From the NCBI GenBank assembly GCA_022843845.1, contig JALHMW010000001.1, forward strand, positions 62,001-126,000: a DNA stretch of 64,000 nt. Reading direction: 5' to 3'. Positions 1-64,000 of this stretch are shown one piece after another. The notes under the pieces are model-generated. The model was not told where the DNA came from. It saw only the letters and a program-made list of their open reading frames with translations, and ran no database searches. The stretch comes from Archangium sp. Lineage in GTDB: Bacteria > Myxococcota > Myxococcia > Myxococcales > Myxococcaceae. Both the position numbers and the translations under genes were made by a program. The number at the start of each line of letters is the position of its first letter. Within the stretch, counting starts at the first letter, position 1.

Positions 1-1611
1 CAGCGAGCCGTCGTCACCTTCTCGGCCTCACGCGCCTCGTTCGATGACGTCACCGTGCCGGCGTGGTTCTTCGACGAGACGCAGAACCAGTGGGTCGAAG
101 AGGGCGCGACGACGCTGGTCGCCGACCCCGAGACCGGCGCGATGCTGCACCACCTCGAGGTCAGTCACTTCACCTTCTGGAACGCAGACCAGCCGGCGAC
201 GCGCACGTGCATCACCGGGCGAATCGTCGGCACCGATGGTGGCGTCGTCGGAGGCACCGCCGTCTCTGCGCTGGGCGTCGACTACATTGGCGCTGCGAGC
301 AGCCACGCCGCCATCGACGGGCGCTTCTCGGTCTTCGCGCGCCGAACCTCGGAGGTCGAGCTGGTGAGCGCGGTCCGGTTGGGCAGCAACGTGGCCCAGC
401 GCACTCTGCGGGTTCGCACCAACCCCGATGCCACCTGCGTGGACGTCGGCGACCTCGCCCTCGACACGTCGTCGCTGATGTCGTGCGCCACGGGCCGCGT
501 GGTGGACGTGGGCGGCCAACCGCTCGCTGGCATCGACGTCACCGGCGCGTCGTCGGTGACGGTCACCCGCGCCGTCTCTGGAGCCAACGGCACCTTCTGT
601 CTGCCCGTGGTGCGAAACGAGCGCTTCGAGGTGACCGCGACCGGGCTCGTCGGAGCGCTCCCCGTCATCGGCCGATTGCCGCTTCAGCCTGCGCCCGTGC
701 CCGCCGGAGCCTGCGGCGGCGCGTCGTGCCTCTCGCTGGCAGACGTCTCGGTACGAGGCTTCACCTGCATCACCGGCCAGGTGCTCGACGGCGCCGGGCC
801 CGTGGGTGGCGCTCGCGTCGGAGCGCTGGGGACACAAGTCACCTACGCGAGGAGCTCCGCGACGGGGCAGTACTGCCTTCCCGTCGAGTCGAACTCGGCG
901 GTGACCCTCATCGCCTCGTCCGCGACGCTGAGCGGCCACGTCCCGCGGCGGAACTCCCAGAGCCAGGCCGCGACCTGCGGCGGCACGGCGTGTGAGGTGA
1001 TCAACGTGGTGCTCGGGAACCCGGGCTGCGTCAGCGGCGTGGTGCGGGACCAGAACGCGACCCCCGTCGAAGGTGTGCGGGTGACGGCGACGCCGCTCAA
1101 CGGAGGCCGGGTGCGCTCGGTCTTCACGGGTCCGGGCGGAACGTTCTGCGCTCCGACCGAGTCTGGAACCAGCGTCGACCTCGACTTCTCGATGACCCGG
1201 CCGGGCACGCGGTTCTTCGCCAGCGCGCGCGTGACGACACCGGCCACGGTGGGCTCATGCGGAGGCTCAGGCTGCACGAGCGCCGGCACGGTGACGCTCA
1301 CCGCGCAGAGCTTCGTCGGCTGCGTCAAAGGCCGGCTGTCGGACTCGAACCAGCCGCTCGACACCCGCGTCGACGTGCTGAATGGGAACCGCGTGGCGAT
1401 TCTGCGCACCCGTGAGAACGGGACCTTCTGTGTCGAGACGCCGGTGGCCACGTCGCTCCAGCTCACCGACCCGTTCCAACGCGAGAACTGCACGGGCCTG
1501 CGGACGACGACGCTGATGACGGCGGCGTTGATGCCAGGGAGCTGCGCAGACGAGCGCTCGTGCCTCGACGTCGGAGAGGTCGACTTCTCGAACTTCTGCG
1601 CGACCTCCTGA
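1..1611 (+). CDS. Repeat surface protein with five cysteine-patterned carboxypeptidase-regulatory-like modules (5' end missing)
   Basis: The reading frame is open from the first base, so the true start lies outside the window. An N-terminal stretch (about nt 55-200) with a WFFDE motif resembles the region that precedes such repeats in FAM171-like and other extracellular proteins. Five modules follow, each opening with Cys-x-x-Gly (cysteines at nt 208, 484, 766, 1027 and 1321; spacing 87-98 residues). Most modules then carry a G-x-F/Y-C strand and a closing C-G-G-x-x-C or similar pair. The modules look like Ig/transthyretin-like folds (CarboxypepD_reg type), and the regular cysteines suggest a disulphide-bonded exported protein. 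No enzyme motif is visible. The stop is one base before the start of the next gene, so the two are probably co-transcribed. Exact function unknown. Confidence 0.8.
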   Translation, partial: QRAVVTFSASRASFDDVTVPAWFFDETQNQWVEEGATTLVADPETGAMLHHLEVSHFTFWNADQPATRTCITGRIVGTDGGVVGGTAVSALGVDYIGAASSHAAIDGRFSVFARRTSEVELVSAVRLGSNVAQRTLRVRTNPDATCVDVGDLALDTSSLMSCATGRVVDVGGQPLAGIDVTGASSVTVTRAVSGANGTFCLPVVRNERFEVTATGLVGALPVIGRLPLQPAPVPAGACGGASCLSLADVSVRGFTCITGQVLDGAGPVGGARVGALGTQVTYARSSATGQYCLPVESNSAVTLIASSATLSGHVPRRNSQSQAATCGGTACEVINVVLGNPGCVSGVVRDQNATPVEGVRVTATPLNGGRVRSVFTGPGGTFCAPTESGTSVDLDFSMTRPGTRFFASARVTTPATVGSCGGSGCTSAGTVTLTAQSFVGCVKGRLSDSNQPLDTRVDVLNGNRVAILRTRENGTFCVETPVATSLQLTDPFQRENCTGLRTTTLMTAALMPGSCADERSCLDVGEVDFSNFCATS

Positions 1612-1612
1612 G

Positions 1613-2473
1613 GTGCGGGTCGCCTACTTCACCGCGGGCTCGCATGGCGCAGGGCACCTCGTGCGAGGGCTCGCGCTCTGGCGCGCGTTTCAGCGTCGCG
1701 GCGCGAACGTCGAGTTCAAGCTCTTCGCGCCCGTGTCTACGTTCGACCACGTCGCCCAGCCCGTGCACGAGCCCGTCGTGGTCGATGCCGCCGAGCTTCG
1801 CGATCCGGTGCGCGCGCGTGACTCCCAGCTGGCACGCCAGCTCGCCGCCTTCGCGCCCGACCTGCTGATCGTCGATCTCTTCTGGGTGCCGCTCGCGTTC
1901 GTTCCCCTGCCCTGCCCTGCGTGGCTGCTCCTGCGCTCCGTGCCGGCGTTCTGGTTGGTGGGGCCGAAAGAAGCGCGCTTCGACGCGGGTCGCTTCGAGC
2001 GGGTGCTGGCCATCGAGCCTGCGCCGGGCCTGGAGCGCTTCGAAGCGATTCCACCCATCGTCGTGGCGAACCGTGACGAGGCCCGGCCTCGCGCGGAGCT
2101 GTGCGAGCACCTCGGAGCGGATCCCCATGCGCCGCTCCACCTGGTCGCGACGGCTGGGTTGCCGACCGACCTGGACATGTTGTCGGCCATCGCGCCGACG
2201 CCAGGGGCACAGGTTCGCTCGCTGCAACTCTCGAAGAAGAGCGCGCCGTTTCCCCTCGCGCGGTGGCTGGCCGGCCTGGAGCCTCGCGACCGGTTGATCG
2301 CAGCGCCCGGCTACAACACGTTCTGGGAAGCGCAGTGGCTCGGGTTCGCAGACAAGGTGTCGTGGGTGCCCATCAAGCGGGTGCTCGACGACGCGGTGTG
2401 GCGGGCGACGTGCGCTCCGATTTCAGGGTGGAGTGAGAACGGCGCAGACTGGCTGGCTCGCGCCGTGGGGTGA
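1613..2473 (+). CDS. GT-B fold glycosyltransferase-like protein (MurG-like)
   Basis: A 286-residue protein starting at a GTG that follows the previous stop by one base. The N-terminus has the phosphate-loop-like HGAGHLVRG motif (about residues 10-19) typical of GT-B glycosyltransferases such as MurG and uncharacterised relatives. Near the C-terminus, APGYNTFWEA resembles the nucleotide-sugar binding loop (G-Y-N-T-x-x-E), and a later Asp-Asp occupies the place of the DeQ segment. It has no signal peptide or membrane segment, so it should be cytoplasmic. At 286 residues it is shorter than MurG (about 350), so the substrate cannot be predicted. It could be a degenerate or specialised member. Confidence 0.7.
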   Translation: MRVAYFTAGSHGAGHLVRGLALWRAFQRRGANVEFKLFAPVSTFDHVAQPVHEPVVVDAAELRDPVRARDSQLARQLAAFAPDLLIVDLFWVPLAFVPLPCPAWLLLRSVPAFWLVGPKEARFDAGRFERVLAIEPAPGLERFEAIPPIVVANRDEARPRAELCEHLGADPHAPLHLVATAGLPTDLDMLSAIAPTPGAQVRSLQLSKKSAPFPLARWLAGLEPRDRLIAAPGYNTFWEAQWLGFADKVSWVPIKRVLDDAVWRATCAPISGWSENGADWLARAVG

Positions 2474-2549
2474 CCCCTGCGCGGACGCGACTGCAGATCG
2501 GCAGGAGAGGGCCAAAGCGATGGCTGCCGCAAATCCAACGCGACACTGT

Positions 2550-2572
2550 CAGTCGAGACTTTTTCTCGACTG
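2550..2572. promoter_or_regulatory. 9-bp perfect inverted repeat upstream of the RloA/RloB-like pair
   Basis: The arms CAGTCGAGA and TCTCGACTG are separated by CTTTT, giving a perfect 9-bp stem with a 5-nt loop in the 160-bp gap before the ATPase gene. There is no T-run after the right arm, so it is a poor intrinsic terminator for the plus strand. An operator, an attenuator or a weak terminator of the upstream gene are all possible. The position, about 60 bp before the ATPase start, fits regulation of the defence-like pair. Confidence 0.4.
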
Positions 2573-2633
2573 GAGAGCATCTGGACACTAGCAATGAGAC
2601 TCTTGGGGCGAACTACCGAGAAAGAGGCTCGCT

Positions 2634-3926
2634 ATGTTGATTTCACTCCTCGTTGAGAACTTCCGCTCGTTCGATACTGAGCAAGAGTTCTCGATGCTCG
2701 CGAGTCCGCGCCAAACGAACTTCCCCGACCATCTGGTGGAGGTTCCAGGCCTTGGTGAACGACTGGTTCCGGTTGCTGCGGTCTTTGGGGCGAACGGCGC
2801 CGGAAAGTCGAACCTTGTCCGGGTCCTAAGTTGGGTTCGCGATCTAGTTGTCCACCGCCGACGCTTTCGATTCGACGGCTTTCTCTTCGCGGTGCCCGAT
2901 CGGCCCTCCCGCTTCGAGTTTCGCCTTCTCAAAAACGAACTCGTTCTTCAGTACGGAGTCACTTGTGGTCACGAGGGAATTCGAACCGAATGGCTGAGCA
3001 CCGTGTCGGCCAACGGCCGCGAGAAGATCGTATTCGAACGCCGGACAACGCCAAATGGCCCGACGGAGATCGAGTTCGGCAAGGACCTCGAGGGCTCGAC
3101 GGAGAAACTCGAGGCTGTACGGGTCTTGGGCGTCAGGGCCCCTGACTTGGTTCTCTCGAAGCTCGGCCGCGAGCTGTCTCCTGTCGAGCTGCCACCCCAG
3201 GTTCAGGCCGCATACTCGTGGTTCCGAGCCCTAACTGTCGTTGGTCCCGATGCGCCCTACAGCGTGCTCACCGAACGGCTCCACGAAGAGGCCGAGTTCC
3301 GCGCATACGCCTCCGATCTTCTCCGACGACTCGACCCGACGATCAGCGGCGTCCAAGCAACAACGAAGCGACTTGCAGTTGAGGACCTTCAGCCATTCGT
3401 TCGGGATCGTCTCGCCGACCTGGAAAGCGGGGAGTCCGCCCGGATACTGGGGCGTTCTCTTCTGAAGGTGGACGACCACCACGTCGAAGAACGTGAGGTG
3501 ACGCTTGAGCACATCGGGCCCAGCGGAGAACTGAAGTCACTCGACTTTGCCCAGGAGTCCGACGGGACGAAACGACTCGTACACGTGGCTCCGACTGCGT
3601 TCGATGCAGCGGTTGATGACGTTGTCGTTGTAATCGATGAACTCGACAGAAGTCTGCATGCGCTCCTCGCGCGCGAGTTCGTCGTGGAATTTCTCCGTCG
3701 CGCCCGGGGGCACCGCAGCCAACTAATCTTCACGACTCACGAAACCCATGTGCTCGACCAAGACCTTCTGAGGAGGGACGAGGTGTGGTTCGTCGAAAAG
3801 AACGCGCAAGGCGCGACCGAGCTGCACAGCCTTGATGACTTCAAGGTGCGAAACGATCTGCGCCTCGACAGGAGCTATCTGCTCGGTCGCTTCGGCGGGG
3901 TCCCTCGACTGGGAAGCCAACCGTGA
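2634..3926 (+). CDS. AAA/ABC-type ATPase, RloA-like (AAA_15/AAA_21 family), putative phage defence
   Basis: A 430-residue ATPase of the family that opens with a conserved ENFRSF strand. Walker A is FGANGAGKSN (residues 51-60). The ABC-like signature is ESDGTKR, Walker B is VVVVIDELD with D335-E336, and the switch histidine is in FTTHETH (H369). The layout is that of OLD/RecF-like ATPases such as RloA and PARIS AriA, which pair with a Toprim partner. An RloB-like Toprim gene follows and overlaps the end of this one, as expected for such a pair. Base composition is less GC-rich than the surroundings: bases 2641-2700 and 2941-3000 have 30 and 31 G/C of 60, against 46 of 60 at 1801-1860. That supports horizontal transfer. 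Defence function is inferred from the family and pairing. Confidence 0.85.
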   Translation: MLISLLVENFRSFDTEQEFSMLASPRQTNFPDHLVEVPGLGERLVPVAAVFGANGAGKSNLVRVLSWVRDLVVHRRRFRFDGFLFAVPDRPSRFEFRLLKNELVLQYGVTCGHEGIRTEWLSTVSANGREKIVFERRTTPNGPTEIEFGKDLEGSTEKLEAVRVLGVRAPDLVLSKLGRELSPVELPPQVQAAYSWFRALTVVGPDAPYSVLTERLHEEAEFRAYASDLLRRLDPTISGVQATTKRLAVEDLQPFVRDRLADLESGESARILGRSLLKVDDHHVEEREVTLEHIGPSGELKSLDFAQESDGTKRLVHVAPTAFDAAVDDVVVVIDELDRSLHALLAREFVVEFLRRARGHRSQLIFTTHETHVLDQDLLRRDEVWFVEKNAQGATELHSLDDFKVRNDLRLDRSYLLGRFGGVPRLGSQP

Positions 3927-4545
3927 GTCTGCTGTCGCGAGCCGCGAGGCCGTTAGGCAGAACAGAAGGGAACGCGACGACCGGATGTTCGTCATCGCGA
4001 CCGACGACACCTACGCACCTCGCCAGTACTTCGAGGCATTCAACCTGCAGCGCATCAAGATTCACGTCGTAGCGACTGACAATGGTCGGTGCGCCGCAGC
4101 TGACGTGCTGACTCGAATGAAAGAGGTCATCGAGGACGGCAGGGCGCGAGGAGACCTTCGCGACGACGATCAATTCTGGCTGGTGCTCGACACCGACCAC
4201 TATACCCAGGGCACTCACGTGCCGGCGTTCAAGTCTGCGCTGAAGGAAGCGTTGGAGGCCGGAATCCGAACGGCGGTGAGCAAGCCCTGCTTCGAACTCT
4301 GGCTGCTTCTCCACGTGCGAGAAGTGAAGGAGCAGTTCGAAAACGCTGATGAAGTGGCTGCAGCGCTGCAGGCGGAACTAGGTGCCTACAACAAGACCAA
4401 TGTTCCCGGAGCGCAACTCGTCCCGAACGTAAGGCTCGCGATCACGAGGGCGCGAACGCTCGATGTTGGCGTCGAGGGTGGTTGGCCACAGAACACTGGC
4501 ACACAGGTTCATCTTCTTGCGGATCAACTCACGACGGGCCCTTGA
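3835..4545 (+). CDS. RloB-like Toprim protein, partner of the ATPase
   Basis: RloB-family proteins are small Toprim-fold proteins encoded next to RloA-type ATPases in defence loci. The diagnostic late motif KPCFELWLLLH is present (about residues 150-160), as is an acidic DTD at the DxD position of the Toprim fold. The first Toprim motif is unusual: where relatives carry C-E-G-x-x-T-E-x-x-Y-F, this protein has T-D-D-T-Y-A-P-R-Q-Y-F, so the usual glutamate aligns with aspartate. The start is uncertain. The conserved part begins before the ATG at 3985, and the only earlier in-frame starts are TTG 3832 and ATG 3835, which overlap the ATPase gene by about 90 bp. Composition matches the ATPase, so the two probably arrived together. 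Confidence 0.75.
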   Translation: MTSRCETICASTGAICSVASAGSLDWEANRESAVASREAVRQNRRERDDRMFVIATDDTYAPRQYFEAFNLQRIKIHVVATDNGRCAAADVLTRMKEVIEDGRARGDLRDDDQFWLVLDTDHYTQGTHVPAFKSALKEALEAGIRTAVSKPCFELWLLLHVREVKEQFENADEVAAALQAELGAYNKTNVPGAQLVPNVRLAITRARTLDVGVEGGWPQNTGTQVHLLADQLTTGP

Positions 4546-4599
4546 ACGACTGAGGGCCTTCGCACCTCATCGCCTCACGACGATCGCTGCGCGGGTGAC

Positions 4600-5184
4600 G
4601 TGACTGCGCGCGCGTGCGACGGTTCGCCCATCGTGTTCACCCTTCTCATGTGCTCGGTGCTCGCGCAGGCGCCTTCCACTGCATCAGGCGAACGGTCCGC
4701 CACGCTCGTCGAAGAGCGCCCCACGACAGCGCAGCTTCGATGGCGTGCCGTCATCGCGCCGTTGAGCGCCGTGATGGGCACCAGTACCGGCGTCGGCATC
4801 GGGCTGGGCATCGGGTACGGCCTCGGCCTGCTCGTCGACGCCATCGCTCCACCGCGCGGCGCGGCTCCACCGCTTCAGCTCTTCGGGAGCGTGCTCGCTG
4901 CGGTCGGCGTCATCATCGGCGGCGTCATCGGGTACCTGCTGGGAACGATCGGCCCCGGCGGACTCTACGAAACCGCCGTCTCGGCCCGGAAGCGCGCCAT
5001 CCCCTTCGCTGCGCTCATCACCGTCATCGCCGGAGCCGCGTGGCTCATCGCAGGTCTCACCGGCGTGTTGGTGGCCGCGCTCCCCTGGCTCATCATCGGG
5101 AGCGCCGCGTTGTCGATCGCCGTGCCGATTCTCGGAGACGCCACCCGGCCCCGACTCGAAGGCCTGCCAGTCGTGGTGTTCTGA
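4600..5184 (+). CDS. Hypothetical multi-pass membrane protein
   Basis: About 194 residues if read from the GTG at 4600; a later in-frame GTG at 4633 would give a start directly at the hydrophobic stretch FTLLMCSVLAQA, which resembles a signal peptide. Four or so further hydrophobic segments are present, including glycine-rich ones (GVGIGLGIGYGLGLL and a GVIIGGVIGYLLG stretch), separated by short polar loops. I recognise no family. It lies 54 bp after the RloB-like gene but has the high-GC codon use of the host, so it is more likely a resident gene than part of the insert. Confidence 0.55.
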   Translation: MTARACDGSPIVFTLLMCSVLAQAPSTASGERSATLVEERPTTAQLRWRAVIAPLSAVMGTSTGVGIGLGIGYGLGLLVDAIAPPRGAAPPLQLFGSVLAAVGVIIGGVIGYLLGTIGPGGLYETAVSARKRAIPFAALITVIAGAAWLIAGLTGVLVAALPWLIIGSAALSIAVPILGDATRPRLEGLPVVVF

Positions 5185-5212
5185 CGCGTCGGTCGGGGTT
5201 ATGCCCCCGGCC

Positions 5213-7936
5213 ATGACACTCCTTCCCCTGCTCGCCGCCGCGACGATCGCCGCTGCTCCGTCGCTCTCGTCAACCATCGACGTGAAGTTCGAGAAGTTCG
5301 TGCTCGAGAACGGGCTCACGCTCGTCGTGCACGAGGATCACAAGGCACCGATCGTCGCCGTCAACGTCTGGTACCACGTCGGCGCCAAGGACGAAGTGCC
5401 CGGCAAGAGCGGCTTCGCTCATCTGTTTGAGCACCTCATGTTCAACGGCTCCGAGAACTTCAACACCGACTACTTCAAGGCGCTCGGCGCGATGGGCGGC
5501 ACCGATCTCAACGGCACCACCAACCGCGACCGCACCAACTACTTCCAGAACGTGCCCGTGAGCGGCCTGGACCGGGTGCTCTTCCTCGAGAGCGATCGCA
5601 TGGGCCACCTGCTCGGCGTCGTCGACAAGGCGCGCCTCGATGAGCAACGCGGCGTGGTGCAGAACGAGAAGCGGCAGAGCGAGAACCAGCCCTACGGCCA
5701 GGTCTACAACGAGGCCAACAAGGTGCTCTTCCCGCCGCACCACCCGTATGCGTACCCGCGCGGCACCGTGCTCGGCAGCATGGAAGACCTCGACGCCGCC
5801 TCCCTCAAGGACGTGCAGGACTGGTTCAAGGCCTGGTACGGCCCGAGCAACGCGACGCTCGTCATCGCTGGCGACATCGACGCGAAGACGGCGCTCGAGA
5901 AGGTGAAGAAGTACTTCGGCGACATCCCCGCGGGGCCGCCGGTGCAGCGCAAGGGGGAGTGGGCCGAGAAGCTCACCACCAACATCCGCAAGGAGCTCGA
6001 AGACCGCGTGCCGCAGACGCGCCTGTACCGCTTCTGGGTGACGCCGAGCGTGACCAGCATCGACAACGACTACCTGCAGATCGCCACCGCGCTGCTCGCG
6101 CAGGGCAAGACGAGCCGGCTCTTCAAGCGCCTCGTGTACACCGAGCAGATCGCCACCGACGTCAGCGCGGGCATCTGGGACGGAGAGATGGCCGGCCAGG
6201 GCATCCTGACGGCGACCGTGAAGCCCGGCGTCGAGCTGGCGAAGGTGGAGCGCGCCATCGACGAAGAGCTCGCGAAGTTCCTCAAAGAGGGCCCGACGGC
6301 CGACGAGCTCGCGCGGCTCAAGACGCAGTCCATCGCTGGAAGTATTCGTGGCCTCGAGCGCATCGGCGGGTTCGGCGGCAAGAGCGACGTGCTCGCCGAG
6401 AGCCAGGTGTACTTCGGCAAGCCTGACGCCTGGAAAGACGCGCTCAAGACGTTCGAGGCCGCGACGCCGAAGCAGGTGCAGACGGCAGCGCAGTCATGGC
6501 TCGGAGCCCCGCACCTCGACATCATCGTTCGCCCCTTCGGCACCTTCACCGCGGCGAAGGAAGGCGTCGATCGCAAGAAGCTGCCTGAGCTCGGGGCGCC
6601 GCCGGCCGTGTCGTTCCCCACGCTCCAGCGCGCGACGCTGAAGAACGGCCTCAAGGTGGTGCTCGCCGAGCGCCGTGGCGTGCCCGTACTCGACCTCCGC
6701 CTGCGCCTGGAGGGCGGCACGGCCGGTGAGGCGCCCTCGAAGGCTGGCCTCGCGAGCCTCTCGATGGATCTCCTCGACGAAGGCGCCGGCAAACGGTCTG
6801 CGATTCAGATCAGCGAAGAGCTGCAGCGGCTCGGCGCGACGCTGTTCGTGGGCGCTGGTCTCGACGTCTCGTCGGTGTCGATGACGGCGCTGAAGGCCAA
6901 CGTCGAGCCGTCCCTCGCGCTGATGGCCGAGGTGGTGACGAAGCCGACGTTCCCGCAGGCCGACTTCGAGCGACTCAAGAACCAGCGGCTCGCCGGCATC
7001 AAGCAGGAGAAGAACTCGCCCGGCGGCCTCGCGTCGCGCCTGTCTGGAAAGCTCTTCTTCGGAGAGGGCCACCCCTACGCCTTGCCCTCCTCTGGCTTCG
7101 AGGCGTCGGTGGCGACGCTGACCCGCGACGACGTGGTGGCGTTCGCGAAAGAGACGCTCAAGCCGGGCGCCGCGACGCTGGGCGTGGTGGGTGACACGTC
7201 GATGGCCGAGCTGCTCCCGAAGCTCGAGAAGGCGTTCGGTGGGTGGACCGGTGGCGAGGCGAAGCGGGTGACGATTCCCGAAGTGCCGCTCGCGACGAAG
7301 CCGACCGTGTGGCTCGTCGATCGCCCCGGCAGCCAGCAGAGCGTCATTCTCGTCGGCCACCCGACGGTCCCCACCAACAACCCCGATGAAGCGGCCATCG
7401 TCGGCTTCAACATCGTGCTCGGCGGTGACTTCAACTCGCGCCTCAACATGAACCTGCGCGAGGACAAACACTGGAGCTACGGCGTGCGCACCTTCCTCTC
7501 CGACGCGCGCGGGCAGCGGCTCTTCGGCGTCTCGGCGCCGGTGCAGACCGACAAGACGAAAGAGAGCCTCGCCGAGATCCAGAAAGAAGTGACCGAGCTG
7601 CTCGGCAAGCGCCCCACCACGGCCGCGGAGTTCGAGCGCATTCAGGCCGACCGCGTGCTCAAGCTCCCCGGCGCGTGGGAGACGATGTCGTCGGTGCAGG
7701 GCTCGATGGGCCAGGTCATCGTCTACGGGCTCGCCGACGACTACTTCCAGACGTGGGCCGACAAGGTGCGCGGCCTCAAGAAGGAAGACTACGACGCCGC
7801 CGCGAAGAAGGTGCTCAAGCCGCAGAGCCTCGTCTGGGTGGTGGTGGGCGATCGCGCGAAGATCGAGGCGGGTGTTCGCGAGCTGAAGCTCGGCACCGTG
7901 ACGGTCATCGACGCCGACGGCAACGAGGTGAAGTGA
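5213..7936 (+). CDS. Tandem M16 family zinc metallopeptidase (processing-peptidase/pitrilysin-like), exported
   Basis: A 907-residue fused M16 protein, about twice the length of a single M16 unit. I chose the ATG at 5213, which puts a hydrophobic signal peptide at the very start (MTLLPLLAAATIAAA); an ATG at 5201 is also possible. The inverted zinc motif H-x-x-E-H is HLFEH (residues 70-74), followed by the glutamate-rich region (QNEKRQSENQPYG) that supplies the third ligand. The second half (from about residue 460) is also M16-like, but the matching position reads LSMDLLDEG, so it lacks the zinc site and is probably the non-catalytic half. The protein should act in the periplasm or at the outer membrane. 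The kinase gene follows after 4 bp, so they may share a transcript. Confidence 0.93.
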   Translation: MTLLPLLAAATIAAAPSLSSTIDVKFEKFVLENGLTLVVHEDHKAPIVAVNVWYHVGAKDEVPGKSGFAHLFEHLMFNGSENFNTDYFKALGAMGGTDLNGTTNRDRTNYFQNVPVSGLDRVLFLESDRMGHLLGVVDKARLDEQRGVVQNEKRQSENQPYGQVYNEANKVLFPPHHPYAYPRGTVLGSMEDLDAASLKDVQDWFKAWYGPSNATLVIAGDIDAKTALEKVKKYFGDIPAGPPVQRKGEWAEKLTTNIRKELEDRVPQTRLYRFWVTPSVTSIDNDYLQIATALLAQGKTSRLFKRLVYTEQIATDVSAGIWDGEMAGQGILTATVKPGVELAKVERAIDEELAKFLKEGPTADELARLKTQSIAGSIRGLERIGGFGGKSDVLAESQVYFGKPDAWKDALKTFEAATPKQVQTAAQSWLGAPHLDIIVRPFGTFTAAKEGVDRKKLPELGAPPAVSFPTLQRATLKNGLKVVLAERRGVPVLDLRLRLEGGTAGEAPSKAGLASLSMDLLDEGAGKRSAIQISEELQRLGATLFVGAGLDVSSVSMTALKANVEPSLALMAEVVTKPTFPQADFERLKNQRLAGIKQEKNSPGGLASRLSGKLFFGEGHPYALPSSGFEASVATLTRDDVVAFAKETLKPGAATLGVVGDTSMAELLPKLEKAFGGWTGGEAKRVTIPEVPLATKPTVWLVDRPGSQQSVILVGHPTVPTNNPDEAAIVGFNIVLGGDFNSRLNMNLREDKHWSYGVRTFLSDARGQRLFGVSAPVQTDKTKESLAEIQKEVTELLGKRPTTAAEFERIQADRVLKLPGAWETMSSVQGSMGQVIVYGLADDYFQTWADKVRGLKKEDYDAAAKKVLKPQSLVWVVVGDRAKIEAGVRELKLGTVTVIDADGNEVK

Positions 7937-7940
7937 CCCG

Positions 7941-9878
7941 ATGGCTGACGACCCGGCACAGACGCTCGACGAGCTGTGGACTCGGCTGAAGCTCGATTCG
8001 CTGCCGGCCGACGCAGGCGCGAACGAAGACCTCCGTGCCACGCGCACCCGCGACTGGGCGCAGGACACCCTGCGCGCCGACCGGCACGAGGTGATCACCG
8101 AGCGGGTCGATCTGCCGCGCATCTCGTTGACGCCGCCGGGCGTGGAGTCTCAGCAGCTCCACCAGGATCTCGTCGTCGTCGGCGTGCTCGGTGAAGGCGG
8201 TATGGGTCGGGTGCTGCTCGCGCGGCAGCAGTCGTTGGGCCGCAACGTCGCGGTGAAGATCGCCCGCCCGAACCTGCCAGAGAAGCTCTCGGCGGCGCTG
8301 CTCCACGAAGGCCGCACCATGGGCTCGCTCGAGCACCCGTGCATCGTTCCGGTCTACGCGCTCGCGTCAGACGACGGCAGGCCGGCGCTGGTGATGAAGC
8401 GCATCGATGGCGTGGCGTGGAGTCATCTGCTCGCCGACCCAGGCGACCCTGCGTGGAGCCGGCTCGCGCCCGACGGCGGCGATCACCTCGAAGCCAACGT
8501 CTCGGTGTTGATTCAGGTGTGCAACGCCATCGCGTTCGCGCACCGCAACGGCGTCATTCATCGCGACCTCAAGCCGAGCAACGTGCTCATCGGTGACTTT
8601 GGCGAGGTGTACGTCGCCGATTGGGGCGTCGCGACGACGAAGCCGGCGCCGGGAGAGCAGCGCAAGCCCAGCCTCATCGGCACGCCCGTCTACCTGGCGC
8701 CCGAGATGGTGACCGGTGACGACGCGCAGATGGACGAGCGCACCGACATCTTTCTCCTCGGCGCGATCCTGTTCGAGGTGCTGGCGCGGCGTCCGCCGTG
8801 GGGCGGCGCTGACCTGAAGTCCGTGCTGCGAGAGGCGCTGGAGTGCTCGGTCCCGTCGCTCCCTTCGACCGCACCGGAAGAGCTGGTCGAGGTGTGCCGG
8901 AAGGCGATGGCGCGATCGCCGGACGATCGGTACGCCGACGCGCTCCAGCTTCGAGACGCGCTGCTGGCGTGGCGGCGGCACCGTGGGTCAGTCGAGCTGG
9001 CGCGCGCGGCCCATCAACAGCTCGACGAGCTCCTCTCGGTCTTGCGCAGCGGCTCGAAGGATCGGGTCGTCATCTCTCCCCTGCTGTCGGCGTCACGCTT
9101 CGGCTTCGCCCAGGCGCTCAAGGACTGGCCCGAGAACGAGCTCGCGAAGGCGGGCCTGCACGACAGCATCGAGGCCGCCGCGCGCTTCGAGCTCGGCCAG
9201 GGCAACCTCGAGGCCGGCCGGGCGCTCGTGAACGAGCTGGACGAGGTGCCCCCGTCGTTGCGAGAGGCGCTCCACCGCGTCGAGGCGTCTGCGGCCGAGC
9301 GGGAGCGGCGAGATCAGAAGGTCGCCAGCCTCGCCCGTGAGCTCGACCCCATGGTGTCGGAGCGCCAGCGCCGGCGCTTCACCCTCTTGATGGTGACCGT
9401 GACGGCGGTCGTCGTGGTGGGCGCAAACTTCTCGGACGCGGGGAACGCGCTGCGCACCTCTCTGGGTGAGTACTCCCTGACGGTGCTGATGGGCCTTCTG
9501 GCGCTCGCCTACAGCGTGTCGCTCGTCATCGGGCGCAAGGCGCTCCTCGCGACGAGGCTCAATCGACAGGTGGCAGGCATTCTCGGCATCGCCTTCTTCG
9601 GGCCGCTCCTCCACCGGCTCCTCGCCGTGCAGATCGGCTCGTCTCGACAGGACGTGATGATGAGCGATCTCGTGATGACGGCGGCGATCGCGGCGGCAGG
9701 CGGGCTGATGCTCCATCGCGTCTTCTACTTCGGCACCGCGGCCTTCCTCGCAGGAGCGTTCGCCAGCGTGGTGTTCATCGAGCACCTCAGCGTCATCTAC
9801 GCACTCGCGGCCATCTCGACGCAGCTGGTGATCACGCTGAGCTGGAAGAAGTGGCGGAGCGAACTCGACGTGCGGTGA
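7941..9878 (+). CDS. Ser/Thr protein kinase with C-terminal multi-pass membrane domain
   Basis: A 645-residue protein with an N-terminal kinase domain (about residues 75-345). Gly-rich loop GEGGMGR (84-90), VAVK lysine (K106), helix C glutamate near E123, catalytic HRDLKPSN (207-214) and an APE loop are present. The DFG motif is DWG (227-229), a variant that keeps the metal-binding aspartate. A linker with a charged helical stretch follows, and the last third is hydrophobic with about five predicted membrane segments (from roughly residue 470). The kinase domain would be cytoplasmic and anchored by its C-terminus. It follows the M16 peptidase gene by 4 bp. Target and signal are not visible from the sequence. 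Confidence 0.92.
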   Translation: MADDPAQTLDELWTRLKLDSLPADAGANEDLRATRTRDWAQDTLRADRHEVITERVDLPRISLTPPGVESQQLHQDLVVVGVLGEGGMGRVLLARQQSLGRNVAVKIARPNLPEKLSAALLHEGRTMGSLEHPCIVPVYALASDDGRPALVMKRIDGVAWSHLLADPGDPAWSRLAPDGGDHLEANVSVLIQVCNAIAFAHRNGVIHRDLKPSNVLIGDFGEVYVADWGVATTKPAPGEQRKPSLIGTPVYLAPEMVTGDDAQMDERTDIFLLGAILFEVLARRPPWGGADLKSVLREALECSVPSLPSTAPEELVEVCRKAMARSPDDRYADALQLRDALLAWRRHRGSVELARAAHQQLDELLSVLRSGSKDRVVISPLLSASRFGFAQALKDWPENELAKAGLHDSIEAAARFELGQGNLEAGRALVNELDEVPPSLREALHRVEASAAERERRDQKVASLARELDPMVSERQRRRFTLLMVTVTAVVVVGANFSDAGNALRTSLGEYSLTVLMGLLALAYSVSLVIGRKALLATRLNRQVAGILGIAFFGPLLHRLLAVQIGSSRQDVMMSDLVMTAAIAAAGGLMLHRVFYFGTAAFLAGAFASVVFIEHLSVIYALAAISTQLVITLSWKKWRSELDVR

Positions 9879-9899
9879 GCGCCGGAACACGATGCGCGG

Positions 9900-10706
9900 G
9901 TGTTCGCCTTCGCTCTCGCCGCCGTCGTCGCCGCCAGCCCCGCTCCGCATCGTCTGAAGTGGGACCCCCGAATCGATCTGCCCGTCACCGGAGTGCTGAT
10001 GGCCGGCTGGCTGGTGAGCGAGCTCGCCAAAGACGCCCTCGCGCCCGACACCTGCCGCTGGTGCGCGACGAACGCCTTCGACACCGGCGTGCGCCGCGCC
10101 TTCAACCCGAGCCTGAGCCCGAGCTCGTCTGGCATTCGGCCGGCCGCGACCGCGTCTGACCTTCTCGGCTTCGTCGCGGTGCCGCTGCTCGTCGCGGGCA
10201 TCGACGCGCTGGGCGCGAAGGACTCCCCTGAGTTCCTGAAGACGTGGGCCATCGACATGGTGATCATCCTCGAGGCGACGTTCTCGGCGCTGGCGGTGAA
10301 CCAGACCGTGAAGTTCGCGGCGGGTCGCGGGCGGCCGTACTCCGTCGACGCGCCGGCGGAGTTGCTCGCGCAGGCGAGAGATCCCCACGATCACACCCTG
10401 TCGTTCTTCTCCGGCCACACCACGTTCACGGTCGGCCTCGCGGTGTCAGGCGGCGTCGTGGGGCTGCTGCGTGGCTACAAGTTTGGCTGGCTGAGCTGGG
10501 CGGTGGCACTGCCGCTGGCGTTGACGACGGCGACGCTGCGCATGGCGGCGGACAAGCACTGGCTGACGGACATTCTGGTCGGCACCGCCGTGGGGAGCGC
10601 GTTCTCGGTGGCGTTGCCGCTGCTGTTCCATGGCCGAGAGGATGCGCCGGTCAACGTGCGCGTGAGCCCGACACCGAACGGGGTCAGCCTGGCCGGCACG
10701 TTCTGA
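9900..10706 (+). CDS. PAP2 superfamily membrane phosphatase
   Basis: A 268-residue integral membrane protein read from a GTG, with a hydrophobic N-terminus. It has the three phosphatidic-acid-phosphatase type 2 motifs: K-x6-R-P in KFAAGRGRP, the S-G-H motif in FFSGHTTF, and the third motif with R and H-x3-D in LRMAADKHWLTDILVG. Members remove phosphate from lipids such as phosphatidate or undecaprenyl diphosphate. A role in lipid-carrier recycling is possible but cannot be told apart from other PAP2 roles. Several cysteines occur in the first third (CRWCAT), which is not a family feature. It precedes lspA by about 50 bp. Confidence 0.85.
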   Translation: MFAFALAAVVAASPAPHRLKWDPRIDLPVTGVLMAGWLVSELAKDALAPDTCRWCATNAFDTGVRRAFNPSLSPSSSGIRPAATASDLLGFVAVPLLVAGIDALGAKDSPEFLKTWAIDMVIILEATFSALAVNQTVKFAAGRGRPYSVDAPAELLAQARDPHDHTLSFFSGHTTFTVGLAVSGGVVGLLRGYKFGWLSWAVALPLALTTATLRMAADKHWLTDILVGTAVGSAFSVALPLLFHGREDAPVNVRVSPTPNGVSLAGTF

Positions 10707-10758
10707 ACGCTCTTCTGACCGGTTGCGCCGCCTCCCCACCGGTGGCAAGGCCCTGCCT

Positions 10759-11346
10759 GTGTCAATCGCGCGCCGCTTCATCCTCTTCGGGGTCGTCACC
10801 TTCATCTCCATCGCGCTCGATCAGGTGACGAAGGTGCTGGCGACCGAGGCCTTCAAGGGCAAGCCCACCCTCTCGTACCTGGGCGACACCTTTCGCTTTC
10901 AGTTCGCGACGAACGAGGGCGCCTTCCTCTCGCTGGGCGGCAACCTGCCGGCGAGCGCGCGGTTCTGGCTCCTCACCGTCGGCGTCGGCGGCCTGCTCCT
11001 CGCCATCACGGTGCAGGCGCTCCGCAACCCGGTCGATACCGCCAACCTCACCGGCTACGCGCTCATCGTCTCGGGTGGCTTCTCGAACTGGATCGATCGC
11101 GCCCGCTTCGACGGAGTCGTCGTCGACTTCATGAACATGGGCCTGGGGTCGCTGAGGACGGGCGTCTTCAACATCGCTGACCTCGCGATCCTCGCAGGCA
11201 TCGGCGTGTTGCTCATCTCGGGCTGGAAGCAGGACCGCGCCGCGAAGCTCAAAGCCGCGCAACCGGCCGACACGACTGCGCCGGCGACTCACCCAGTCGC
11301 AGCCGACCCTGCCCCCGCGCCCGAAACTCCGCGTCAGGACAGCTGA
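10759..11346 (+). CDS. lspA: Lipoprotein signal peptidase (signal peptidase II)
   Basis: LspA cleaves the signal peptide of diacylglyceryl-modified prolipoproteins in the inner membrane. Both catalytic aspartate motifs are present: SNWIDRARFDGVVVDF and FNIADLAIL. The four membrane segments fit the family. I chose the GTG at 10759, because translation there begins with a short charged head (SIARRF) directly before the first membrane helix; an upstream TTG at 10723 would add 12 residues. The C-terminal tail is extended beyond the family norm by about 35 residues rich in Ala, Pro and Thr. The window encodes many lipoproteins that this enzyme would process. Confidence 0.93.
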   Translation: MSIARRFILFGVVTFISIALDQVTKVLATEAFKGKPTLSYLGDTFRFQFATNEGAFLSLGGNLPASARFWLLTVGVGGLLLAITVQALRNPVDTANLTGYALIVSGGFSNWIDRARFDGVVVDFMNMGLGSLRTGVFNIADLAILAGIGVLLISGWKQDRAAKLKAAQPADTTAPATHPVAADPAPAPETPRQDS

Positions 11347-11417
11347 AGCGGAAGGCACACCGGTTGCTCTGAGGGCTGGCGAGTCTTTTCGCCTCCTCCC
11401 TCCTCCCAGGGCAACCA

Positions 11418-13052
11418 ATGAAAACAACCTCAGTGATGACGGCCGCGGTCGCGGTCGTGGTGTCGGCGTGCGCCGGTGGATCGTCGAGCTCGACGACGGA
11501 GCCCACGCTCCAGCGCCTCGAGATCTTCTCGCCGGGCACCACCTTCTCGGTGCGTTCGACGGTTCAGCTCGAGGCGTACGGGGTCTTCTCCGACGGCTCG
11601 AAGCACCGCGTCTCGCCGACGGCGAGCTGGTCGTCATCTGATCCGTCCATCATCGAGGTCGATCGCTCCGGCATTGCGCGGCTCGTGAAGGCGGGGCGGG
11701 CTCGCCTCAGCGTGCACCTCGACGGAAATGAGGGCAGCACGTCGATCGAAGTCTCCGCTGCGACCGCGCGGACGCTGGAGCTCTACCCGACCGATCTCTT
11801 CGAGGCGCCCCGGGGCCTGATGCCGCAGCTGAGGCTGTTCGCGAACTTCTCCGACGGCACGCGGCGCGACGTCACTGCAGAGGCCACCTGGCTGTCGTCG
11901 AGCGCCGGCACCTGGCCCCTGGCCGAGAAGGGGCACTTCCGGCTCGACGCGCAGGGAGACGTCTCGGTGCTCGCCCGCTTCGGCGGTCTCGAGGCCCGAA
12001 AGGACCTTCGCGTCACGCCGCCGGCCGTCATCTCGCTGCGGCTGGAGCCGATGAGCGCGCCGCTCCGCCCCGGCCAATCAGCGCTGCTCTCGACCATCGC
12101 GACCTTCACCGACGGCTCGAGCCGCGACGTCACCCTCGACTCGCGCATCATCACGCTCGACGGCCACATCGCGCGCATCCAGGGGCGTGAGGTGCAAGCG
12201 GTCGCGCAGGGCAGTGCGCGCCTCGTCGCCGACTACGCCGGGTTCACCTCGTCACGCGCGGTGATCGTCTCGGCGCGGCAGCTCGTCGGCCTCACCGGCT
12301 CGATGCCGCACGCCGATGTCCCCTCCGGCCGCACCATCCGGTTCCAGCTCGTCGCCGCCTTCGACGACGGCAGCGCGCTCGAGGTGTCGGACTCGGCGCT
12401 CTGGCTGAGCTCCGACGAGCAGCTCGCCCCGGTCGCGCTCGACGGCACCGTGACGGCCCGCAAGCAGGGGCTGGCGATGATCTCAGCGCGCTACGGTGGC
12501 GAGCAGGTCGACTTCACCATCGGCGTGCAGGCGCCCGTTCTCGAGGGCGTCGACGTCACCCTGCCCCAGACCCGGCTGCTCGTCGGCCAGCAGGCCTCGT
12601 TCGCGGTGCTCGGCCGCTTCAGTGATGGCGCGGTGCTCAACCTCACGCCGGTCGCGGTGCTGCGGGCGTCGCCCTTCGTCTCGGTGAGCGCGGCTGGCGA
12701 CCTGGCGAACGTCGTGGGCCTCTCCGAAGGGCCGGCGACGGTCGAGGTCGAGGTGAGCGGCTCCATCCACGTGGTTCAGCTGAGTGTCACCGCCGAGACG
12801 ATCGAGCGCTTCACGGTGGAGCGGGTGGTGTCGGAGCTCGGGACGTCAGAGCGCCGGGTGCGCGCCTTCGCGACCTACAGCGACAAATTGGTCCTCGACG
12901 TGACCGAGCTCTGCGACTGGAGCGCGAGCGACGCGACCATGGGCCTCAGCAATGCGCCCGGCTCGAGAGGCGAGTTCGGCCAGCTGGGCACCGAGGCCGA
13001 GATCACCGCCTCGATGATGACCTTCCGTGCGTCGTTCTCGTTGAGCCCGTGA
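11418..13052 (+). CDS. Lipoprotein with six bacterial Ig-like (BIG_2-type) domains
   Basis: A 544-residue protein with a lipoprotein signal peptide ending at VVVSAC (C18). The mature part consists of six related modules of about 85-90 residues. Each carries a strand with an F/Y-S/T/D-D-G core (VFSDGSKHRVS, NFSDGTRRDVT, TFTDGSSRDVT, AFDDGSALEVS, RFSDGAVLNLT, and a diverged TYSDKLVLDVT). This is the BIG_2 Ig-like pattern seen in cell-surface and adhesin-like proteins. The protein probably sits at the outer membrane. No catalytic domain is visible. The stop abuts the end of the oppositely oriented next gene without a gap. Confidence 0.85.
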   Translation: MKTTSVMTAAVAVVVSACAGGSSSSTTEPTLQRLEIFSPGTTFSVRSTVQLEAYGVFSDGSKHRVSPTASWSSSDPSIIEVDRSGIARLVKAGRARLSVHLDGNEGSTSIEVSAATARTLELYPTDLFEAPRGLMPQLRLFANFSDGTRRDVTAEATWLSSSAGTWPLAEKGHFRLDAQGDVSVLARFGGLEARKDLRVTPPAVISLRLEPMSAPLRPGQSALLSTIATFTDGSSRDVTLDSRIITLDGHIARIQGREVQAVAQGSARLVADYAGFTSSRAVIVSARQLVGLTGSMPHADVPSGRTIRFQLVAAFDDGSALEVSDSALWLSSDEQLAPVALDGTVTARKQGLAMISARYGGEQVDFTIGVQAPVLEGVDVTLPQTRLLVGQQASFAVLGRFSDGAVLNLTPVAVLRASPFVSVSAAGDLANVVGLSEGPATVEVEVSGSIHVVQLSVTAETIERFTVERVVSELGTSERRVRAFATYSDKLVLDVTELCDWSASDATMGLSNAPGSRGEFGQLGTEAEITASMMTFRASFSLSP

Positions 13053-13682
13053 TCACTTCGACGCGGCAGGGCCCGACGGCTCCGACCGGAGCTGAACGAC
13101 CCGCTTGCGGATCTGCGAGATGACCTCGGGCAACGAGCCCTTCTGGCCCATTCGAATCAACCCGTCAGGCACCGCCATCTTCGGGTCGCTGTCGATGGAG
13201 TAGACGACGAGGCTCTTCGTGCCGTCCCCCCAGGGCACGATCGTCCACGAGCCGTCGTTGCGATGGTACGTGCCGCGCACCAGCTTCCACGCGCGCAGGT
13301 AGTGGCCTTTGGGCTCTTCGCGAATGACGGCGACGGTGTCGCTCCACAGGTCGGGCAGGGGGAACGGCATCGAGAGCTCGACGTGGCAGAGGTGGCCGAC
13401 GCCCTCTTCGTCCTTCACCCAGCTCTTCTTGGTGCGCGGCATGAACTTCCAGAAGAGCTGGCAGTCGCGCAGCACCGGCCACACCTCGTCGGAGGTCGCG
13501 TCGACGACGCCGAAGGCCATCGCGCCGACGCCCTTCCCGCCCGTCGGCGTCGTCTCGCGAATGGCGACCTCACCGGCGGCGAGCTGCTTCTGCTCCTTCT
13601 CGGTGAGCTGTGGACCGGTGACGGGCTGAGCCACCGCCGAGAGGGACATGAGGAACACACTGGAGCCGACGACGAAACGCAT
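13053..13682 (-). CDS. Exported START/SRPBCC-like lipid-binding domain protein
   Basis: A 209-residue protein starting at the ATG at 13682 with a signal peptide ending at SLSAVAQP. The middle matches the START/SRPBCC pattern seen in myxobacterial secreted proteins: a VVDATSDEVWPVLRD segment, an alternating strand region with SMPFPLPDLW, and a final long helix (LPEVISQIRKRVVQL). Such domains bind a hydrophobic ligand, so periplasmic lipid handling is a reasonable guess, but the ligand is unknown. It is convergent with the Ig-like lipoprotein gene and diverges from the methyltransferase gene. Confidence 0.75.
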   Translation of the reverse strand: MRFVVGSSVFLMSLSAVAQPVTGPQLTEKEQKQLAAGEVAIRETTPTGGKGVGAMAFGVVDATSDEVWPVLRDCQLFWKFMPRTKKSWVKDEEGVGHLCHVELSMPFPLPDLWSDTVAVIREEPKGHYLRAWKLVRGTYHRNDGSWTIVPWGDGTKSLVVYSIDSDPKMAVPDGLIRMGQKGSLPEVISQIRKRVVQLRSEPSGPAASK

Positions 13683-13787
13683 TGGTGCACCGTAGCGTGG
13701 CCCGGTGCCCGGCGGCCATGGGCGCGCGGACGCCATCGCTGGAATGCGAGTGGACACGGCCTTCCGAGTGCGGGAGGCGAGGCGACG

Positions 13788-14438
13788 ATGGCCCCTGCCC
13801 GCACGATTCACTGCACCGACGGCGTGGCCTGGCTTCGCGAGCAGACCTTCGGCGCGGAACATGCCGTGATCACCTCGCTCCCCGACGTCTCGGAGCTCGG
13901 GCTGCCGTTCGAGGCGTGGCGCGAGTGGTTCAGCGACACCGCACAGCTCATCTGCGAGCGCCTGGCGCCGACGGGCGTCGCGCTGTTCTTTCAGACGGAC
14001 ATCAAGCGTGACGGGCGCTGGGTCGACAAGGGGTACCTCGTGCAGCGCGGCGCCGAGCGGGCCGGCAGCTTTCAGCTCTTCCACAAAGCCGTCTGTCGCG
14101 CGCCGGCGGGCATGACGACGTTCGGCCGGCCCGCGTGGGCGCACCTGCTCGCGTTCAGCCGTGAGCTGCGCGTGGAGCCCGGCGAGTCGACGGCTGACGT
14201 GCTCCCGAAGCTGGGCGAGATGCCGTGGGCGCGCGCGATGGGCGTCGAGGCATGCGAGGTCGCGGTGCGCTTCGCGAAAGAGACGGCCGAAGCCCGCGTC
14301 ATCGTCGATCCGTTCTGTGGTCTCGGAACGGTGCTCGCCGTCGCCAATCGGCACGGGCTCGATGGGGTTGGCGTCGAGCTGTCTCGCAAGCGCGCCGAGA
14401 AGGCGAAGACGCTCGAGGTCAAGCCCGCCGGGCGTTGA
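13788..14438 (+). CDS. SAM-dependent methyltransferase, DNA-methylase-like fold
   Basis: A 216-residue protein. I chose the ATG at 13788 because a GGAGG-like ribosome site lies just upstream and upstream sequence in frame is antisense to the START-like gene. The SAM-binding motif is near the C-terminus (VDPFCGLGT), followed by GVELSRKRAEKA. That order resembles DNA N4/N6-methylase-like proteins, but no D-P-P-Y catalytic motif is seen; the matching place has ITSLPD. The substrate is therefore unknown, and DNA, RNA and small molecules are all possible. The stop overlaps the end of the oppositely oriented sigma factor gene by about 20 bp. Confidence 0.75.
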   Translation: MAPARTIHCTDGVAWLREQTFGAEHAVITSLPDVSELGLPFEAWREWFSDTAQLICERLAPTGVALFFQTDIKRDGRWVDKGYLVQRGAERAGSFQLFHKAVCRAPAGMTTFGRPAWAHLLAFSRELRVEPGESTADVLPKLGEMPWARAMGVEACEVAVRFAKETAEARVIVDPFCGLGTVLAVANRHGLDGVGVELSRKRAEKAKTLEVKPAGR

Positions 14439-14982
14439 GTGGCCGCCGTCGCGCCTTCGTCGGCAGCGCACGTGGCCCGAGATCGAGTACCGTGCCTTTC
14501 GAGTCGAAGGAGATGGCGCAGCACTCTTCGATGATCGCGCGCAGCTGCTGCCGGCCGCGTTGCACCCGGGACTTCATCGTCGCGGGCGAGAGCCGGAGTC
14601 GGCGCGCCGCTTCTGCCTGCGTGAGGCCCTGAACGTCGGTCAGCTCGACGGCAGACCGGTACGGCTCGCGCACCATCGCGAGAAACGCGAGCACGAACGG
14701 CTCGAGGTGAACGAGGGCTGAGACGTCCTCTTCGGTCTGCGCGAGGTCGACCGGAGCTGCGAGCACGGGCCGTCGACGATGAAAGTCGACGACCGTTCCA
14801 TGAATCACCGAGGTCACCCACCCGTGGAGCGCCGCCGGGTGCTTGAGTGAGGGCAGCCCGCGATACACGCGCAGCAGCGCCTCCTGAATCACGTCATCGA
14901 CGTCGGACCGGGGCACGCGCCCGCGGACGGCGGCCCGAATGCGCTTCCGCAGGGCCTCGAGGGTGCGGGGCGACAGGCTCAC
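14419..14982 (-). CDS. ECF RNA polymerase sigma factor, SigZ-like
   Basis: Region 2 is visible (DVDDVIQEALLRVYRGLPS and a following W) and region 4 carries a helix-turn-helix (GLTQAEAARRLRLSPATMKS). After region 4 comes a twin cysteine in IIEECCAISFD, as in SigZ-type ECF factors. I chose the GTG at 14982, which gives a 4-bp GTGA overlap with the stop of the upstream membrane protein; a longer reading from 15030 is open but overlaps by 52 bp. The coupling suggests the membrane protein and sigma factor are made together. No zinc-finger anti-sigma gene is visible nearby. Confidence 0.85.
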   Translation of the reverse strand: MSLSPRTLEALRKRIRAAVRGRVPRSDVDDVIQEALLRVYRGLPSLKHPAALHGWVTSVIHGTVVDFHRRRPVLAAPVDLAQTEEDVSALVHLEPFVLAFLAMVREPYRSAVELTDVQGLTQAEAARRLRLSPATMKSRVQRGRQQLRAIIEECCAISFDSKGTVLDLGPRALPTKARRRPLNARRA

Positions 14983-15467
14983 GTCGTCACCGGTCTTCTC
15001 GAGCGCGCGTTCATCATCACCAGGCAGCACTCTGCACCAAACAGGGCGACGCCGAGCACCACCGTCACCAGGCCCCTGACGTGCTGCATCGAGGACAACG
15101 ACCAGCTCGGCGGGCCCAGCACCACCGCCAGCAACACCGTGCCCATGCCCACGCTCGCGAGGCCGTGGAGCACCGACTCGAGCGGCGAGAGCCCATCGAG
15201 CGAACGACGTGATTCCCGCTCGATCGCGAGATCGATGACGTTGTTCACGAGGTCGACGACGAGCACCCCGATGAGGAACGGCTTCCCTGCGCCGCTCAAG
15301 AGCCCGAGCGTGAGGGCGATGAAGAGCAGGTGCCGCAGCAGGTGCGTGACGTTCTCCGCGAGGCTGTCTGGACGCGCGTAGAGCCGGTGGCGGTACAGAT
15401 GGAAATAGAGCACGTCGATCGCGCCGATCATCGCGATGCCCATCAACAACTCGAAGGCGAGGCTCAC
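14979..15467 (-). CDS. Small four-helix membrane protein coupled to the ECF sigma gene
   Basis: A 162-residue protein with about four hydrophobic segments: the N-terminus (FELLMGIAMIGAIDVLYF), two in the middle, and one near the C-terminus. I recognise no family. The C-terminus has a cysteine pair (GAECCLVMMN). Its stop overlaps the likely sigma factor start by 4 bp. That arrangement is often seen for a sigma factor and its regulator, so this could be a membrane-bound sensor or anti-sigma protein. It has no known anti-sigma motif, and the link rests on position only. Confidence 0.6.
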   Translation of the reverse strand: MSLAFELLMGIAMIGAIDVLYFHLYRHRLYARPDSLAENVTHLLRHLLFIALTLGLLSGAGKPFLIGVLVVDLVNNVIDLAIERESRRSLDGLSPLESVLHGLASVGMGTVLLAVVLGPPSWSLSSMQHVRGLVTVVLGVALFGAECCLVMMNARSRRPVTT

Positions 15468-15571
15468 GGCACGCTCACGGGGCGGAGGAGGGCTGACACG
15501 ACGCGGACGACGGGTTTCACGTTCATGCCGCTCAAGTCGCGGCTGCGCCGGAATGGATGCTGAAAATCGTC

Positions 15572-16714
15572 TCAGGCCGCCGGCGCGCGCAGGCTGCGCT
15601 CACGGGCCAGCACCGACACGACCGTGACGACCAGCGCCACCGCGGCTCCAAGACCGAACAGGAGCGAGAGCCGGCCCTCGTCGAACAACGGCCTCGCCAG
15701 CCGGGTGCCGAGCGACGCCCCGACGAACAGGCTGCCCGAGAAGAACGCGATGCCCGGCCCACGGGCGTGCGGAGCAGCTTGCGTCGCCCAGACCTGCAGG
15801 TTCGCGTGGAACATGACGATGGTGGCGCCCATGGCGATCGAGGCGAAGAAGACGCCGACCGGCCCGGGGTCGATGGCCACCGCCGTCCAACTCAAGACCA
15901 GCAGCGCGCCGCCGAACGACATCGCGCGGAGCACCGAGACGCGGCCCGCCGCTCGTTTCGCCAGCTGGGACCAGATGACGACCGACACGCCGTAGCCGGC
16001 GATCAGCAAGCCCGTCGTCGACGCCGACGAGCCGGACCGAAGCAGCGTCGGCGCGAGGAAGGCGAAGAGGCCGAACAGCACGCCGCCCTCGACGAACCCG
16101 ATCACCGCGAGGCGTCGAATCGCCTTCACCGAGAGGGCCGCGCGCACGCTCCCGGGTGCGACGGGCCTCGGAGGCGCGAAGAGCTTCAGCGACGAGACGA
16201 GCGCCAACACCGCAAAGACACCCGACACCCCGAAGCCGGCGTGCCAGCCGAGGCGATCGGCGAGCAGGCCCGCGCCGAGCACTCCCGAGGCGGCGCCGAC
16301 GGCGTAGACCGAGTTCATGTCCATCGCCGCGCCTGGACGTTCCTTCTCGGGCACCACGTCGCCAATCCACGCGATGACGGCGGGCACGGCCGACGCCATG
16401 CCGGCACCAGCGATGAAACGCGCGACGAGCAACGTCTCGAGGGAGCCCGCGAACACCGACGCGAGGGAGCCCAGCGCGCCCGCCGCCAGCCCGAGCCTGA
16501 AGGTGGTGACGCGGCCGACCCGCTCCGAGACCATGCCCCACGGCACCTGAAAGAGGCCGTAGGCGAGGTAGTACGCGGTCGCCACCGCCGTCGCTTCCGC
16601 GAGCTCGACCTTCAGATCTCCAGCGATCGCCCGCACCAACGGGGTCATCGCGAAGTTGTCGAAGGCAGCGGCGAACACGCCAAGGTACGCCGGCCACCGC
16701 GGTACGGATTTCAT
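15572..16714 (-). CDS. Major facilitator superfamily transporter
   Basis: A 380-residue protein with about 12 hydrophobic segments, read from the ATG at 16714; the upstream open stretch lacks membrane-protein character. The A-motif-like loop between helices 2 and 3 reads GMVSERVGRVTTFRLG, and helix 4-5 has the RFIAGAGMASAVPA pattern of drug:H+ antiporter-type MFS proteins. The substrate cannot be deduced. It diverges from uvrA and lies upstream of the membrane-protein/sigma pair on the same strand, with a gap of about 100 bp. Confidence 0.85.
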   Translation of the reverse strand: MKSVPRWPAYLGVFAAAFDNFAMTPLVRAIAGDLKVELAEATAVATAYYLAYGLFQVPWGMVSERVGRVTTFRLGLAAGALGSLASVFAGSLETLLVARFIAGAGMASAVPAVIAWIGDVVPEKERPGAAMDMNSVYAVGAASGVLGAGLLADRLGWHAGFGVSGVFAVLALVSSLKLFAPPRPVAPGSVRAALSVKAIRRLAVIGFVEGGVLFGLFAFLAPTLLRSGSSASTTGLLIAGYGVSVVIWSQLAKRAAGRVSVLRAMSFGGALLVLSWTAVAIDPGPVGVFFASIAMGATIVMFHANLQVWATQAAPHARGPGIAFFSGSLFVGASLGTRLARPLFDEGRLSLLFGLGAAVALVVTVVSVLARERSLRAPAA

Positions 16715-16842
16715 GGCGTCGGCAGGTAGCAGCCCCTTCGGCCGGGCGCCGCGCTTTGTACCACTCGGGCAGCTTGACCCTGAACAGACGTTCCGCGACA
16801 AGCCGGGGCGAAGTCGTCCCCACGACGCTAGGAAACGCGCCC

Positions 16843-19707
<2,865 letters not shown>

Positions 19708-19719
19708 TGAGAGGTGCTC

Positions 19720-19974
19720 GTGGCGCTGCCGAAGACACGAACAGGAACGAAGACGAAGATGGCCTCGATTCGGATCGATGCCCGAACCCGTCACCGCATT
19801 GCGGAGCTCGCGAAGGAACGCCACGTCACCGAGGCCGCGCTCGTCTGGCAGGCGATCGAGCAGTTGGACGGGCAGACCCTCTGGGAACGTGTCGCTCCGT
19901 TGATCGGAAAGAAGGGCTCGGGTCGCGGCGATCTCTCGGTGAACAAGGCCCGTCTTGCGGGCTTTGGAGGATGA
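19720..19974 (+). CDS. Small ribbon-helix-helix-like DNA-binding protein, possible antitoxin
   Basis: About 84 residues from the GTG at 19720, which has GAGAGG just upstream; an in-frame GTG at 19714 and an ATG at 19759 are alternatives. After a basic head, the segment MASIRIDARTRHRIAEL followed by a helix pair fits a CopG/RHH DNA-binding domain. Such small proteins are often antitoxins. A glycine- and lysine-rich tail follows. The stop overlaps an ATG (ATGA) of a very short downstream ORF, the usual place for a toxin gene, but no toxin is recognisable. Assignment is moderate. Confidence 0.55.
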   Translation: MALPKTRTGTKTKMASIRIDARTRHRIAELAKERHVTEAALVWQAIEQLDGQTLWERVAPLIGKKGSGRGDLSVNKARLAGFGG

Positions 19975-20042
19975 GCCGATCGTCGATTCGCCTGGGCTGC
20001 AGAGCGGAGGGCACCCGACTTGGAAGTCTTGCGACAGCATGA
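19971..20042 (+). other. 23-residue ORF coupled to the ribbon-helix-helix gene
   Basis: An ATG overlapping the preceding stop (ATGA) opens a reading frame that closes after 23 codons. GGAGG lies immediately upstream of the ATG. The arrangement matches the coupled second gene of a toxin-antitoxin pair, but the product is too short and shows no known motif. It may be a remnant or chance. Confidence 0.2.
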
Positions 20043-20253
20043 AGCGACAGTGGTGACTGAGCTTCACGGTCGAACACTCGACCGCTTTCTTGCGACAACA
20101 CCGAACGGGTCCGACCAGTTCGAGGTGCTGCTGATCAGAATCGACGGTACGTGGTACCGCCTGTTCGCAGATGAGCGGCCGAGCGCTTCGCACGCTGATG
20201 CCACGGGCCTGACCGGCACGTTCGACACCGGTCAGGCCAGCTGCACCCGCTGA
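20020..20253 (+). CDS. Hypothetical small protein
   Basis: A 77-residue ORF from TTG. It has a plausible beta-rich middle (VLLIRIDGTWYRLFADE) and less GC-rich codons than its neighbours. There is no recognisable domain. It lies downstream of the ribbon-helix-helix gene and runs 22 bp into the 3' end of the convergent TIGR02996-type gene. It may be a real gene of foreign origin or a chance frame. Confidence 0.35.
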   Translation: MEVLRQHEATVVTELHGRTLDRFLATTPNGSDQFEVLLIRIDGTWYRLFADERPSASHADATGLTGTFDTGQASCTR

Positions 20254-20867
20254 CCCATCACGCCTGCACGCTGCAGAAACGGTCGCAGTGCCGGGTCGAC
20301 CTCGACACGGAGCGCTCCGTGAAAGGCGAGGAACGGCGTGGCGCGGACCTGCCAGCCCTCGTCCTCATCTACGACGAGCACGTCGACTCGCAAGGAGCGG
20401 AGCGATCGCGGCCGCGCCGTGAGCGCCTCGTCGAGGCCCACCCTGAGATGCTCGAGGCAGAAGCTCGACCACGGCATCGAGAGCTCGAGCTGTTCCATCC
20501 GCTGCGCCACCGGCAGCGAGCCGAGCTCCCGCAGCAAGCGCGGAAACCGAGAGCGAGGCGGTGGGCGCGTCGGCTCACCCCACCGGGCGTCGCCGGCGTT
20601 GCTGCGGAGCGAGACGGACTGAAGGAAGCCACGCCGCCACTGCAGCGTCAGCATCGAGCTCGCCGTCTGCAGCGAGCCAAGCAGGGCCTTGCCGTGGAGC
20701 GCGAGGTGCCGAGCCTCGGCCTGCGCGAGGCGGGCGTCGAAGGGCCGCTCCTCACGCGCGAGCTGCAGGTGCATGAGCGTGCCGCGCGGGTCACCATCGG
20801 ACGCGAGCGCGTCGGCGTACACCGCCACCGCAGCGTCATCGTCGAGGTCGAAGGGCACGGGCCGCAT
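20232..20867 (-). CDS. TIGR02996-domain protein (myxobacterial type)
   Basis: A 211-residue protein from the ATG at 20867. The reading frame extends further upstream, but only into the repeat patch, so that part was left out. The N-terminus has the conserved pattern of the TIGR02996 domain, which is common in Myxococcota: an acidic start, VYADALASDGDPRGTLMHLQ, and REERPFDARLAQAEARHLA. The function of the family is unknown. The later part has leucine-rich features (LRVGLDEALTARPRSLRSLRV). No signal peptide is seen. Confidence 0.65.
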   Translation of the reverse strand: MRPVPFDLDDDAAVAVYADALASDGDPRGTLMHLQLAREERPFDARLAQAEARHLALHGKALLGSLQTASSMLTLQWRRGFLQSVSLRSNAGDARWGEPTRPPPRSRFPRLLRELGSLPVAQRMEQLELSMPWSSFCLEHLRVGLDEALTARPRSLRSLRVDVLVVDEDEGWQVRATPFLAFHGALRVEVDPALRPFLQRAGVMGQRVQLA

Positions 20868-20910
20868 CTGTGGCCTGACGCGAGTCCAGCGCCCGGCTGA
20901 CGGCTCGGCC

Positions 20911-21132
20911 GCGTGCGTCGCCTCAGGGTCGGAAACCGTGCCAGGAATGACGCTCGGTGAAGGGCCTCGCGCTACGCCGTGCTCCATCCGTGCGGCGTGC
21001 GTCGCTCCAGGGTCGGAAAACGCGCCAGGAATGACACTCGATGAACGGCCTCGCGCTCCACGCAGTGCGGCGTGCGTCACCCCAGGGTCGGAAACCGCAC
21101 CAGACGTGACACTCGATTCGTGGCCTCCACGT
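20911..21132. repeat. Three imperfect ~63-bp direct repeats in a 330-bp intergenic region
   Basis: Copies start at 20911, 20995 and 21070, so the spacing is 84 and 75 bp. Each begins GCGTGCGTC and contains the core CAGGGTCGGAAA. The core is followed by C-C-A-G and, in copies 1 and 2, AATGAC; copy 3 is more diverged. The patch fills most of the gap between the TIGR02996-type gene and the zinc-ribbon kinase gene (20868-21197). In the minus direction it reads as an open frame upstream of the TIGR02996 gene, which is a side effect of the repeat. No protein-binding motif is known to me for it. Confidence 0.7.
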
Positions 21133-21197
21133 CGCCCCGCGTCGCGAACGAGCGCACCCGCGCGACGTCGCCTTCCTTCCGGGCGTAACTTCCACTC

Positions 21198-22967
<1,770 letters not shown>

Positions 22968-23027
22968 GCTCGCGATGCCGATCGAACTGCAAGGCCCAGT
23001 AGCCCTCGCCGGGTATGGTCCGCCGCC

Positions 23028-24629
23028 ATGGCGACCGACACTCCCAAGGCCAAGCTGCCGCCGCAGATCCCCTTCATCATCGGGAACGAAGCGGCCGAGC
23101 GCTTCAGCTTCTACGGCATGCGCAACGTGCTCACGAACTTCCTCGTGGGCTACCTGCTCATCGGCCTCGCGGAGCAAGACCGTCAGGCCGCAGCGAAGGA
23201 GGTCTTCCACGTCTTCGTGATGGGCGTGTACTTCTTCCCGCTGCTCGGCGGCTGGCTGTCGGATCGCTTCCTCGGGAAGTACCGCACCATTCTCTGGCTC
23301 TCGCTCGTGTACTGCATCGGGCAGGTGCTGCTCGCGCTGTCGGTCGAGAGCAAGCCGGGCTTCTACACAGGCCTCTTCCTCATCGCGCTCGGGTCGGGCG
23401 GCATCAAGCCGTGCGTCTCGGCGTTCGTCGGCGATCAGTTCGATCAAACCAATAAGCACCTCGCCAAGGTCGTGTTCGACGCGTTCTATTGGATCATCAA
23501 CTTCGGCTCGTTCTTCGCGTCGCTGCTGATTCCTCCGCTGCTGTCTGCCAAGCCGACGGTGATCACCTGGAACGAGAGCGTGCTGTTCACGCTCGACACG
23601 CCGCTGCCCCGCCTCGCGTTCGGCATTCCCGCGATCCTCATGGTGCTGGCGACGGTCATCTTCTGGGCGGGCCGGCGCCGGTACGTGAACGTGCCGCCCA
23701 CGCCGACCGACGCGAACTCGTTCAGCAAGGTGTGCCTGACGGCCCTGGCGGCGCGGTCGAAGAACAAGGTCGCGGGTGCGCTGGCGGTCATCGGCGTCCT
23801 CGGCGCGGTGGCGTCGCTCTTCAGCATCATCAAGCTCGGCGTCGTCGCGGGCGTGTGTCTCGCGCTCGTCGTCTTCCTCGCCTTCGCGGGTGGCGGCGTG
23901 TGGTTGCTGCTCGAGCACGCGAGAGGCAAACACCCCGATGAAGACGTGGACGGTGTGCGCGCTGTCCTGCGCGTGCTCGTCATCTTCGCGATCGTCACGC
24001 CGTTCTGGTCACTCTTCGATCAGAAGGCCTCGACGTGGGTGCTCCAGGGCAACGCGATGGAACTGCCCGGCTGGAGCTGGTTCAAGAGCGCCGCGCAGAT
24101 GCAGGCGCTCAACCCGCTGCTGGTGATGATGCTCATCCCCTTCAACAACGTGGTGCTCTACCCGACGCTCAAGAAGCTCGGCATCGAGCCCACCGCGCTG
24201 CGCCGCATGGGCACCGGCATCGCCTTCTCTGGCCTCGCGTGGATCGCCGCGGCCTCCTTGCAACTCGCGATGGATGGCGGAGAGAAGCTGCCGGTGTTGT
24301 GGCAGTCGCTGCCCTACGCGCTGCTCACCTTCGGAGAGGTGCTCGTCTCGGCGACCGGCCTCGAGTTCGCGTACAGCCAGGCGCCGGCGAAGCTCAAAGG
24401 CGTGCTGATGAGCTTCTGGAGCCTCTCGGTCACCGTCGGGAACCTCTGGGTGATCGTGGTGAACGCGTCGGTGAAGAACGAGACCGTGACGAAGGCGATC
24501 GCCGACACCGGCTTCGGCGTGATGGCGTTTCAGATGTTCTTCTTCGCCGGCTTCGCCTTCGTCGCTGCAGGAGCCTTCGCCTGGTACGCGAAGCGCTACA
24601 CGCTCGTCGACTACTACCGGAAGGCGTGA
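23028..24629 (+). CDS. Proton-dependent oligopeptide transporter (POT/PTR family)
   Basis: POT proteins import di- and tripeptides with protons. The 533-residue protein has the family signature E-R-F-S-F-Y-G-M-R in the first helix (the ExxER-type proton site) and the second signature GSGGIKPCVSAFVGDQF. About 14 hydrophobic segments are present, as in bacterial POTs. It lies downstream of the zinc-ribbon kinase by about 60 bp and is convergent with the lipoprotein gene at 24639. Substrate preference within the family is not visible. Confidence 0.93.
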   Translation: MATDTPKAKLPPQIPFIIGNEAAERFSFYGMRNVLTNFLVGYLLIGLAEQDRQAAAKEVFHVFVMGVYFFPLLGGWLSDRFLGKYRTILWLSLVYCIGQVLLALSVESKPGFYTGLFLIALGSGGIKPCVSAFVGDQFDQTNKHLAKVVFDAFYWIINFGSFFASLLIPPLLSAKPTVITWNESVLFTLDTPLPRLAFGIPAILMVLATVIFWAGRRRYVNVPPTPTDANSFSKVCLTALAARSKNKVAGALAVIGVLGAVASLFSIIKLGVVAGVCLALVVFLAFAGGGVWLLLEHARGKHPDEDVDGVRAVLRVLVIFAIVTPFWSLFDQKASTWVLQGNAMELPGWSWFKSAAQMQALNPLLVMMLIPFNNVVLYPTLKKLGIEPTALRRMGTGIAFSGLAWIAAASLQLAMDGGEKLPVLWQSLPYALLTFGEVLVSATGLEFAYSQAPAKLKGVLMSFWSLSVTVGNLWVIVVNASVKNETVTKAIADTGFGVMAFQMFFFAGFAFVAAGAFAWYAKRYTLVDYYRKA

Positions 24630-24638
24630 CGCGACGAC

Positions 24639-25172
24639 TCAGTCGGCGAAGGCCTTGAGGCTCTCACAGAGCTTCACGTTGGCGTCGAGCTGCGCGGCGC
24701 TCTTCACGCTCCCCGAGCAGCGCCACGACTGATCGCCGATCTTCTTCACGAGCTCGAACGGGTAGTTCTCGTACTCGTTGCCGCTCATGTCGATGCCGGT
24801 GCCGACCCACGTGAGCAGCCAGCCGTCCTTGCGGGCTTCGGACTTCACCCACTTCTTGAACAGGAACTCCTCGATGCCCTTCTTGGTGGCGTCGATGGTG
24901 GTGGGCGACTCGGGGCTGACCTTCGCGATCATGACGGAGACCGAGCCGTCTTCGGAGTGGAAGCCCGGCGCGCCGAGCGGATCGTTCGCGACGGCGCCGG
25001 CGGGCAGGTCGACCGAGACGGGGAAGTCGGCGACCTGCGTCCCCCCGGCCGCTTTCGGAGCGGCGGCTTCGACCGCCTTGGGCGCGTCGGCAGCGCCCGC
25101 GGGAGCTGCTTCGTTCTTACAGGCGGCGAGGGACAGGGCGGCGACGACGGCGGCAACGGCGATTCGGTTCAT
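24639..25172 (-). CDS. Putative lipoprotein
   Basis: A 177-residue protein with a lipobox LSLAAC (C18) followed by an Ala/Pro-rich linker. The mature part has a mixed alpha-beta region with no family I recognise. Two cysteines late in the protein (SWRCSGS and VKLCES) could form a disulphide. It is the last gene of a run on the minus strand that starts with the ABC-2 operon; the gap to the methyltransferase is about 72 bp, so co-transcription is possible. Confidence 0.75.
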   Translation of the reverse strand: MNRIAVAAVVAALSLAACKNEAAPAGAADAPKAVEAAAPKAAGGTQVADFPVSVDLPAGAVANDPLGAPGFHSEDGSVSVMIAKVSPESPTTIDATKKGIEEFLFKKWVKSEARKDGWLLTWVGTGIDMSGNEYENYPFELVKKIGDQSWRCSGSVKSAAQLDANVKLCESLKAFAD

Positions 25173-25244
25173 GGCGTTCTCCAGGGGTTCCAGGGTTCGC
25201 CCTGGAGACGGCTCGACCAGCTTCCGTTTTGCGCGAAATCGAAC

Positions 25245-26207
25245 TCAGCGCTTCACGGTGGCGACGATGAGGCGGGCGTCGGCGACGTTCGGGTCGGAGT
25301 GGCGGGTGACGTCGAAGCCGTTCCGCACCAGCAACTCGTGAAAGAACGCCGTCTGAAACCCCAGCTCGAGCCAGCCGTGTTTGCGAATCGACCACGCCGA
25401 CATCCCGTCGAGGCGCAGGCCCCACGGCTCGGCGAAGTCATCGGTGATCGGCTCGGCGGCGAAGTACGCGACGCCACCCGGCGCCAGGAGCTCTCGAACC
25501 CGGCCAATCATCGCCACCGGATCCGCGCAGTGATGAAAGGACTCGAAGAAGAGCGCGCTGTCGAACGTCTTCGCCGGCTGGAACGACAACATGTCGGACT
25601 GAACGACGGTCGCCCGAACGTCGCTCAGCGCGCCGCAGAACGCCGGGTCGACCTCGACGGCAGTGACGTCGACGCCGAGTGCCACGAGCGCGCGTGTGGT
25701 GTGCCCCCAGCCCGGCCCGAACTCGACGAGCGAGCGGCCCGGGCCGGTGTTGAGGTGGCGGAGGACGAAGCCCAGCAGCGAAAAGTAGTCGCCGACCACC
25801 TTCGCGCTGCCCGTCGAGTACGGGTACGGCCGCGCACGAATGGACTCCGCGGTGATGCCTGAGAACTCACCGTCGATCGTGTAGCGCGGTCGGCCCGAGA
25901 CGCGGGCGTACCGCTCGAGCTGCGCATCACGAAAGGCTGGTGAGAACGGGTCGCCGCCGGGTGGCTCGCTCTCGAACTCGAAGCGCGAGAGGAACTGCCG
26001 TCCTGCTTCTTCCGACTTCGAGAACTCGAGCTGCGCGTCCGCCATCACCGCGTCGAGCGAGCTGAGCGGTGACCGCGTCGAGGCGCGACCTGAACGATCG
26101 CGAAGCCAGCCCCAGGCCGTAGGCCCCAAGAGTTCCTTCGCGACCGCCTTTCCTGAGGTGCGGACGTGCGACAGCGCTTCGACGAGCTCGGGCCTCAGGA
26201 GCGACAT
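25245..26207 (-). CDS. Class I SAM-dependent methyltransferase
   Basis: A 320-residue protein from the ATG at 26207. The SAM-binding glycine motif is VEFGPGWGHTTRAL (motif I), followed by an acidic VDPAFC (motif II), SDMLSFQP and FFESFHHCADP (motif III-IV). This is the usual Rossmann methyltransferase order, but the acceptor is not clear. The N-terminal 140 residues are not part of the fold and may bind a substrate. It lies 26 bp downstream of the DUF4340 gene and is probably co-transcribed with the ABC-2 operon. Confidence 0.82.
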   Translation of the reverse strand: MSLLRPELVEALSHVRTSGKAVAKELLGPTAWGWLRDRSGRASTRSPLSSLDAVMADAQLEFSKSEEAGRQFLSRFEFESEPPGGDPFSPAFRDAQLERYARVSGRPRYTIDGEFSGITAESIRARPYPYSTGSAKVVGDYFSLLGFVLRHLNTGPGRSLVEFGPGWGHTTRALVALGVDVTAVEVDPAFCGALSDVRATVVQSDMLSFQPAKTFDSALFFESFHHCADPVAMIGRVRELLAPGGVAYFAAEPITDDFAEPWGLRLDGMSAWSIRKHGWLELGFQTAFFHELLVRNGFDVTRHSDPNVADARLIVATVKR

Positions 26208-26233
26208 TGGACGTCACTCTCTCACGGCGGCGC

Positions 26234-27709
26234 TCAGTTTCGCTGCTGACGGAGCTGCTCCAGCAGCTTCTGGCGAATCTCGGGCGGAAGCTGATCGAGC
26301 CCCTGCATCTGGCCCATGTCGGGCGGGGGAGGCGGCTTGTTGAAGAGCTGCGCGCCCGTGCTCCAGGTCGCCTTCTCGCTCCCGGGAATCGCGTAGACCG
26401 CGTCGTCGATCGCCCCCTCCACGTAGACCTCGGAGTTGGTTCCCGTGTCGGCGCCGAAGCGCACCTGCACTGGCTTGCCATCGACGATCGCCTCGACGAC
26501 CGCCGACGGGGTCGCGAGCCCGGCCTTCGCCACCGGCACCTCGACGAGCTTCGACGCGCGCAGGCCCCGCAGGCGGTTCAACTGCGCGACGACCTGGTTG
26601 CCGTCGAACTCGACGCCGGCGGGAGCGGTCTTCGGCTCCACCAGCCTCCACGCGCCACCTTCGAGCGCGGCGATCGTCTTCTTCCCAGCGGTGGTGATCG
26701 ACAGCTTCGTCGCCTTCGAGGGATCGAACGAGACGAGCGAGAGGTCTCTCAGCCCTTCGATTTTCGTGTCGAGCTGCTCCGCCACCCACGAGGCGACGGC
26801 GTACTGCTGCGCGTCTCCATCGACCTTCAGCGCGAAGGTGCCGTCGTCACGCTTCGTCGGCGCGAGCGAGACCTTGACGGTCTTGCCGTCCTTCAGCGTC
26901 AGCGTGAAGAGGTGCGCCTTCGAGAAGTCCGCGTCGGCGGCGAGGAAGTCCTGCGCCTGGAGCGAGGTCAGCTGCGTGACGAGCCGCTGGCCCACGTTGG
27001 AATCGAAGCGGAACGGACGGGGGAGCTTGCGAAGCCCGCCGAGACCGCTCGCATCACCGAGGACGTCACCGAACACGTTCTTCGCGGCAGTCAACGTCCA
27101 CGCGCCGCCCTCGCTCTTCAACGTGAACGCTTCGCCGTCCGCACGGGCGACGTCGAGCTGGGTGACGTCGGCGAACGGGGCCGTGGTGATGGTCTTCTTG
27201 CGCCACGCGCCGACGTCGCGCTTCACCATGCCGCTCACCGGCGACGGCGACGCGAACACGGCCGTCCCATCGGCCTTGCGCACGTACGCGCCGCCGCTCT
27301 TCGACGACTTGCCCAGCACCATGGTGAACGTCTTCCCGGCAGCGGTCGTCGCCACCGTCGTGCCCTTCGCAGCGTCGACCTCGTACTCAGCGTGCTTCGA
27401 GTCCTTGTCGGTCACGAAGTCAGGCGCCTTGAACTCCACGAGGGCCGTGAGGAGCGACTGCACCTGCGTGTCATCGGCCGGGAACTTCGTGTCGGGCTTC
27501 GCGGGGTCGGCGACGGTCCACCCGTTGGCGGAGCGCTCCAGCCGGGCCGCGTTGGGCCCGCTGACGACGATGGACTCGATGGCGGCGGTCGACAGCGACG
27601 GCGCGTCGAACTTCTGCACACCGACTGACACTTCCTTCTCGCGGGTCGCGATGAAGGCCAGCAGCAACACGACGAAGGCGCCAACGGCGGCGAGGGTCGG
27701 CTTGTTCAT
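26234..27709 (-). CDS. DUF4340 domain protein (ABC-2 operon)
   Basis: A 491-residue protein with one N-terminal membrane segment (LAAVGAFVVLLLAFIA) and a long periplasmic part with several repeated beta-rich stretches, as in DUF4340 proteins. The family usually sits directly downstream of a GldG-type gene, as here (gap 15 bp). Its role is unknown but it is thought to act with the ABC-2 exporter. It is followed by the methyltransferase. The extreme C-terminus is Pro- and Gln-rich. Confidence 0.85.
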   Translation of the reverse strand: MNKPTLAAVGAFVVLLLAFIATREKEVSVGVQKFDAPSLSTAAIESIVVSGPNAARLERSANGWTVADPAKPDTKFPADDTQVQSLLTALVEFKAPDFVTDKDSKHAEYEVDAAKGTTVATTAAGKTFTMVLGKSSKSGGAYVRKADGTAVFASPSPVSGMVKRDVGAWRKKTITTAPFADVTQLDVARADGEAFTLKSEGGAWTLTAAKNVFGDVLGDASGLGGLRKLPRPFRFDSNVGQRLVTQLTSLQAQDFLAADADFSKAHLFTLTLKDGKTVKVSLAPTKRDDGTFALKVDGDAQQYAVASWVAEQLDTKIEGLRDLSLVSFDPSKATKLSITTAGKKTIAALEGGAWRLVEPKTAPAGVEFDGNQVVAQLNRLRGLRASKLVEVPVAKAGLATPSAVVEAIVDGKPVQVRFGADTGTNSEVYVEGAIDDAVYAIPGSEKATWSTGAQLFNKPPPPPDMGQMQGLDQLPPEIRQKLLEQLRQQRN

Positions 27710-27724
27710 GAGAGGACCTCTTCC

Positions 27725-29350
27725 TTAGACGGTGACCGAGGAGCGGCTCGACTCGCGCATGCGCCATCGCACCACGCCGACCAGCGCGAGGAGCAGCGGA
27801 AGGCCCAGGGCGTTGCCGAACTTCACGAGGTTTCGGGTGCTGTCGGACAGCTCGGCCTGCAGCGTGGGGAGCGCGATGCCGCGGTTCCGCATCGCGAGCA
27901 GCGCGGGGTCGAGCAGCATCCAGTCGGCGATGTTCATCGCGAGCACCTGGTTGCTCCGGTTCTGCATGAAGTCGTCCTGGAAGACCGCCGACGTGCCGAC
28001 GACGATGACGCGCGCTTCGCTCTTGCTCTGCGCGACGACCGGCGTGGCAGAGCCGGACTGGGTGGCCTCGGCTGCGAAGTGGCTCTTCAGCGTGCCCGAT
28101 ACCTGCGCCATCAGCGGGTACGGGCCGGTCGGGGTGATCGTCTCGCTGCGCCAGTCGCGCTGCGGGCTGAGGTTGAAGGGCTTGTTCTCGAGCCAGCTCT
28201 TCTGGGTCGAGCGCGCCAGCACCGTCGCGGTGGTGCCGTCGACCTGCTTGACCTCGAGCGCGGTCGCGAAGGGGAACATGACCTCGGCGAGCCCTGAGGA
28301 GATGACGCTCTCGCCTTCCATGCGCGGCACGATCGGCAGGAACGGGAACGGCACCGGCTGGTTGACGACCATGAAGCCGCGGCGCTCACTCATGTTGACC
28401 TTGCCCGAGTTCACGTCGGCGACGAGCTTCTCTCCCACCGTCACGCCGTAGCTCGAGAGCATGGCGGTGAGGCCGTGCGTCGCTTCGCTCGGCTCGAAGG
28501 TGCGCAGATCGACGTGGACCGAGTCGAGGAAGAAGGCGACCGAGCGCCCCTCCATCAGGAACTGATCGATCGCCTTGAGCTCGGTCGGTGCCAGCGCCTT
28601 CTTCGGGCCCAGGACGAACAGCGCGTCGAGGCCCTCGTCGAAGCGCTCCTTGGCGCCCAGCTCGACGGGCCGCAGCTCGTACGTCTGCGAAAGCATCGTC
28701 TGCAGGTAGCGGAACTTCTCGGCGAGCTTCGGCTCGTCATGTCCCTGGAGCACGCCGATCACCGGCGTCTTCGGCCGCGTCATCTTCCGAACCAGAGTCG
28801 TGAGGTCGTACTCGAGCGACGCGACGTTCTGCACGAGGGGAATGACCTCCTTCTTCTCCTGGTGCTTGAGCACCAACGCCATGAACGCGCGCTTGGTCTG
28901 CTGCTGATCGCCCTCGATGACGCGAATCTCGACGGCCTGAATGCCCTGGCTCGTCAGGTCCTTCTCGATCGACGTCGGCTCACGGAAGCGGCGGCCGAAG
29001 ATGTCCTGCTTCACTTCTTTCTTGGCCTCTTTGTCGGCGTCGGTCTCTTGCGACTGCGGGTCGACGAACTCGAACGCGAGCTTCCCCTTCGACGCGGCGC
29101 GGAACTCCTCCAGCAGGTCGCGCACGTAGCGGGCGTTGCTCGAGTACGGCGCGGGCAGCTGCTCGGTGAAGTACGCGGTCACCACCACCGGCTCCTCGAG
29201 GGCGGCCATGGTGTCCTTCGTGGCCTTCGAGAGCGTGTACGCCTTCTCTCTCGTCACGTCGGCGCGCGCGAACGCACGAACGCCGAGCACGTTGAGGAGC
29301 ACGAGGCAGCCGACGACGGCGGCGATGAAGATCGTGGTCTGGTTTTTCAT
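27725..29350 (-). CDS. GldG-like ABC transporter auxiliary protein
   Basis: A 541-residue protein with one N-terminal and one C-terminal membrane segment and a large external domain between. The external part has the GldG/ABC_transp_aux pattern: an N-terminal VVVTAYFTEQLP strand with YVRDLLEEF, then VIGVLQGHDEPKL and a GRSVAFFLDSV strand. GldG partners with GldF and GldA to make an ABC exporter, known from Bacteroidetes gliding but also common in non-gliding bacteria. A GGAG site lies upstream of the ATG. Confidence 0.85.
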   Translation of the reverse strand: MKNQTTIFIAAVVGCLVLLNVLGVRAFARADVTREKAYTLSKATKDTMAALEEPVVVTAYFTEQLPAPYSSNARYVRDLLEEFRAASKGKLAFEFVDPQSQETDADKEAKKEVKQDIFGRRFREPTSIEKDLTSQGIQAVEIRVIEGDQQQTKRAFMALVLKHQEKKEVIPLVQNVASLEYDLTTLVRKMTRPKTPVIGVLQGHDEPKLAEKFRYLQTMLSQTYELRPVELGAKERFDEGLDALFVLGPKKALAPTELKAIDQFLMEGRSVAFFLDSVHVDLRTFEPSEATHGLTAMLSSYGVTVGEKLVADVNSGKVNMSERRGFMVVNQPVPFPFLPIVPRMEGESVISSGLAEVMFPFATALEVKQVDGTTATVLARSTQKSWLENKPFNLSPQRDWRSETITPTGPYPLMAQVSGTLKSHFAAEATQSGSATPVVAQSKSEARVIVVGTSAVFQDDFMQNRSNQVLAMNIADWMLLDPALLAMRNRGIALPTLQAELSDSTRNLVKFGNALGLPLLLALVGVVRWRMRESSRSSVTV

Positions 29351-29362
29351 GGGTGGCTCCAG

Positions 29363-30082
29363 TTACAGGCGCGTCGCCTGAATGGTGCGGGCGGTCATCA
29401 ACAGGCCCAGGACGGTGAGCGACAGGTAGAAGACGAGATCGCGCGTATCGATGACGCCGCGAGCGATGTTCTCGAAGTGGTAGTCGACCGAGAGGAACTC
29501 GACGACCTGGCCCAGCGAGTCGGGGAGCAGCGGCGCGAACTTGTCGACGAAGTAGAACGCGAAGCAGAGCACGAGGCCGAAGATGAAGCCGACGATCTGG
29601 TTCTTCGACAGCGCGCTCCCCCACAGGCCCATGCCGATGAAGCTCGACGCGAGGAGCACCAGCCCGAAGTAGCCGGCGAACACCGGGCCCCAATCGAACG
29701 CCGGGCCCGGGCCGGTGAGCGACGCGACGGTGAAGGCGTACGGCAGCGTGCACGCGAGCGCGACCGACACCATGCCGAGCGACGCGAGGAACTTGCCGAG
29801 GGTGATCTGCCAATCGTCCATCGGGAAGGTCAGCAGCAGCTCGAGCGTGCCGCTCTTCCGTTCCTCAGCGACCGCGCGCATCGTGATCGCCGGCACCAGC
29901 ACGACGAACAACACCGGCGCCACGCTGAAGAAGCCGCGCAGCGACGCCTGGCCCGCGAGGAACAAGGTGCTGAAGTACAGCCAGCCCGAGAGGAGCAGGA
30001 ACCCGCCCAGCACGATGTACGCGATGGGCGAGATGAAGAACGAGCGGAACTCCCGTCGTGCGACTGCGAGCGCGGCGTTCAT
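29363..30082 (-). CDS. ABC-2 type permease (GldF-like)
   Basis: A 239-residue membrane protein with six hydrophobic segments. The N-terminus (REFRSFFISPIAYIVLGGF) and the EERKSGTLELLLTFP loop are typical of ABC-2 permeases of the GldF/NosY type. The start overlaps the stop of the ATPase gene by 4 bp (ATGA), so the two are translationally coupled. It would form the membrane channel for the ATPase and GldG-like subunits. Confidence 0.9.
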   Translation of the reverse strand: MNAALAVARREFRSFFISPIAYIVLGGFLLLSGWLYFSTLFLAGQASLRGFFSVAPVLFVVLVPAITMRAVAEERKSGTLELLLTFPMDDWQITLGKFLASLGMVSVALACTLPYAFTVASLTGPGPAFDWGPVFAGYFGLVLLASSFIGMGLWGSALSKNQIVGFIFGLVLCFAFYFVDKFAPLLPDSLGQVVEFLSVDYHFENIARGVIDTRDLVFYLSLTVLGLLMTARTIQATRL

Positions 30083-31050
30083 GCGGCCCTCCTGGTGTCG
30101 GTGAGCTTGCGGAACGTGTCTTCGAGGCTGACCTGCGTGCGGCGCACCTCGAGGAGCACGAGATCGGTCTTCACGACGGTCTCGAACAGCGTGCGGCGCA
30201 CGTCCTCGGCGCCGTGACGAATGCGGAAAGCGAGCGTTCCAGCGCCTTCGCCTTCGGCCACCTCGACGGCGGTGACGCCCGCCATCGCGCTCAAGCTCGC
30301 GCGAATCGTCGCGGCGTCGAGCGGCTGGCCGTGACGGTGGCCCAGCACCACGAACACCTCGCCAGAACCGTCTGCGCCTGCGGTGAGGCGCTCCGGCGTG
30401 TCGTCGGCGACGAGCCGGCCCTCGTTGATGATGAGCACGCGCGAGCAGGTCGACTGCACCTCGCTCAAGATGTGCGTCGAGAGGATGACGGTCTTCTCTT
30501 TCCCGAGGTCCTTGATGAGGTTGCGGATCTCGACGATCTGGTTCGGGTCGAGGCCGGCGGTCGGCTCGTCGAGGATGAGGAGGTCAGGCTCGTGGAGGAT
30601 CGCCGCGGCCAGGCCCACGCGCTGCCGGTAGCCACGCGAGAGCTGGTTGATGTCCTTCGACACCACGCCGGTGAGGCCACAGCGCTCGACCGCGCTCTTG
30701 ATGCGGGCGGCCCGCAGGTCCTTCGGCACCGAGCGCACGTCAGCGACGAAGCGCAGGTAATCGACGACCATCATCTCGTCGTAGAGCGGGTTGCTCTCGG
30801 GCAGGTAGCCGATGAGCTTGCGCGCGCCGACGGGGTCTTCGACCACGTTCACGTCACCCACGAAGGCTTTGCCACCCGTCGGGTTCAACGACCCCGCCAG
30901 GATGCGCATCGTGGTGGACTTGCCAGCACCGTTCGGGCCCAGAAAACCAACGACCTGCCCGCGGGGGACTTCGAACGACAGCCCCTTCACGGCCTGGGTC
31001 GGCCCGTAGTGCTTGGTGAGTCCTTCAATCCGGATCATCGATGAAGGCAT
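30079..31050 (-). CDS. ABC transporter ATP-binding protein (GldA-like)
   Basis: A 323-residue ATPase. Walker A GPNGAGKST, signature LSRGYRQRVGLA, Walker B LLILDEPTAGLD and the switch histidine in ILSTHIL are all intact. The C-terminal extension of about 90 residues is typical of ABC-2 exporter ATPases. The chosen ATG at 31050 has GAGGTG 6 bases upstream; a second ATG at 31038 is possible. It starts a minus-strand operon that runs to at least the DUF4340 gene. The divergent RNase J gene lies about 115 bp away. Confidence 0.93.
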   Translation of the reverse strand: MPSSMIRIEGLTKHYGPTQAVKGLSFEVPRGQVVGFLGPNGAGKSTTMRILAGSLNPTGGKAFVGDVNVVEDPVGARKLIGYLPESNPLYDEMMVVDYLRFVADVRSVPKDLRAARIKSAVERCGLTGVVSKDINQLSRGYRQRVGLAAAILHEPDLLILDEPTAGLDPNQIVEIRNLIKDLGKEKTVILSTHILSEVQSTCSRVLIINEGRLVADDTPERLTAGADGSGEVFVVLGHRHGQPLDAATIRASLSAMAGVTAVEVAEGEGAGTLAFRIRHGAEDVRRTLFETVVKTDLVLLEVRRTQVSLEDTFRKLTDTRRAA

Positions 31051-31165
31051 GCAGGCACCTCGAAAAATGTGGCCGCTTCCCTAAAGCGCCTGCGCGCAGA
31101 GTCAAGGGTGAGTCGCTGTGAAAACGTTGCGAGGCGGGTCGCGCCGAAGGGCTACCCTGCGCGCG

Positions 31166-32806
31166 ATGCTCAAAGTCACTCCGCTCGGAGGCCTCGGACA
31201 GGTTGGCCTCAACAGCATGGTGGTGGAGCACGGCCGGGAGCGCGTGCTGATCGACTGCGGCCTGATGTTCCCGCGCGCCGATCAGCTCGGCGTCGACATC
31301 GTGGTGCCCGACTTCAAGGCGCTCCGCGATGATCCCGACGCGTTCAAGGCGATCGTGTTGACGCACGCGCACGAAGATCACGTCGGCGCGATTCCGTGGC
31401 TGATTCGGGAGCACGGGGTCCCCATCTACGGAACGCCGTACACGCTCGCGCTCGTGAAGCACCGCCTCGAGGAGGCAGGCCTCAAGGCCGACCTGCGCGA
31501 GATCGGACCGGGGAGCTCGTTCTCGGTCGGGTCCTTCGACATCGAGCCCATCAACGTGACGCACTCGGTGCCCGACGCGGTGGGCCTGGTGATGAAGACG
31601 CCCTCGGGCACGCTGGTGCACTCCGGAGACTTCAAGCTCGACCTCTCGCCCATCGACGGGAAGCTGACCGACCTCGGCCGGCTGGGAGAGCTCTCCGAGC
31701 AGGGCATCGATCTGCTGCTCTCCGACTCGACGAACTCCGAAGTCGAAGGGTGGACGCCGAGCGAGACGCTGGTGAAGGAGACCTTCGAGCGGCTCTTCAC
31801 GACGGCGCCGAACCGGGTCGTCGTCGCCTCGTTCGGCTCGCATCTTCACCGCGTGCAGCACCTGTTGTGGCTGGCTCAAAAGCTCAACCGGCGCGTGGTG
31901 CTCTCGGGCCGCAGCCTGCAACGCAACTGCGAGCTCGCGCGAACGGTCGGCAAGCTGGTGGTGCCCGATGGCCTGCTGACGTCGATGGAAGACGCCGCGA
32001 AGCTGCCGCGGAACCAGGTGTTGATCATCTCGACCGGCGCGCAGGCCGAGGAGCGCTCGGGGCTCACGTGGTTGGTGTCCGATGAGCCCGGGCCGCTGCG
32101 GCTCGAGCCTGGCGATCTCGTGGTGCTCTCGGCGCGCGCGATTCCCGGCAACGAGCCGAACATCGCGCTGCTGCTCAACAAGCTCTACCTGCGCGGCGTG
32201 AAGGTCGCGTACCCCGGCAACGAGCCCGGCGTGCACGTGTCAGGGCATGCGTCACGGCAGGAGCAGCGCCGGCTCATCGACACCGTCAAGCCGCGCGCGT
32301 TCGTGCCGATTCACGGAGAGTTGAAACACCTGCATCGGCATCGGCAGGTCGCGACGGACGCGGGCCTGGCGGAGGAGCAGACGATGATCGCGATCAACGG
32401 CGACGTGATCGGCGTCGATCGGCACGGGCTCCACACCCTGGGCCGGGCGCCGGTGGGCATGTTGCCGATGCGCCGCGAGGCGCTGATGCCGGTGAGCGAG
32501 GCGTCGCTGAAGGAGCGCATGCAGCTCGCCGAGACCGGCGTGGTGATCGCCGTCGTCGTGATGCAGCAGGGTGGCGGGAAGATCCGCCACGGGCCGACGA
32601 TCTCGGCGCAGGGCCTCTCGGGCGAGGAGCAGTCGGCGCTGACCCTGGCGGCCGAAGGCGCGCAGCTCGCCTTGAAGGAGATCTCCGAGGCCGTTCGTGG
32701 CGATGACGAGCGCGTGCGCGAAGCGATGACTCGTGGCGTGCGGCGTGTGTTCAAGCAGCTGTTCGGCTCGAAGCCGCTGATTCATGCCGTCGTCGTGCGG
32801 GTGTGA
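31166..32806 (+). CDS. rnj: Ribonuclease J
   Basis: RNase J degrades and matures RNA with both endonuclease and 5'-exonuclease activity. The 546-residue protein has the metallo-beta-lactamase motif H67-A-H-E-D71-H72 in LTHAHEDHVGAIPWL and the beta-CASP region (SDSTNSEVEGWTPSE; VVVASFGSHLHR). The late GHASRQEQRRLI and FVPIHGELKHLHRH segments are typical of RNase J. I chose the ATG at 31166; the ORF is open further upstream but has no start with a ribosome site. It diverges from the GldA-like gene. Confidence 0.95.
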   Translation: MLKVTPLGGLGQVGLNSMVVEHGRERVLIDCGLMFPRADQLGVDIVVPDFKALRDDPDAFKAIVLTHAHEDHVGAIPWLIREHGVPIYGTPYTLALVKHRLEEAGLKADLREIGPGSSFSVGSFDIEPINVTHSVPDAVGLVMKTPSGTLVHSGDFKLDLSPIDGKLTDLGRLGELSEQGIDLLLSDSTNSEVEGWTPSETLVKETFERLFTTAPNRVVVASFGSHLHRVQHLLWLAQKLNRRVVLSGRSLQRNCELARTVGKLVVPDGLLTSMEDAAKLPRNQVLIISTGAQAEERSGLTWLVSDEPGPLRLEPGDLVVLSARAIPGNEPNIALLLNKLYLRGVKVAYPGNEPGVHVSGHASRQEQRRLIDTVKPRAFVPIHGELKHLHRHRQVATDAGLAEEQTMIAINGDVIGVDRHGLHTLGRAPVGMLPMRREALMPVSEASLKERMQLAETGVVIAVVVMQQGGGKIRHGPTISAQGLSGEEQSALTLAAEGAQLALKEISEAVRGDDERVREAMTRGVRRVFKQLFGSKPLIHAVVVRV

Positions 32807-32815
32807 GTGACCGCG

Positions 32816-33517
32816 TCACTGCCTGAGGCGCTGCTCGACTTCCGTCGGATCGACGTCGGGCAGCTCGTCCAATCCCACGCCGTCACGGAGCAGCGCTTCG
32901 ACGATCAGCTGGTAGCGCAGGTAGAGGCCTGACTTCGCCGGGTCGAGTTCGTCGTCGCCGTTTCGAAAACGCTCACGCTCCAGCTCGAAGTCGAACGCGC
33001 CACCTTTGCCGATGAGATCGGCGTAGCCCTCCAGCAGCCACGCCGGGCGAGTGAGGTACGCGACGCGGCCGAGCTTTCGCGACATCGCGGTGTGGGTGAC
33101 TTCGTGCGCGAAGTAGTAGGCGAGCGTTCTGACGCCTGGCACCTCTTTGCCGTGCGGGCCGATGAGCCGGTCGTTCTCGACGTTCGCTGGGCGCACGAAG
33201 ATGTTCCCGGTCACGCCGAAGAGGGACACGGCGCCAACGTCTCGCGCCCAGGGCACGAAGAACGTGAACAGCTCGGGGGTGTCGCACAGGTAGAGGTCGT
33301 ACGAATCGCTCGCGTCGAAGTACGGCGACCTCGCGGCGCGCGCATGCGCGTCCTTCAGGACGGCGCGCGCCTCGGCGGGCAACGGCGCTCGTGAATGCAG
33401 CACGAGGTTCTCGACGCGAAGCTCCTGCGCGAAGAGCAGTGACGGGTTCAGCGCGACCGCGGCGTAGAGCACCAGCACCGCTGTCGGGCCACGCAGCCAG
33501 CGTTTCAGTCGTTTCAT
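32816..33517 (-). CDS. Exported or membrane-anchored HExxH zinc peptidase-like protein
   Basis: A 233-residue protein from the ATG at 33517, which has AGGAG about 7 bases upstream. A hydrophobic N-terminal segment (PTAVLVLYAAVAL) is followed by a signal-like cleavage region. HEVTH (residues 138-142) with a later glutamate in EGYAD (E163) fits the gluzincin pattern H-E-x-x-H plus E. The rest of the fold does not match a named family that I recognise. It may be a collagenase-like or surface peptidase. It is convergent with the RNase J gene (10 bp gap). Confidence 0.75.
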   Translation of the reverse strand: MKRLKRWLRGPTAVLVLYAAVALNPSLLFAQELRVENLVLHSRAPLPAEARAVLKDAHARAARSPYFDASDSYDLYLCDTPELFTFFVPWARDVGAVSLFGVTGNIFVRPANVENDRLIGPHGKEVPGVRTLAYYFAHEVTHTAMSRKLGRVAYLTRPAWLLEGYADLIGKGGAFDFELERERFRNGDDELDPAKSGLYLRYQLIVEALLRDGVGLDELPDVDPTEVEQRLRQ

Positions 33518-33667
33518 CGGGCGCTCCTGAGGCCACCGCGACCACACGAGAGAGCAAACCGGGAATTGCCGGCGTCGTCGAGGCGATCTCGGAATTCGCG
33601 CTGAGGATCTGCCGACGTGTGAACCGACTTCAGAGGCGGCGCCGGAACGCCTGGGATGGTCCTGACA

Positions 33668-33725
33668 ACACCTCAAAAATGAGGTGTCAGCTTGATTTTC
33701 GGCCGTTTACACATCAATTTTGATG
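33668..33725. promoter_or_regulatory. Two palindromes upstream of the orphan XRE regulator
   Basis: The first is a perfect 8-bp inverted repeat (ACACCTCA, loop AAAA, TGAGGTGT; 33668-33687). The second is CATCAA-TT-TTGATG (33712-33725), with 6-bp arms. Both are in a 209-bp gap that is notably more AT-rich around them than the rest of the window. Their positions just before the helix-turn-helix gene fit autoregulatory operators. The first could also act as an RNA hairpin, but it has no T-run. Confidence 0.5.
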
Positions 33726-33726
33726 C

Positions 33727-34011
33727 ATTCGTCACGGCCTCGACATCGCCCGGCGCGCGAAGCAGCTGCGGCTCCACGCCAACCTGACCCAGGCCACCCT
33801 GGCGAAGCGGGCGGGGCTCGGGCTCGCGACAGTGCAACGCTTCGAGAAGCACGGGCAGGCGGGCTTCGATGCGGTGTTGGCGATCGCGTGGGTCCTTCGC
33901 GCAGAGGCAGGCTTCGAGAAGCTCTTCGAGCTGCCGCCGTTTCGGACCATCGATGAAGCGCTCGCGCAGGAACAACTCGTCACCCGGAAACGGGCGCGAC
34001 GTAGCAGATGA
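33727..34011 (+). CDS. Orphan XRE/HipB-like helix-turn-helix protein; start codon unclear
   Basis: The frame encodes a clear helix-turn-helix: AKQLRLHANLTQATLAKRAGL followed by ATVQRFEKHGQAGF, and a tail ending in basic residues (KRARRSR). The nearest in-frame stop upstream is at 33721, and there is no ATG, GTG or TTG between it and the domain; only ATT (33727) or ATC (33745) are available. An ATG at 33723 exists in another frame, so a one-base frameshift would join it to the domain. The gene is therefore either a rare-start gene or broken. A partner such as HipA is not present; the ankyrin gene follows in the opposite direction after 8 bp. Confidence 0.5.
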   Translation: MRHGLDIARRAKQLRLHANLTQATLAKRAGLGLATVQRFEKHGQAGFDAVLAIAWVLRAEAGFEKLFELPPFRTIDEALAQEQLVTRKRARRSR

Positions 34012-34019
34012 GCCGTCGA

Positions 34020-35324
34020 TCATCGTTTCGCAGCGTCGAGCATCGTCACGATCTCGGAGTAATTGTTCTCTCGGGCGTAGTCGATGGGCCGCTTTCCGTA
34101 CGTGTCAGCGGACCGTGACTCGGCCCCCTTCGCGAGCAGAAGTCTGACGACGTCGATGTGTCCCTTCGCGGAGGCGGCGCGCAGTGCAGTGCCGCCCTGA
34201 GGGTTGCGGCCATTCAACGCCGCGCCCTTCTGCAACAGCAGTTCGACCATCGGAACTTCTCCCATCAGCGCAGCGAGGCTGAGAGGTGGCGCACCCTCCG
34301 TTCCGCCGCCATTGGGGTCCGCGCCTGCGTCGAGCAGGTCGCGCACGAAATCGACGTGGCCCTTCGCGACGGCGATGTGCAGGGGCGTGAGGTGCCCAGC
34401 CTCGACGTCCATGCGTGCGCCGGCCTTGACCAAGACAGGGACGAGGGCCCGGTGACCGAACACAGCCGCCACATGGAGCGCTGGCCCCACGGGGTGGTTC
34501 GGCTGGTTGACGGGTATTCTCGTCGCAAGCCAGGCCACGACGGTCACCTCGTTCTGCTCGACTGCGAGTCCGAGCGCGCCCTGCCCTTCCTTCGTGGTCG
34601 CGCGAAGGTTGGCGCCGCTGGCCGCGAGGAGCTGCAGCGTCTGGAGGAACCCGCCGGCTGCGGCCGCGACCAGGGGCGTTGCTCCGAATCGGTTGGGCCG
34701 ATCGACGACGCGATCCTGCTGAAGCAGTCGCTTCACCACTGCGGTGTGGCCCTTCATCGCCGAGAGGAACAGTGCGCTCTGCCCGTCTTCATCGACCACG
34801 AGCGGGTCGGCACCAGCCCCAAGCAGGGCGTTCACTGCCCCCAGGTGCCCAGCCTGGGCGTGAACGAGGAGCGGGGTCCTTCCGAACTTGTCGAGCACTG
34901 ACCAGTCGGCTTTCGCAGCCAACAAGAGTGGCACCAGGACGTCAGCGTTGGCTGCCGCGGCGCTCGTGTGCAGAGCACTCTCGTGGTCGTCGTTGAGTTC
35001 ATTCGGGTTCGCTTTCGCGGCGAGCAGCCGGCGTACGACCTTCTCTTCGCCTGAATAGCTGCTGAGGATGAGGGCAGTGAGCTGGCCCTGACTGCTGTGA
35101 GCGTCTGGCGAGACTCCACCTCGAAGGAGCACCTCCACCATCTCGAGCCGACCGGCCCCCGCAGCTGAGACCAACGCATCGGCGGCTTCTTGTGTCGAAG
35201 GAACGGACCCCTTCAACAGACGTTTGACGGCCTTCGCGTCTCCGTTCGCGACCGCACGTTGCAGCGGCGTCGTGTCCGGCGCGGCGCACGAGAAGGCCAG
35301 AAGAGAAAGGGTCAACAGCATCAC
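34020..35324 (-). CDS. Ankyrin-repeat lipoprotein
   Basis: A 434-residue protein with a signal peptide and lipobox LAFSCAAP (C13). The rest is ankyrin repeats: about eleven units of about 33 residues, with typical cores such as GRTPLLVHAQAGHLGAVNAL, LTPLHIAVAKGHVDFVRDLL and GTALRAASAKGHIDVVRLLL. Ankyrin repeats mediate protein-protein contact. As a lipoprotein it should be in the periplasm or on the surface. Partner unknown. The gene starts at an ATG with an in-frame second ATG next to it. Confidence 0.9.
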   Translation of the reverse strand: MMLLTLSLLAFSCAAPDTTPLQRAVANGDAKAVKRLLKGSVPSTQEAADALVSAAGAGRLEMVEVLLRGGVSPDAHSSQGQLTALILSSYSGEEKVVRRLLAAKANPNELNDDHESALHTSAAAANADVLVPLLLAAKADWSVLDKFGRTPLLVHAQAGHLGAVNALLGAGADPLVVDEDGQSALFLSAMKGHTAVVKRLLQQDRVVDRPNRFGATPLVAAAAGGFLQTLQLLAASGANLRATTKEGQGALGLAVEQNEVTVVAWLATRIPVNQPNHPVGPALHVAAVFGHRALVPVLVKAGARMDVEAGHLTPLHIAVAKGHVDFVRDLLDAGADPNGGGTEGAPPLSLAALMGEVPMVELLLQKGAALNGRNPQGGTALRAASAKGHIDVVRLLLAKGAESRSADTYGKRPIDYARENNYSEIVTMLDAAKR

Positions 35325-35378
35325 AGCCTCGCTTCGGCCTGCGCCGTCTGCTCGTCGCGAACGTTCATCGTGCCCCGC

Positions 35379-36788
35379 CTACCGCTTCAACACCGCCTCG
35401 AGGAACGCGCTCGTTCGTTTCCACGCCGCGCGGCTGGCCTGCCCGTTGCCCTGCACGGTGCCGCCGTAGACGTCGAACACCCCACCATCGGCCCGCTCGA
35501 CGAACAGCGTGCTCCCCATCGGCAGCCCGACGTATCCGGGGTTCATCGCGTGGCCCGCCGCCGGGTAACACTCGCGGCCATCTGCGGGGAACCGCGCCGA
35601 GTGCCCTGCGTCGACCAGCCGCCCCCACGCGAAGTCAGACAACGCACACGACGGCCACAGCTGATCATCCTCCGCGCTCAGGAGCAGCACGGGCCCGTTG
35701 ATCTGCTCGACCGGAATCATCGCCGCCTCGAGCGCCGCAGGAGACGCCTGACGCAGCGTCTCGGTCCACAGCGCGCGTGACGTCACCTCGAGGCCACCGT
35801 CACCCAACAGCCGCGTCGCCGGCTGTGCATTGATCCACGGCACCGATAGCACCCCCGCATCGGCCCGGGTCCACGCGGGCTGCGTCCACACGTCGTCGGC
35901 CGGCCACACCACGCCGCTCCCGACGACCGACACCACCGCCGACACCTGCGCCGACGTGGACGCCACCAGCAGCGCCGCTTCTGCCCCACGCCCCACACCG
36001 ATCAGCGCGATGCGATCGCGACGCGCGCCCGGGTACTCCTTCGCCACCTCGATCGCCTCGCTGAACGACTCGAGCGGAATACGATCGAGCTGCTGCGGAC
36101 CGATCTCGAGGCCCCAGTAGGACAGCGCCAACACGAGGTAGCCCTGCTCCACGAAGGTCCGCGCGAGCTCAGAGGTCAGCAGCGTGCCGCCCTCGACATC
36201 GCCGATCGCGACGACGATGGGCCACGGGGGCGCCGTCGACGGCAGATACAGATCGCCGAACACGCCCCGCGCGCCACGAATCGGCAACACGTCGACCCCG
36301 CGCGACAACGGCCGCCTCGGCCAGTTCACCTCGAGGTACGCCGCCGCGCCCCAGTCGGCGAGCACGTTCACGTCCTGCACGAAGAGCCCACCCTCCGACG
36401 AGTAGACGGGCCCGTCGACGTCGACGCCTCTCCACGAGCCGCTCACCGGCGCATCTCGGCCCGTGCTCACCGTGCCCTCGAAGTCGGCCTTGAACACCGC
36501 GTACGCAAAGCCACCGACGGCCTGCCCGAAGATCATGTCGAGCGGCCGGCACGGCGGGAGCCCCTCCACCACCACCTCGGCGCTCTCCCACGCCAGAAAC
36601 CCCGCATCCGGCAGGCCCCCGTCGGCCACCAGCCGAATGGTGGGCGAGAAGTCACGCCGCGTGGGGATGCAGCGGGGGTCGTCGACGTCCCACTCGAACG
36701 GGCCGGTGCCTTCACCCCGAAACGTCGGCGCGGGGCCGCACGCGAGCACCACCAGCACCGACGCCGTGAGCCACCGCGACCTGCGCAT
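35379..36788 (-). CDS. BAAT-like alpha/beta-hydrolase lipoprotein without catalytic nucleophile
   Basis: A 469-residue protein with a signal peptide and cysteine at C17 (VVLACGP). The N-terminal half (to about 200) is beta-rich as in acyl-CoA:amino-acid N-acyltransferase/thioesterase (BAAT) proteins, and the C-terminal half has the alpha/beta-hydrolase core. In the nucleophile elbow, where relatives have G-x-S/C-x-G, this protein reads G264-V-G-R-G268, so the nucleophile is glycine. The aspartate (D374/D375 in SAEDDQLWP) and histidine (H413 in AAGHAMNP) positions are kept. The protein may be a non-catalytic or binding member. It diverges from the CBM9-like gene. Confidence 0.78.
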   Translation of the reverse strand: MRRSRWLTASVLVVLACGPAPTFRGEGTGPFEWDVDDPRCIPTRRDFSPTIRLVADGGLPDAGFLAWESAEVVVEGLPPCRPLDMIFGQAVGGFAYAVFKADFEGTVSTGRDAPVSGSWRGVDVDGPVYSSEGGLFVQDVNVLADWGAAAYLEVNWPRRPLSRGVDVLPIRGARGVFGDLYLPSTAPPWPIVVAIGDVEGGTLLTSELARTFVEQGYLVLALSYWGLEIGPQQLDRIPLESFSEAIEVAKEYPGARRDRIALIGVGRGAEAALLVASTSAQVSAVVSVVGSGVVWPADDVWTQPAWTRADAGVLSVPWINAQPATRLLGDGGLEVTSRALWTETLRQASPAALEAAMIPVEQINGPVLLLSAEDDQLWPSCALSDFAWGRLVDAGHSARFPADGRECYPAAGHAMNPGYVGLPMGSTLFVERADGGVFDVYGGTVQGNGQASRAAWKRTSAFLEAVLKR

Positions 36789-36910
36789 CGGGTCGGTACG
36801 CTACCCCGCTCCGATCGGACCGACGGCGCCTCATTTCAGTCGCACTGGTGACGGGTGTCCTCTGGTTGCCCCTCCGGGGGCTTTGTTGGTAGGGGCCTGA
36901 GGGAGCTCCT

Positions 36911-38002
36911 ATGGTCCACAGCCTGCTGATTCTCTCGTTGCTCTCGGCGCCTCCCCCCACGGAGAAGCCCATCAAGCCGCTGCCCTCGCTCGCCAAAGAG
37001 CCGAAGGTCGACGGCGTGCTGAAAGACCTCGCGCCTGCGGCGGAGCTCAAGCTGCCGAAGCCCGCCAAAGAGGGCACCGCGATCGTCGCGAAGGCCGCCT
37101 TCTTCAAGGACACGCTGTATCTCTCCGTCGAGCCGAAAGACGACGCCTTCAACGAGCACGATCAGCTCGAGGTGACGCTGTACTTCCCCGAGTCGGGCAC
37201 CACCTCTCGCGGCTTCACCTACCGCTACGGCAAAGAAGGCGTGCGCGCCCCCGGTGACGAGGCTGGCTCGCCGCCATTCACCCAGAAGCTGCTGAAGGCG
37301 GCCGTCAAAGAAGGCGACAAGGGCCCTGCGTTCGAGCTCGCGTTCCCGGCCCGCACCCTGCCCCGATTTCAGGCTTTCAAGCAGCTCGCCGTGTCGATCT
37401 GCCTCGAGTACCAGGACGTCGACGTCTCAGGCCAGGAGCCCGTGAAGACCATCACCTGCCCCACGGGCGAGATGATCGGCGGCCCGACGCGCCTGCCCGA
37501 CGAGCTGCGCAAGAACCTCAAGCTCGCGCCCGCCAACGACGTCGAGGGCATCGAGGCGCGGCCCACGGGCTGGGTCGGCTACTCGAAGCTGCACTACCCG
37601 ACGTGGGTGGTGGGCGACGCCGAGTTCACGCCGGAGTCCCTCGGCGAGCTGATCGCCTTCGACAACGCCATCGACCCCGAGTCCGTCGCGCTCCCGATTC
37701 CCCGCAAGCTGGTGCTCGGAGACAACCGGCCGCTCTTCACCATGCTGACCGGCAAGAACCCGTACTCGAAAGACGCCTGCAACCCGTCGAACGAGCTGCG
37801 CATGGCGATGTACGTGGTGAAGGGCAACGTCGCGAGCCGCGTGCTCGAGTGGCCCGCCGCGACGTGTGGCCTGGGCCGCGCGATGCGCTTCGAGCTCGAG
37901 GCCGAGTCGGGCCAGCTCTTGATTGGCTACACGAATGGCCAGACCGCGCGCTTCGTGTGGTCTTCCGATCACTTCGAGCGCAGCGAGCTCGGCGCCCGTT
38001 GA
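36911..38002 (+). CDS. Exported CBM9/DOMON-like protein
   Basis: A 363-residue protein with a short hydrophobic N-terminus. The N-terminal domain (about residues 25-200) has the CBM9-like pattern: [11 protein letters not shown] at the start, a [15 protein letters not shown] strand pair and a later DQLEVTLYF segment. Such domains bind carbohydrates or haem-like ligands. The C-terminal half has cysteines (C297 region, CGLG) and no recognised domain. A GGGAG site lies upstream of the ATG. The rimO gene follows after 26 bp, so they may be co-transcribed. Confidence 0.7.
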
Positions 38003-38028
38003 ACGTCGTTCCTTCGAGGTCTACCCCC

Positions 38029-39471
38029 GTGAAGAAGAAGCCGTCGCCGAAATCCCTCTACATGATGACGCTCGGGTGCCCGAAGAACCGGGTCGACTCC
38101 GAGGTCATGCTGGGCACGCTCAACCAGCGCGGCTACCAGCTCGTCGACGACGCGAAGGACGCCGAGGTCATCGTCATCAACACCTGCGCCTTCCTGAAGG
38201 CCGCCGAGAAGGAGTCGGTCGACAACATCCTCGAGCTCGCGGAGCACAAGAAGACCGGCAAGTGCGAGACCCTGGTGGTCACCGGCTGCCTCGTGCAGCG
38301 CCACGGCGAAGGCCTCTCGAAGGATCTGCCCGAGGTCGATCACTTCCTGGGCACCAGCGCGTACGTGCAGATCGGCGACCTGCTGGCGGCTGAGGCGAGC
38401 CCGCGCGAGCTGATCCCCGACCCCGACTACATCCACACCTCGGCGGTGCCGAAGGTGAACTCGATGCCCGGGTACACCGCGTACCTGAAGATCTCCGAGG
38501 GCTGCGACAACAAGTGCGCGTTCTGCATCATCCCCACGCTGCGTGGCCTGCAGCGCTCGCGCCCCATCGACGACATCGTGCGTGAGGCGAAGCAGCTGGC
38601 CGACGCCGGCGTGCAGGAGCTCAACCTCGTCGCGCAGGATCTGACGGCCTACGGCCACGATCTGCCCGGCAAGCCGAAGCTGCACGAGCTGCTCCGCGAA
38701 TTGGTGAAGGTCGACGTGAAGTGGATTCGGCTGCACTACGCCTACCCGCGCGTCTTCACCGACGAGCTCATCGAGGTGATGGCCACCGAGCCGAAGATCG
38801 CCAAGTACCTCGACATGCCGCTGCAGCACGCTTCGGACAAGCTGCTCAAATCGATGAAGCGCGGCCGCGACTCGGCGTTCTTGAAGCAGCTGCTCGCGAA
38901 GATCCGCACGCGCGTCGAGGGCCTCACCTTCCGCACCTCGCTCATCGTCGGCCTGCCCGGCGAGACAGAAGAAGACTTCGAAGAGCTCAAGGCGTTCGTG
39001 AAGGAGCTGCGCTTTGAGCGCCTCGGCGTCTTCCAGTACTCCGATGAAGAGGGCACCGCCGCGTTCGAGATGGAGAACAAGGTGCCGAAGAAGACGATCG
39101 AGCGCCGGTGGCGAGAGGTCATGGCCATTCAGAAGCGCATCAGCCGCGAGCAGAACAAGAAGCTCGTCGGCAAGCGCCTCGAGGTGCTGGTCGAAGGCGT
39201 GAGCCCCGAGTCCGAGCACCTGCTGGTCGGCCGTCACGAGGGCCAGGCGCCGGAGATCGACGGCCAGGTCTTCATCAACGACGGGCTGGCGTACCCGGGC
39301 GAGCTGGTGACCGTCGAGGTGACCGAGGCCCACGATTACGATCTCGTCGCGAAGGTCGTCGAGCGACCGAACCCGAAGCAGAAGAAGCACGGCGCCCGGC
39401 AGAGCGTGCCCGCGGCCGTGCGCGGCGGAGAGAAGATCATCAGCCCGCCCACCTGGCTGGCGCCGCGGTGA
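38029..39471 (+). CDS. rimO: Ribosomal protein uS12 methylthiotransferase
   Basis: RimO is a radical-SAM enzyme that adds a methylthio group to an aspartate of ribosomal protein S12. The 480-residue protein has the N-terminal cluster cysteines C17, C53 and C87, the radical-SAM cluster C159-x3-C163-x2-C166 (GCDNKCAFC) and a C-terminal TRAM domain. RimO-type features include [11 protein letters not shown] and YAYPRVF. I chose the GTG at 38029, preceded by GAGG about 9 bases upstream. It is separate from the three-gene operon that follows, which has its own promoter. Confidence 0.95.
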
Positions 39472-39514
39472 TCCCGCAGCCCCCCTTTCCCCACAACCTC
39501 GGGTGAAAGTGGAA

Positions 39515-39542
39515 TTGTTCAAAGGGCTTCCCCCCATATACT
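39515..39542 (+). promoter_or_regulatory. Candidate sigma-70 promoter for the barrel-FecR-kinase operon
   Basis: TTGTTC (39515-39520) and TATACT (39537-39542) are separated by 16 bases; the -10 box differs from TATAAT by one base. Transcription would start close to 39549-39550, almost at the GTG chosen as start of the next gene, so the mRNA may be leaderless or nearly so. No Shine-Dalgarno-like sequence lies before that GTG. The box is also in a short AT-rich island. Confidence 0.5.
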
Positions 39543-39549
39543 GGCGGCT

Positions 39550-41100
39550 GTGCGATCCCTCGCAGCGCTGGTGGTGAGCGCCGTCGTCGCCGGCTGGTCA
39601 ACCGGCGCGATGGCGCAAGACGCGTCGGTCTCTGGCGCTGCTGCGCCCACCCCGATCTCGAAGAAGCGCCCCGAGGAGCTGTTCGAACTTCGGCTGCGCT
39701 ACGGCGTCGCCTACCGCACCGGGAGCCAGAGCGACGCCACGGGTCCAGGCCTCGGGTACGACGGCCTGACGCCGAATGATCCTGGGCTGCAAGGCTGGGT
39801 CTGGCCGCTCTTCGATGGGCTGCTCGGCTTCACCGCTGGAGTCTCTCGCGAGGGCTTCGCGCTGTTCGATCGCACCACCAACGCGCGGGTGACCGGCGGT
39901 GGGCTGGTTCGAGCCCACGGCGCGGCGACCGCTCGGTTCCGCCTCGGGCCTGTGCGCCTCGAGCCGATCGTCGGCTACTCGCTGAACCAGGTCGCGGAGT
40001 TCGCTGACTCCACCGCCCCCACCTTCCGCTCGGGAACGCGCCACGGCCTGCTGCTCGCGGCGCGCGGGCTCGTCGATCTGGGCCCCGTCACGATCGAAGG
40101 CCGCTTCGACTACCCGCTCTCGCTCGCGGCCACCGATGGCAGCGGCGCGCGGGCGACCTCCATGGGGTACCAGGCCGGCGGCGGCGTTCGGGTCGCCCTG
40201 CTCCGCACTGGCACGGCGCTGTGGGGCCTGATGATCGACGCCGCGTACTCGACCGATCGCCTCACCAGCACCATCGACGCGACCCAGCAGCACATTCGCG
40301 GCGGCCTCTCGCTCGACCTGCAGTGGAAGGAAGAAGAGAAGGCGGCCCAGCTCGCCGTGCTGAAGGTGAGCGTGGTGTTCGACGCCGATGGCGCGCCGGC
40401 ACCGAAGGCCCGCGTCGCCGTTCAAGGCGCGCCCGGCTCGCCGTCCCTCGACGAGACCGGCGCGGGTCGACTCGACGAGCTCCCGCCAGGCCCCGTCACG
40501 GTCCGCGCGACCCTCGACGGGTATGACGACGCCGAGGCCTCCACGACGCTGAGCGCGGGGACCGAAGCTCCCGTGGTGCTGCGGCTGAAGAAGCAGGCCC
40601 CGAAGGTGGGCAGTCTGATCGTCACGGTGATCGACAAGGAGACCGGCGCCGCGCTGGCAGGTGCGACGGTCGTCATCAACGGCGCGAGCGCGACCACCGA
40701 CTCGAGGGGCCTTGCGCGCTTCGCCGAACTCGCTCCAGGTGCCGTCACCGTCGAGCTCTCGGCGCCTGGCTTCACCGCGAAGACCGAGGCGGCCACCATC
40801 CTCCCCGGCCTCGAGGCCACCGTGAACACCGCGCTCGTGAGCGCGAAGCGGCGCGACCCGGCGACCGTGAGCGGGTTCATTCGCAGCGCCCGCGGAGGAG
40901 CCCCGGTCAAAGCGAACCTCGTCATCCCCGAGGCCAACATCAAGGCGAAGGCCGATGACAGCGGGAGCTTCGTCTTCCGCCTCGTTGGTGGCACCTATAC
41001 GGTGACCATCTCGGCGAAGGGCTTCACCACGCAAACCAAGCAGGTCACCGTGAAGGACGGCGACCAGGCCATCTTCAACGTCGATCTCCAGCCGAAGTGA
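39550..41100 (+). CDS. Outer-membrane barrel-like protein with carboxypeptidase-regulatory-like repeats
   Basis: A 516-residue protein with a signal peptide ending near GAMAQDAS. Residues of about 45-260 have alternating amphipathic strands with the aromatic-rich turns of a beta-barrel. Three carboxypeptidase-regulatory-like modules follow (cores VSVVFDADGAPAPKARV, VIDKETGAALAGATVV and SGFIRSARGGAPVKANL). The gene is the first of three that overlap: its stop and the next start share GTGA (41097-41100). The protein is likely at the outer membrane. The GTG start is the best fit to the promoter but has no ribosome site. Confidence 0.75.
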   Translation: MRSLAALVVSAVVAGWSTGAMAQDASVSGAAAPTPISKKRPEELFELRLRYGVAYRTGSQSDATGPGLGYDGLTPNDPGLQGWVWPLFDGLLGFTAGVSREGFALFDRTTNARVTGGGLVRAHGAATARFRLGPVRLEPIVGYSLNQVAEFADSTAPTFRSGTRHGLLLAARGLVDLGPVTIEGRFDYPLSLAATDGSGARATSMGYQAGGGVRVALLRTGTALWGLMIDAAYSTDRLTSTIDATQQHIRGGLSLDLQWKEEEKAAQLAVLKVSVVFDADGAPAPKARVAVQGAPGSPSLDETGAGRLDELPPGPVTVRATLDGYDDAEASTTLSAGTEAPVVLRLKKQAPKVGSLIVTVIDKETGAALAGATVVINGASATTDSRGLARFAELAPGAVTVELSAPGFTAKTEAATILPGLEATVNTALVSAKRRDPATVSGFIRSARGGAPVKANLVIPEANIKAKADDSGSFVFRLVGGTYTVTISAKGFTTQTKQVTVKDGDQAIFNVDLQPK

Positions 41101-43052
41101 TCCGACCCGCCCTCCACGCCCTCACGCTCGTCGCCGTGCTCCTCGCCGCGTGCTCGAGCGGGAGCAGCGACCCGACGCCTCCGACCGGCGGGGGCGGGGC
41201 TGCCATCAGCGATGCGGGAGCGCCGGCGCAGACGCCTGCCGCGATTCTCCAGCGCACGACGGGCACCGTGACGCTGACGCGCAAGGGCGCCACCACTCCC
41301 GCCAATCAAGGCCCGCTCTTCGACGGCGACGTGGTCGAGACCGCGGCCGAGAGCAACGCCGTGCTGCGCTTCCCAGACGGGCGCGAGCTCGAGCTCGGCG
41401 AGAACGGGCGAATGGAGCTCGGCAGCGAAGCCGACGGGCTGGTCCTGAACATCGGCCAGGGCGTCGTGGTCTCTCGTGTCGGAGGCTCGAGCGGTGAGAC
41501 GCTCCAGCTGAGCCTCGACACGCCCTACGGGCTCGTGCGCGTTGGCACGGGCGGCGTCTCGGTCAACGTCGGCAGTGACGAAGCGCTCATCGACGTGCTC
41601 GCGGGAGAAGTGACCCTCGTCGGTCGTGAGGGCGGCCCGCTCTCCCTCGAGGCTGGCGCTGAAGGGAGCCTGTCGAAGAAGGGCGCCAACCGGAAGGTGC
41701 GGCTGGAGCCGTTGACCATCGTGCTCGCGCGCGGCGGCGGTCGCGTCGAGGTGAAGAAGAAGGACGGCAAGGCCTTCGCCCCGGTGAACCCGAAGAAGTC
41801 CCCCACGCTCGCTGCCGGTGACAGCCTTCGAGTGGCGGGCGGGAGCGCCACCCTGACGCCCGACAAGAGCGACGCGAAGGTGACCCTCGTCTCGGGCACC
41901 GAGGTGGGCATCGGCGAGAGCGTCACGAAGGGCGGCTCGGAAGAGCTCGCGCTCGAGGTGAAGAAGGGGCAGCTCCAGCTCGCCCTGCCCTTCGGTAAGA
42001 AGCGCACGATTCGGCCTGGAGACGGCCTCTCGCTCGTCGCCGAGCAGGGCGGGCAGCTCACCGTGGTGAAGGCGAAGAACGGGCTCGAACTCAACTCCAT
42101 CGTCGGCGACGTGGTGGTCGAGACCGAGTCTGGCCAGAAGGTGACGGTCAAGGGCGGCCAGACGGCGACGCTCACCCGCGCTGGCATCGAGCCGCATGAC
42201 GTCTCGCGCGAAGCGCTCCAGCTGCCGACGAAGCAGGGCCTGAGGCTGCTGCACCCGGGCGCGGAGCGGGTCGCCCTGGTGTGGCCCGGCGACGACGACA
42301 AGGCCTACCGGGTGATCCTCGCGACGGACGCGGCGTTCGAGAAGCGGCTCGTCGACGGCATCGTGCATCAGACCTTCTTCAACACCGTGGCCCCGGCGCG
42401 CGGCGCGTTGTTCTGGCAGATCCTCGAGGGCGAGACCGAGCTCGGCAGGGGCTCGGTGTCGATCGCCGCGGAGCGCATCGGCGACGAGCTCGAGGGCATC
42501 ACCAACGTGGTGACCGCCGGCCCCGAGAAGACGGTCATCTACTTTCAGGACAAGCCCCCCGCGCTGACCTTCACCTGGAAGCCGCCCAACAAGCCCGTCA
42601 CCGAGTACCTGCTGAAGATCTACAGAGCCGGGAACCTCGCCGCGCCTCTGCTGGAGCGCCGCACCACCGCGACCTCGGCCCAGCTGCCCCTCGGCTCGGT
42701 GTCCGAGGGCACCTACCAGTGGGACGTCACCTGGCTCGACGAGAAGGGCACGCCGATCGGCACCGCAGGCAAGATGAACCAGCTCGAGCTCCAGTACGTC
42801 AACGCGGTGCGCGCGCTCATCATCAAGGCCCCGCGCAACGGCGACGCACCGGCGCCGAAGGTGGCCGTGTCGGGCATCGCTCCCATCGGCGTGAAGGTGA
42901 GCGCGAACGGCCAGCCGCTGACCCTCGACGCCAAGGCGCGCTTCTCGGGCCAGGTGGCGTTGATGCCCGGCTCCCGCGTCGTCTTCCGCGTCGTCGTCAA
43001 CGGCGTCGAGACGTACGTCGTGCGGTGGCTCGGGCGGGGCGGGTCGCGATGA
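41097..43052 (+). CDS. FecR-domain lipoprotein
   Basis: A 651-residue lipoprotein with lipobox LLAACSSG (C19). Residues of about 50-165 match the FecR domain pattern: VTLTRKGA, FDGDVVETAAESNAVL, RFPDGRELELGENGRMEL and a YGLVRVGTGGVSV core. A second, related stretch (from about residue 210) has further VTL and QLTVVKAKNGLELN segments, so the fold may be repeated. In Gram-negative cells FecR relays outer-membrane signals to an ECF sigma factor; here the next gene is a kinase. Starts and stops overlap by 4 bp on both sides, so the three products are probably made together. Confidence 0.85.
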   Translation: MIRPALHALTLVAVLLAACSSGSSDPTPPTGGGGAAISDAGAPAQTPAAILQRTTGTVTLTRKGATTPANQGPLFDGDVVETAAESNAVLRFPDGRELELGENGRMELGSEADGLVLNIGQGVVVSRVGGSSGETLQLSLDTPYGLVRVGTGGVSVNVGSDEALIDVLAGEVTLVGREGGPLSLEAGAEGSLSKKGANRKVRLEPLTIVLARGGGRVEVKKKDGKAFAPVNPKKSPTLAAGDSLRVAGGSATLTPDKSDAKVTLVSGTEVGIGESVTKGGSEELALEVKKGQLQLALPFGKKRTIRPGDGLSLVAEQGGQLTVVKAKNGLELNSIVGDVVVETESGQKVTVKGGQTATLTRAGIEPHDVSREALQLPTKQGLRLLHPGAERVALVWPGDDDKAYRVILATDAAFEKRLVDGIVHQTFFNTVAPARGALFWQILEGETELGRGSVSIAAERIGDELEGITNVVTAGPEKTVIYFQDKPPALTFTWKPPNKPVTEYLLKIYRAGNLAAPLLERRTTATSAQLPLGSVSEGTYQWDVTWLDEKGTPIGTAGKMNQLELQYVNAVRALIIKAPRNGDAPAPKVAVSGIAPIGVKVSANGQPLTLDAKARFSGQVALMPGSRVVFRVVVNGVETYVVRWLGRGGSR

Positions 43053-44782
43053 GCTCGCTCGACTCGCGGGCGCCACCGGGGCCTGTGCCGATTCGCAGCT
43101 ACGGCAAGTACTACCTCATCAGCAAACTGGCCGAAGGCGGCATGGCCGAGATCTTCCTCGCCAAGCAGGTCGGCGTCGAAGGCTTCGAGAAGAACGTCGT
43201 CGTCAAGCGCATGCTCGCGCACCTGTCGACGGCCAACGACTTCGTGGCGATGTTCCTCGACGAGGCGCGCCTGGCCTCGAGGCTCTCGCACCCGAACGTG
43301 GTGCAGGTGCTCGATCTCGGCTTCGAGGAGGGCTGCTACTTCATCGCGATGGAGTACCTGGCGGGCGAGGACTTCTCGACCGTGATTCGTTCGGCCGCGA
43401 AGCAGCGCACCTTCGTGCCGCTCAACATCGCGCTCAAGGTGCTGGCCGACGCCGCGCAGGGCCTGCACTACGCGCACGACTTCACCGACTCGAAGGGCCA
43501 GCCGCTCAACGTCGTGCACCGCGACGTGTCGCCGTCGAACATCTTCGTCACCTACTCGGGCCAGGTGAAGATGCTCGACTTCGGCATCGCCAAGGCCGAG
43601 TCGCGCGTCACCAACACGACGGCCGGCGTGGTGAAGGGCAAGTACCAGTACATGGCGCCGGAGCAGGCGCAGTCGCTGCCGGTCGATCGCCGCGCCGACG
43701 TCTATTCGTTGGGCGTCTGCATGTACGAGGCGCTGTGCAACGCGAGGCCCTTCGCGCGCGACACCGATCTCGCGATCTTGAACGCAGTGCTCAAGAACGA
43801 GTACCGGCCGCCACGCCAGCTGCGCCCCGATCTGCCGATCGAGCTGGAGCAGATCATCGTCAAGGCACTCTCTCGTGAGGCCGACGACCGGTTTCAGACG
43901 GCCGGGGAGTTCGCGGCGGCCATCGAGAACTACCTGAGGGCCTCGACGTCGGTGACGAGCGGCGCCGCGCTGACGACGTACATGACGAGCTTCTTCGGCC
44001 AGGAGCGGGTGTCGGCGAAGACGCGCATCGACTCGCTCGAGGACCTCAAGGCCAGCGGGGTGTCGCTGCCAGCGACGGAGAAGAAGGCGCCGTCGAACCC
44101 CTCGGGCCCGTCGGTCGCGACGCCCCAGATGCCGACGTCGGTGTCCCAACGCATCGACATCATCGTCGAGGGGGCGACCAACGCGGTCGGCGCGCCGAAA
44201 TCGGTGGTGGCGCAACGCCAGAAGAGCTCGGCGACGATGCTGATCGCGGTGGCGCTGGCGCTGCTCGTCGGGGTCGGCGGCACCTTCGCTGCCCTGAAGA
44301 GCAGCACGACGACGGTCGTCAATCCGCCCGTGCCCGATCGGCCGACCGTGGTTCCGCCCCCCATCGCCGTCCCGTCAGAGGTCGATGCGGGGCCGACCAT
44401 CGATGCCGGGCTCGTGGAGAAGCCCACCGGAACCGAGACCATCGACGCTGGAGCTCCGAGCCCGGTCCCCATACCCGTGCCTGACAAGAAGCCGCGGGTC
44501 ATCGTGCTGAGCACTCCCGTCATCTCGCAGGTGATTCGGCGCAACGCCGGGCCGGTGGTGCGTTGCTTTCAGGAGCACCGTGGCGATCTGCCGGGCCCGA
44601 GCGGCAAGGTCGACGTCACCATCACCATCGAGCGTTCGGGCAAGGTGTCGAGCGTCACCAGCCCGATGGCAGGCACCGGCGTGGGCAAGTGCCTCGAGGA
44701 GCGCCTCAAGCAGATCAGGTTCCCGCCACACGTCGACGAGTCGGTCAAAATCACCCTGCCCCTGAGCTTCAAGACCCAGTGA
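43049..44782 (+). CDS. Ser/Thr protein kinase with a C-terminal AgmX/PglI (TonB-like) domain
   Basis: A 577-residue kinase. The domain (about 18-300) has a glycine-rich EGGMAEIF loop, K53 in VVVKRM, E72 in LDEARLA, HRDVSPSN (157-164), DFG (177-179) and APE (203-205), so it looks active. A membrane segment lies at about 395-416, followed by a Pro/Ala/Val linker with Thr and Asp. The last 90 residues (from about 485) show the AgmX/PglI C-terminal domain: a VRCFQEH motif, KVDVTITIERSGKVSSV and a conserved cysteine pair (VRCFQEH and GKCLEERL). This domain is typical of TonB-like proteins and is periplasmic. The ATG at 43049 overlaps the FecR stop. Confidence 0.92.
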   Translation: MSSLDSRAPPGPVPIRSYGKYYLISKLAEGGMAEIFLAKQVGVEGFEKNVVVKRMLAHLSTANDFVAMFLDEARLASRLSHPNVVQVLDLGFEEGCYFIAMEYLAGEDFSTVIRSAAKQRTFVPLNIALKVLADAAQGLHYAHDFTDSKGQPLNVVHRDVSPSNIFVTYSGQVKMLDFGIAKAESRVTNTTAGVVKGKYQYMAPEQAQSLPVDRRADVYSLGVCMYEALCNARPFARDTDLAILNAVLKNEYRPPRQLRPDLPIELEQIIVKALSREADDRFQTAGEFAAAIENYLRASTSVTSGAALTTYMTSFFGQERVSAKTRIDSLEDLKASGVSLPATEKKAPSNPSGPSVATPQMPTSVSQRIDIIVEGATNAVGAPKSVVAQRQKSSATMLIAVALALLVGVGGTFAALKSSTTTVVNPPVPDRPTVVPPPIAVPSEVDAGPTIDAGLVEKPTGTETIDAGAPSPVPIPVPDKKPRVIVLSTPVISQVIRRNAGPVVRCFQEHRGDLPGPSGKVDVTITIERSGKVSSVTSPMAGTGVGKCLEERLKQIRFPPHVDESVKITLPLSFKTQ

Positions 44783-44808
44783 CTGTCGTGGCGGCTCCGG
44801 GCATCGGC

Positions 44809-45864
44809 TCACTCGGCTTCGTAGAGTTCGCCGTGCTGGGCGATGGCTCCCGGTGACAGGGACCAGTGCCCTTCGGGGATCAGGTACAGCACGCGTTTCC
44901 CTGATGGACCCGGCCCTGCGCCGACGATGAAGTACTTGCGATCGCGGCGCTCGCCGTCGAGCACCAGCAGATCGTGCTCCACGCGCCAGGACCCCGTGTC
45001 GCGGTCCGAGCCGAACTGGGTGTTGCCGAACTGCGTGTTGGCGCCCGCGTAGTCGTAGGTGAAGTCGTGGCCGGCGCCGAAGGCATAGCTGACCGAATAC
45101 GAGACCGAGTTCACCGTGGTCCCGCCGGTGATGACGTTCACGTATTGCATGCTGGCACCCGACCCGTACTTCCAGGCGCCAGCGATCTCGGCCTCGTCGA
45201 CCAGCGGCACACCCACCGGGCTCCCCTCGACTCCCTTGAACACCTCTTCCACGGCGGGCTGCGTCTGATCGAACGAGAACCGCGCGACGATCGACGCGCC
45301 GACGGACGTGTCGAAATACTCCTGCAGCACGACGAAGGGCTCGAGACGATCTCCAGCCTCGACGAGGTACAGGCTGACCAGCGACGGGTGATCGGCGTTC
45401 GCCGCAGTGAGCGTGGCCGAGGTGAAGTATGCGCGAGCGCCGTTGTTCACGAAGCGTCGCAGCGGCAGCACCCGCTTCGGAGCGTTGGGCCAGTCGCGCA
45501 CGATGGTGGCGTTCCACTGCTGGGTCAGCTTCGCGATCGGGTCCTCGAGGCCGGGCACGGCAGGCAGGCGGATGAGGTCGACCGTGTGGCGCTTGTCGCC
45601 GTCGGGCTTCTCGAAGCGCCAGCGCCCCTCGGACACGGGAGCGAACGACGCAGGCACCGTGAACGCCAGGCCACCCGGGGCGCCTTCACGCTGGCCGGCT
45701 GACGGCGAGCCCCCGCCTTTCATGTCGGTCATGTCGGTCGCGCCAGCGATCACCCCGAGGCCGACGAGCGCCACCGTGCCGGCGCCGCACACCGCGCACA
45801 GCCCGCCGATGCCGAGGAGCACCCACACGAGCGTCTTGCTGGAGCGAGGAGGCGCCTGCTCCAA
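44809..45864 (-). CDS. Hypothetical single-pass membrane protein downstream of the XRE-cupin regulator
   Basis: A 351-residue protein from a TTG, with an N-terminal membrane segment (WVLLGIGGLCAVCGAG) followed by Gly/Pro-rich linker and a large external part. No family is recognised. The external part has regularly spaced aromatic residues and a FGNTQFGSDRDTG segment near the end. It begins 3 bp after the stop of the regulator gene, so it is co-transcribed with it, but the link to the glyoxylate genes is not known. Confidence 0.65.
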   Translation of the reverse strand: MEQAPPRSSKTLVWVLLGIGGLCAVCGAGTVALVGLGVIAGATDMTDMKGGGSPSAGQREGAPGGLAFTVPASFAPVSEGRWRFEKPDGDKRHTVDLIRLPAVPGLEDPIAKLTQQWNATIVRDWPNAPKRVLPLRRFVNNGARAYFTSATLTAANADHPSLVSLYLVEAGDRLEPFVVLQEYFDTSVGASIVARFSFDQTQPAVEEVFKGVEGSPVGVPLVDEAEIAGAWKYGSGASMQYVNVITGGTTVNSVSYSVSYAFGAGHDFTYDYAGANTQFGNTQFGSDRDTGSWRVEHDLLVLDGERRDRKYFIVGAGPGPSGKRVLYLIPEGHWSLSPGAIAQHGELYEAE

Positions 45865-45867
45865 GGG

Positions 45868-46485
45868 TCACCCCACCCGCTCGGCGTAGGTCATCACCAG
45901 GAAGACGCGCGCTTCGACCGTTCCGCTGTTGCGGTACGTGTGGGCCTTGTCGGCCTCGAAGAGAATCGCGTCGCCCGCGGCCAGCGAGTACCGCTCTCCA
46001 CCGGTCTCGAGCTCGAGCTGACCCTTCGAGACCACGAGGTTCTCGAGGGTGCCTGCAGCGTGGGCCTCGGCGGCCTCAGCGCTCTTCGGCGCGAGCACCA
46101 GCTCGTAGAACTCGACCCGCCGCGGCTCATCGAACGGGAACAGCGCGCGCGACGAGAAGGTGCCGTCGTGCGAGGTGAGGCGCTTGGCGTCTTTCTCGCG
46201 GAGCACCTTCACCGCCGACTGCTGGGTGCTGCTGATGAGGGCCGAGAAGGGCACCTCGAGCGCGTGGGCGATCTTCCACAGCACGTTGATGGTCGGCGCC
46301 GACTGGCCGAGCTCCACCTGCCCCAGCATGGCGCGGCTGACGCCTGAGGCCTGCGCGAGGCGCTCGAGGGACAGGCCTCGCTCGGTGCGCAAGCGACGCA
46401 GGTTCTTGCCGACGACCGGCGCGAGGTCGGCGCTCGTGCCTGCCGGAGCGGCCTCTGCAGTTCGGGGCGTCTTCTTGCTGGCCAT
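45868..46485 (-). CDS. XRE-family regulator with C-terminal cupin domain (short-chain fatty-acid/glyoxylate type)
   Basis: A 205-residue protein with a helix-turn-helix at about 28-82 (LRRLRTERGLSLERLAQASG, then SRAMLGQVE) and a cupin_2 domain at about 120-200 (VSKGQLELETGGERYSLAAGD). Proteins of this kind regulate catabolic genes in response to small molecules. It lies directly downstream of the aceB-aceA pair, so it probably controls these genes. A palindrome is present upstream (46539-46549), and the aceB promoter has a possible repeated operator. Whether it is a repressor or an activator is unknown. Confidence 0.85.
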   Translation of the reverse strand: MASKKTPRTAEAAPAGTSADLAPVVGKNLRRLRTERGLSLERLAQASGVSRAMLGQVELGQSAPTINVLWKIAHALEVPFSALISSTQQSAVKVLREKDAKRLTSHDGTFSSRALFPFDEPRRVEFYELVLAPKSAEAAEAHAAGTLENLVVSKGQLELETGGERYSLAAGDAILFEADKAHTYRNSGTVEARVFLVMTYAERVG

Positions 46486-46538
46486 CGGGGCTCCCTGGGT
46501 GGCTCGTCCGTTCGAGCGGAGGGATCGCGCGTTCGAGG

Positions 46539-46549
46539 TTGACGGTCAA
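46539..46549. promoter_or_regulatory. TTGAC-N-GTCAA palindrome upstream of the XRE-cupin regulator
   Basis: An 11-base perfect palindrome with arms TTGAC and GTCAA in the 170-bp gap between aceA and the regulator gene, about 54 bp from the regulator start. The half-site GTCAA also occurs twice in the minus-strand reading of the aceB upstream region (TTGAC at about 49663 and 49671 on the plus strand). The sharing is suggestive of one regulator, but a half-site this short is easily shared by chance. Confidence 0.3.
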
Positions 46550-46655
46550 GCACCCTGAGAAAACGAACGCGCCGCAGCGTCCCGGGTGACCGGATTTCGC
46601 CACGGCGCGGTCGTGCAGCGCGCGCTCGGGAGGGAGCTGCGCGCGCCGCGAACTG

Positions 46656-47933
46656 TCAGAACTGGTGCTGCTCGGTCGAGTCGACGAGCGCCTTGGTCGA
46701 CGACAGGCCACCCGAGATCACCTCGGCCACCTGATCGAAGTACCCGGTGCCCACCTCACGCTGGTGGCGGGTCGCCGTGTAGCCGTGCTTCTCGGCGCCG
46801 AACTCGGCCTGCTGCATCGTGCTGTACGCGGCCATGCCCGAGTCGCGGTACTGCGAGGCGAGCTCGTACATCGAGAAGTTGAGCGCGTGGAACCCGGCCA
46901 GCGTGACGAACTGGAACTTGTAGCCCATGGCCCCGAGCTCCCGCTGGAACTTCGCGATGGTGGCGTCGTCGAGGTTCTTCTTCCAGTTGAACGAGGGCGA
47001 GCAGTTGTACGCGAGCATCTTGTTGGGGAACTTCGCCTTGATGGCCTCGGAGAAGCGCCTGGCCTGCGCGAGATCGGGCGTGCTCGTCTCGCACCACACG
47101 AGGTCGGCGTACTCGGCGTAGGCGAGGCCGCGCGCGATGGCGAAGTCGTCACCGTTGCTCTTGAGGCGGTAGAAGCCCTCGGCGGTGCGCTGCTTCGACT
47201 CGATGAAGGGCACGTCGCGCTCGTCGATGTCCGAGGTGATGAGCTTCGCCGACTGCGCGTCGGTGCGCGCCACGAGAATGGTGGGCACGTCGAGCACGTC
47301 GGCCGCGAGCCGGGCCGCGACGAGGGAGCGGATGAACTGGTTCGTCGGCACCAGCACCTTGCCGCCCATGTGGCCGCACTTCTTCTCGCTCGCGAGCTGA
47401 TCTTCGAAGTGCACGCCCGCGGCGCCGGCCTCGATCATCGCCTTCATCAGCTCGAAGGAGTTGAGCGGGCCGCCGAAGCCGGCCTCGGCGTCGGCGATCA
47501 TCGGGGCGAACCAGTTGCGCTCGCGTTTTCCTTCCGCGTGCTCGATCTGATCGGCGCGGCGCAGCGAGGCGTTGATGCGCTTGACGAGGTTGGGCACCGA
47601 GTCGACCGGGTACAACGACTGATCGGGGTACATCTGGCCCGAGGAGTTCGCGTCGGCGGCGACCTGCCAGCCCGAGATGTAGAGCGCCTCGAGGCCCGCG
47701 CGGACCATCTGCACGGCCTGGCCGCCCGTCATCGCGCCGAGCGTGGGCACGTACTCGCGGGTGTTGAGCAACTCCCACAGGCGCGTCGCGCCGAGGCGGG
47801 CGAGCGTGTACTCGATCTTCACCGAGCCACGGAGCTTCTCGACGTCGGCCTTCGAGTACGGCCGCGTGACGCCGTCGAAGCGGCGGGCGTGGAGGTCAGT
47901 CGCGTTGATTCCGGGCATGGCAGGGGCAGTCAT
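46656..47933 (-). CDS. aceA: Isocitrate lyase
   Basis: AceA splits isocitrate to succinate and glyoxylate in the glyoxylate shunt. The 425-residue protein has the catalytic signature KKCGH (residues 184-188) and the conserved [19 protein letters not shown] context. The length is normal for bacterial AceA (about 430). It lies 51 bp downstream of the malate synthase gene in the same direction, so aceB-aceA form an operon. No promoter of its own is visible. Confidence 0.97.
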
Positions 47934-47984
47934 GAGGAGCTCCTCGAGGGTGCTGCGGGTTGGAGTTGGAGACGGTGAAGCGCT

Positions 47985-49496
<1,512 letters not shown>

Positions 49497-49557
49497 GGGA
49501 CCTCCTGTGAATCAGTGAAGCGCGGCGTCGGGGGGGAGCAGAGACGAAGACACCCAA

Positions 49558-49586
49558 TAAGTAGCCAGCATTCCTGTTCATGACAA
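49558..49586 (-). promoter_or_regulatory. Candidate sigma-70 promoter of the aceB-aceA operon
   Basis: Reading on the minus strand: -35 TTGTCA (plus coordinates 49581-49586), a 17-base spacer, and -10 TACTTA (49558-49563). The spacing is optimal. The promoter is about 60 bp upstream of the aceB start. The direct repeats lie 32 bases upstream of the -35 box. Confidence 0.5.
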
Positions 49587-49617
49587 GGCGCGTCACGAGA
49601 TAATTTCGGGGCTCACT

Positions 49618-49656
49618 GTAAACCTGAAAAGTAAATCTGCGAGGGCGAAGTAAATC
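49618..49656 (-). promoter_or_regulatory. Three direct repeats upstream of the aceBA promoter, possible operator
   Basis: On the plus strand, GTAAACCTG (49618), GTAAATCTGC (49631) and GTAAATCGCAG (49650) start 13 and 19 bases apart. A shared core G-T-A-A-A-[CT]-C is present in all three, and AAGTAAATC is identical in the last two. The location just upstream of -35 fits an activator or a looped operator. A link with the XRE-cupin regulator is inferred from context only. Confidence 0.45.
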
Positions 49657-49735
49657 GCAGGATTGACAGATTGACGCCGAGTAAGGGCGTTCGCAGCCCT
49701 CATTGTTAACAACGACACAAGGAGCCCAAAAACGA

Positions 49736-49759
49736 AAAGGCCACCCGAAGGTGGCCTTT
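49736..49759 (-). terminator. Intrinsic terminator of the small lipoprotein gene
   Basis: AAAGGCCACC and GGTGGCCTTT form a perfect 10-bp stem with the loop CGAA. On the minus strand the hairpin is followed by TCGTTTTTGGG, a T-rich tail. It lies about 28 bp after the stop of the lipoprotein gene at 49788 (minus strand) and so isolates it from the aceBA promoter region. Confidence 0.8.
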
Positions 49760-49787
49760 CAGACGACTGCCGTGGCGCTGGGTCCGC

Positions 49788-50150
49788 TCAGTTTCGCGGA
49801 GCAACCTTCACCGTCCACGAGGCGCTGACTTCGCGACCATCGACGAGGAAGAGCTTCATGCTGATGGTGTGGACGCCAGCGCGTGGGAGCTGCCAACGGG
49901 CCGAGCTGCCGTTGCCCATCAGGGTGCCATCGCTGACCGTCCACTCGGGAGCCCGCACCGTCTCGGCGTCGTAGAGCGCTTCGAAGTCTTCGGTCGAGAA
50001 CTCGACGAAGTCTCCGGTGCCGCGCTCGCGAAGCAGCCCGTGGACCGAGGCGACATCGCCGGCCGAAGGCGGGAGGACGGCGTCGCTGCCGCCGCAGGCG
50101 ACGGTGAAGAGCGAGACGGCGAGCGCGAGGAGGACGATTCGGGTGTTCAT
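49788..50150 (-). CDS. Small putative lipoprotein
   Basis: A 120-residue protein with lipobox FTVACGG (C19). The mature part of about 100 residues has the beta-rich pattern of a small Ig-like fold: WTVSDGTLMGNG, a HTISMKLFLVDGREVSASWTV stretch. No known family. It is followed by a strong intrinsic terminator. The toxin-antitoxin genes are upstream in the same direction, separated by 57 bp. Confidence 0.75.
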   Translation of the reverse strand: MNTRIVLLALAVSLFTVACGGSDAVLPPSAGDVASVHGLLRERGTGDFVEFSTEDFEALYDAETVRAPEWTVSDGTLMGNGSSARWQLPRAGVHTISMKLFLVDGREVSASWTVKVAPRN

Positions 50151-50207
50151 GGCTGCGGGGGAGACCCACGCGCGCCGATTTGTGTGCAGGAAAAGTCGGC
50201 CAGACGC

Positions 50208-50636
50208 TCAGCCCGCAGAACTCCATGGATTCACGAGCCGAATGCCGAGATCTGTAAAGTCGCGCTCGTTGCGGGTGACCAGCGAAAGCCCATGGAGCCA
50301 TGCGGTCGAGGCCAGCAAGGCATCGAGCACGGGCAGCGGCCTGCCCTCACGTTCACGGGGGCCGGTCAGGGCGCCCCACCGACGCCAGGTGCGCACGTCG
50401 ACGGGAAGAATGCGCTCATGAAAGCGCTCGAAGATCTCGACCTCGATGAACGCTCGGAGCCTTTTCTGCCGCGCGCCATCTGGCAGCTTCGACAGGCCCT
50501 TCTCGAGTTCACCCACCGTGACTTCGCTCAGGAACAACGCGGACTCGTCGTGAAGCGCGATCCACTCGATGACTCGAGGATCTGCGCGCCGCTTCGTGAA
50601 CTCCGACACGACGCACGTATCGAGCAGGAAGCTCAC
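50208..50636 (-). CDS. PIN-domain toxin (VapC-like)
   Basis: VapC toxins are PIN-fold ribonucleases. The 142-residue protein starts MSFLLDTCVVSEF with the first acidic residue (D6), has a SEVTVGELEKGL segment with the conserved glutamate, a PVLDALLAS segment with the third acidic residue, and VTRNERDF near the end. All four positions expected for the acidic site are filled. The GTG start overlaps the antitoxin stop (GTGA). It is expected to be cytoplasmic. Confidence 0.9.
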   Translation of the reverse strand: MSFLLDTCVVSEFTKRRADPRVIEWIALHDESALFLSEVTVGELEKGLSKLPDGARQKRLRAFIEVEIFERFHERILPVDVRTWRRWGALTGPREREGRPLPVLDALLASTAWLHGLSLVTRNERDFTDLGIRLVNPWSSAG

Positions 50637-50884
50637 AGGTCGACCTTCCTCCCCGTGTCCTTCGAGCGCGAGAGATCGAGCGTCAGCCCGGCAACAGGGC
50701 TCTTCCGGAGCAACTCAGCGAGCGGCTTGCGAGTCCGTCGGCGGATGAGTGCTGCGTAGTCCTCCTCGGACATCACCACGAGGGCGGCCTTCCCCCGAAC
50801 CGTCACTCGCTGCGGTCCATCGCGCTCGGCCCGTCGCGCGAGTTCGCTGAACCGAGCCTTCGCATCTTGCAGCGCCCACGTCAT
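50633..50884 (-). CDS. Phd/YefM-type antitoxin
   Basis: An 83-residue protein with the Phd/YefM pattern: WALQDAKARFSELARRAERDGPQRVTVRGK and the VVMSEEDYAALI motif. The C-terminal part binds the toxin. It lies upstream of the PIN-domain toxin with a 4-base overlap. It is divergent from the helicase gene, whose start is about 147 bp away. Such pairs usually self-regulate from the promoter before the antitoxin. Confidence 0.9.
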   Translation of the reverse strand: MTWALQDAKARFSELARRAERDGPQRVTVRGKAALVVMSEEDYAALIRRRTRKPLAELLRKSPVAGLTLDLSRSKDTGRKVDL

Positions 50885-51031
50885 GAATCACCTCGTGTCG
50901 AACTGGTCAGACAGACTAGCTGGGGCGGGCAAAGCGCGAAAGGCCCCGGACCGACTGAAAGCGGGCCGTCAGCGTCGACGCCGCGATGGTGCTCGCGCGA
51001 CCTCGCTCCGGGCGATAGACCGGCCGGCTCC

Positions 51032-53557
51032 ATGACGACCCTCGCTGACCTGCTGCCGAAGAAGGGCGAGCCGAAGCTGACGGCCGACGCGGTGCTCGAT
51101 CGTTTCGTCACCTGGGTCAGCACGAGCGGGCTGACGCTCTACGGCCATCAGGAAGAGGCGATTCTCGAGCTCCTCGGCGGCAAGCATGTCGTGCTCGCGA
51201 CACCCACCGGCTCCGGCAAGTCGCTCGTCGCGCTCGCCCTGCACTTCCTCGCGATGGCCGAGGGCAAGAAGAGCATCTACACCTGCCCCATCAAGGCGCT
51301 GGTGAACGAGAAGTTCTTCGCGCTGTGCGACGCGTTCGGCGCCGAGAACGTCGGCATGATGACGGGCGACGCGGCGATCAACCGTGACGCGCCGATTCTG
51401 TGCTGCACCGCAGAGATCCTCTCGAACCTCGCGCTCCGCCAGCAGCGCATCGTCGCCGAGTGCGTCGTGATGGACGAGTTCCACTACTACGGCGACAAGG
51501 AGCGCGGCGTCGCGTGGCAGGTGCCGCTCATCTCGATGCCCGAGACGCAGTTCCTGTTGATGAGCGCGACGCTCGGCGATCTGACGGCGATCTCGACCTC
51601 GCTCACCGACATCACGAAGCGCGAGGTCGCCGAGGTCCGCAGCGCGCAACGCCCGGTGCCGCTGGAGTTCAGCTACTCCGAGAAGCCGCTCCACGAGATG
51701 ATCCAGGAGCTGCTCCGCGCCAATCGCATGCCGGTGTACCTGGTGAACTTCACCCAGCGATCGGCCGCGGAGCAGTCGCAGAACCTGATGTCGATCGACG
51801 TGTGTTCGAAGGAAGAGAAGGAGAAGCTCAAGGCGGCCCTCGTCGGCGCGCGCTTCGACACGCCGTTCGGCAAGGAGCTGAAGCGGCTGTTGCTCCACGG
51901 CATCGGGCTGCACCACGCCGGCCTGCTCCCCCGCTATCGCCGACTGGTCGAGCGCCTCGCCCAGCAGGGCATGCTCAAGGTCATCTCTGGCACCGACACG
52001 CTCGGCGTCGGCGTGAACGTGCCCATTCGCACGGTGCTCTTCACGCAGCTGTGCAAATTCGACGGCGAGAAGACCGGCGTGTTGTCGGTGCGCGACTTCA
52101 TGCAGATCTCTGGCCGCGCGGGCCGAAAGGGCTTCGACGACGTCGGCTACGTGGTGGCGCAGGCGCCGGCGCACGCCATCGAGAACCTCAAGCTCCAGCA
52201 GAAGAAGGCCGAGGGGAAGAAGAACGTCACCCTGCAGAAGCCGCCGACGAAGGGCTACGCCCACTGGGACGCGACGACCTTCGAGCGCCTGCGCACGTCA
52301 CTGCCCGAGAAGCTCGAGTCGCGCTTCACCATCACGCACGGGCTGATCGTCAGCCTGCTCCAGTCATACGAAGGCGCGGCGACGTCGGGGTACCGCAGGC
52401 TGGTGGAGCTCGTCGGCCTCTCGCACACCGGGCCCGGCACGCGCGTTCGGTTGCTCAAGCACGCGCGGCTGTTGCTGCGATCGCTCATCGGCGGCGGCAT
52501 CGTCATTCAGGAGAGGCGCACCGCGACCGCGCCTCCGACGTTGCGGGTCGCGCAGGGCCTGCAAGACAACTTCTCGCTCAACCACACGCTCTCGCTGTAC
52601 CTCGTCGAGACGCTCGCGGCGCTCGAGCCCGAGAAGGAGACGTGGCCGCTCGACGTGTTGTCGCTGGTCGAGTCGATCCTCGAGAACCCCGACGTGGTGT
52701 TGTGGGCGCAGGTCGACGCGGCGAAGGGCGAGAAGATCCGCGAGCTCAAGGCGCAAGGCGTCGAATACGATCAACGCATGGAGGAGCTCGAGAAGGTCAC
52801 CCACCCCAAGCCGAACGCCGAGTTCATCTACGGCACGTTCGACGAGTTCGCGAAGAAGCACCCGTGGGTGCAGCACGACAACGTTCGGCCCAAGTCGGTC
52901 GCGCGCGACATCTTCGAGCGGTGCATGACGTTCCCCGAGTACGTGAAGGAGTACGGCATTCAGCGCTCCGAGGGCGTGCTGCTGCGGTACCTGTCGGACG
53001 CGTACAAGACGCTGCTGCAGAACGTGCCCGAGACGGTGCGCACCGAGCCGCTCGAAGACATCGCCGCGTACCTGCTGACGACGATCAAACACACCGACTC
53101 GTCGCTGCTCGAAGAGTGGGAGTCGATGCGCGAGGGCCGAACGCTCGGGCTGGTGGTGCGCCCGGGTGAAGAGCTGCCGAAGCCGAAGAAGGATCTCGCG
53201 AAGGACCCGAAAGCGCTCAACGCGCGCGTGCGTGCCGAGCTGCACCAGACGGTCAAGCTGCTGGCGAAGAAGGACTACGAGGAGCTGGTGGAGCTGCAGA
53301 CCGAGTGGACGGTGGATCGCCTCGAGCAGGCCATGGCGCCGTACTGGGCCGAGCGGCAGACCATCGACACCACGCCGCGCGCCCGCCAACCGAAGTGGAC
53401 GGTGCTGGAGCCCGACGGCCCGCGACGGTGGACGGTGAAGCAGTCGCTGCTCGATCTCGAAGGCGAGCCTGACTGGTTCATCGAAGGCCTGGTCGATCTC
53501 ACCGATCGGCCCGACGTCGATGGCGCCCTCGTCGTGGTGAGGCACATCGGCCGATGA
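51032..53557 (+). CDS. DExH-box helicase with DUF3516 C-terminal domain
   Basis: An 841-residue helicase of the Ski2/HelY-like group. Walker A is in LATPTGSGKSLVAL, the DExH box is MDEFHYYGD, and motif III is LMSATLG. The later GTDTLGVGVNVP and QISGRAGRKG are motifs V and VI. The C-terminal part (from about residue 430) has the DUF3516 pattern seen in actinobacterial and myxobacterial helicases. Such proteins unwind RNA or DNA with ATP; the exact role in this group is not established. The ATG at 51032 has no clear ribosome site. The stop overlaps the next start (ATGA). Confidence 0.88.
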   Translation: MTTLADLLPKKGEPKLTADAVLDRFVTWVSTSGLTLYGHQEEAILELLGGKHVVLATPTGSGKSLVALALHFLAMAEGKKSIYTCPIKALVNEKFFALCDAFGAENVGMMTGDAAINRDAPILCCTAEILSNLALRQQRIVAECVVMDEFHYYGDKERGVAWQVPLISMPETQFLLMSATLGDLTAISTSLTDITKREVAEVRSAQRPVPLEFSYSEKPLHEMIQELLRANRMPVYLVNFTQRSAAEQSQNLMSIDVCSKEEKEKLKAALVGARFDTPFGKELKRLLLHGIGLHHAGLLPRYRRLVERLAQQGMLKVISGTDTLGVGVNVPIRTVLFTQLCKFDGEKTGVLSVRDFMQISGRAGRKGFDDVGYVVAQAPAHAIENLKLQQKKAEGKKNVTLQKPPTKGYAHWDATTFERLRTSLPEKLESRFTITHGLIVSLLQSYEGAATSGYRRLVELVGLSHTGPGTRVRLLKHARLLLRSLIGGGIVIQERRTATAPPTLRVAQGLQDNFSLNHTLSLYLVETLAALEPEKETWPLDVLSLVESILENPDVVLWAQVDAAKGEKIRELKAQGVEYDQRMEELEKVTHPKPNAEFIYGTFDEFAKKHPWVQHDNVRPKSVARDIFERCMTFPEYVKEYGIQRSEGVLLRYLSDAYKTLLQNVPETVRTEPLEDIAAYLLTTIKHTDSSLLEEWESMREGRTLGLVVRPGEELPKPKKDLAKDPKALNARVRAELHQTVKLLAKKDYEELVELQTEWTVDRLEQAMAPYWAERQTIDTTPRARQPKWTVLEPDGPRRWTVKQSLLDLEGEPDWFIEGLVDLTDRPDVDGALVVVRHIGR

Positions 53558-54684
53558 TTCGCGCCTTCGTGTTGCATTCACCCTCTCGCCGCCTTGGGTG
53601 GCTCTGCTTTCTCGCGCTCGGGTCGGTCGTCGCAGCGTCTCTCGGACATCTCCTCAAACCAGCGTTTCTCGAGGGCGTCGACGACCTGCCGGGGCTGCCT
53701 TTCGCCGCGATGATGCGGTGGGACGCGGGCTGGTACGGCTCCATCGCGAAGGACGGGTATTGGCTGTCACCCGGCAAACAGTCTCCGGTTGCGTACTTTC
53801 CGCTCTATCCACTGTTGATTCGTGCTGCGGCGTGGACCGGCGCGAACCGCTGGGTCGCCGCGGCGCTGCTGTCGTTCGGCGCGGGCATCGGTGGCCTGTT
53901 GGCGCTTCGCCGGTGGCTGGGCCGCGTCGCGCCGGCGCAGGCGACGACCGCGTGGCTGTTGGTCGTGAGCTATCCGTACACCTGTTACCTGTACGGCGTC
54001 GTCTACTCCGATGCGCTGTTCCTCCTGCTCGTCGTCGGCGCGTTCCTCGCGCTCGAATCCGATTCGCCCATCGCGGCGACGTTTCTGGGAGCGCTGGCGA
54101 CTGCGTGTCGGCCCGTCGCGCCGGCGGTCGTCGTCGGGCTCACCCTGCGCAGCCTCGAGCGTCGGCGGCGCGCGGGTCTGCCGATTCGCCTGCTCGATCT
54201 CGTCCCGGGGCTCTCAGGGCTTGGACTGCTCGCGTATATGTTCTTCCTTCAGCAGCAGTTCGGCGATCCCCTCGCGTTCGCGCACGTGCAGAGCGCGCCT
54301 GGCTGGGAAAGCGCGTCTGGCTGGAGCCTGGTGTTCAAGTCCGAGTGGTGGCACCACATGCGCGTCGACCACTGGACGGTCAAGCTGCGCCTGGGCGCGC
54401 ACGCCTTCGTCACGCTTGGAGCCGTCGCCCTGATCCCCTCGGTCTTTCGCCGGCTCGGCTGGGGCTACGGCGCCTACGTGCTCCTCGTGCTCGCCATGCC
54501 GGCCGCCTCGTCGAAGGACTTGCAGGGCATGGGCCGGTATGCGCTCGCGGCGTTTCCGGTCTTCGTGCCGCTGGCCGGTTGGCTCGACGAATGGGGCGGC
54601 TTGAGAGACCTGTTGCTCGTCGTCCTTGCGGCGGGGTTGGCGGTCACGGCTGCCCTCTGGGGAACCGGCGCCTACGTCGCGTAG
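53554..54684 (+). CDS. PIG-V/GT-C-like mannosyltransferase-type membrane protein
   Basis: A 376-residue membrane protein with about ten hydrophobic segments. Typical PIG-V features are MRWDAGWYGSIAKDGY (the first loop, with the acidic-aromatic motif), YFPLYPLLIRAA and GMGRYALAAFPVF. The family transfers a mannose to a lipid-linked acceptor from a polyprenyl-phosphate donor. Here the acceptor is unknown. It overlaps the helicase stop by 4 bp, which is odd for unrelated functions. The surface glycan locus continues downstream. Confidence 0.8.
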   Translation: MIRAFVLHSPSRRLGWLCFLALGSVVAASLGHLLKPAFLEGVDDLPGLPFAAMMRWDAGWYGSIAKDGYWLSPGKQSPVAYFPLYPLLIRAAAWTGANRWVAAALLSFGAGIGGLLALRRWLGRVAPAQATTAWLLVVSYPYTCYLYGVVYSDALFLLLVVGAFLALESDSPIAATFLGALATACRPVAPAVVVGLTLRSLERRRRAGLPIRLLDLVPGLSGLGLLAYMFFLQQQFGDPLAFAHVQSAPGWESASGWSLVFKSEWWHHMRVDHWTVKLRLGAHAFVTLGAVALIPSVFRRLGWGYGAYVLLVLAMPAASSKDLQGMGRYALAAFPVFVPLAGWLDEWGGLRDLLLVVLAAGLAVTAALWGTGAYVA

Positions 54685-54765
54685 CGCCCAACGCCGCCCG
54701 GCACAGCGCTGCTTTCACACCACACCTCGCGATGGTAGGAGCCGCGCGTCGTCGGCTGTCCCCGC

Positions 54766-56193
54766 ATGGTCTTCTCCTCGCTCCTCTTTCTCTTCGTCTT
54801 CTTGCCGCTCTCCCTCGGCTCGTATTTCCTCATCCCTGCCCGGCGACTGCCCCTTCGAAATCTGCACCTGCTGATCTTCAGCCTTGTCTTCTACGCATGG
54901 GGCGAACCCCGGCTGATCTGGTGCATGCTCGTCTGCGTTCTGGCGAATTGGCTCGGAGCCCGCGCCATCGCAGCAACGGCTCAGCAGCCATGGCGGCGTC
55001 GAGTGGCGCTCGCCACCACGCTCACCGTCAGCCTGGGCATGCTGGTGGTCTTCAAGTACGCGGCCTTCGCCATCTCGAATTGGAACGCGGTAGCAGTGCT
55101 GTGGGGCGGCGCGCCGCTCGCCCCGAACCTCGCGGCATCGCTCATCATGCCGATCGGCATCAGCTTCTATACGTTTCAAGCCGTCAGCTACACGCTCGAC
55201 GTGTATTGGAAAAAGGTCGAACCCACCCCGAGCCTGACCGACTTCGCCGCCTACGTGACGATGTTCCCCCAGCTCGTCGCGGGGCCCATCGTTCGGTACG
55301 AGACGGTCATGGATGAGCTGCGAAGCCGCACCGTCGATGTCGACGACTTCGCGGTGGGCGTCCGGCGATTCCTGGTGGGGCTGCTGAAGAAGGTCATCCT
55401 CGCCAACGCGCTGGCGGGGCCAGCCGACACAATCTTCGCTCTCGGCGCGCCCGCGCTCGATGCGCCGCTCGCGTGGCTGGGTATCACGTGTTACGCATTG
55501 CAAATCTACTTCGACTTCAGCGCCTACTCAGACATGGCGATTGGCATGGGTCGAATGTTCGGCTTCCACTTTCTCGAGAACTTCGACCACCCCTACCGCG
55601 CGAGCTCGGTGCGCGACTTCTGGCATCGCTGGCACATCTCACTCTCGACCTGGTTCCGCGACTATCTCTTCATTCCGTTGGGAGGGAGCCGGGGCAGCCA
55701 ACGACGGACCTTCGTCAATCTGTGGCTGGTGTTCTTGATCTGTGGCCTCTGGCACGGCGCCAGTTGGACGTTCGTGGTCTGGGGCGCCTTTCACGGCACC
55801 TTCCTGGTCCTCGAGCGCACACGGCTGGGTCGGGCCCTCGCCGCGCTGCCGAAGCCGGTGCAGCACCTGTACACGCTCCTCGTGGTGCTCATCGGGTGGG
55901 TCTTCTTTCGAGCCGAGAACCTGCCTGCAGCCTTCATCTTCCTGAAGGCGATGGCAGGTGCCGGCTCGGGCGCCGGACCGGCCGTCGCAGAGATCGTCGA
56001 TTCGTTCACGGCGCTCCTCATCGGGGTGGGCCTGATTGGAGCCTCGGGTGTTCCCGCTCGGGTGGGCAGTTGGGCATTGACTCGCCCGTCGCTCAACGTT
56101 GCCCTCGCTGCGGCGACAGCCCTTGCGTTCCTGGTCGCGCAGGCGCTGTTGCTCAACGGCTCGTACAACCCGTTCATCTATTTCCGGTTCTGA
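54766..56193 (+). CDS. MBOAT-family O-acyltransferase (AlgI-like)
   Basis: The protein (475 residues) is an integral membrane O-acyltransferase of the AlgI type. The motif near the catalytic site is DFWHRWHISLSTWFRDYLF; the catalytic histidine is in the CGLWHGASWTFVVWG segment. The MFPQLVAGPIVRY loop is typical of the family. It acts with an AlgJ/AlgX-like partner, which follows directly, to add acetyl groups to polysaccharides outside the membrane. The start ATG has no strong ribosome site. Confidence 0.93.
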   Translation: MVFSSLLFLFVFLPLSLGSYFLIPARRLPLRNLHLLIFSLVFYAWGEPRLIWCMLVCVLANWLGARAIAATAQQPWRRRVALATTLTVSLGMLVVFKYAAFAISNWNAVAVLWGGAPLAPNLAASLIMPIGISFYTFQAVSYTLDVYWKKVEPTPSLTDFAAYVTMFPQLVAGPIVRYETVMDELRSRTVDVDDFAVGVRRFLVGLLKKVILANALAGPADTIFALGAPALDAPLAWLGITCYALQIYFDFSAYSDMAIGMGRMFGFHFLENFDHPYRASSVRDFWHRWHISLSTWFRDYLFIPLGGSRGSQRRTFVNLWLVFLICGLWHGASWTFVVWGAFHGTFLVLERTRLGRALAALPKPVQHLYTLLVVLIGWVFFRAENLPAAFIFLKAMAGAGSGAGPAVAEIVDSFTALLIGVGLIGASGVPARVGSWALTRPSLNVALAAATALAFLVAQALLLNGSYNPFIYFRF

Positions 56194-56194
56194 C

Positions 56195-57319
56195 ATGCGA
56201 GCCCTGAAGCACGTCTGGGTGGCATTGTTCGCGGCCGGCATCTGCATGCCTGCGATGGGGTTGTTGATCGAGCCAGACGCCAGGCGCTTCGCCGAGGTGG
56301 AGCGCCGCGCACCAGACGGCTGCGCCATCGCCCTCGATGACAAGCTCCAGGCGAATGTCACGAAGTGCCTCGAAGACCGGGTGCTGTTCCGCTTCGAGTT
56401 GCTGAAGGGGCTGAGCCGCCTCGTCTACCTCACAGGCAGCTCGCCCAAGCCGGCGCTGGGGGTGCCTGGTCGCGGCCCCTGGTTGTTCCTCGGAGATTTC
56501 TACGATGCCGGCATCAGCAAGTACCGGGGCATCAACGGATACTTCGAGGCGCCGTTGAGCCGCGTGCCGCAGTTGCTCTCGGTCGCGAGCGCCACGCAGC
56601 GGCAGGGCGTGCCGCTCTCGATCTTCTTCGTACCTGACAAACACCGCGCCTACGCAGATCGGTTACCGACATGGCTTCGCGCCGACCCCCGGCCCTCACG
56701 CATGACGAGAACCGTCGAGGCGCTTCGCGCAGAGCACGTCGAGGCCTTCGAGCTCTCTGACGCCGTTGCCTGGGCGCGACACGAGTTCGACCCTCGGCCG
56801 GTCTACGGCGAGACCGACTCTCATTGGAACGTGCTGGGTGCGTTCGGCGCGGCGCGGCAGATCGCGGGGCACCTCACCGCGACGGTCGAAGGCGACGGTG
56901 CGTTCCCGCTCACCGTCGCGTCGGTCGTCGTGGCCCCCTCCGAGGTGGGCGACGTGGCGCGCTTTCTCCAGCTCACGGTCCCGACCAGCCGATTCGAGTT
57001 GGCGTACGCCCCCCCCGCGCAGCCCGTAAAGCAGCGCATGCAAGGCGTCGAACAGACGCTGAGCCCCCACTTTCGGATCATCGGGGCCATGCAGCCCGTT
57101 CTCATCGTCAACGACCGGGCGCCGATCTCGAAGCGCGTGCTCTTCTTGCGAGACTCGATGGGCGACTGTCTGAGCGAGGTGACGAATCAGCTCTTCACGG
57201 AGTCGATTCACCTTCACTACGAGGCCCTCTTCTCGGTGAAGTCGATCGCGCTCGAAGCGCTGCTCGACGAGTTCAAGCCCGACGCGGTGGTGGTGGTGAT
57301 GGTCGAGCGCACGCTCTGA
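56195..57319 (+). CDS. AlgJ/AlgX-like SGNH acetyltransferase
   Basis: A 374-residue exported or membrane-anchored protein with a single hydrophobic segment at the start (WVALFAAGICMPAMGL). The D-x-H motif is TDSHWN and the serine motif is RDSMGD, as in AlgJ, AlgX and related SGNH-fold O-acetyltransferases. It starts one base after the AlgI-like gene stop. The pair is expected to O-acetylate a surface polysaccharide: the MBOAT protein passes the acyl group through the membrane and this protein adds it to the glycan. The 3' end overlaps the convergent LtaS-like gene by 47 bp. Confidence 0.85.
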   Translation: MRALKHVWVALFAAGICMPAMGLLIEPDARRFAEVERRAPDGCAIALDDKLQANVTKCLEDRVLFRFELLKGLSRLVYLTGSSPKPALGVPGRGPWLFLGDFYDAGISKYRGINGYFEAPLSRVPQLLSVASATQRQGVPLSIFFVPDKHRAYADRLPTWLRADPRPSRMTRTVEALRAEHVEAFELSDAVAWARHEFDPRPVYGETDSHWNVLGAFGAARQIAGHLTATVEGDGAFPLTVASVVVAPSEVGDVARFLQLTVPTSRFELAYAPPAQPVKQRMQGVEQTLSPHFRIIGAMQPVLIVNDRAPISKRVLFLRDSMGDCLSEVTNQLFTESIHLHYEALFSVKSIALEALLDEFKPDAVVVVMVERTL

Positions 57320-59165
57320 GGCTGGGTTCAGAGGCCGCCGAGCCCGTCGAGTCCGACGCCTTCGGGCAGATGTGCACGCGCCCGTCGCCCCAGTGTTCCG
57401 TCAGCACGGTGGTGATCAGCGAGAAGAGCCCTTCGTGGCGCAGACGACCCGTGCCCGGGGGCGGCGAGAGGCCGGGGAGCAACCCGGCCTTCGCAGCAAA
57501 CCGGTCGAGCAGCGCCTGGTCACGCGAGATGATGTGCAGCGGTGTATTGAGCGATTGCGCACCCACGACTGCCGCCACGTCCGAGTCGAAGTTCTCGTCG
57601 GTCGTTCGCTCGATGAGGGGCTGGTGATCTCCGAGCATGATGAAGACGCCATCGTTGGTCACCTCGTCGAGGATGAAGTCAGTCAGCACGCGCCACTCGT
57701 AGTCGACGGCCTCGACGTAGCTGCGCGGCTTTCCTTCGGGCACCTGCTCCAGCCCCGGCAGTGGCACGGGTGGAATCGGAACGATGGCTGCCTCGTCACT
57801 CAACGTGCGCCAGTCGGCCACATAGGGAATGAACACCCATTTGTGGTGCGTCGAGACCGACATGAAAAATGAGAAGTACGGCGCTTCAGCCTTCCGCAGC
57901 ACGTCCTCCCGGTACTTCGAGAGGCTCCACTGATCGGGTATCTGCCCCCAGTCATACAGCGGACCGTGGTAGCCAAGATCAGGCCCATCGATCATCACGT
58001 CGCGGCGGAAGATGTCGAGCCGTTTGAGGCCGGGACGCTCACGGTTCCCTGGCTGCAGCGCCAGCGTGGAGTAGCCCTGCGCCTTGAAGAAGCCGGTCAG
58101 CGTCGTCAGCCGGGCTGAGACCTTCTCCATCGCGGTGTACAGCGATGGCCGGTCGAGCAGCAGCCCCGTCTGCACCGAGCCGATGCTCAGCCAGGAACGG
58201 CCTCCGAAGATGGGCGCGCGGCTGTAGCCGGTACGGGCGTGGAGCCCTGCGTCGGCAAGCCGCTGCTCGACCCGCTGGGTCATCGCGCGAAAGACCGGCG
58301 CCATGGCCGGATCAGAGATCAGGCGCTGGCCGTAGGCCTCGATCATCAACAGGTGAACCCTGGGGCGCTTGACCAGCTTCACCTCGAGCGCGGCGTCGTA
58401 GCGGCGATCGGCCACCTTCCCCGCGATGGCCGCCAGCTGGGCGCGCCGCTCGAGCGACGTCAGCCAGTTGTCGTAGAGCGCCTTCGTCGGCACCTGCATC
58501 ACCGGGTCGTTCCGAGCGACGCCAAACCAGGCCAGCGACGCGGCGCACCAGACGCACGCCGCGACCAGGGTCTGCGCGAGACGGGGCGACGAGCGCTCGA
58601 GCGCGACGAGCCGCACGTGCGCCAGTCCCCACCAGGCTCCGAGCCCGACCAGCACGACCGCGAGCACCAGCCCCAGCACTGCGCCGGCCATCACCACCGA
58701 CCCTCGTGAGTCGGCCAGGAAGTGCAGCAGGTTCAACGCCAGCGTCGTGTCTTCCCAGAGCGCCGCGGGCGTCTGAAACGCCCATTGGTAGGCGTGGTGG
58801 TACACCAACCCCAGGGTTGCCACGGCGTAGGCACCACCGAACACGGCGGGCAGCCACCTGCTGAGCCGACGCCGCGAGGCAAGCACGACCGCGGTGACCA
58901 TCAGCAGCCACTCACCCGACACGCGAAAGACGTCGCCGTTCGGCCGCCGAACGACGAGGGCCTTGAGGTACTCCCACGCGCTCAGCCAATCGAAGCCAAA
59001 GGCGCCGCGAGGGTGCTCACTCGGCGTCAAGGGCTGCCAGTCATGGCGTGCGTCGCTCAGGGCGAAGGCCGGAACGAAGAGCAACAGGTCGAACAGCACC
59101 AGCCAGGCGACGATCAGCAGAAGAGGAGGACGCCTGCCGAACGGTGGGGCCGCCGCCGAGGTCAT
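57273..59165 (-). CDS. LtaS/sulfatase-superfamily membrane enzyme
   Basis: A 630-residue protein with about five N-terminal membrane segments and a large external catalytic domain. The external part starts with a LMIEAYGQ strand in the place of the E-S-F metal motif, keeps the GGRSWLSIG serine/threonine nucleophile area, STHHKW and GDHQP (metal-binding DH). This fold covers LTA synthases, phosphoethanolamine and phosphoglycerol transferases and sulfatases; the exact reaction is unclear. Transfer of a polar head group to the glycan is the best guess given the neighbours. The C-terminal tail past the domain is Pro/Arg-rich. Confidence 0.8.
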   Translation of the reverse strand: MTSAAAPPFGRRPPLLLIVAWLVLFDLLLFVPAFALSDARHDWQPLTPSEHPRGAFGFDWLSAWEYLKALVVRRPNGDVFRVSGEWLLMVTAVVLASRRRLSRWLPAVFGGAYAVATLGLVYHHAYQWAFQTPAALWEDTTLALNLLHFLADSRGSVVMAGAVLGLVLAVVLVGLGAWWGLAHVRLVALERSSPRLAQTLVAACVWCAASLAWFGVARNDPVMQVPTKALYDNWLTSLERRAQLAAIAGKVADRRYDAALEVKLVKRPRVHLLMIEAYGQRLISDPAMAPVFRAMTQRVEQRLADAGLHARTGYSRAPIFGGRSWLSIGSVQTGLLLDRPSLYTAMEKVSARLTTLTGFFKAQGYSTLALQPGNRERPGLKRLDIFRRDVMIDGPDLGYHGPLYDWGQIPDQWSLSKYREDVLRKAEAPYFSFFMSVSTHHKWVFIPYVADWRTLSDEAAIVPIPPVPLPGLEQVPEGKPRSYVEAVDYEWRVLTDFILDEVTNDGVFIMLGDHQPLIERTTDENFDSDVAAVVGAQSLNTPLHIISRDQALLDRFAAKAGLLPGLSPPPGTGRLRHEGLFSLITTVLTEHWGDGRVHICPKASDSTGSAASEPSLRACARPSPPPPRRA

Positions 59166-59181
59166 CGGTGGAAGCGGCGGT

Positions 59182-61380
59182 TCACAAGCCGCTCAGTTTC
59201 AAGCTCCACGCCGCGATGGACTTCAGCGGGCCGTGCATGGGCGTCGGCTTCAGCATCAGGTTGAGTCGGTCGGCGAGCTCGTACCGGACCACCTTCGCGT
59301 CGACCGGAGCGCCGCTGGGCGCTGGAGGGGCACCTGAGCCGAACTGGTATCGCGAATACAGCGTGGGCATGAAGCGCGCGAGCCGCTGCCAGTTGAAGGT
59401 CTTGCCGTCGATCGCCTGGAGCGCCCTGCGCACGGCGTGCTCGTAGGAATAGCCAGCTCGATACAACTGGGTGTTGTTGCGGCTCGACTTCTTCCGCACG
59501 CGATAGCGGTACGAGATGATTGGCAACACCTCGACCCGGTACTCAGACAGAGCGAGCCGCATCGAGAACTCCCAGTCTTCGAAGTGCTCGCGTTGGCCTT
59601 CGTGATAGCCGCCGAGCTCTTCGAACACGGCGCGGCGCGCCAACAGACCGCAGTGGGTGCTGTTCTCGAGCAGAATGGTCTCGAGAATGGGGTCGTAGGC
59701 CGCCCAGCAGTGGCTCTCGTCTTCGAAGGCCTGGAAGTACCCACTCACGACGTCGACCTCGGGGTGGTTCGCCAGCGCGCCACGCAGCACCTTGGTCGAG
59801 TCAGGGTCGAGCAGATCGTCGCTGTCGATCACGTAGATGGCGTCGGTGGTGGCCGCGCGAATCGCCAGGTTTCGAGCCACCGAGGGGCCGCTGTTCACGG
59901 GCGTCGTCATGAACTTGAAGCCGGCGCTCTCGGTCAACGACTTCGCCTTGCGGGCCTCGGGGGGCGAGGAGCAGTCGTCGACGATGATCACCTCGTCGCC
60001 GGCTCGCATCTCGGCCTTCAACGACGCGATGAACTCGGGCAGGAATCGCGCCTGGTCGTAGTGCGCGGCGACGAAGGTGATCGACGGCTGTGTGGGCTTG
60101 CGGCGCGGAGGCTGTGGCGTGGCGTTGCGCACGGCCGCGGAGTAGCCCCGGCGCGTGGTCTCGTTCATCTCGTCGCGAACCTTGCTGTACGACTTGCGCA
60201 GCGTCGGCGAGACCGGCTTGCGCGCGGTCGCCGCCAGGAGCTGCGAGAACTGAGCGCGATTGAACGGGTCGAACGCCTTGACGCCGAACTCGGCCCCCAT
60301 CTCGGGCATGCACCCGAACTGCGAGACGAGGGTCGGCCGATTGAACCCGAGCACCTCGAGCAACACGTTGGGGTAGTTCTCGAAGCGGGACGGGAAGACG
60401 AAGCCATCCATCTTCGGGAGGTGGTTCGTCCACAGCTCCTTCTGCGGGATGTAGTCGTGAAAGACGAACCGCGACTCGAGCGAGGTGTCTCGGAGCAGAT
60501 TGTTGAGGTGCGCCCGCATCGACCCCTGACGCCAGGTGTCGGTGTCGCGGCCGAAGAAGTGGAGCTCGAAGGGCACCTCTTTCATCGCCTCGATGGCGGC
60601 TTCGACCAGCAAGTCGACGCCTTTGCGGAACTCGAGCCTGCCGACGTACCCGAAGCGCTGGCGACGACGCAGGCCGCGAACGCCTTTGCCTTTGCTCGCC
60701 TCGGCGTGCGGCCACGGGTGGGGAATCTTGACGGCCTTTTCACGAACCGCGGCCGAGAGCGCTGGCGAGACCAGGGAACACACGCGGTCGAGCATCGCGT
60801 CGCCGCCATACAGCACCTGATCGGCGTGCTCGAGGCAGTAGCGCTCCATGTCGTGGAACCGGAACGCGCTGCTGTCACACCAGGGGAGCTGGTCGTTGTC
60901 TTCATGCAACATGAAGAGGGGGCTGTGCAGCCGAACGGCCGTGGCGCCAACGTTCAAGAGGCCGAACCGCGCGGCCTTCATCACGTAGTACCCCTCGGAC
61001 GAGTAGTCGGGCATCTCGACCATGCCGAAGGTGTGGCCCATTCGAGCCATCACCCGCATCGAGCGCATGATGCCATAGCCGAAGTGCCGATACGGGTCGC
61101 CCAGGTTGTTCAGCGGGCTGCGCCCCACGTGCGCGAACTCGGGCACGAAGTGCACCGTCGCGGTGGGGCAGAACTGAAAGAGCTCATCGCTGCGTTGCCG
61201 TTCGCCGGTGAAGAACAAGACGTTCAGCGGGCGGCCATCGATGGTGACCTGCTGGAGCTGCTCAAGGAGCAGTCGGGTGTAGCTGCCGATGCCTCCGGTG
61301 ACCCGCGTCACAGGCTCGAAGCAGCTGAGAACAAAGTCCCAATGAACCTGGTCACCTCGCTCGGGGACGAACTCGCGCAT
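59182..61380 (-). CDS. Fused GT4-GT2 glycosyltransferase
   Basis: A protein of about 732 residues (ATG at 61380; a GTG at 61398 is an alternative). The first part (to about 420) is a GT4 type: GGIGSYTRLLLEQL near the start, FGYVGRLEFRKGVDLL and the SRFENYPNVLLEVLGF phosphate-donor motif. The second part (from about 445) is a GT2 domain: SITFVAAHYDQARFLPEF, VIIVDDCSS and the DxD in VIDSDDLLD. So one chain has two transferases and could add two sugars in turn. The fusion is uncommon but seen in surface glycan loci. It lies between divergent transcription units. Confidence 0.88.
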   Translation of the reverse strand: MREFVPERGDQVHWDFVLSCFEPVTRVTGGIGSYTRLLLEQLQQVTIDGRPLNVLFFTGERQRSDELFQFCPTATVHFVPEFAHVGRSPLNNLGDPYRHFGYGIMRSMRVMARMGHTFGMVEMPDYSSEGYYVMKAARFGLLNVGATAVRLHSPLFMLHEDNDQLPWCDSSAFRFHDMERYCLEHADQVLYGGDAMLDRVCSLVSPALSAAVREKAVKIPHPWPHAEASKGKGVRGLRRRQRFGYVGRLEFRKGVDLLVEAAIEAMKEVPFELHFFGRDTDTWRQGSMRAHLNNLLRDTSLESRFVFHDYIPQKELWTNHLPKMDGFVFPSRFENYPNVLLEVLGFNRPTLVSQFGCMPEMGAEFGVKAFDPFNRAQFSQLLAATARKPVSPTLRKSYSKVRDEMNETTRRGYSAAVRNATPQPPRRKPTQPSITFVAAHYDQARFLPEFIASLKAEMRAGDEVIIVDDCSSPPEARKAKSLTESAGFKFMTTPVNSGPSVARNLAIRAATTDAIYVIDSDDLLDPDSTKVLRGALANHPEVDVVSGYFQAFEDESHCWAAYDPILETILLENSTHCGLLARRAVFEELGGYHEGQREHFEDWEFSMRLALSEYRVEVLPIISYRYRVRKKSSRNNTQLYRAGYSYEHAVRRALQAIDGKTFNWQRLARFMPTLYSRYQFGSGAPPAPSGAPVDAKVVRYELADRLNLMLKPTPMHGPLKSIAAWSLKLSGL

Positions 61381-61472
61381 GGGGGCCAGATAGCACACGG
61401 TCTGCGGGAAACGACCAGTTCAGCCGTCGTCCGTTGCCGAGAGCGCGAGGGTGAGGTAGCCGAGTCGAGCCC

Positions 61473-62495
61473 ATGAGAGTCAGCCACGACGTCGGTGCGG
61501 TCTCGGCGTCGGACCGCCCTCGCCCCCGCCTGCTTTTCTGGTCGGTCCCGCTCATTCTCGCGGGCCTGACGACCTACCTGCTTGGCGTCTTGTTGGCGGT
61601 GCCGCGTTGGGCCTTCCTCGACGCGCCACACCTGCGCGCCATCAACGAGAAGGTCGTCTGGTACAGCGGTGTGCCGATGTTCTTCGGGTTGATGCTGGCC
61701 CTCATCGACTTCTTCGTCTTGCTGCCTGCCAAGCGTCACGCGCGCGGCGTGATGAACGAGCCCTTCGCCGCCGACGTCAAGGTGACGGTCACGCTCACTG
61801 CGTGGAATGACGAGGCCTCGATCGACGCGGCGGTGCGCGACTTCGTGGCCCACCCAAGGGTGGCGCGCGTCGTCGTCGTCGACAACAACAGCCGTGACAA
61901 GACCGCCGAGGTCGCCAGGGCCGCAGGCGCCACCGTCGTGATCGAAGAGCGCGCTGGCTACGGCCGCTGCGTCACCAGGTGTCTCGAAGAGGGCGCCCGC
62001 TATGACGACACGCCCCTCGTCGTGCTCTGTGAAGGCGACTGCACCTTCCGCGCGCTCGATCTCGACAAGCTGCTGGCCTATGCGCCTCACGCCAGCGTGG
62101 TGAACGGGACCCGCATCGTCGAGCAGCTCCGCGAGTACAACACGCAACTGTCGACGTTCATGTATTACGGCAACTTCGCCGTCGGAAAACTGCTCGAGAT
62201 CAAACATCTCGGGCGAGGGACCTTCACGGACGTCGGCACCACCTACAAACTGATGCGACGCGAGGCGATCGCCCGGCTGCTGACGGTGACCGACCCGAAG
62301 GTCAACCTCGAGTTCAACGCGCATTTCCTCGATCGTGCCCTCGGGTCCGGCGAGCGACTGGTCGAGTGCCCCATCACCTTCTACCCACGGATCGGCGAAT
62401 CGAAGGGCGGTAACGTGAACAACTCCCGCGCCCTCAAGGTCGGCCTCAAGATGATCTGGGGGCTGTACACAGATTGGCGATGGAGCGCGGAATGA
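61473..62495 (+). CDS. Membrane-anchored GT2 glycosyltransferase
   Basis: A 340-residue protein with two N-terminal membrane segments (LLFWSVPLILAGLTTYLLG and VPMFFGLMLALIDFF). The GT2 domain has VVVVDNNSRDKTAEVARAAG and the CEGDCTF acidic motif. Such enzymes resemble dolichol-phosphate mannose synthase-like proteins that make a lipid-linked sugar donor. That would match the PIG-V-like transferase, which needs a polyprenyl-phosphate sugar. The stop overlaps the next start by 4 bp. Confidence 0.87.
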   Translation: MRVSHDVGAVSASDRPRPRLLFWSVPLILAGLTTYLLGVLLAVPRWAFLDAPHLRAINEKVVWYSGVPMFFGLMLALIDFFVLLPAKRHARGVMNEPFAADVKVTVTLTAWNDEASIDAAVRDFVAHPRVARVVVVDNNSRDKTAEVARAAGATVVIEERAGYGRCVTRCLEEGARYDDTPLVVLCEGDCTFRALDLDKLLAYAPHASVVNGTRIVEQLREYNTQLSTFMYYGNFAVGKLLEIKHLGRGTFTDVGTTYKLMRREAIARLLTVTDPKVNLEFNAHFLDRALGSGERLVECPITFYPRIGESKGGNVNNSRALKVGLKMIWGLYTDWRWSAE

Positions 62496-63130
62496 GTGAC
62501 GGCTACTTCGCCACCCGCCTGGAAGAAGACGCGCGTCGAGACGTGGTGTGGCACACCCTGTGGACGTCGTTCTTTTCCAAACGCATCGCGCCGACCGACA
62601 CCGTGCTCGATCTCGGCGCGGGGTGGGGCTCGTTCATCAACCAGGTGAAGGCAGCGCGGCGAATCGCCGTCGACCAATGGCCCGAGCTGGCGCGCCACCT
62701 CGCGCCCGGCGTCGAGGCCCACGTCGGCGACGTCACCAACCTCGACTTCCTCGCCGAGCGCTCCGTCGACTTCGCCTTCGCCAGCAACCTGCTGGAGCAC
62801 CTCACGCGCGAGCAGAACGCCGCGCTGCTGAAGGCGCTGCGGCCACGACTGACGGCTGGCGGCACCTTGAACCTGGTGCAGCCGAACTTCCGGTACTGCG
62901 CCCCGCAGTACTTCGACGACTTCACGCATGTCACCGTCTTCAGCCACGTCAGCCTGTGTGACTTCCTCGAGGCCAACGGCTTCGAGGTGACCGAGTGCCA
63001 GCCGAAGTTCCTGCCGCTCACCGTGAAGTCGCGGCTGCCGACCTGGCCCGCGTTGATCAAGGCCTACCTCGCCAGCCCCATCAAGCCGATGGCTGGCCAG
63101 ATGTACGTTCGCGCACGTGTTCGCAGGTAG
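62492..63130 (+). CDS. Class I SAM-dependent methyltransferase (surface glycan locus)
   Basis: A 212-residue methyltransferase. Motif I is LDLGAGWGSFINQV, followed by AVDQWPE, VGDVTNLDF and ASNLLEHL. The ATG at 62492 overlaps the stop of the GT2 gene (ATGA), so they are coupled. The likely target is a glycan or lipid intermediate, as in other surface polysaccharide loci, but no motif tells which. It is the smallest in this locus. Confidence 0.85.
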   Translation: MSDGYFATRLEEDARRDVVWHTLWTSFFSKRIAPTDTVLDLGAGWGSFINQVKAARRIAVDQWPELARHLAPGVEAHVGDVTNLDFLAERSVDFAFASNLLEHLTREQNAALLKALRPRLTAGGTLNLVQPNFRYCAPQYFDDFTHVTVFSHVSLCDFLEANGFEVTECQPKFLPLTVKSRLPTWPALIKAYLASPIKPMAGQMYVRARVRR

Positions 63131-63137
63131 CTCGCGA

Positions 63138-64000
63138 ATGGCCCGATCGACGAGGTGGGTGCTCGCGCTGGTGCTGGCGCTCGATCTGCTGGCCCTCGGG
63201 TGGCAGGGAGCGCTCCAACAGCTCCGGCTCGTCGTCGAGACACGCGGGCCCGGCACCCTCGAGCTCGACGATGGCGTGAGGCGAACCCTCGCGGTCGACC
63301 CCGCGCCAGAGCCGCTGCGGCTGACGATTCTCAACGCAACCGCCCAGGGAGCGACGAGCCTGATCGAGGTGCCTGCCCTCACCACGGCCCACCGGGCGCG
63401 GCTGTTCGATGCCTCGACCTATACGGCGACCCCCGGGTTCTCCGTCGAGGGGCTGCGAGAGGGGGGCGTCTGGCGCTCGAGCACGTCGGGGGCATCGCTC
63501 TCCTGGCAAGGGCGGGTCTCTGGGCTGTTCACGAGGGTGCCCTGTGGTCGCGACCGCGGAGTGGTTTGCATCGAAGGCACGGGCCTCGAGCGCGCGTGTC
63601 ACGATCTGTCGTCGTGCTCGGGAGACATCTCGGTCGACGTCATCAGTCCCCGACGTCTTCACACGGCGCTGATTCCCCTCTGGCGCTCAGGGCTCACGCT
63701 CTCGGCCGATCAACCGCTTCAGATCGAACGCCTCGAGCTGCGGTTCGGGCACCACGTCGTGCTCGAGCGGCCCGGCATGACGCTCGAGGCCGCTGAACGA
63801 ATCGAGCTGCCCGCGCTGGTCCGATTGGGTGCGCTCGGCGCCTTCATCGGCAATGGCGCGTTGCTGCTCCTGCAAGTGCTCTTGCTCGTCGTGGTGTCGA
63901 TCGTCCTGGGCGCGACGGTCGTGACGCCGTTCGTCGATCGCCTGGGCCTGCTCGAGGCGTTGCTCCTCTCGTTCTTCGCGGGTCAGGGCCTGATGTCGAA
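63138..64000 (+). CDS. Membrane protein with a large external domain (3' end missing)
   Basis: The frame is open from the ATG at 63138 to the window end. The N-terminus has one membrane segment (WVLALVLALDLLALGW), then about 200 residues with no recognised family, and again hydrophobic segments near the end (FIGNGALLLLQVLLLVVV). The external region has cysteines in pairs (VPCGRDRGVVC and ACHDLSSC), which suggests disulphides. It starts 8 bp after the methyltransferase, so it is part of the glycan locus. It may be a polymerase- or glycosyltransferase-like membrane protein, but this is not shown. Confidence 0.7.
   Translation, partial: MARSTRWVLALVLALDLLALGWQGALQQLRLVVETRGPGTLELDDGVRRTLAVDPAPEPLRLTILNATAQGATSLIEVPALTTAHRARLFDASTYTATPGFSVEGLREGGVWRSSTSGASLSWQGRVSGLFTRVPCGRDRGVVCIEGTGLERACHDLSSCSGDISVDVISPRRLHTALIPLWRSGLTLSADQPLQIERLELRFGHHVVLERPGMTLEAAERIELPALVRLGALGAFIGNGALLLLQVLLLVVVSIVLGATVVTPFVDRLGLLEALLLSFFAGQGLMS

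Follow-up and report, generated by a model that had tools for sequence, protein, structure and literature searches.

Whether an ABC-type ATPase gene and the RloB-family gene that follows it in Archangium sp. together form a working phage defence module is the question raised by the locus described here, which lies in a 64,000-nucleotide stretch of DNA (the window) in contig C1. The reading that we consider probable is that the pair is a horizontally acquired AbiL-type (RloA/RloB) abortive-infection module whose effector is inactive in this genome. The pair and its surroundings comprise the following features:

2474..2633, + strand: intergenic leader 5' of rloA, starting just after the upstream stop codon
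2480..4560: low-G+C segment (60%) coinciding with the pair, from a 2-kb G+C scan
2634..3926, + strand: rloA / abiLi-like gene for a 430-aa ABC-type ATPase (AAA_21/AAA_15), a putative sensor, from Pfam, PADLOC, predicted fold and motifs
3923..4545, + strand: rloB / abiLii-like region, an RloB-family, Toprim-like presumed effector nuclease with its frame displaced near the 5' end, from PF13707, PADLOC and frame analysis

The first gene runs from an ATG at 2634 to a stop codon at 3924-3926, and base 2474, which the initial annotation gave as the start of the pair, lies in intergenic DNA just past the upstream stop codon; the leader at 2474..2633 contains no sigma-70-type promoter pattern. RloA matches Pfam AAA_21 (E 1.8e-25) and the PADLOC models for AbiLi (E 5.6e-77, covering residues 1-428) and AriA (E 7.8e-26). 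An ATPase with every motif intact had been claimed, and this was borne out: Walker A (GANGAGKS, 2787-2810), the signature (SDGTKR, 3558-3575), Walker B (VVVVIDE, 3621-3641) and the H-loop (TTHETH, 3732-3749) are all kept. Departures from the family occur at 6 of 52 near-invariant columns and leave the key catalytic residues unaffected, and 7 of 54 alignment rows diverge at as many or more of these columns. The predicted structure (pLDDT 91.9) resembles the ABC heads of PtuA, OLD, SMC and Rad50, and a family profile searched against solved chains recovered PtuA (E 1.1e-6) and PARIS AriA (E 6e-4); searches of solved structures with the single sequences returned no match for RloA or RloB.

The second gene, on the same strand and immediately downstream, belongs to the RloB family (PF13707, E 5.7e-26; PADLOC AbiLii, E 1.7e-16), and its family frame ends at 4543-4545. 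It had been described as an RloB-like Toprim protein; the RloB part of that description stands, and the Toprim part draws on a published HHpred relation of RloB, equated there with AbiLii, to OLD_TOPRIM (PMC10440598) and on predicted topology. The RloB model (pLDDT 92.6) has the strand and helix order expected of Toprim, in which motif I falls where strand 1 (predicted at 18-24) ends and the DxD motif (D87, D89) where strand 3 (predicted at 81-87) ends, but with Asp replacing the motif-I Glu, and the model superposes on that of a viral RloB-like protein with a TM score of 0.70. A Foldseek search of the PDB with the RloB model returned nothing with E below 0.001, the RloB family profile gave chance matches only among solved chains, and hhalign against five OLD Toprim domains was non-significant (E 0.32), in a register that aligns the motif-I and DxD sites. 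Because these fold and profile comparisons are non-significant, we label the protein Toprim-like rather than Toprim.

Identification of the pair as RloA plus RloB and as a candidate phage defence module holds on Pfam, PADLOC, fold and profile grounds. Among the closest described arrangements is AbiL (AbiLi/AbiLii), an abortive-infection system of Lactococcus lactis (Deng et al. 1999, cited through PMC10440598 and PMC3985639): here, as there, a gene for an AAA_21/AAA_15 ABC-type ATPase is adjacent to and followed by an RloB-family gene, and the AbiL models are the best PADLOC models for both. Unlike the Lactococcus lactis system, the window pair is chromosomal, in a high-G+C genome with relatives in Myxococcota; it is also distant in sequence, its RloB frame is displaced, and its motif I is of an ED type with Asp in place of Glu. 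The proteins share their families (PF13707) with RloA/RloB of Campylobacter type I restriction loci, but unlike those loci neither the flanks examined here nor most related loci carry type I restriction genes; no hsd or other type I restriction genes were found among the scanned neighbors of the window pair, and assignment to such a locus therefore failed. PARIS (AriA/AriB) likewise combines an ATPase sensor with a separate nuclease effector, roles that are putative here, but the window effector is of the RloB family and not AriB: RloB had no AriB match among PDB sequences and PADLOC returned AbiLii only, so that membership in PARIS, which calls for an AriB-type effector, was rejected. RloA also shares its ABC ATPase fold with Septu/PtuA and OLD nucleases; unlike in the window pair, the Toprim domain of OLD is held within one protein and the Septu partner is an HNH nuclease.

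A homologue scan of 84,980 genomes yielded 80 loci, in nearly all of which an RloA homologue lies directly upstream of RloB. Adjacent RloA and RloB are distributed over more than ten phyla, with most pairs lacking type I restriction genes nearby, and the closest relatives (38-44% identity) belong to Planctomycetota, Kiritimatiellota, Gemmatimonadota, Myxococcota and others. The window proteins group with those of the same genome of the same family, G007, in the trees of both RloB (support 93) and RloA (support 95), and the pair therefore moves and evolves as a unit. We examined 108 neighboring proteins at 20 related loci and found type I restriction subunits and AbiEi only in single members. 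Given this rarity, an AbiL pair without restriction genes is normal for the family, and we rejected an association with restriction genes as a family rule; the stand-alone arrangement, which the initial annotation had suggested, is the usual one, neither special nor new. Distant RloB family proteins are also encoded on small, mostly mobilizable Klebsiella and Escherichia plasmids (~40 records, e.g. NZ_CP079812.1, a Klebsiella plasmid of ~5 kb).

The pair is horizontally acquired and of foreign origin. Across 126 kb of the contig it is the lowest of 1,240 2-kb windows, at 59.9% G+C against a mean of 67.3% (sd 1.5%), and rloA and rloB each have 60%. Third-position G+C is 0.68-0.70 in the pair, 0.85 in the gene to its left and 0.92 in the M16 peptidase gene downstream. 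The markedly lower G+C reported at the outset is thus beyond chance, but the counts of 30-31 of 60 (~50%) on which it was based overstate the difference relative to the 60% of the genes. Comparison of relatives at the locus pointed the same way, with no RloB match in six other genomes of the genus, RloB in 10 of the 195 genomes searched from the phylum, and different surrounding DNA in the nearest relative, G006. The M16 peptidase of G006 is 97% identical to that downstream of the pair, and DNA similarity resumes at window base 4615 rightwards and at -1160 leftwards (negative positions lie left of the window), with 3 kb in between unrelated. The two outcomes that the initial annotation had named as counting against it, a host-like copy in all relatives and a second protein without an RloB match, were not observed.

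The pair had also been taken for a two-gene insert between host-like genes. The genes immediately to the left are indeed host-like in composition, yet they have no DNA match in relatives, and the pair therefore sits within a larger variable segment. This segment, defined by comparison with contig C349 of G006, spans window -1160 to 4615 (contig C1 60841-66614); in G002, a block corresponding to C1 52683 to 67200 is absent and ~600 bases stand in its place. No tRNA gene was found within the window, and no convincing repeats mark the ends of the insert. A large gene at window -1076 to 1608 (~895 aa) encodes carboxypeptidase-regulatory-like repeats, has no DNA match in the genus and probably specifies a surface protein. 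Between it and the pair, the gene at 1613-2470 is weakly similar to a PseG sugar-nucleotide hydrolase model (E 0.0035); its identity to proteins of relatives is only ~30%. Farther left, contig C1 57793-58404 (window -4207 to -3596) encodes an SMI1/KNR4 (SUKH-1)-like protein just below the Pfam cut-off; this family is often tied to toxin immunity.

These data bear on the proposal that the pair serves a housekeeping or DNA-repair function and not phage defence. The ATPase fold occurs in SMC and Rad50 heads as well, and the flanks of the 20 related loci hold mostly ordinary genes; the scattered occurrence of the pair, its foreign composition and its patchy inheritance speak against such a function, as does the derivation of the best-matching family models from phage-resistance genes, and we regard it as very unlikely. 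An AbiL-type abortive-infection module remains our preferred identification; the reading frames of rloB are as follows:

3923..4072, + strand: frame opened by a GTG at the conserved start position (GTGA overlapping the RloA stop), 49 codons, TAG at 4070-4072, from its N-terminal match to relatives
3985..4545, + strand: main RloB frame from its sole nearby ATG, which would start within the first beta strand, from a start-codon survey and the predicted strand 18-24 (numbering from 3931)

In nine coupled close relatives the RloB start lies in an NTGA that shares bases with the RloA stop. The first ~13 residues of the GTG 3923 frame, VSLLSRAARPLGR, match the RloB N-termini of relatives (L064, VSLLGRKPPRIGR), and this frame clearly encodes the N-terminus of RloB. 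When scored against eight family N-termini, the GTG 3923 value was reached in one of 50,858 15-codon windows of the + strand, the number expected if the GTG 3923 site itself accounts for it, and the main RloB frame over the same stretch scored no better than shuffles. Seven of the nine close relatives have 84 nt between the start and the motif-I Glu codon, and the other two have 72 and 87 nt. Here the distance is 80 nt, which is not divisible by three and, relative to the family value of 84, is not merely a one-base shortfall; because of this spacing the GTG 3923 frame stops after 49 codons. The main frame has only TTG 3832, ATG 3835 (both deep within RloA) and ATG 3985 as start codons. The two genes had been said to overlap; GTG 3923 does overlap the RloA stop, but the frame that it opens ends at 4070-4072, and the two do not overlap as intact, coupled genes. 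A working AbiL system calls for an intact, translatable effector gene, and the conserved start of this one yields a 49-codon product; rloB as sequenced is broken near its 5' end.

Two overlapping frames that each hold recognizable RloB sequence could be joined by programmed -1 frameshifting to give full-length RloB. The overlap of the two rloB frames contains no slippery heptamer of the form X XXY YYZ, on which account we reject this explanation, and the arrangement is not the rule in any other surveyed family member; we judge it extremely improbable. The frame displacement might instead be a genome assembly error in a functional AbiL-type defence system. The main RloB frame is free of stops for ~200 codons, its G+C by codon position is normal and RloA is intact. 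Three related assemblies also show isolated frame breaks (rloB of L124 and L140 and rloA of L073, among the 80 related loci), whether through defence-gene decay or assembly error, and such breaks keep an error in contention here; rloB copies with an intact frame were found in other relatives. Against an error, uncompensated single-base or other frame-changing length differences between the window and G006 are few over ~29.8 kb aligned. We regard this explanation as possible but on balance unlikely, in part owing to the residues at and around the presumed active site:

4003..4005, + strand: GAC (Asp) at the near-invariant motif-I (Toprim) Glu position, from an alignment of 95 RloB proteins
4189..4197, + strand: DxD motif (Asp-Thr-Asp), kept, with the first Asp in 95/95 and the second in 94/95 proteins

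Of the 95 aligned proteins, 91 have Glu at the motif-I position and the window copy alone has Asp. Two RloB relatives, L143 and L152, have Gly in this column (CGG not CEG), another active-site variation. The SxPCFExW motif is retained in the window RloB, which deviates at 5 of 27 near-invariant columns (E25D, S54C, P56A, W91Y and N118K); the family median is 0, and just two outlying proteins exceed the window copy. A single assembly error would not produce five such changes, the motif-I Glu among them, and a pure assembly error is thus less likely as the whole story. Judged from the alignment, the substitutions fit relaxed constraint on RloB.

An altered RloB could nevertheless be made from ATG 3985 or ATG 3835 and be active with Asp in place of Glu. 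Asp can coordinate metal as well, DxD and SxPCFExW are both retained, and ATG 3985 lies just 5' of the conserved core. Initiation there would forfeit the conserved basic N-terminus, and initiation at ATG 3835 would add ~29 residues from the overlapping frame of RloA; moreover, 79 of 84 related loci have an RloB start near the RloA stop, which the main frame here lacks, and in AriB replacement of the motif-I Glu by Ala abolishes activity (PMC12409363). An active altered enzyme therefore seems doubtful, and quite unlikely.

A second feature of motif I divides the family. Gly comes directly after the motif-I residue in 79 aligned proteins, of which 76 have a second Glu five residues beyond the first; 15 proteins, the window copy included, have Asp after the motif-I residue and lack the second Glu. 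This ED type (E-D-T-[HY]-A, versus E-G-x-x-T-E elsewhere) spans several phyla, and those of its members present in the RloB tree cluster together (support 93). Since conserved acidic residues bind the metal in two-metal Toprim enzymes (PMC10568477, PMC12409363), the metal site of the ED-type subclade may differ. The window pair might then represent a subclade with a rebuilt metal site, which may use a different chemistry or target and may still work with Asp, an interpretation that we advance tentatively and consider unlikely.

Our preferred interpretation, an acquired AbiL-type module with a probably inactive effector, takes its defence role and its sensor-effector mechanism by analogy from PARIS and AbiL. 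In PARIS, AriA keeps AriB inactive until phage proteins trigger its release, and AriB is a Toprim tRNase that cleaves tRNA and requires its Toprim Glu, the E26A protein being inactive (PMC12409363). In E. coli, a Fusobacterium homologue of AbiLii proved toxic, and AbiLi did not neutralize that toxicity (PMC3985639). We came across neither a solved structure of RloB nor a description of its target. By this analogy, the RloA/AbiLi ABC ATPase would assemble as a sensor restraining the RloB/AbiLii nuclease, a phage trigger would free or activate the nuclease, and active RloB/AbiLii would cut host nucleic acid (tRNA in PARIS) and abort infection. In this genome rloA is intact, but rloB as sequenced is frame-displaced between its conserved GTG and the remainder, with Asp at what would be the catalytic Glu position, and on both counts the module is probably inactive or at best equipped with an N-terminally altered effector. 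Several points count against this interpretation: the main RloB frame is stop-free over ~200 codons, unlike what old decay would leave; a frameshift in one genome can stem from assembly error; AbiLi failed to neutralize AbiLii in PMC3985639; and fold and profile comparisons gave RloB no significant Toprim match. The pair had been treated as intact; given the displaced frame and the motif-I Asp, the window copy is doubtful as a defence system and is most likely an ATPase without a working effector.

For the family, these results mean that AbiL-type pairs are widespread, with RloA/RloB traveling as a unit over more than ten phyla and usually without restriction genes, and that a distinct RloB subclade has an altered active-site motif, whose intact members would suit studies of the target. 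Adjacent, recognizable defence genes do not by themselves prove a working system, because the frame of the effector may break where family searches miss it.

Follow-up and report, generated by a model that had tools for sequence, protein, structure and literature searches.

A conserved Myxococcaceae operon of a barrel protein, a FecR lipoprotein and a Ser/Thr kinase with a TonB-like tail suggests a surface-to-kinase signal route

In cell-surface signalling systems of the FecIRA or PupB-PupR-PupI type, the signal runs from an outer-membrane barrel through the periplasm to the cytoplasm. Several operons described so far place a FecR-domain protein beside a signalling enzyme. The BiofilmReg operon of Burkholderia, as described, encodes a response regulator, a LysM-FecR protein and a CHASE2 histidine kinase, the cytoplasmic parts of which differ between strains (PMC5192318). 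In M. xanthus, the gene of the FecR lipoprotein MXAN_2063 is reported to share an operon with pmxA, which encodes a phosphodiesterase (PMC8844925), and in Campylobacterota a CHASE2 adenylate cyclase cluster is described as containing genes for a FecR outer-membrane protein and a TPR protein (PMC9239204). In the locus analysed here, a FecR gene lies between the genes of a barrel protein and of a transmembrane Ser/Thr kinase.

The window, a stretch of 64,000 nucleotides, originates from the incomplete genome of an Archangium sp. of the family Myxococcaceae (G000; 4.95 Mb, 85.8% complete). Three genes follow each other on its forward strand, on which all features given below are also located: gene 1 (39550..41100, GTG start) codes for a predicted outer-membrane barrel protein of 516 aa, gene 2 (41097..43052, GTG start) for a FecR-domain lipoprotein of 651 aa and gene 3 (43049..44782, ATG start) for a transmembrane Ser/Thr kinase of 577 aa. 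As the first-pass annotation had reported, the genes overlap by 4 bp at both junctions, which read GTGA between the barrel stop and the FecR start and ATGA between the FecR stop and the kinase start, and they form a genuine operon. A listed kinase open reading frame beginning at 42281 is an over-extension of the one starting at 43049. The upstream neighbour of the operon encodes a RimO-like radical-SAM protein; downstream follow a convergent gene without assigned function and the genes of an XRE-cupin regulator, isocitrate lyase and malate synthase. Across loci, the gap was -4 between barrel and FecR genes in 21 of the 29 determinable cases and between FecR and kinase genes in 19 of 31, both being hand counts and upper estimates because starts were chosen nearest to -4.

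Gene 1, for which the family alignment holds 27 rows, begins with a signal peptide (judged by eye). Its AlphaFold2 model (mean pLDDT 87.8) comprises about ten long strands at residues 43-260 and three beta-sandwich domains. The strands build a 10-stranded beta-barrel (39676..40329; block pLDDT mostly 89-96) which was superimposed by VIA-align on OpcA (2vdf; Z 21.6, rmsd 2.1, 192 residues) and on other outer-membrane barrels (Z 17-20). Identity to these structurally matched barrels is only about 7-10% and the match therefore speaks to fold, not function; a PDB family missing from the VIA-align lists was not taken as excluded. In Pfam, the protein matched no barrel family, just CarboxypepD_reg-type repeats (PF13620, 121 bits over three stretches), so that the barrel named by the first-pass annotation is borne out by a confident model in place of a profile. 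The repeats correspond to the beta-sandwiches, three transthyretin-like domains at residues 265-516 (40342..41097) that align with the transthyretin-like domain of carboxypeptidase D (5aq0; Z 14.2, rmsd 1.2). Both termini of even-stranded barrels are periplasmic and, the strand number being even, the modelled transthyretin-like domains would also lie in the periplasm. We considered gene 1 as a TonB-dependent receptor and rejected this assignment: there was no Pfam match to such receptors, and in the model the ten or so long strands come right after a short disordered N-terminus, with no plug or signalling domain.

Gene 2 carries the lipobox LAAC at residues 16-19 (41142..41153), followed by Ser at position +2. 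In all 28 aligned homologues the lipobox cysteine (Cys19) is invariant and is preceded by 14-45 residues. The FecR domain (residues 75-202; 41319..41702) scored 29.5 bits against PF04773, for which the cut-off is 24, and the same family was matched by 26 of the 28 homologues. In the structural model (mean pLDDT 84.2) this domain is a solenoid aligning over 127 residues with the anti-sigma regulator PupR (6ovk_R; Z 16.9, rmsd 2.1, the first unrelated row being at 8.9), so gene 2 matches FecR by profile as well as by fold. The C-terminus of PupR is an STN-like domain. In the VIA-align list, PupR residues 111-239 alone were aligned to gene 2, and the absence of a further part from such a list is not informative. 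Fn3-like and Ig-like domains at the C-terminus (residues 469-648; 42501..43040) are among the best conserved stretches of the protein, the middle part of which is less conserved than the kinase domain of gene 3. No homologue (0/28) matched an anti-sigma domain family. Because of this, and of a lipobox after 14-45 residues throughout, the gene 2 protein, as judged by its sequence features, is not an anti-sigma factor. For M. xanthus, a Lys in position +2 is described as going with inner-membrane lipoproteins, while those of the outer membrane follow no rule (PMC3222651). The +2 residue varies among our loci, being Ser in the window, Asp in some Myxococcus-type loci and Lys in L060, and outer-membrane anchoring is for this reason not certain throughout.

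The kinase domain of gene 3, predicted to be cytoplasmic, spans residues 15-310 (43091..43978) and scored 115.9 bits against PF00069 (cut-off 31.7). The catalytic residues, K53, E72, D159 of HRD, N164 and D177 of DFG, are invariant in 27 of 27 operon kinase rows, and by these signatures gene 3 is a eukaryotic-like Ser/Thr kinase with an intact catalytic set. Hydropathy predicts a single transmembrane helix at about residues 391-418 (44219..44302), with a maximum of 2.42 at window 398 and values above 1.6 only at windows 391-400. Beyond it, residues 489-575 (44513..44773) form a predicted periplasmic, TonB-like AgmX/PglI tail scoring 56.1 bits against NF033768, of which the curated cut-off is 40. 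These matches agree with the transmembrane kinase with an AgmX/PglI domain proposed earlier. The tail family was matched in 27 of 27 operon kinases (E 0.001) and its two cysteines, 506 and 548, are invariant in all of them; the kinase domain is better conserved than the tail. Further matches of the tail were to the C-termini of the gliding proteins GltJ (36.5 bits) and GltG (24 bits), but gene 3 was rejected as an equivalog of either, the cut-offs being 450 and 650, respectively. A PDB sequence search with the tail gave no match.

We then consider how far these genes travel together. Homologues of the FecR protein were found in 31 of 60 relatives (E 0.001). Searching 145 genomes of the class with a profile, we obtained strong matches (E <= 1e-100) for 83 of the family's own genomes, of which there were at least 95; a strong full-length match was absent in 12 of about 95 (both hand counts), and 13 genomes gave no match. 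One strong match lay outside the family, in G056, where all three genes are present (L055). A labelled scan covered 42 loci, in records of Myxococcaceae genera or families or of Myxococcales and in one record titled Comamonas; M. xanthus AM003 is among them (L112). The barrel gene adjoined in 37 of them and the kinase gene in 41, with the tail in the same reading frame in 37, and every miss was at a contig end. Within L031-L063 the barrel was matched in 31 of 33 loci and the kinase in 32, misses again being at contig ends; in L062 the kinase lies about 2 kb downstream, and the third gene of L045 is a full kinase reading frame. The RimO, isocitrate lyase and malate synthase flanks are common to loci inside the genus only. 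Outside the genus the three genes remain side by side although their surroundings change, and their linkage is therefore far beyond chance. The three-gene set is thus near-universal in Myxococcaceae, M. xanthus included, and neither unlinking in relatives nor a second protein without a match to FecR models, each of which would have spoken against the first-pass annotation, was seen. A search of a plasmid collection gave no match.

A further 17 loci, mostly paralogous (L207-L223), all contain the barrel gene. An adjacent kinase gene is present in 12 of them (including L216, whose kinase has no clear tail), L223 is cut, and four have no adjacent kinase: L215, L220 (2.5 kb seen), L222 and L221, where a kinase gene follows 4.4 kb on. 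Downstream DNA is present in L215 and L220 and the kinase is absent from it. The barrel-FecR pair can therefore do without the kinase, as L215, L220 and L222 indicate. None of the other seven FecR loci of G000 has a tailed kinase. At one of them, L069, a kinase without the tail is encoded some 1 kb downstream, and L070 carries a row of three genes, for a FecR protein, an exported protein with Ig repeats and a histidine kinase.

Proteins exceeding the NF033768 cut-off numbered 16 in G000, 12 in G028 and 22 in G006. All matches were inspected; one, one and two of them, respectively, were kinases, and these were all operon kinases, the same genomes having 85, 116 and at least 120 kinase matches. 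In the three genomes checked, the AgmX/PglI tail is specific to the operon kinases. G006 holds two operons, A and B, and its operon-A kinase ranked only 125 of 146 in a search with the operon-B kinase, which in turn ranked 133 of 154 in a search with the former (hand counts). In a tree of 62 kinase domains, 32 operon kinases clustered in a single clade next to free kinases of type A, seven operon kinases of type B fell among free type-B kinases and L217 was placed elsewhere again, a placement that is unsure because the tree was made by a quick method and has long branches. The kinases of L218 and L219 carry HRDVKTDN. Furthermore, B-type operons have FecR proteins that nest within the tree built for FecR of paralogous operons. 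It is well supported by these sequence comparisons that different kinase domains, from distant branches of the kinome, have been coupled in paralogous operons, with tail, FecR and barrel retained.

Operon tails of the A, B and C types (39 rows) were split from 48 free tails with support 96/94. This tree left out L063 (contig end), L216 (no clear tail) and the free tail L237; an earlier tree including them placed L063 among the free tails. That the exchanged kinase domains sat on one inherited tail is favoured by the split but not proven: an alternative with type-B tails among free tails was not rejected (p-AU 0.262), and a single tail origin is consequently not secured. Compared to the window, paralogous operons have 19-22% identity in the barrel part against 41-57% in the last transthyretin-like domain, as would be expected if a variable sensor were mounted on a conserved relay. 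Identity is 30-42% in the opening part of the FecR domain and 32-40% in the final domain of the FecR protein.

We lean towards a trans-envelope sensory kinase system, in which a relay of barrel and FecR protein is read by the kinase tail and the kinase domain is switched. The barrel would sit in the outer membrane with its three transthyretin-like domains reaching into the periplasm, where the FecR lipoprotein, most likely anchored in the outer membrane, would dock onto them. A signal at the barrel, which may be a ligand, a contact or envelope strain, would alter the barrel-FecR complex. The single-helix kinase would span the periplasm via its proline-rich linker and AgmX/PglI tail and sense the state of this complex, the cytoplasmic kinase domain being turned on or off as a result. 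Tail, FecR and barrel would make up a conserved reader and the kinase domain an exchangeable output. The locations of the proteins, their docking and the outside-in direction of the signal are what we infer here. More tentatively, the operons may represent a family-wide class of surface-to-cytoplasm signalling in Myxococcaceae, in which barrel and FecR are read by a TonB-like tail and a plug-in kinase output has been exchanged at least two times. A kinase part swapped while the outside tail is kept suggests a so far undescribed surface-to-kinase signal route.

The tail might instead provide a mechanical or structural link, tethering the kinase to an outer-membrane complex for linking, positioning or force coupling in the manner of GltG and GltJ; the flow could then be inside-out, the kinase controlling the outer-membrane complex. 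The AgmX/PglI tail family belongs to gliding proteins that are thought, in the accounts given of them, to reach outer-membrane partners (PMC5349195; PMC3169522), and the matches of the operon tail to GltJ and GltG point the same way. These scores are nevertheless far from the equivalog cut-offs, and a mere tether would not need the catalytic residues that are kept in 27 of 27 kinases, nor the intact kinases of several lineages that have been retained; we regard such a link as unlikely, though worth keeping in mind. Still less probable is that the genes are co-transcribed and functionally separate, the barrel and FecR proteins forming a complex in the envelope or at the surface with which the kinase is merely co-regulated. 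The barrel-FecR pairs without adjacent kinase agree with such a separation, whereas the main lineage, where the kinase adjoins wherever contigs allow, the restriction of the tail to operon kinases in three genomes and the fact that paralogous operons have become coupled to other kinase domains argue against it. A classical FecIRA-type system whose sigma factor was lost or displaced seems very improbable to us: the FecR fold is common with PupR, but anti-sigma domains are absent from the 28 homologues, gene 1 has no TonB-dependent receptor domain and no sigma factor was found among the eight neighbouring proteins scanned (34.0-49.5 kb), so that this origin is already contradicted for its defining parts. 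The first-pass annotation had proposed that barrel, FecR and kinase replace the transporter, FecR and sigma factor. The gene set fits, but "replace" overstates the homology, because the FecR protein is no anti-sigma factor and only the periplasmic FecR solenoid is common.

Most genomes searched have 85 to 125 Ser/Thr kinase matches each. To our knowledge, the input of most such kinases is not known. For one of them, the operon points, from sequence alone, to a likely outer-membrane input module, and it is present in M. xanthus, a genetically tractable organism. It also provides a natural domain-swap series for locating the contact between tail and FecR. If the trans-envelope sensory kinase system is true, a TonB-like tail familiar from transport and motility can also serve signalling.

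With FecIRA and PupB-PupR-PupI the operon has the FecR solenoid fold in common; it differs in having no TonB-dependent receptor, anti-sigma domain or sigma factor and in its FecR protein being a lipoprotein. It resembles the Agl-Glt gliding machinery (GltG, GltJ) in an inner-membrane protein that has one transmembrane helix and a tail of the same family, with outer-membrane barrels as partners, but the cytoplasmic part is a kinase here and neither the FHA domain described for GltG (PMC3169522) nor the parts of GltJ. In BiofilmReg, too, the gene of a periplasmic FecR protein neighbours that of a sensor kinase which sits in the inner membrane and has a periplasmic domain (PMC5192318). That system, as described, has a histidine kinase with CHASE2, a response regulator and LysM, and no barrel in the operon, in contrast to the Ser/Thr kinase, AgmX/PglI tail, lipid anchor and barrel found here; no window protein matched CHASE2 or LysM in Pfam. 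The pmxA operon also has three genes; besides a FecR lipoprotein they encode another exported protein and a signalling enzyme, which are there a LysM/Fn3 protein and an HD-GYP phosphodiesterase in place of barrel and Ser/Thr kinase (PMC8844925). The Campylobacterota cluster similarly groups a FecR outer-membrane protein with an enzyme bearing a sensory domain, but is reported with a cyclase output, a CHASE2 sensor and phosphodiesterase and TPR partners (PMC9239204). By its layout, signal and transmembrane helix, the present operon combines an exported FecR protein with a predicted inner-membrane signalling enzyme, as do FecR-linked sensory enzyme operons. The first-pass annotation knew of no described system with this combination. 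In the open-licence PMC literature, where absence is weak evidence, we indeed found no description of a FecR and Ser/Thr kinase pair with a TonB-like tail, but the principle is less new than first thought, because FecR coupled to non-sigma signalling enzymes has already been published in these accounts (PMC5192318, PMC9239204, PMC8844925). What is new in the present operon is the Ser/Thr kinase output, the TonB-like tail and the barrel partner, on a known theme of FecR proteins and enzymes.

A full-length homologue of the operon FecR was absent from G016, G033, G115 and G116 in the profile search of 145 genomes of the class, and because these genomes, which belong to one genus (g11) of the Myxococcaceae, lack it despite being large and near-complete, loss of the operon in this genus is suggested. 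The operon was found on a contig titled Comamonas sp. KCTC 72670 (L114, BNCN01000011.1), where the FecR shares 82% identity with a Myxococcus-type FecR query; the sequence probably comes from a myxobacterium whose record is mislabelled or contaminated. At another locus (L041, G018:C777, 4447-6154), the operon kinase is split into two frames with a break near codon 205, reflecting either a frameshift or an assembly error.

The third genes of the B-type loci L218, L219, L061 and L213 encode a degenerate second kinase-like region, recognized by eye and by weak profile matches, N-terminal to the active kinase domain. A paralogous barrel-FecR pair (L222, G021:C127) has no kinase gene in third place; its FecR gene is followed by that of a 580-aa repeat-like protein and then by that of a possible HD-domain protein, named by eye.

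The genome of the window itself (G000) carries another FecR system (L070, G000:C35, 6993-12105), in which genes for a FecR protein, a 704-aa Ig-repeat protein and a HAMP histidine kinase are arranged head to tail with small overlaps or no gap between them. Visual inspection of its sequence suggests that the Ig-repeat protein may end in a C-terminal barrel.
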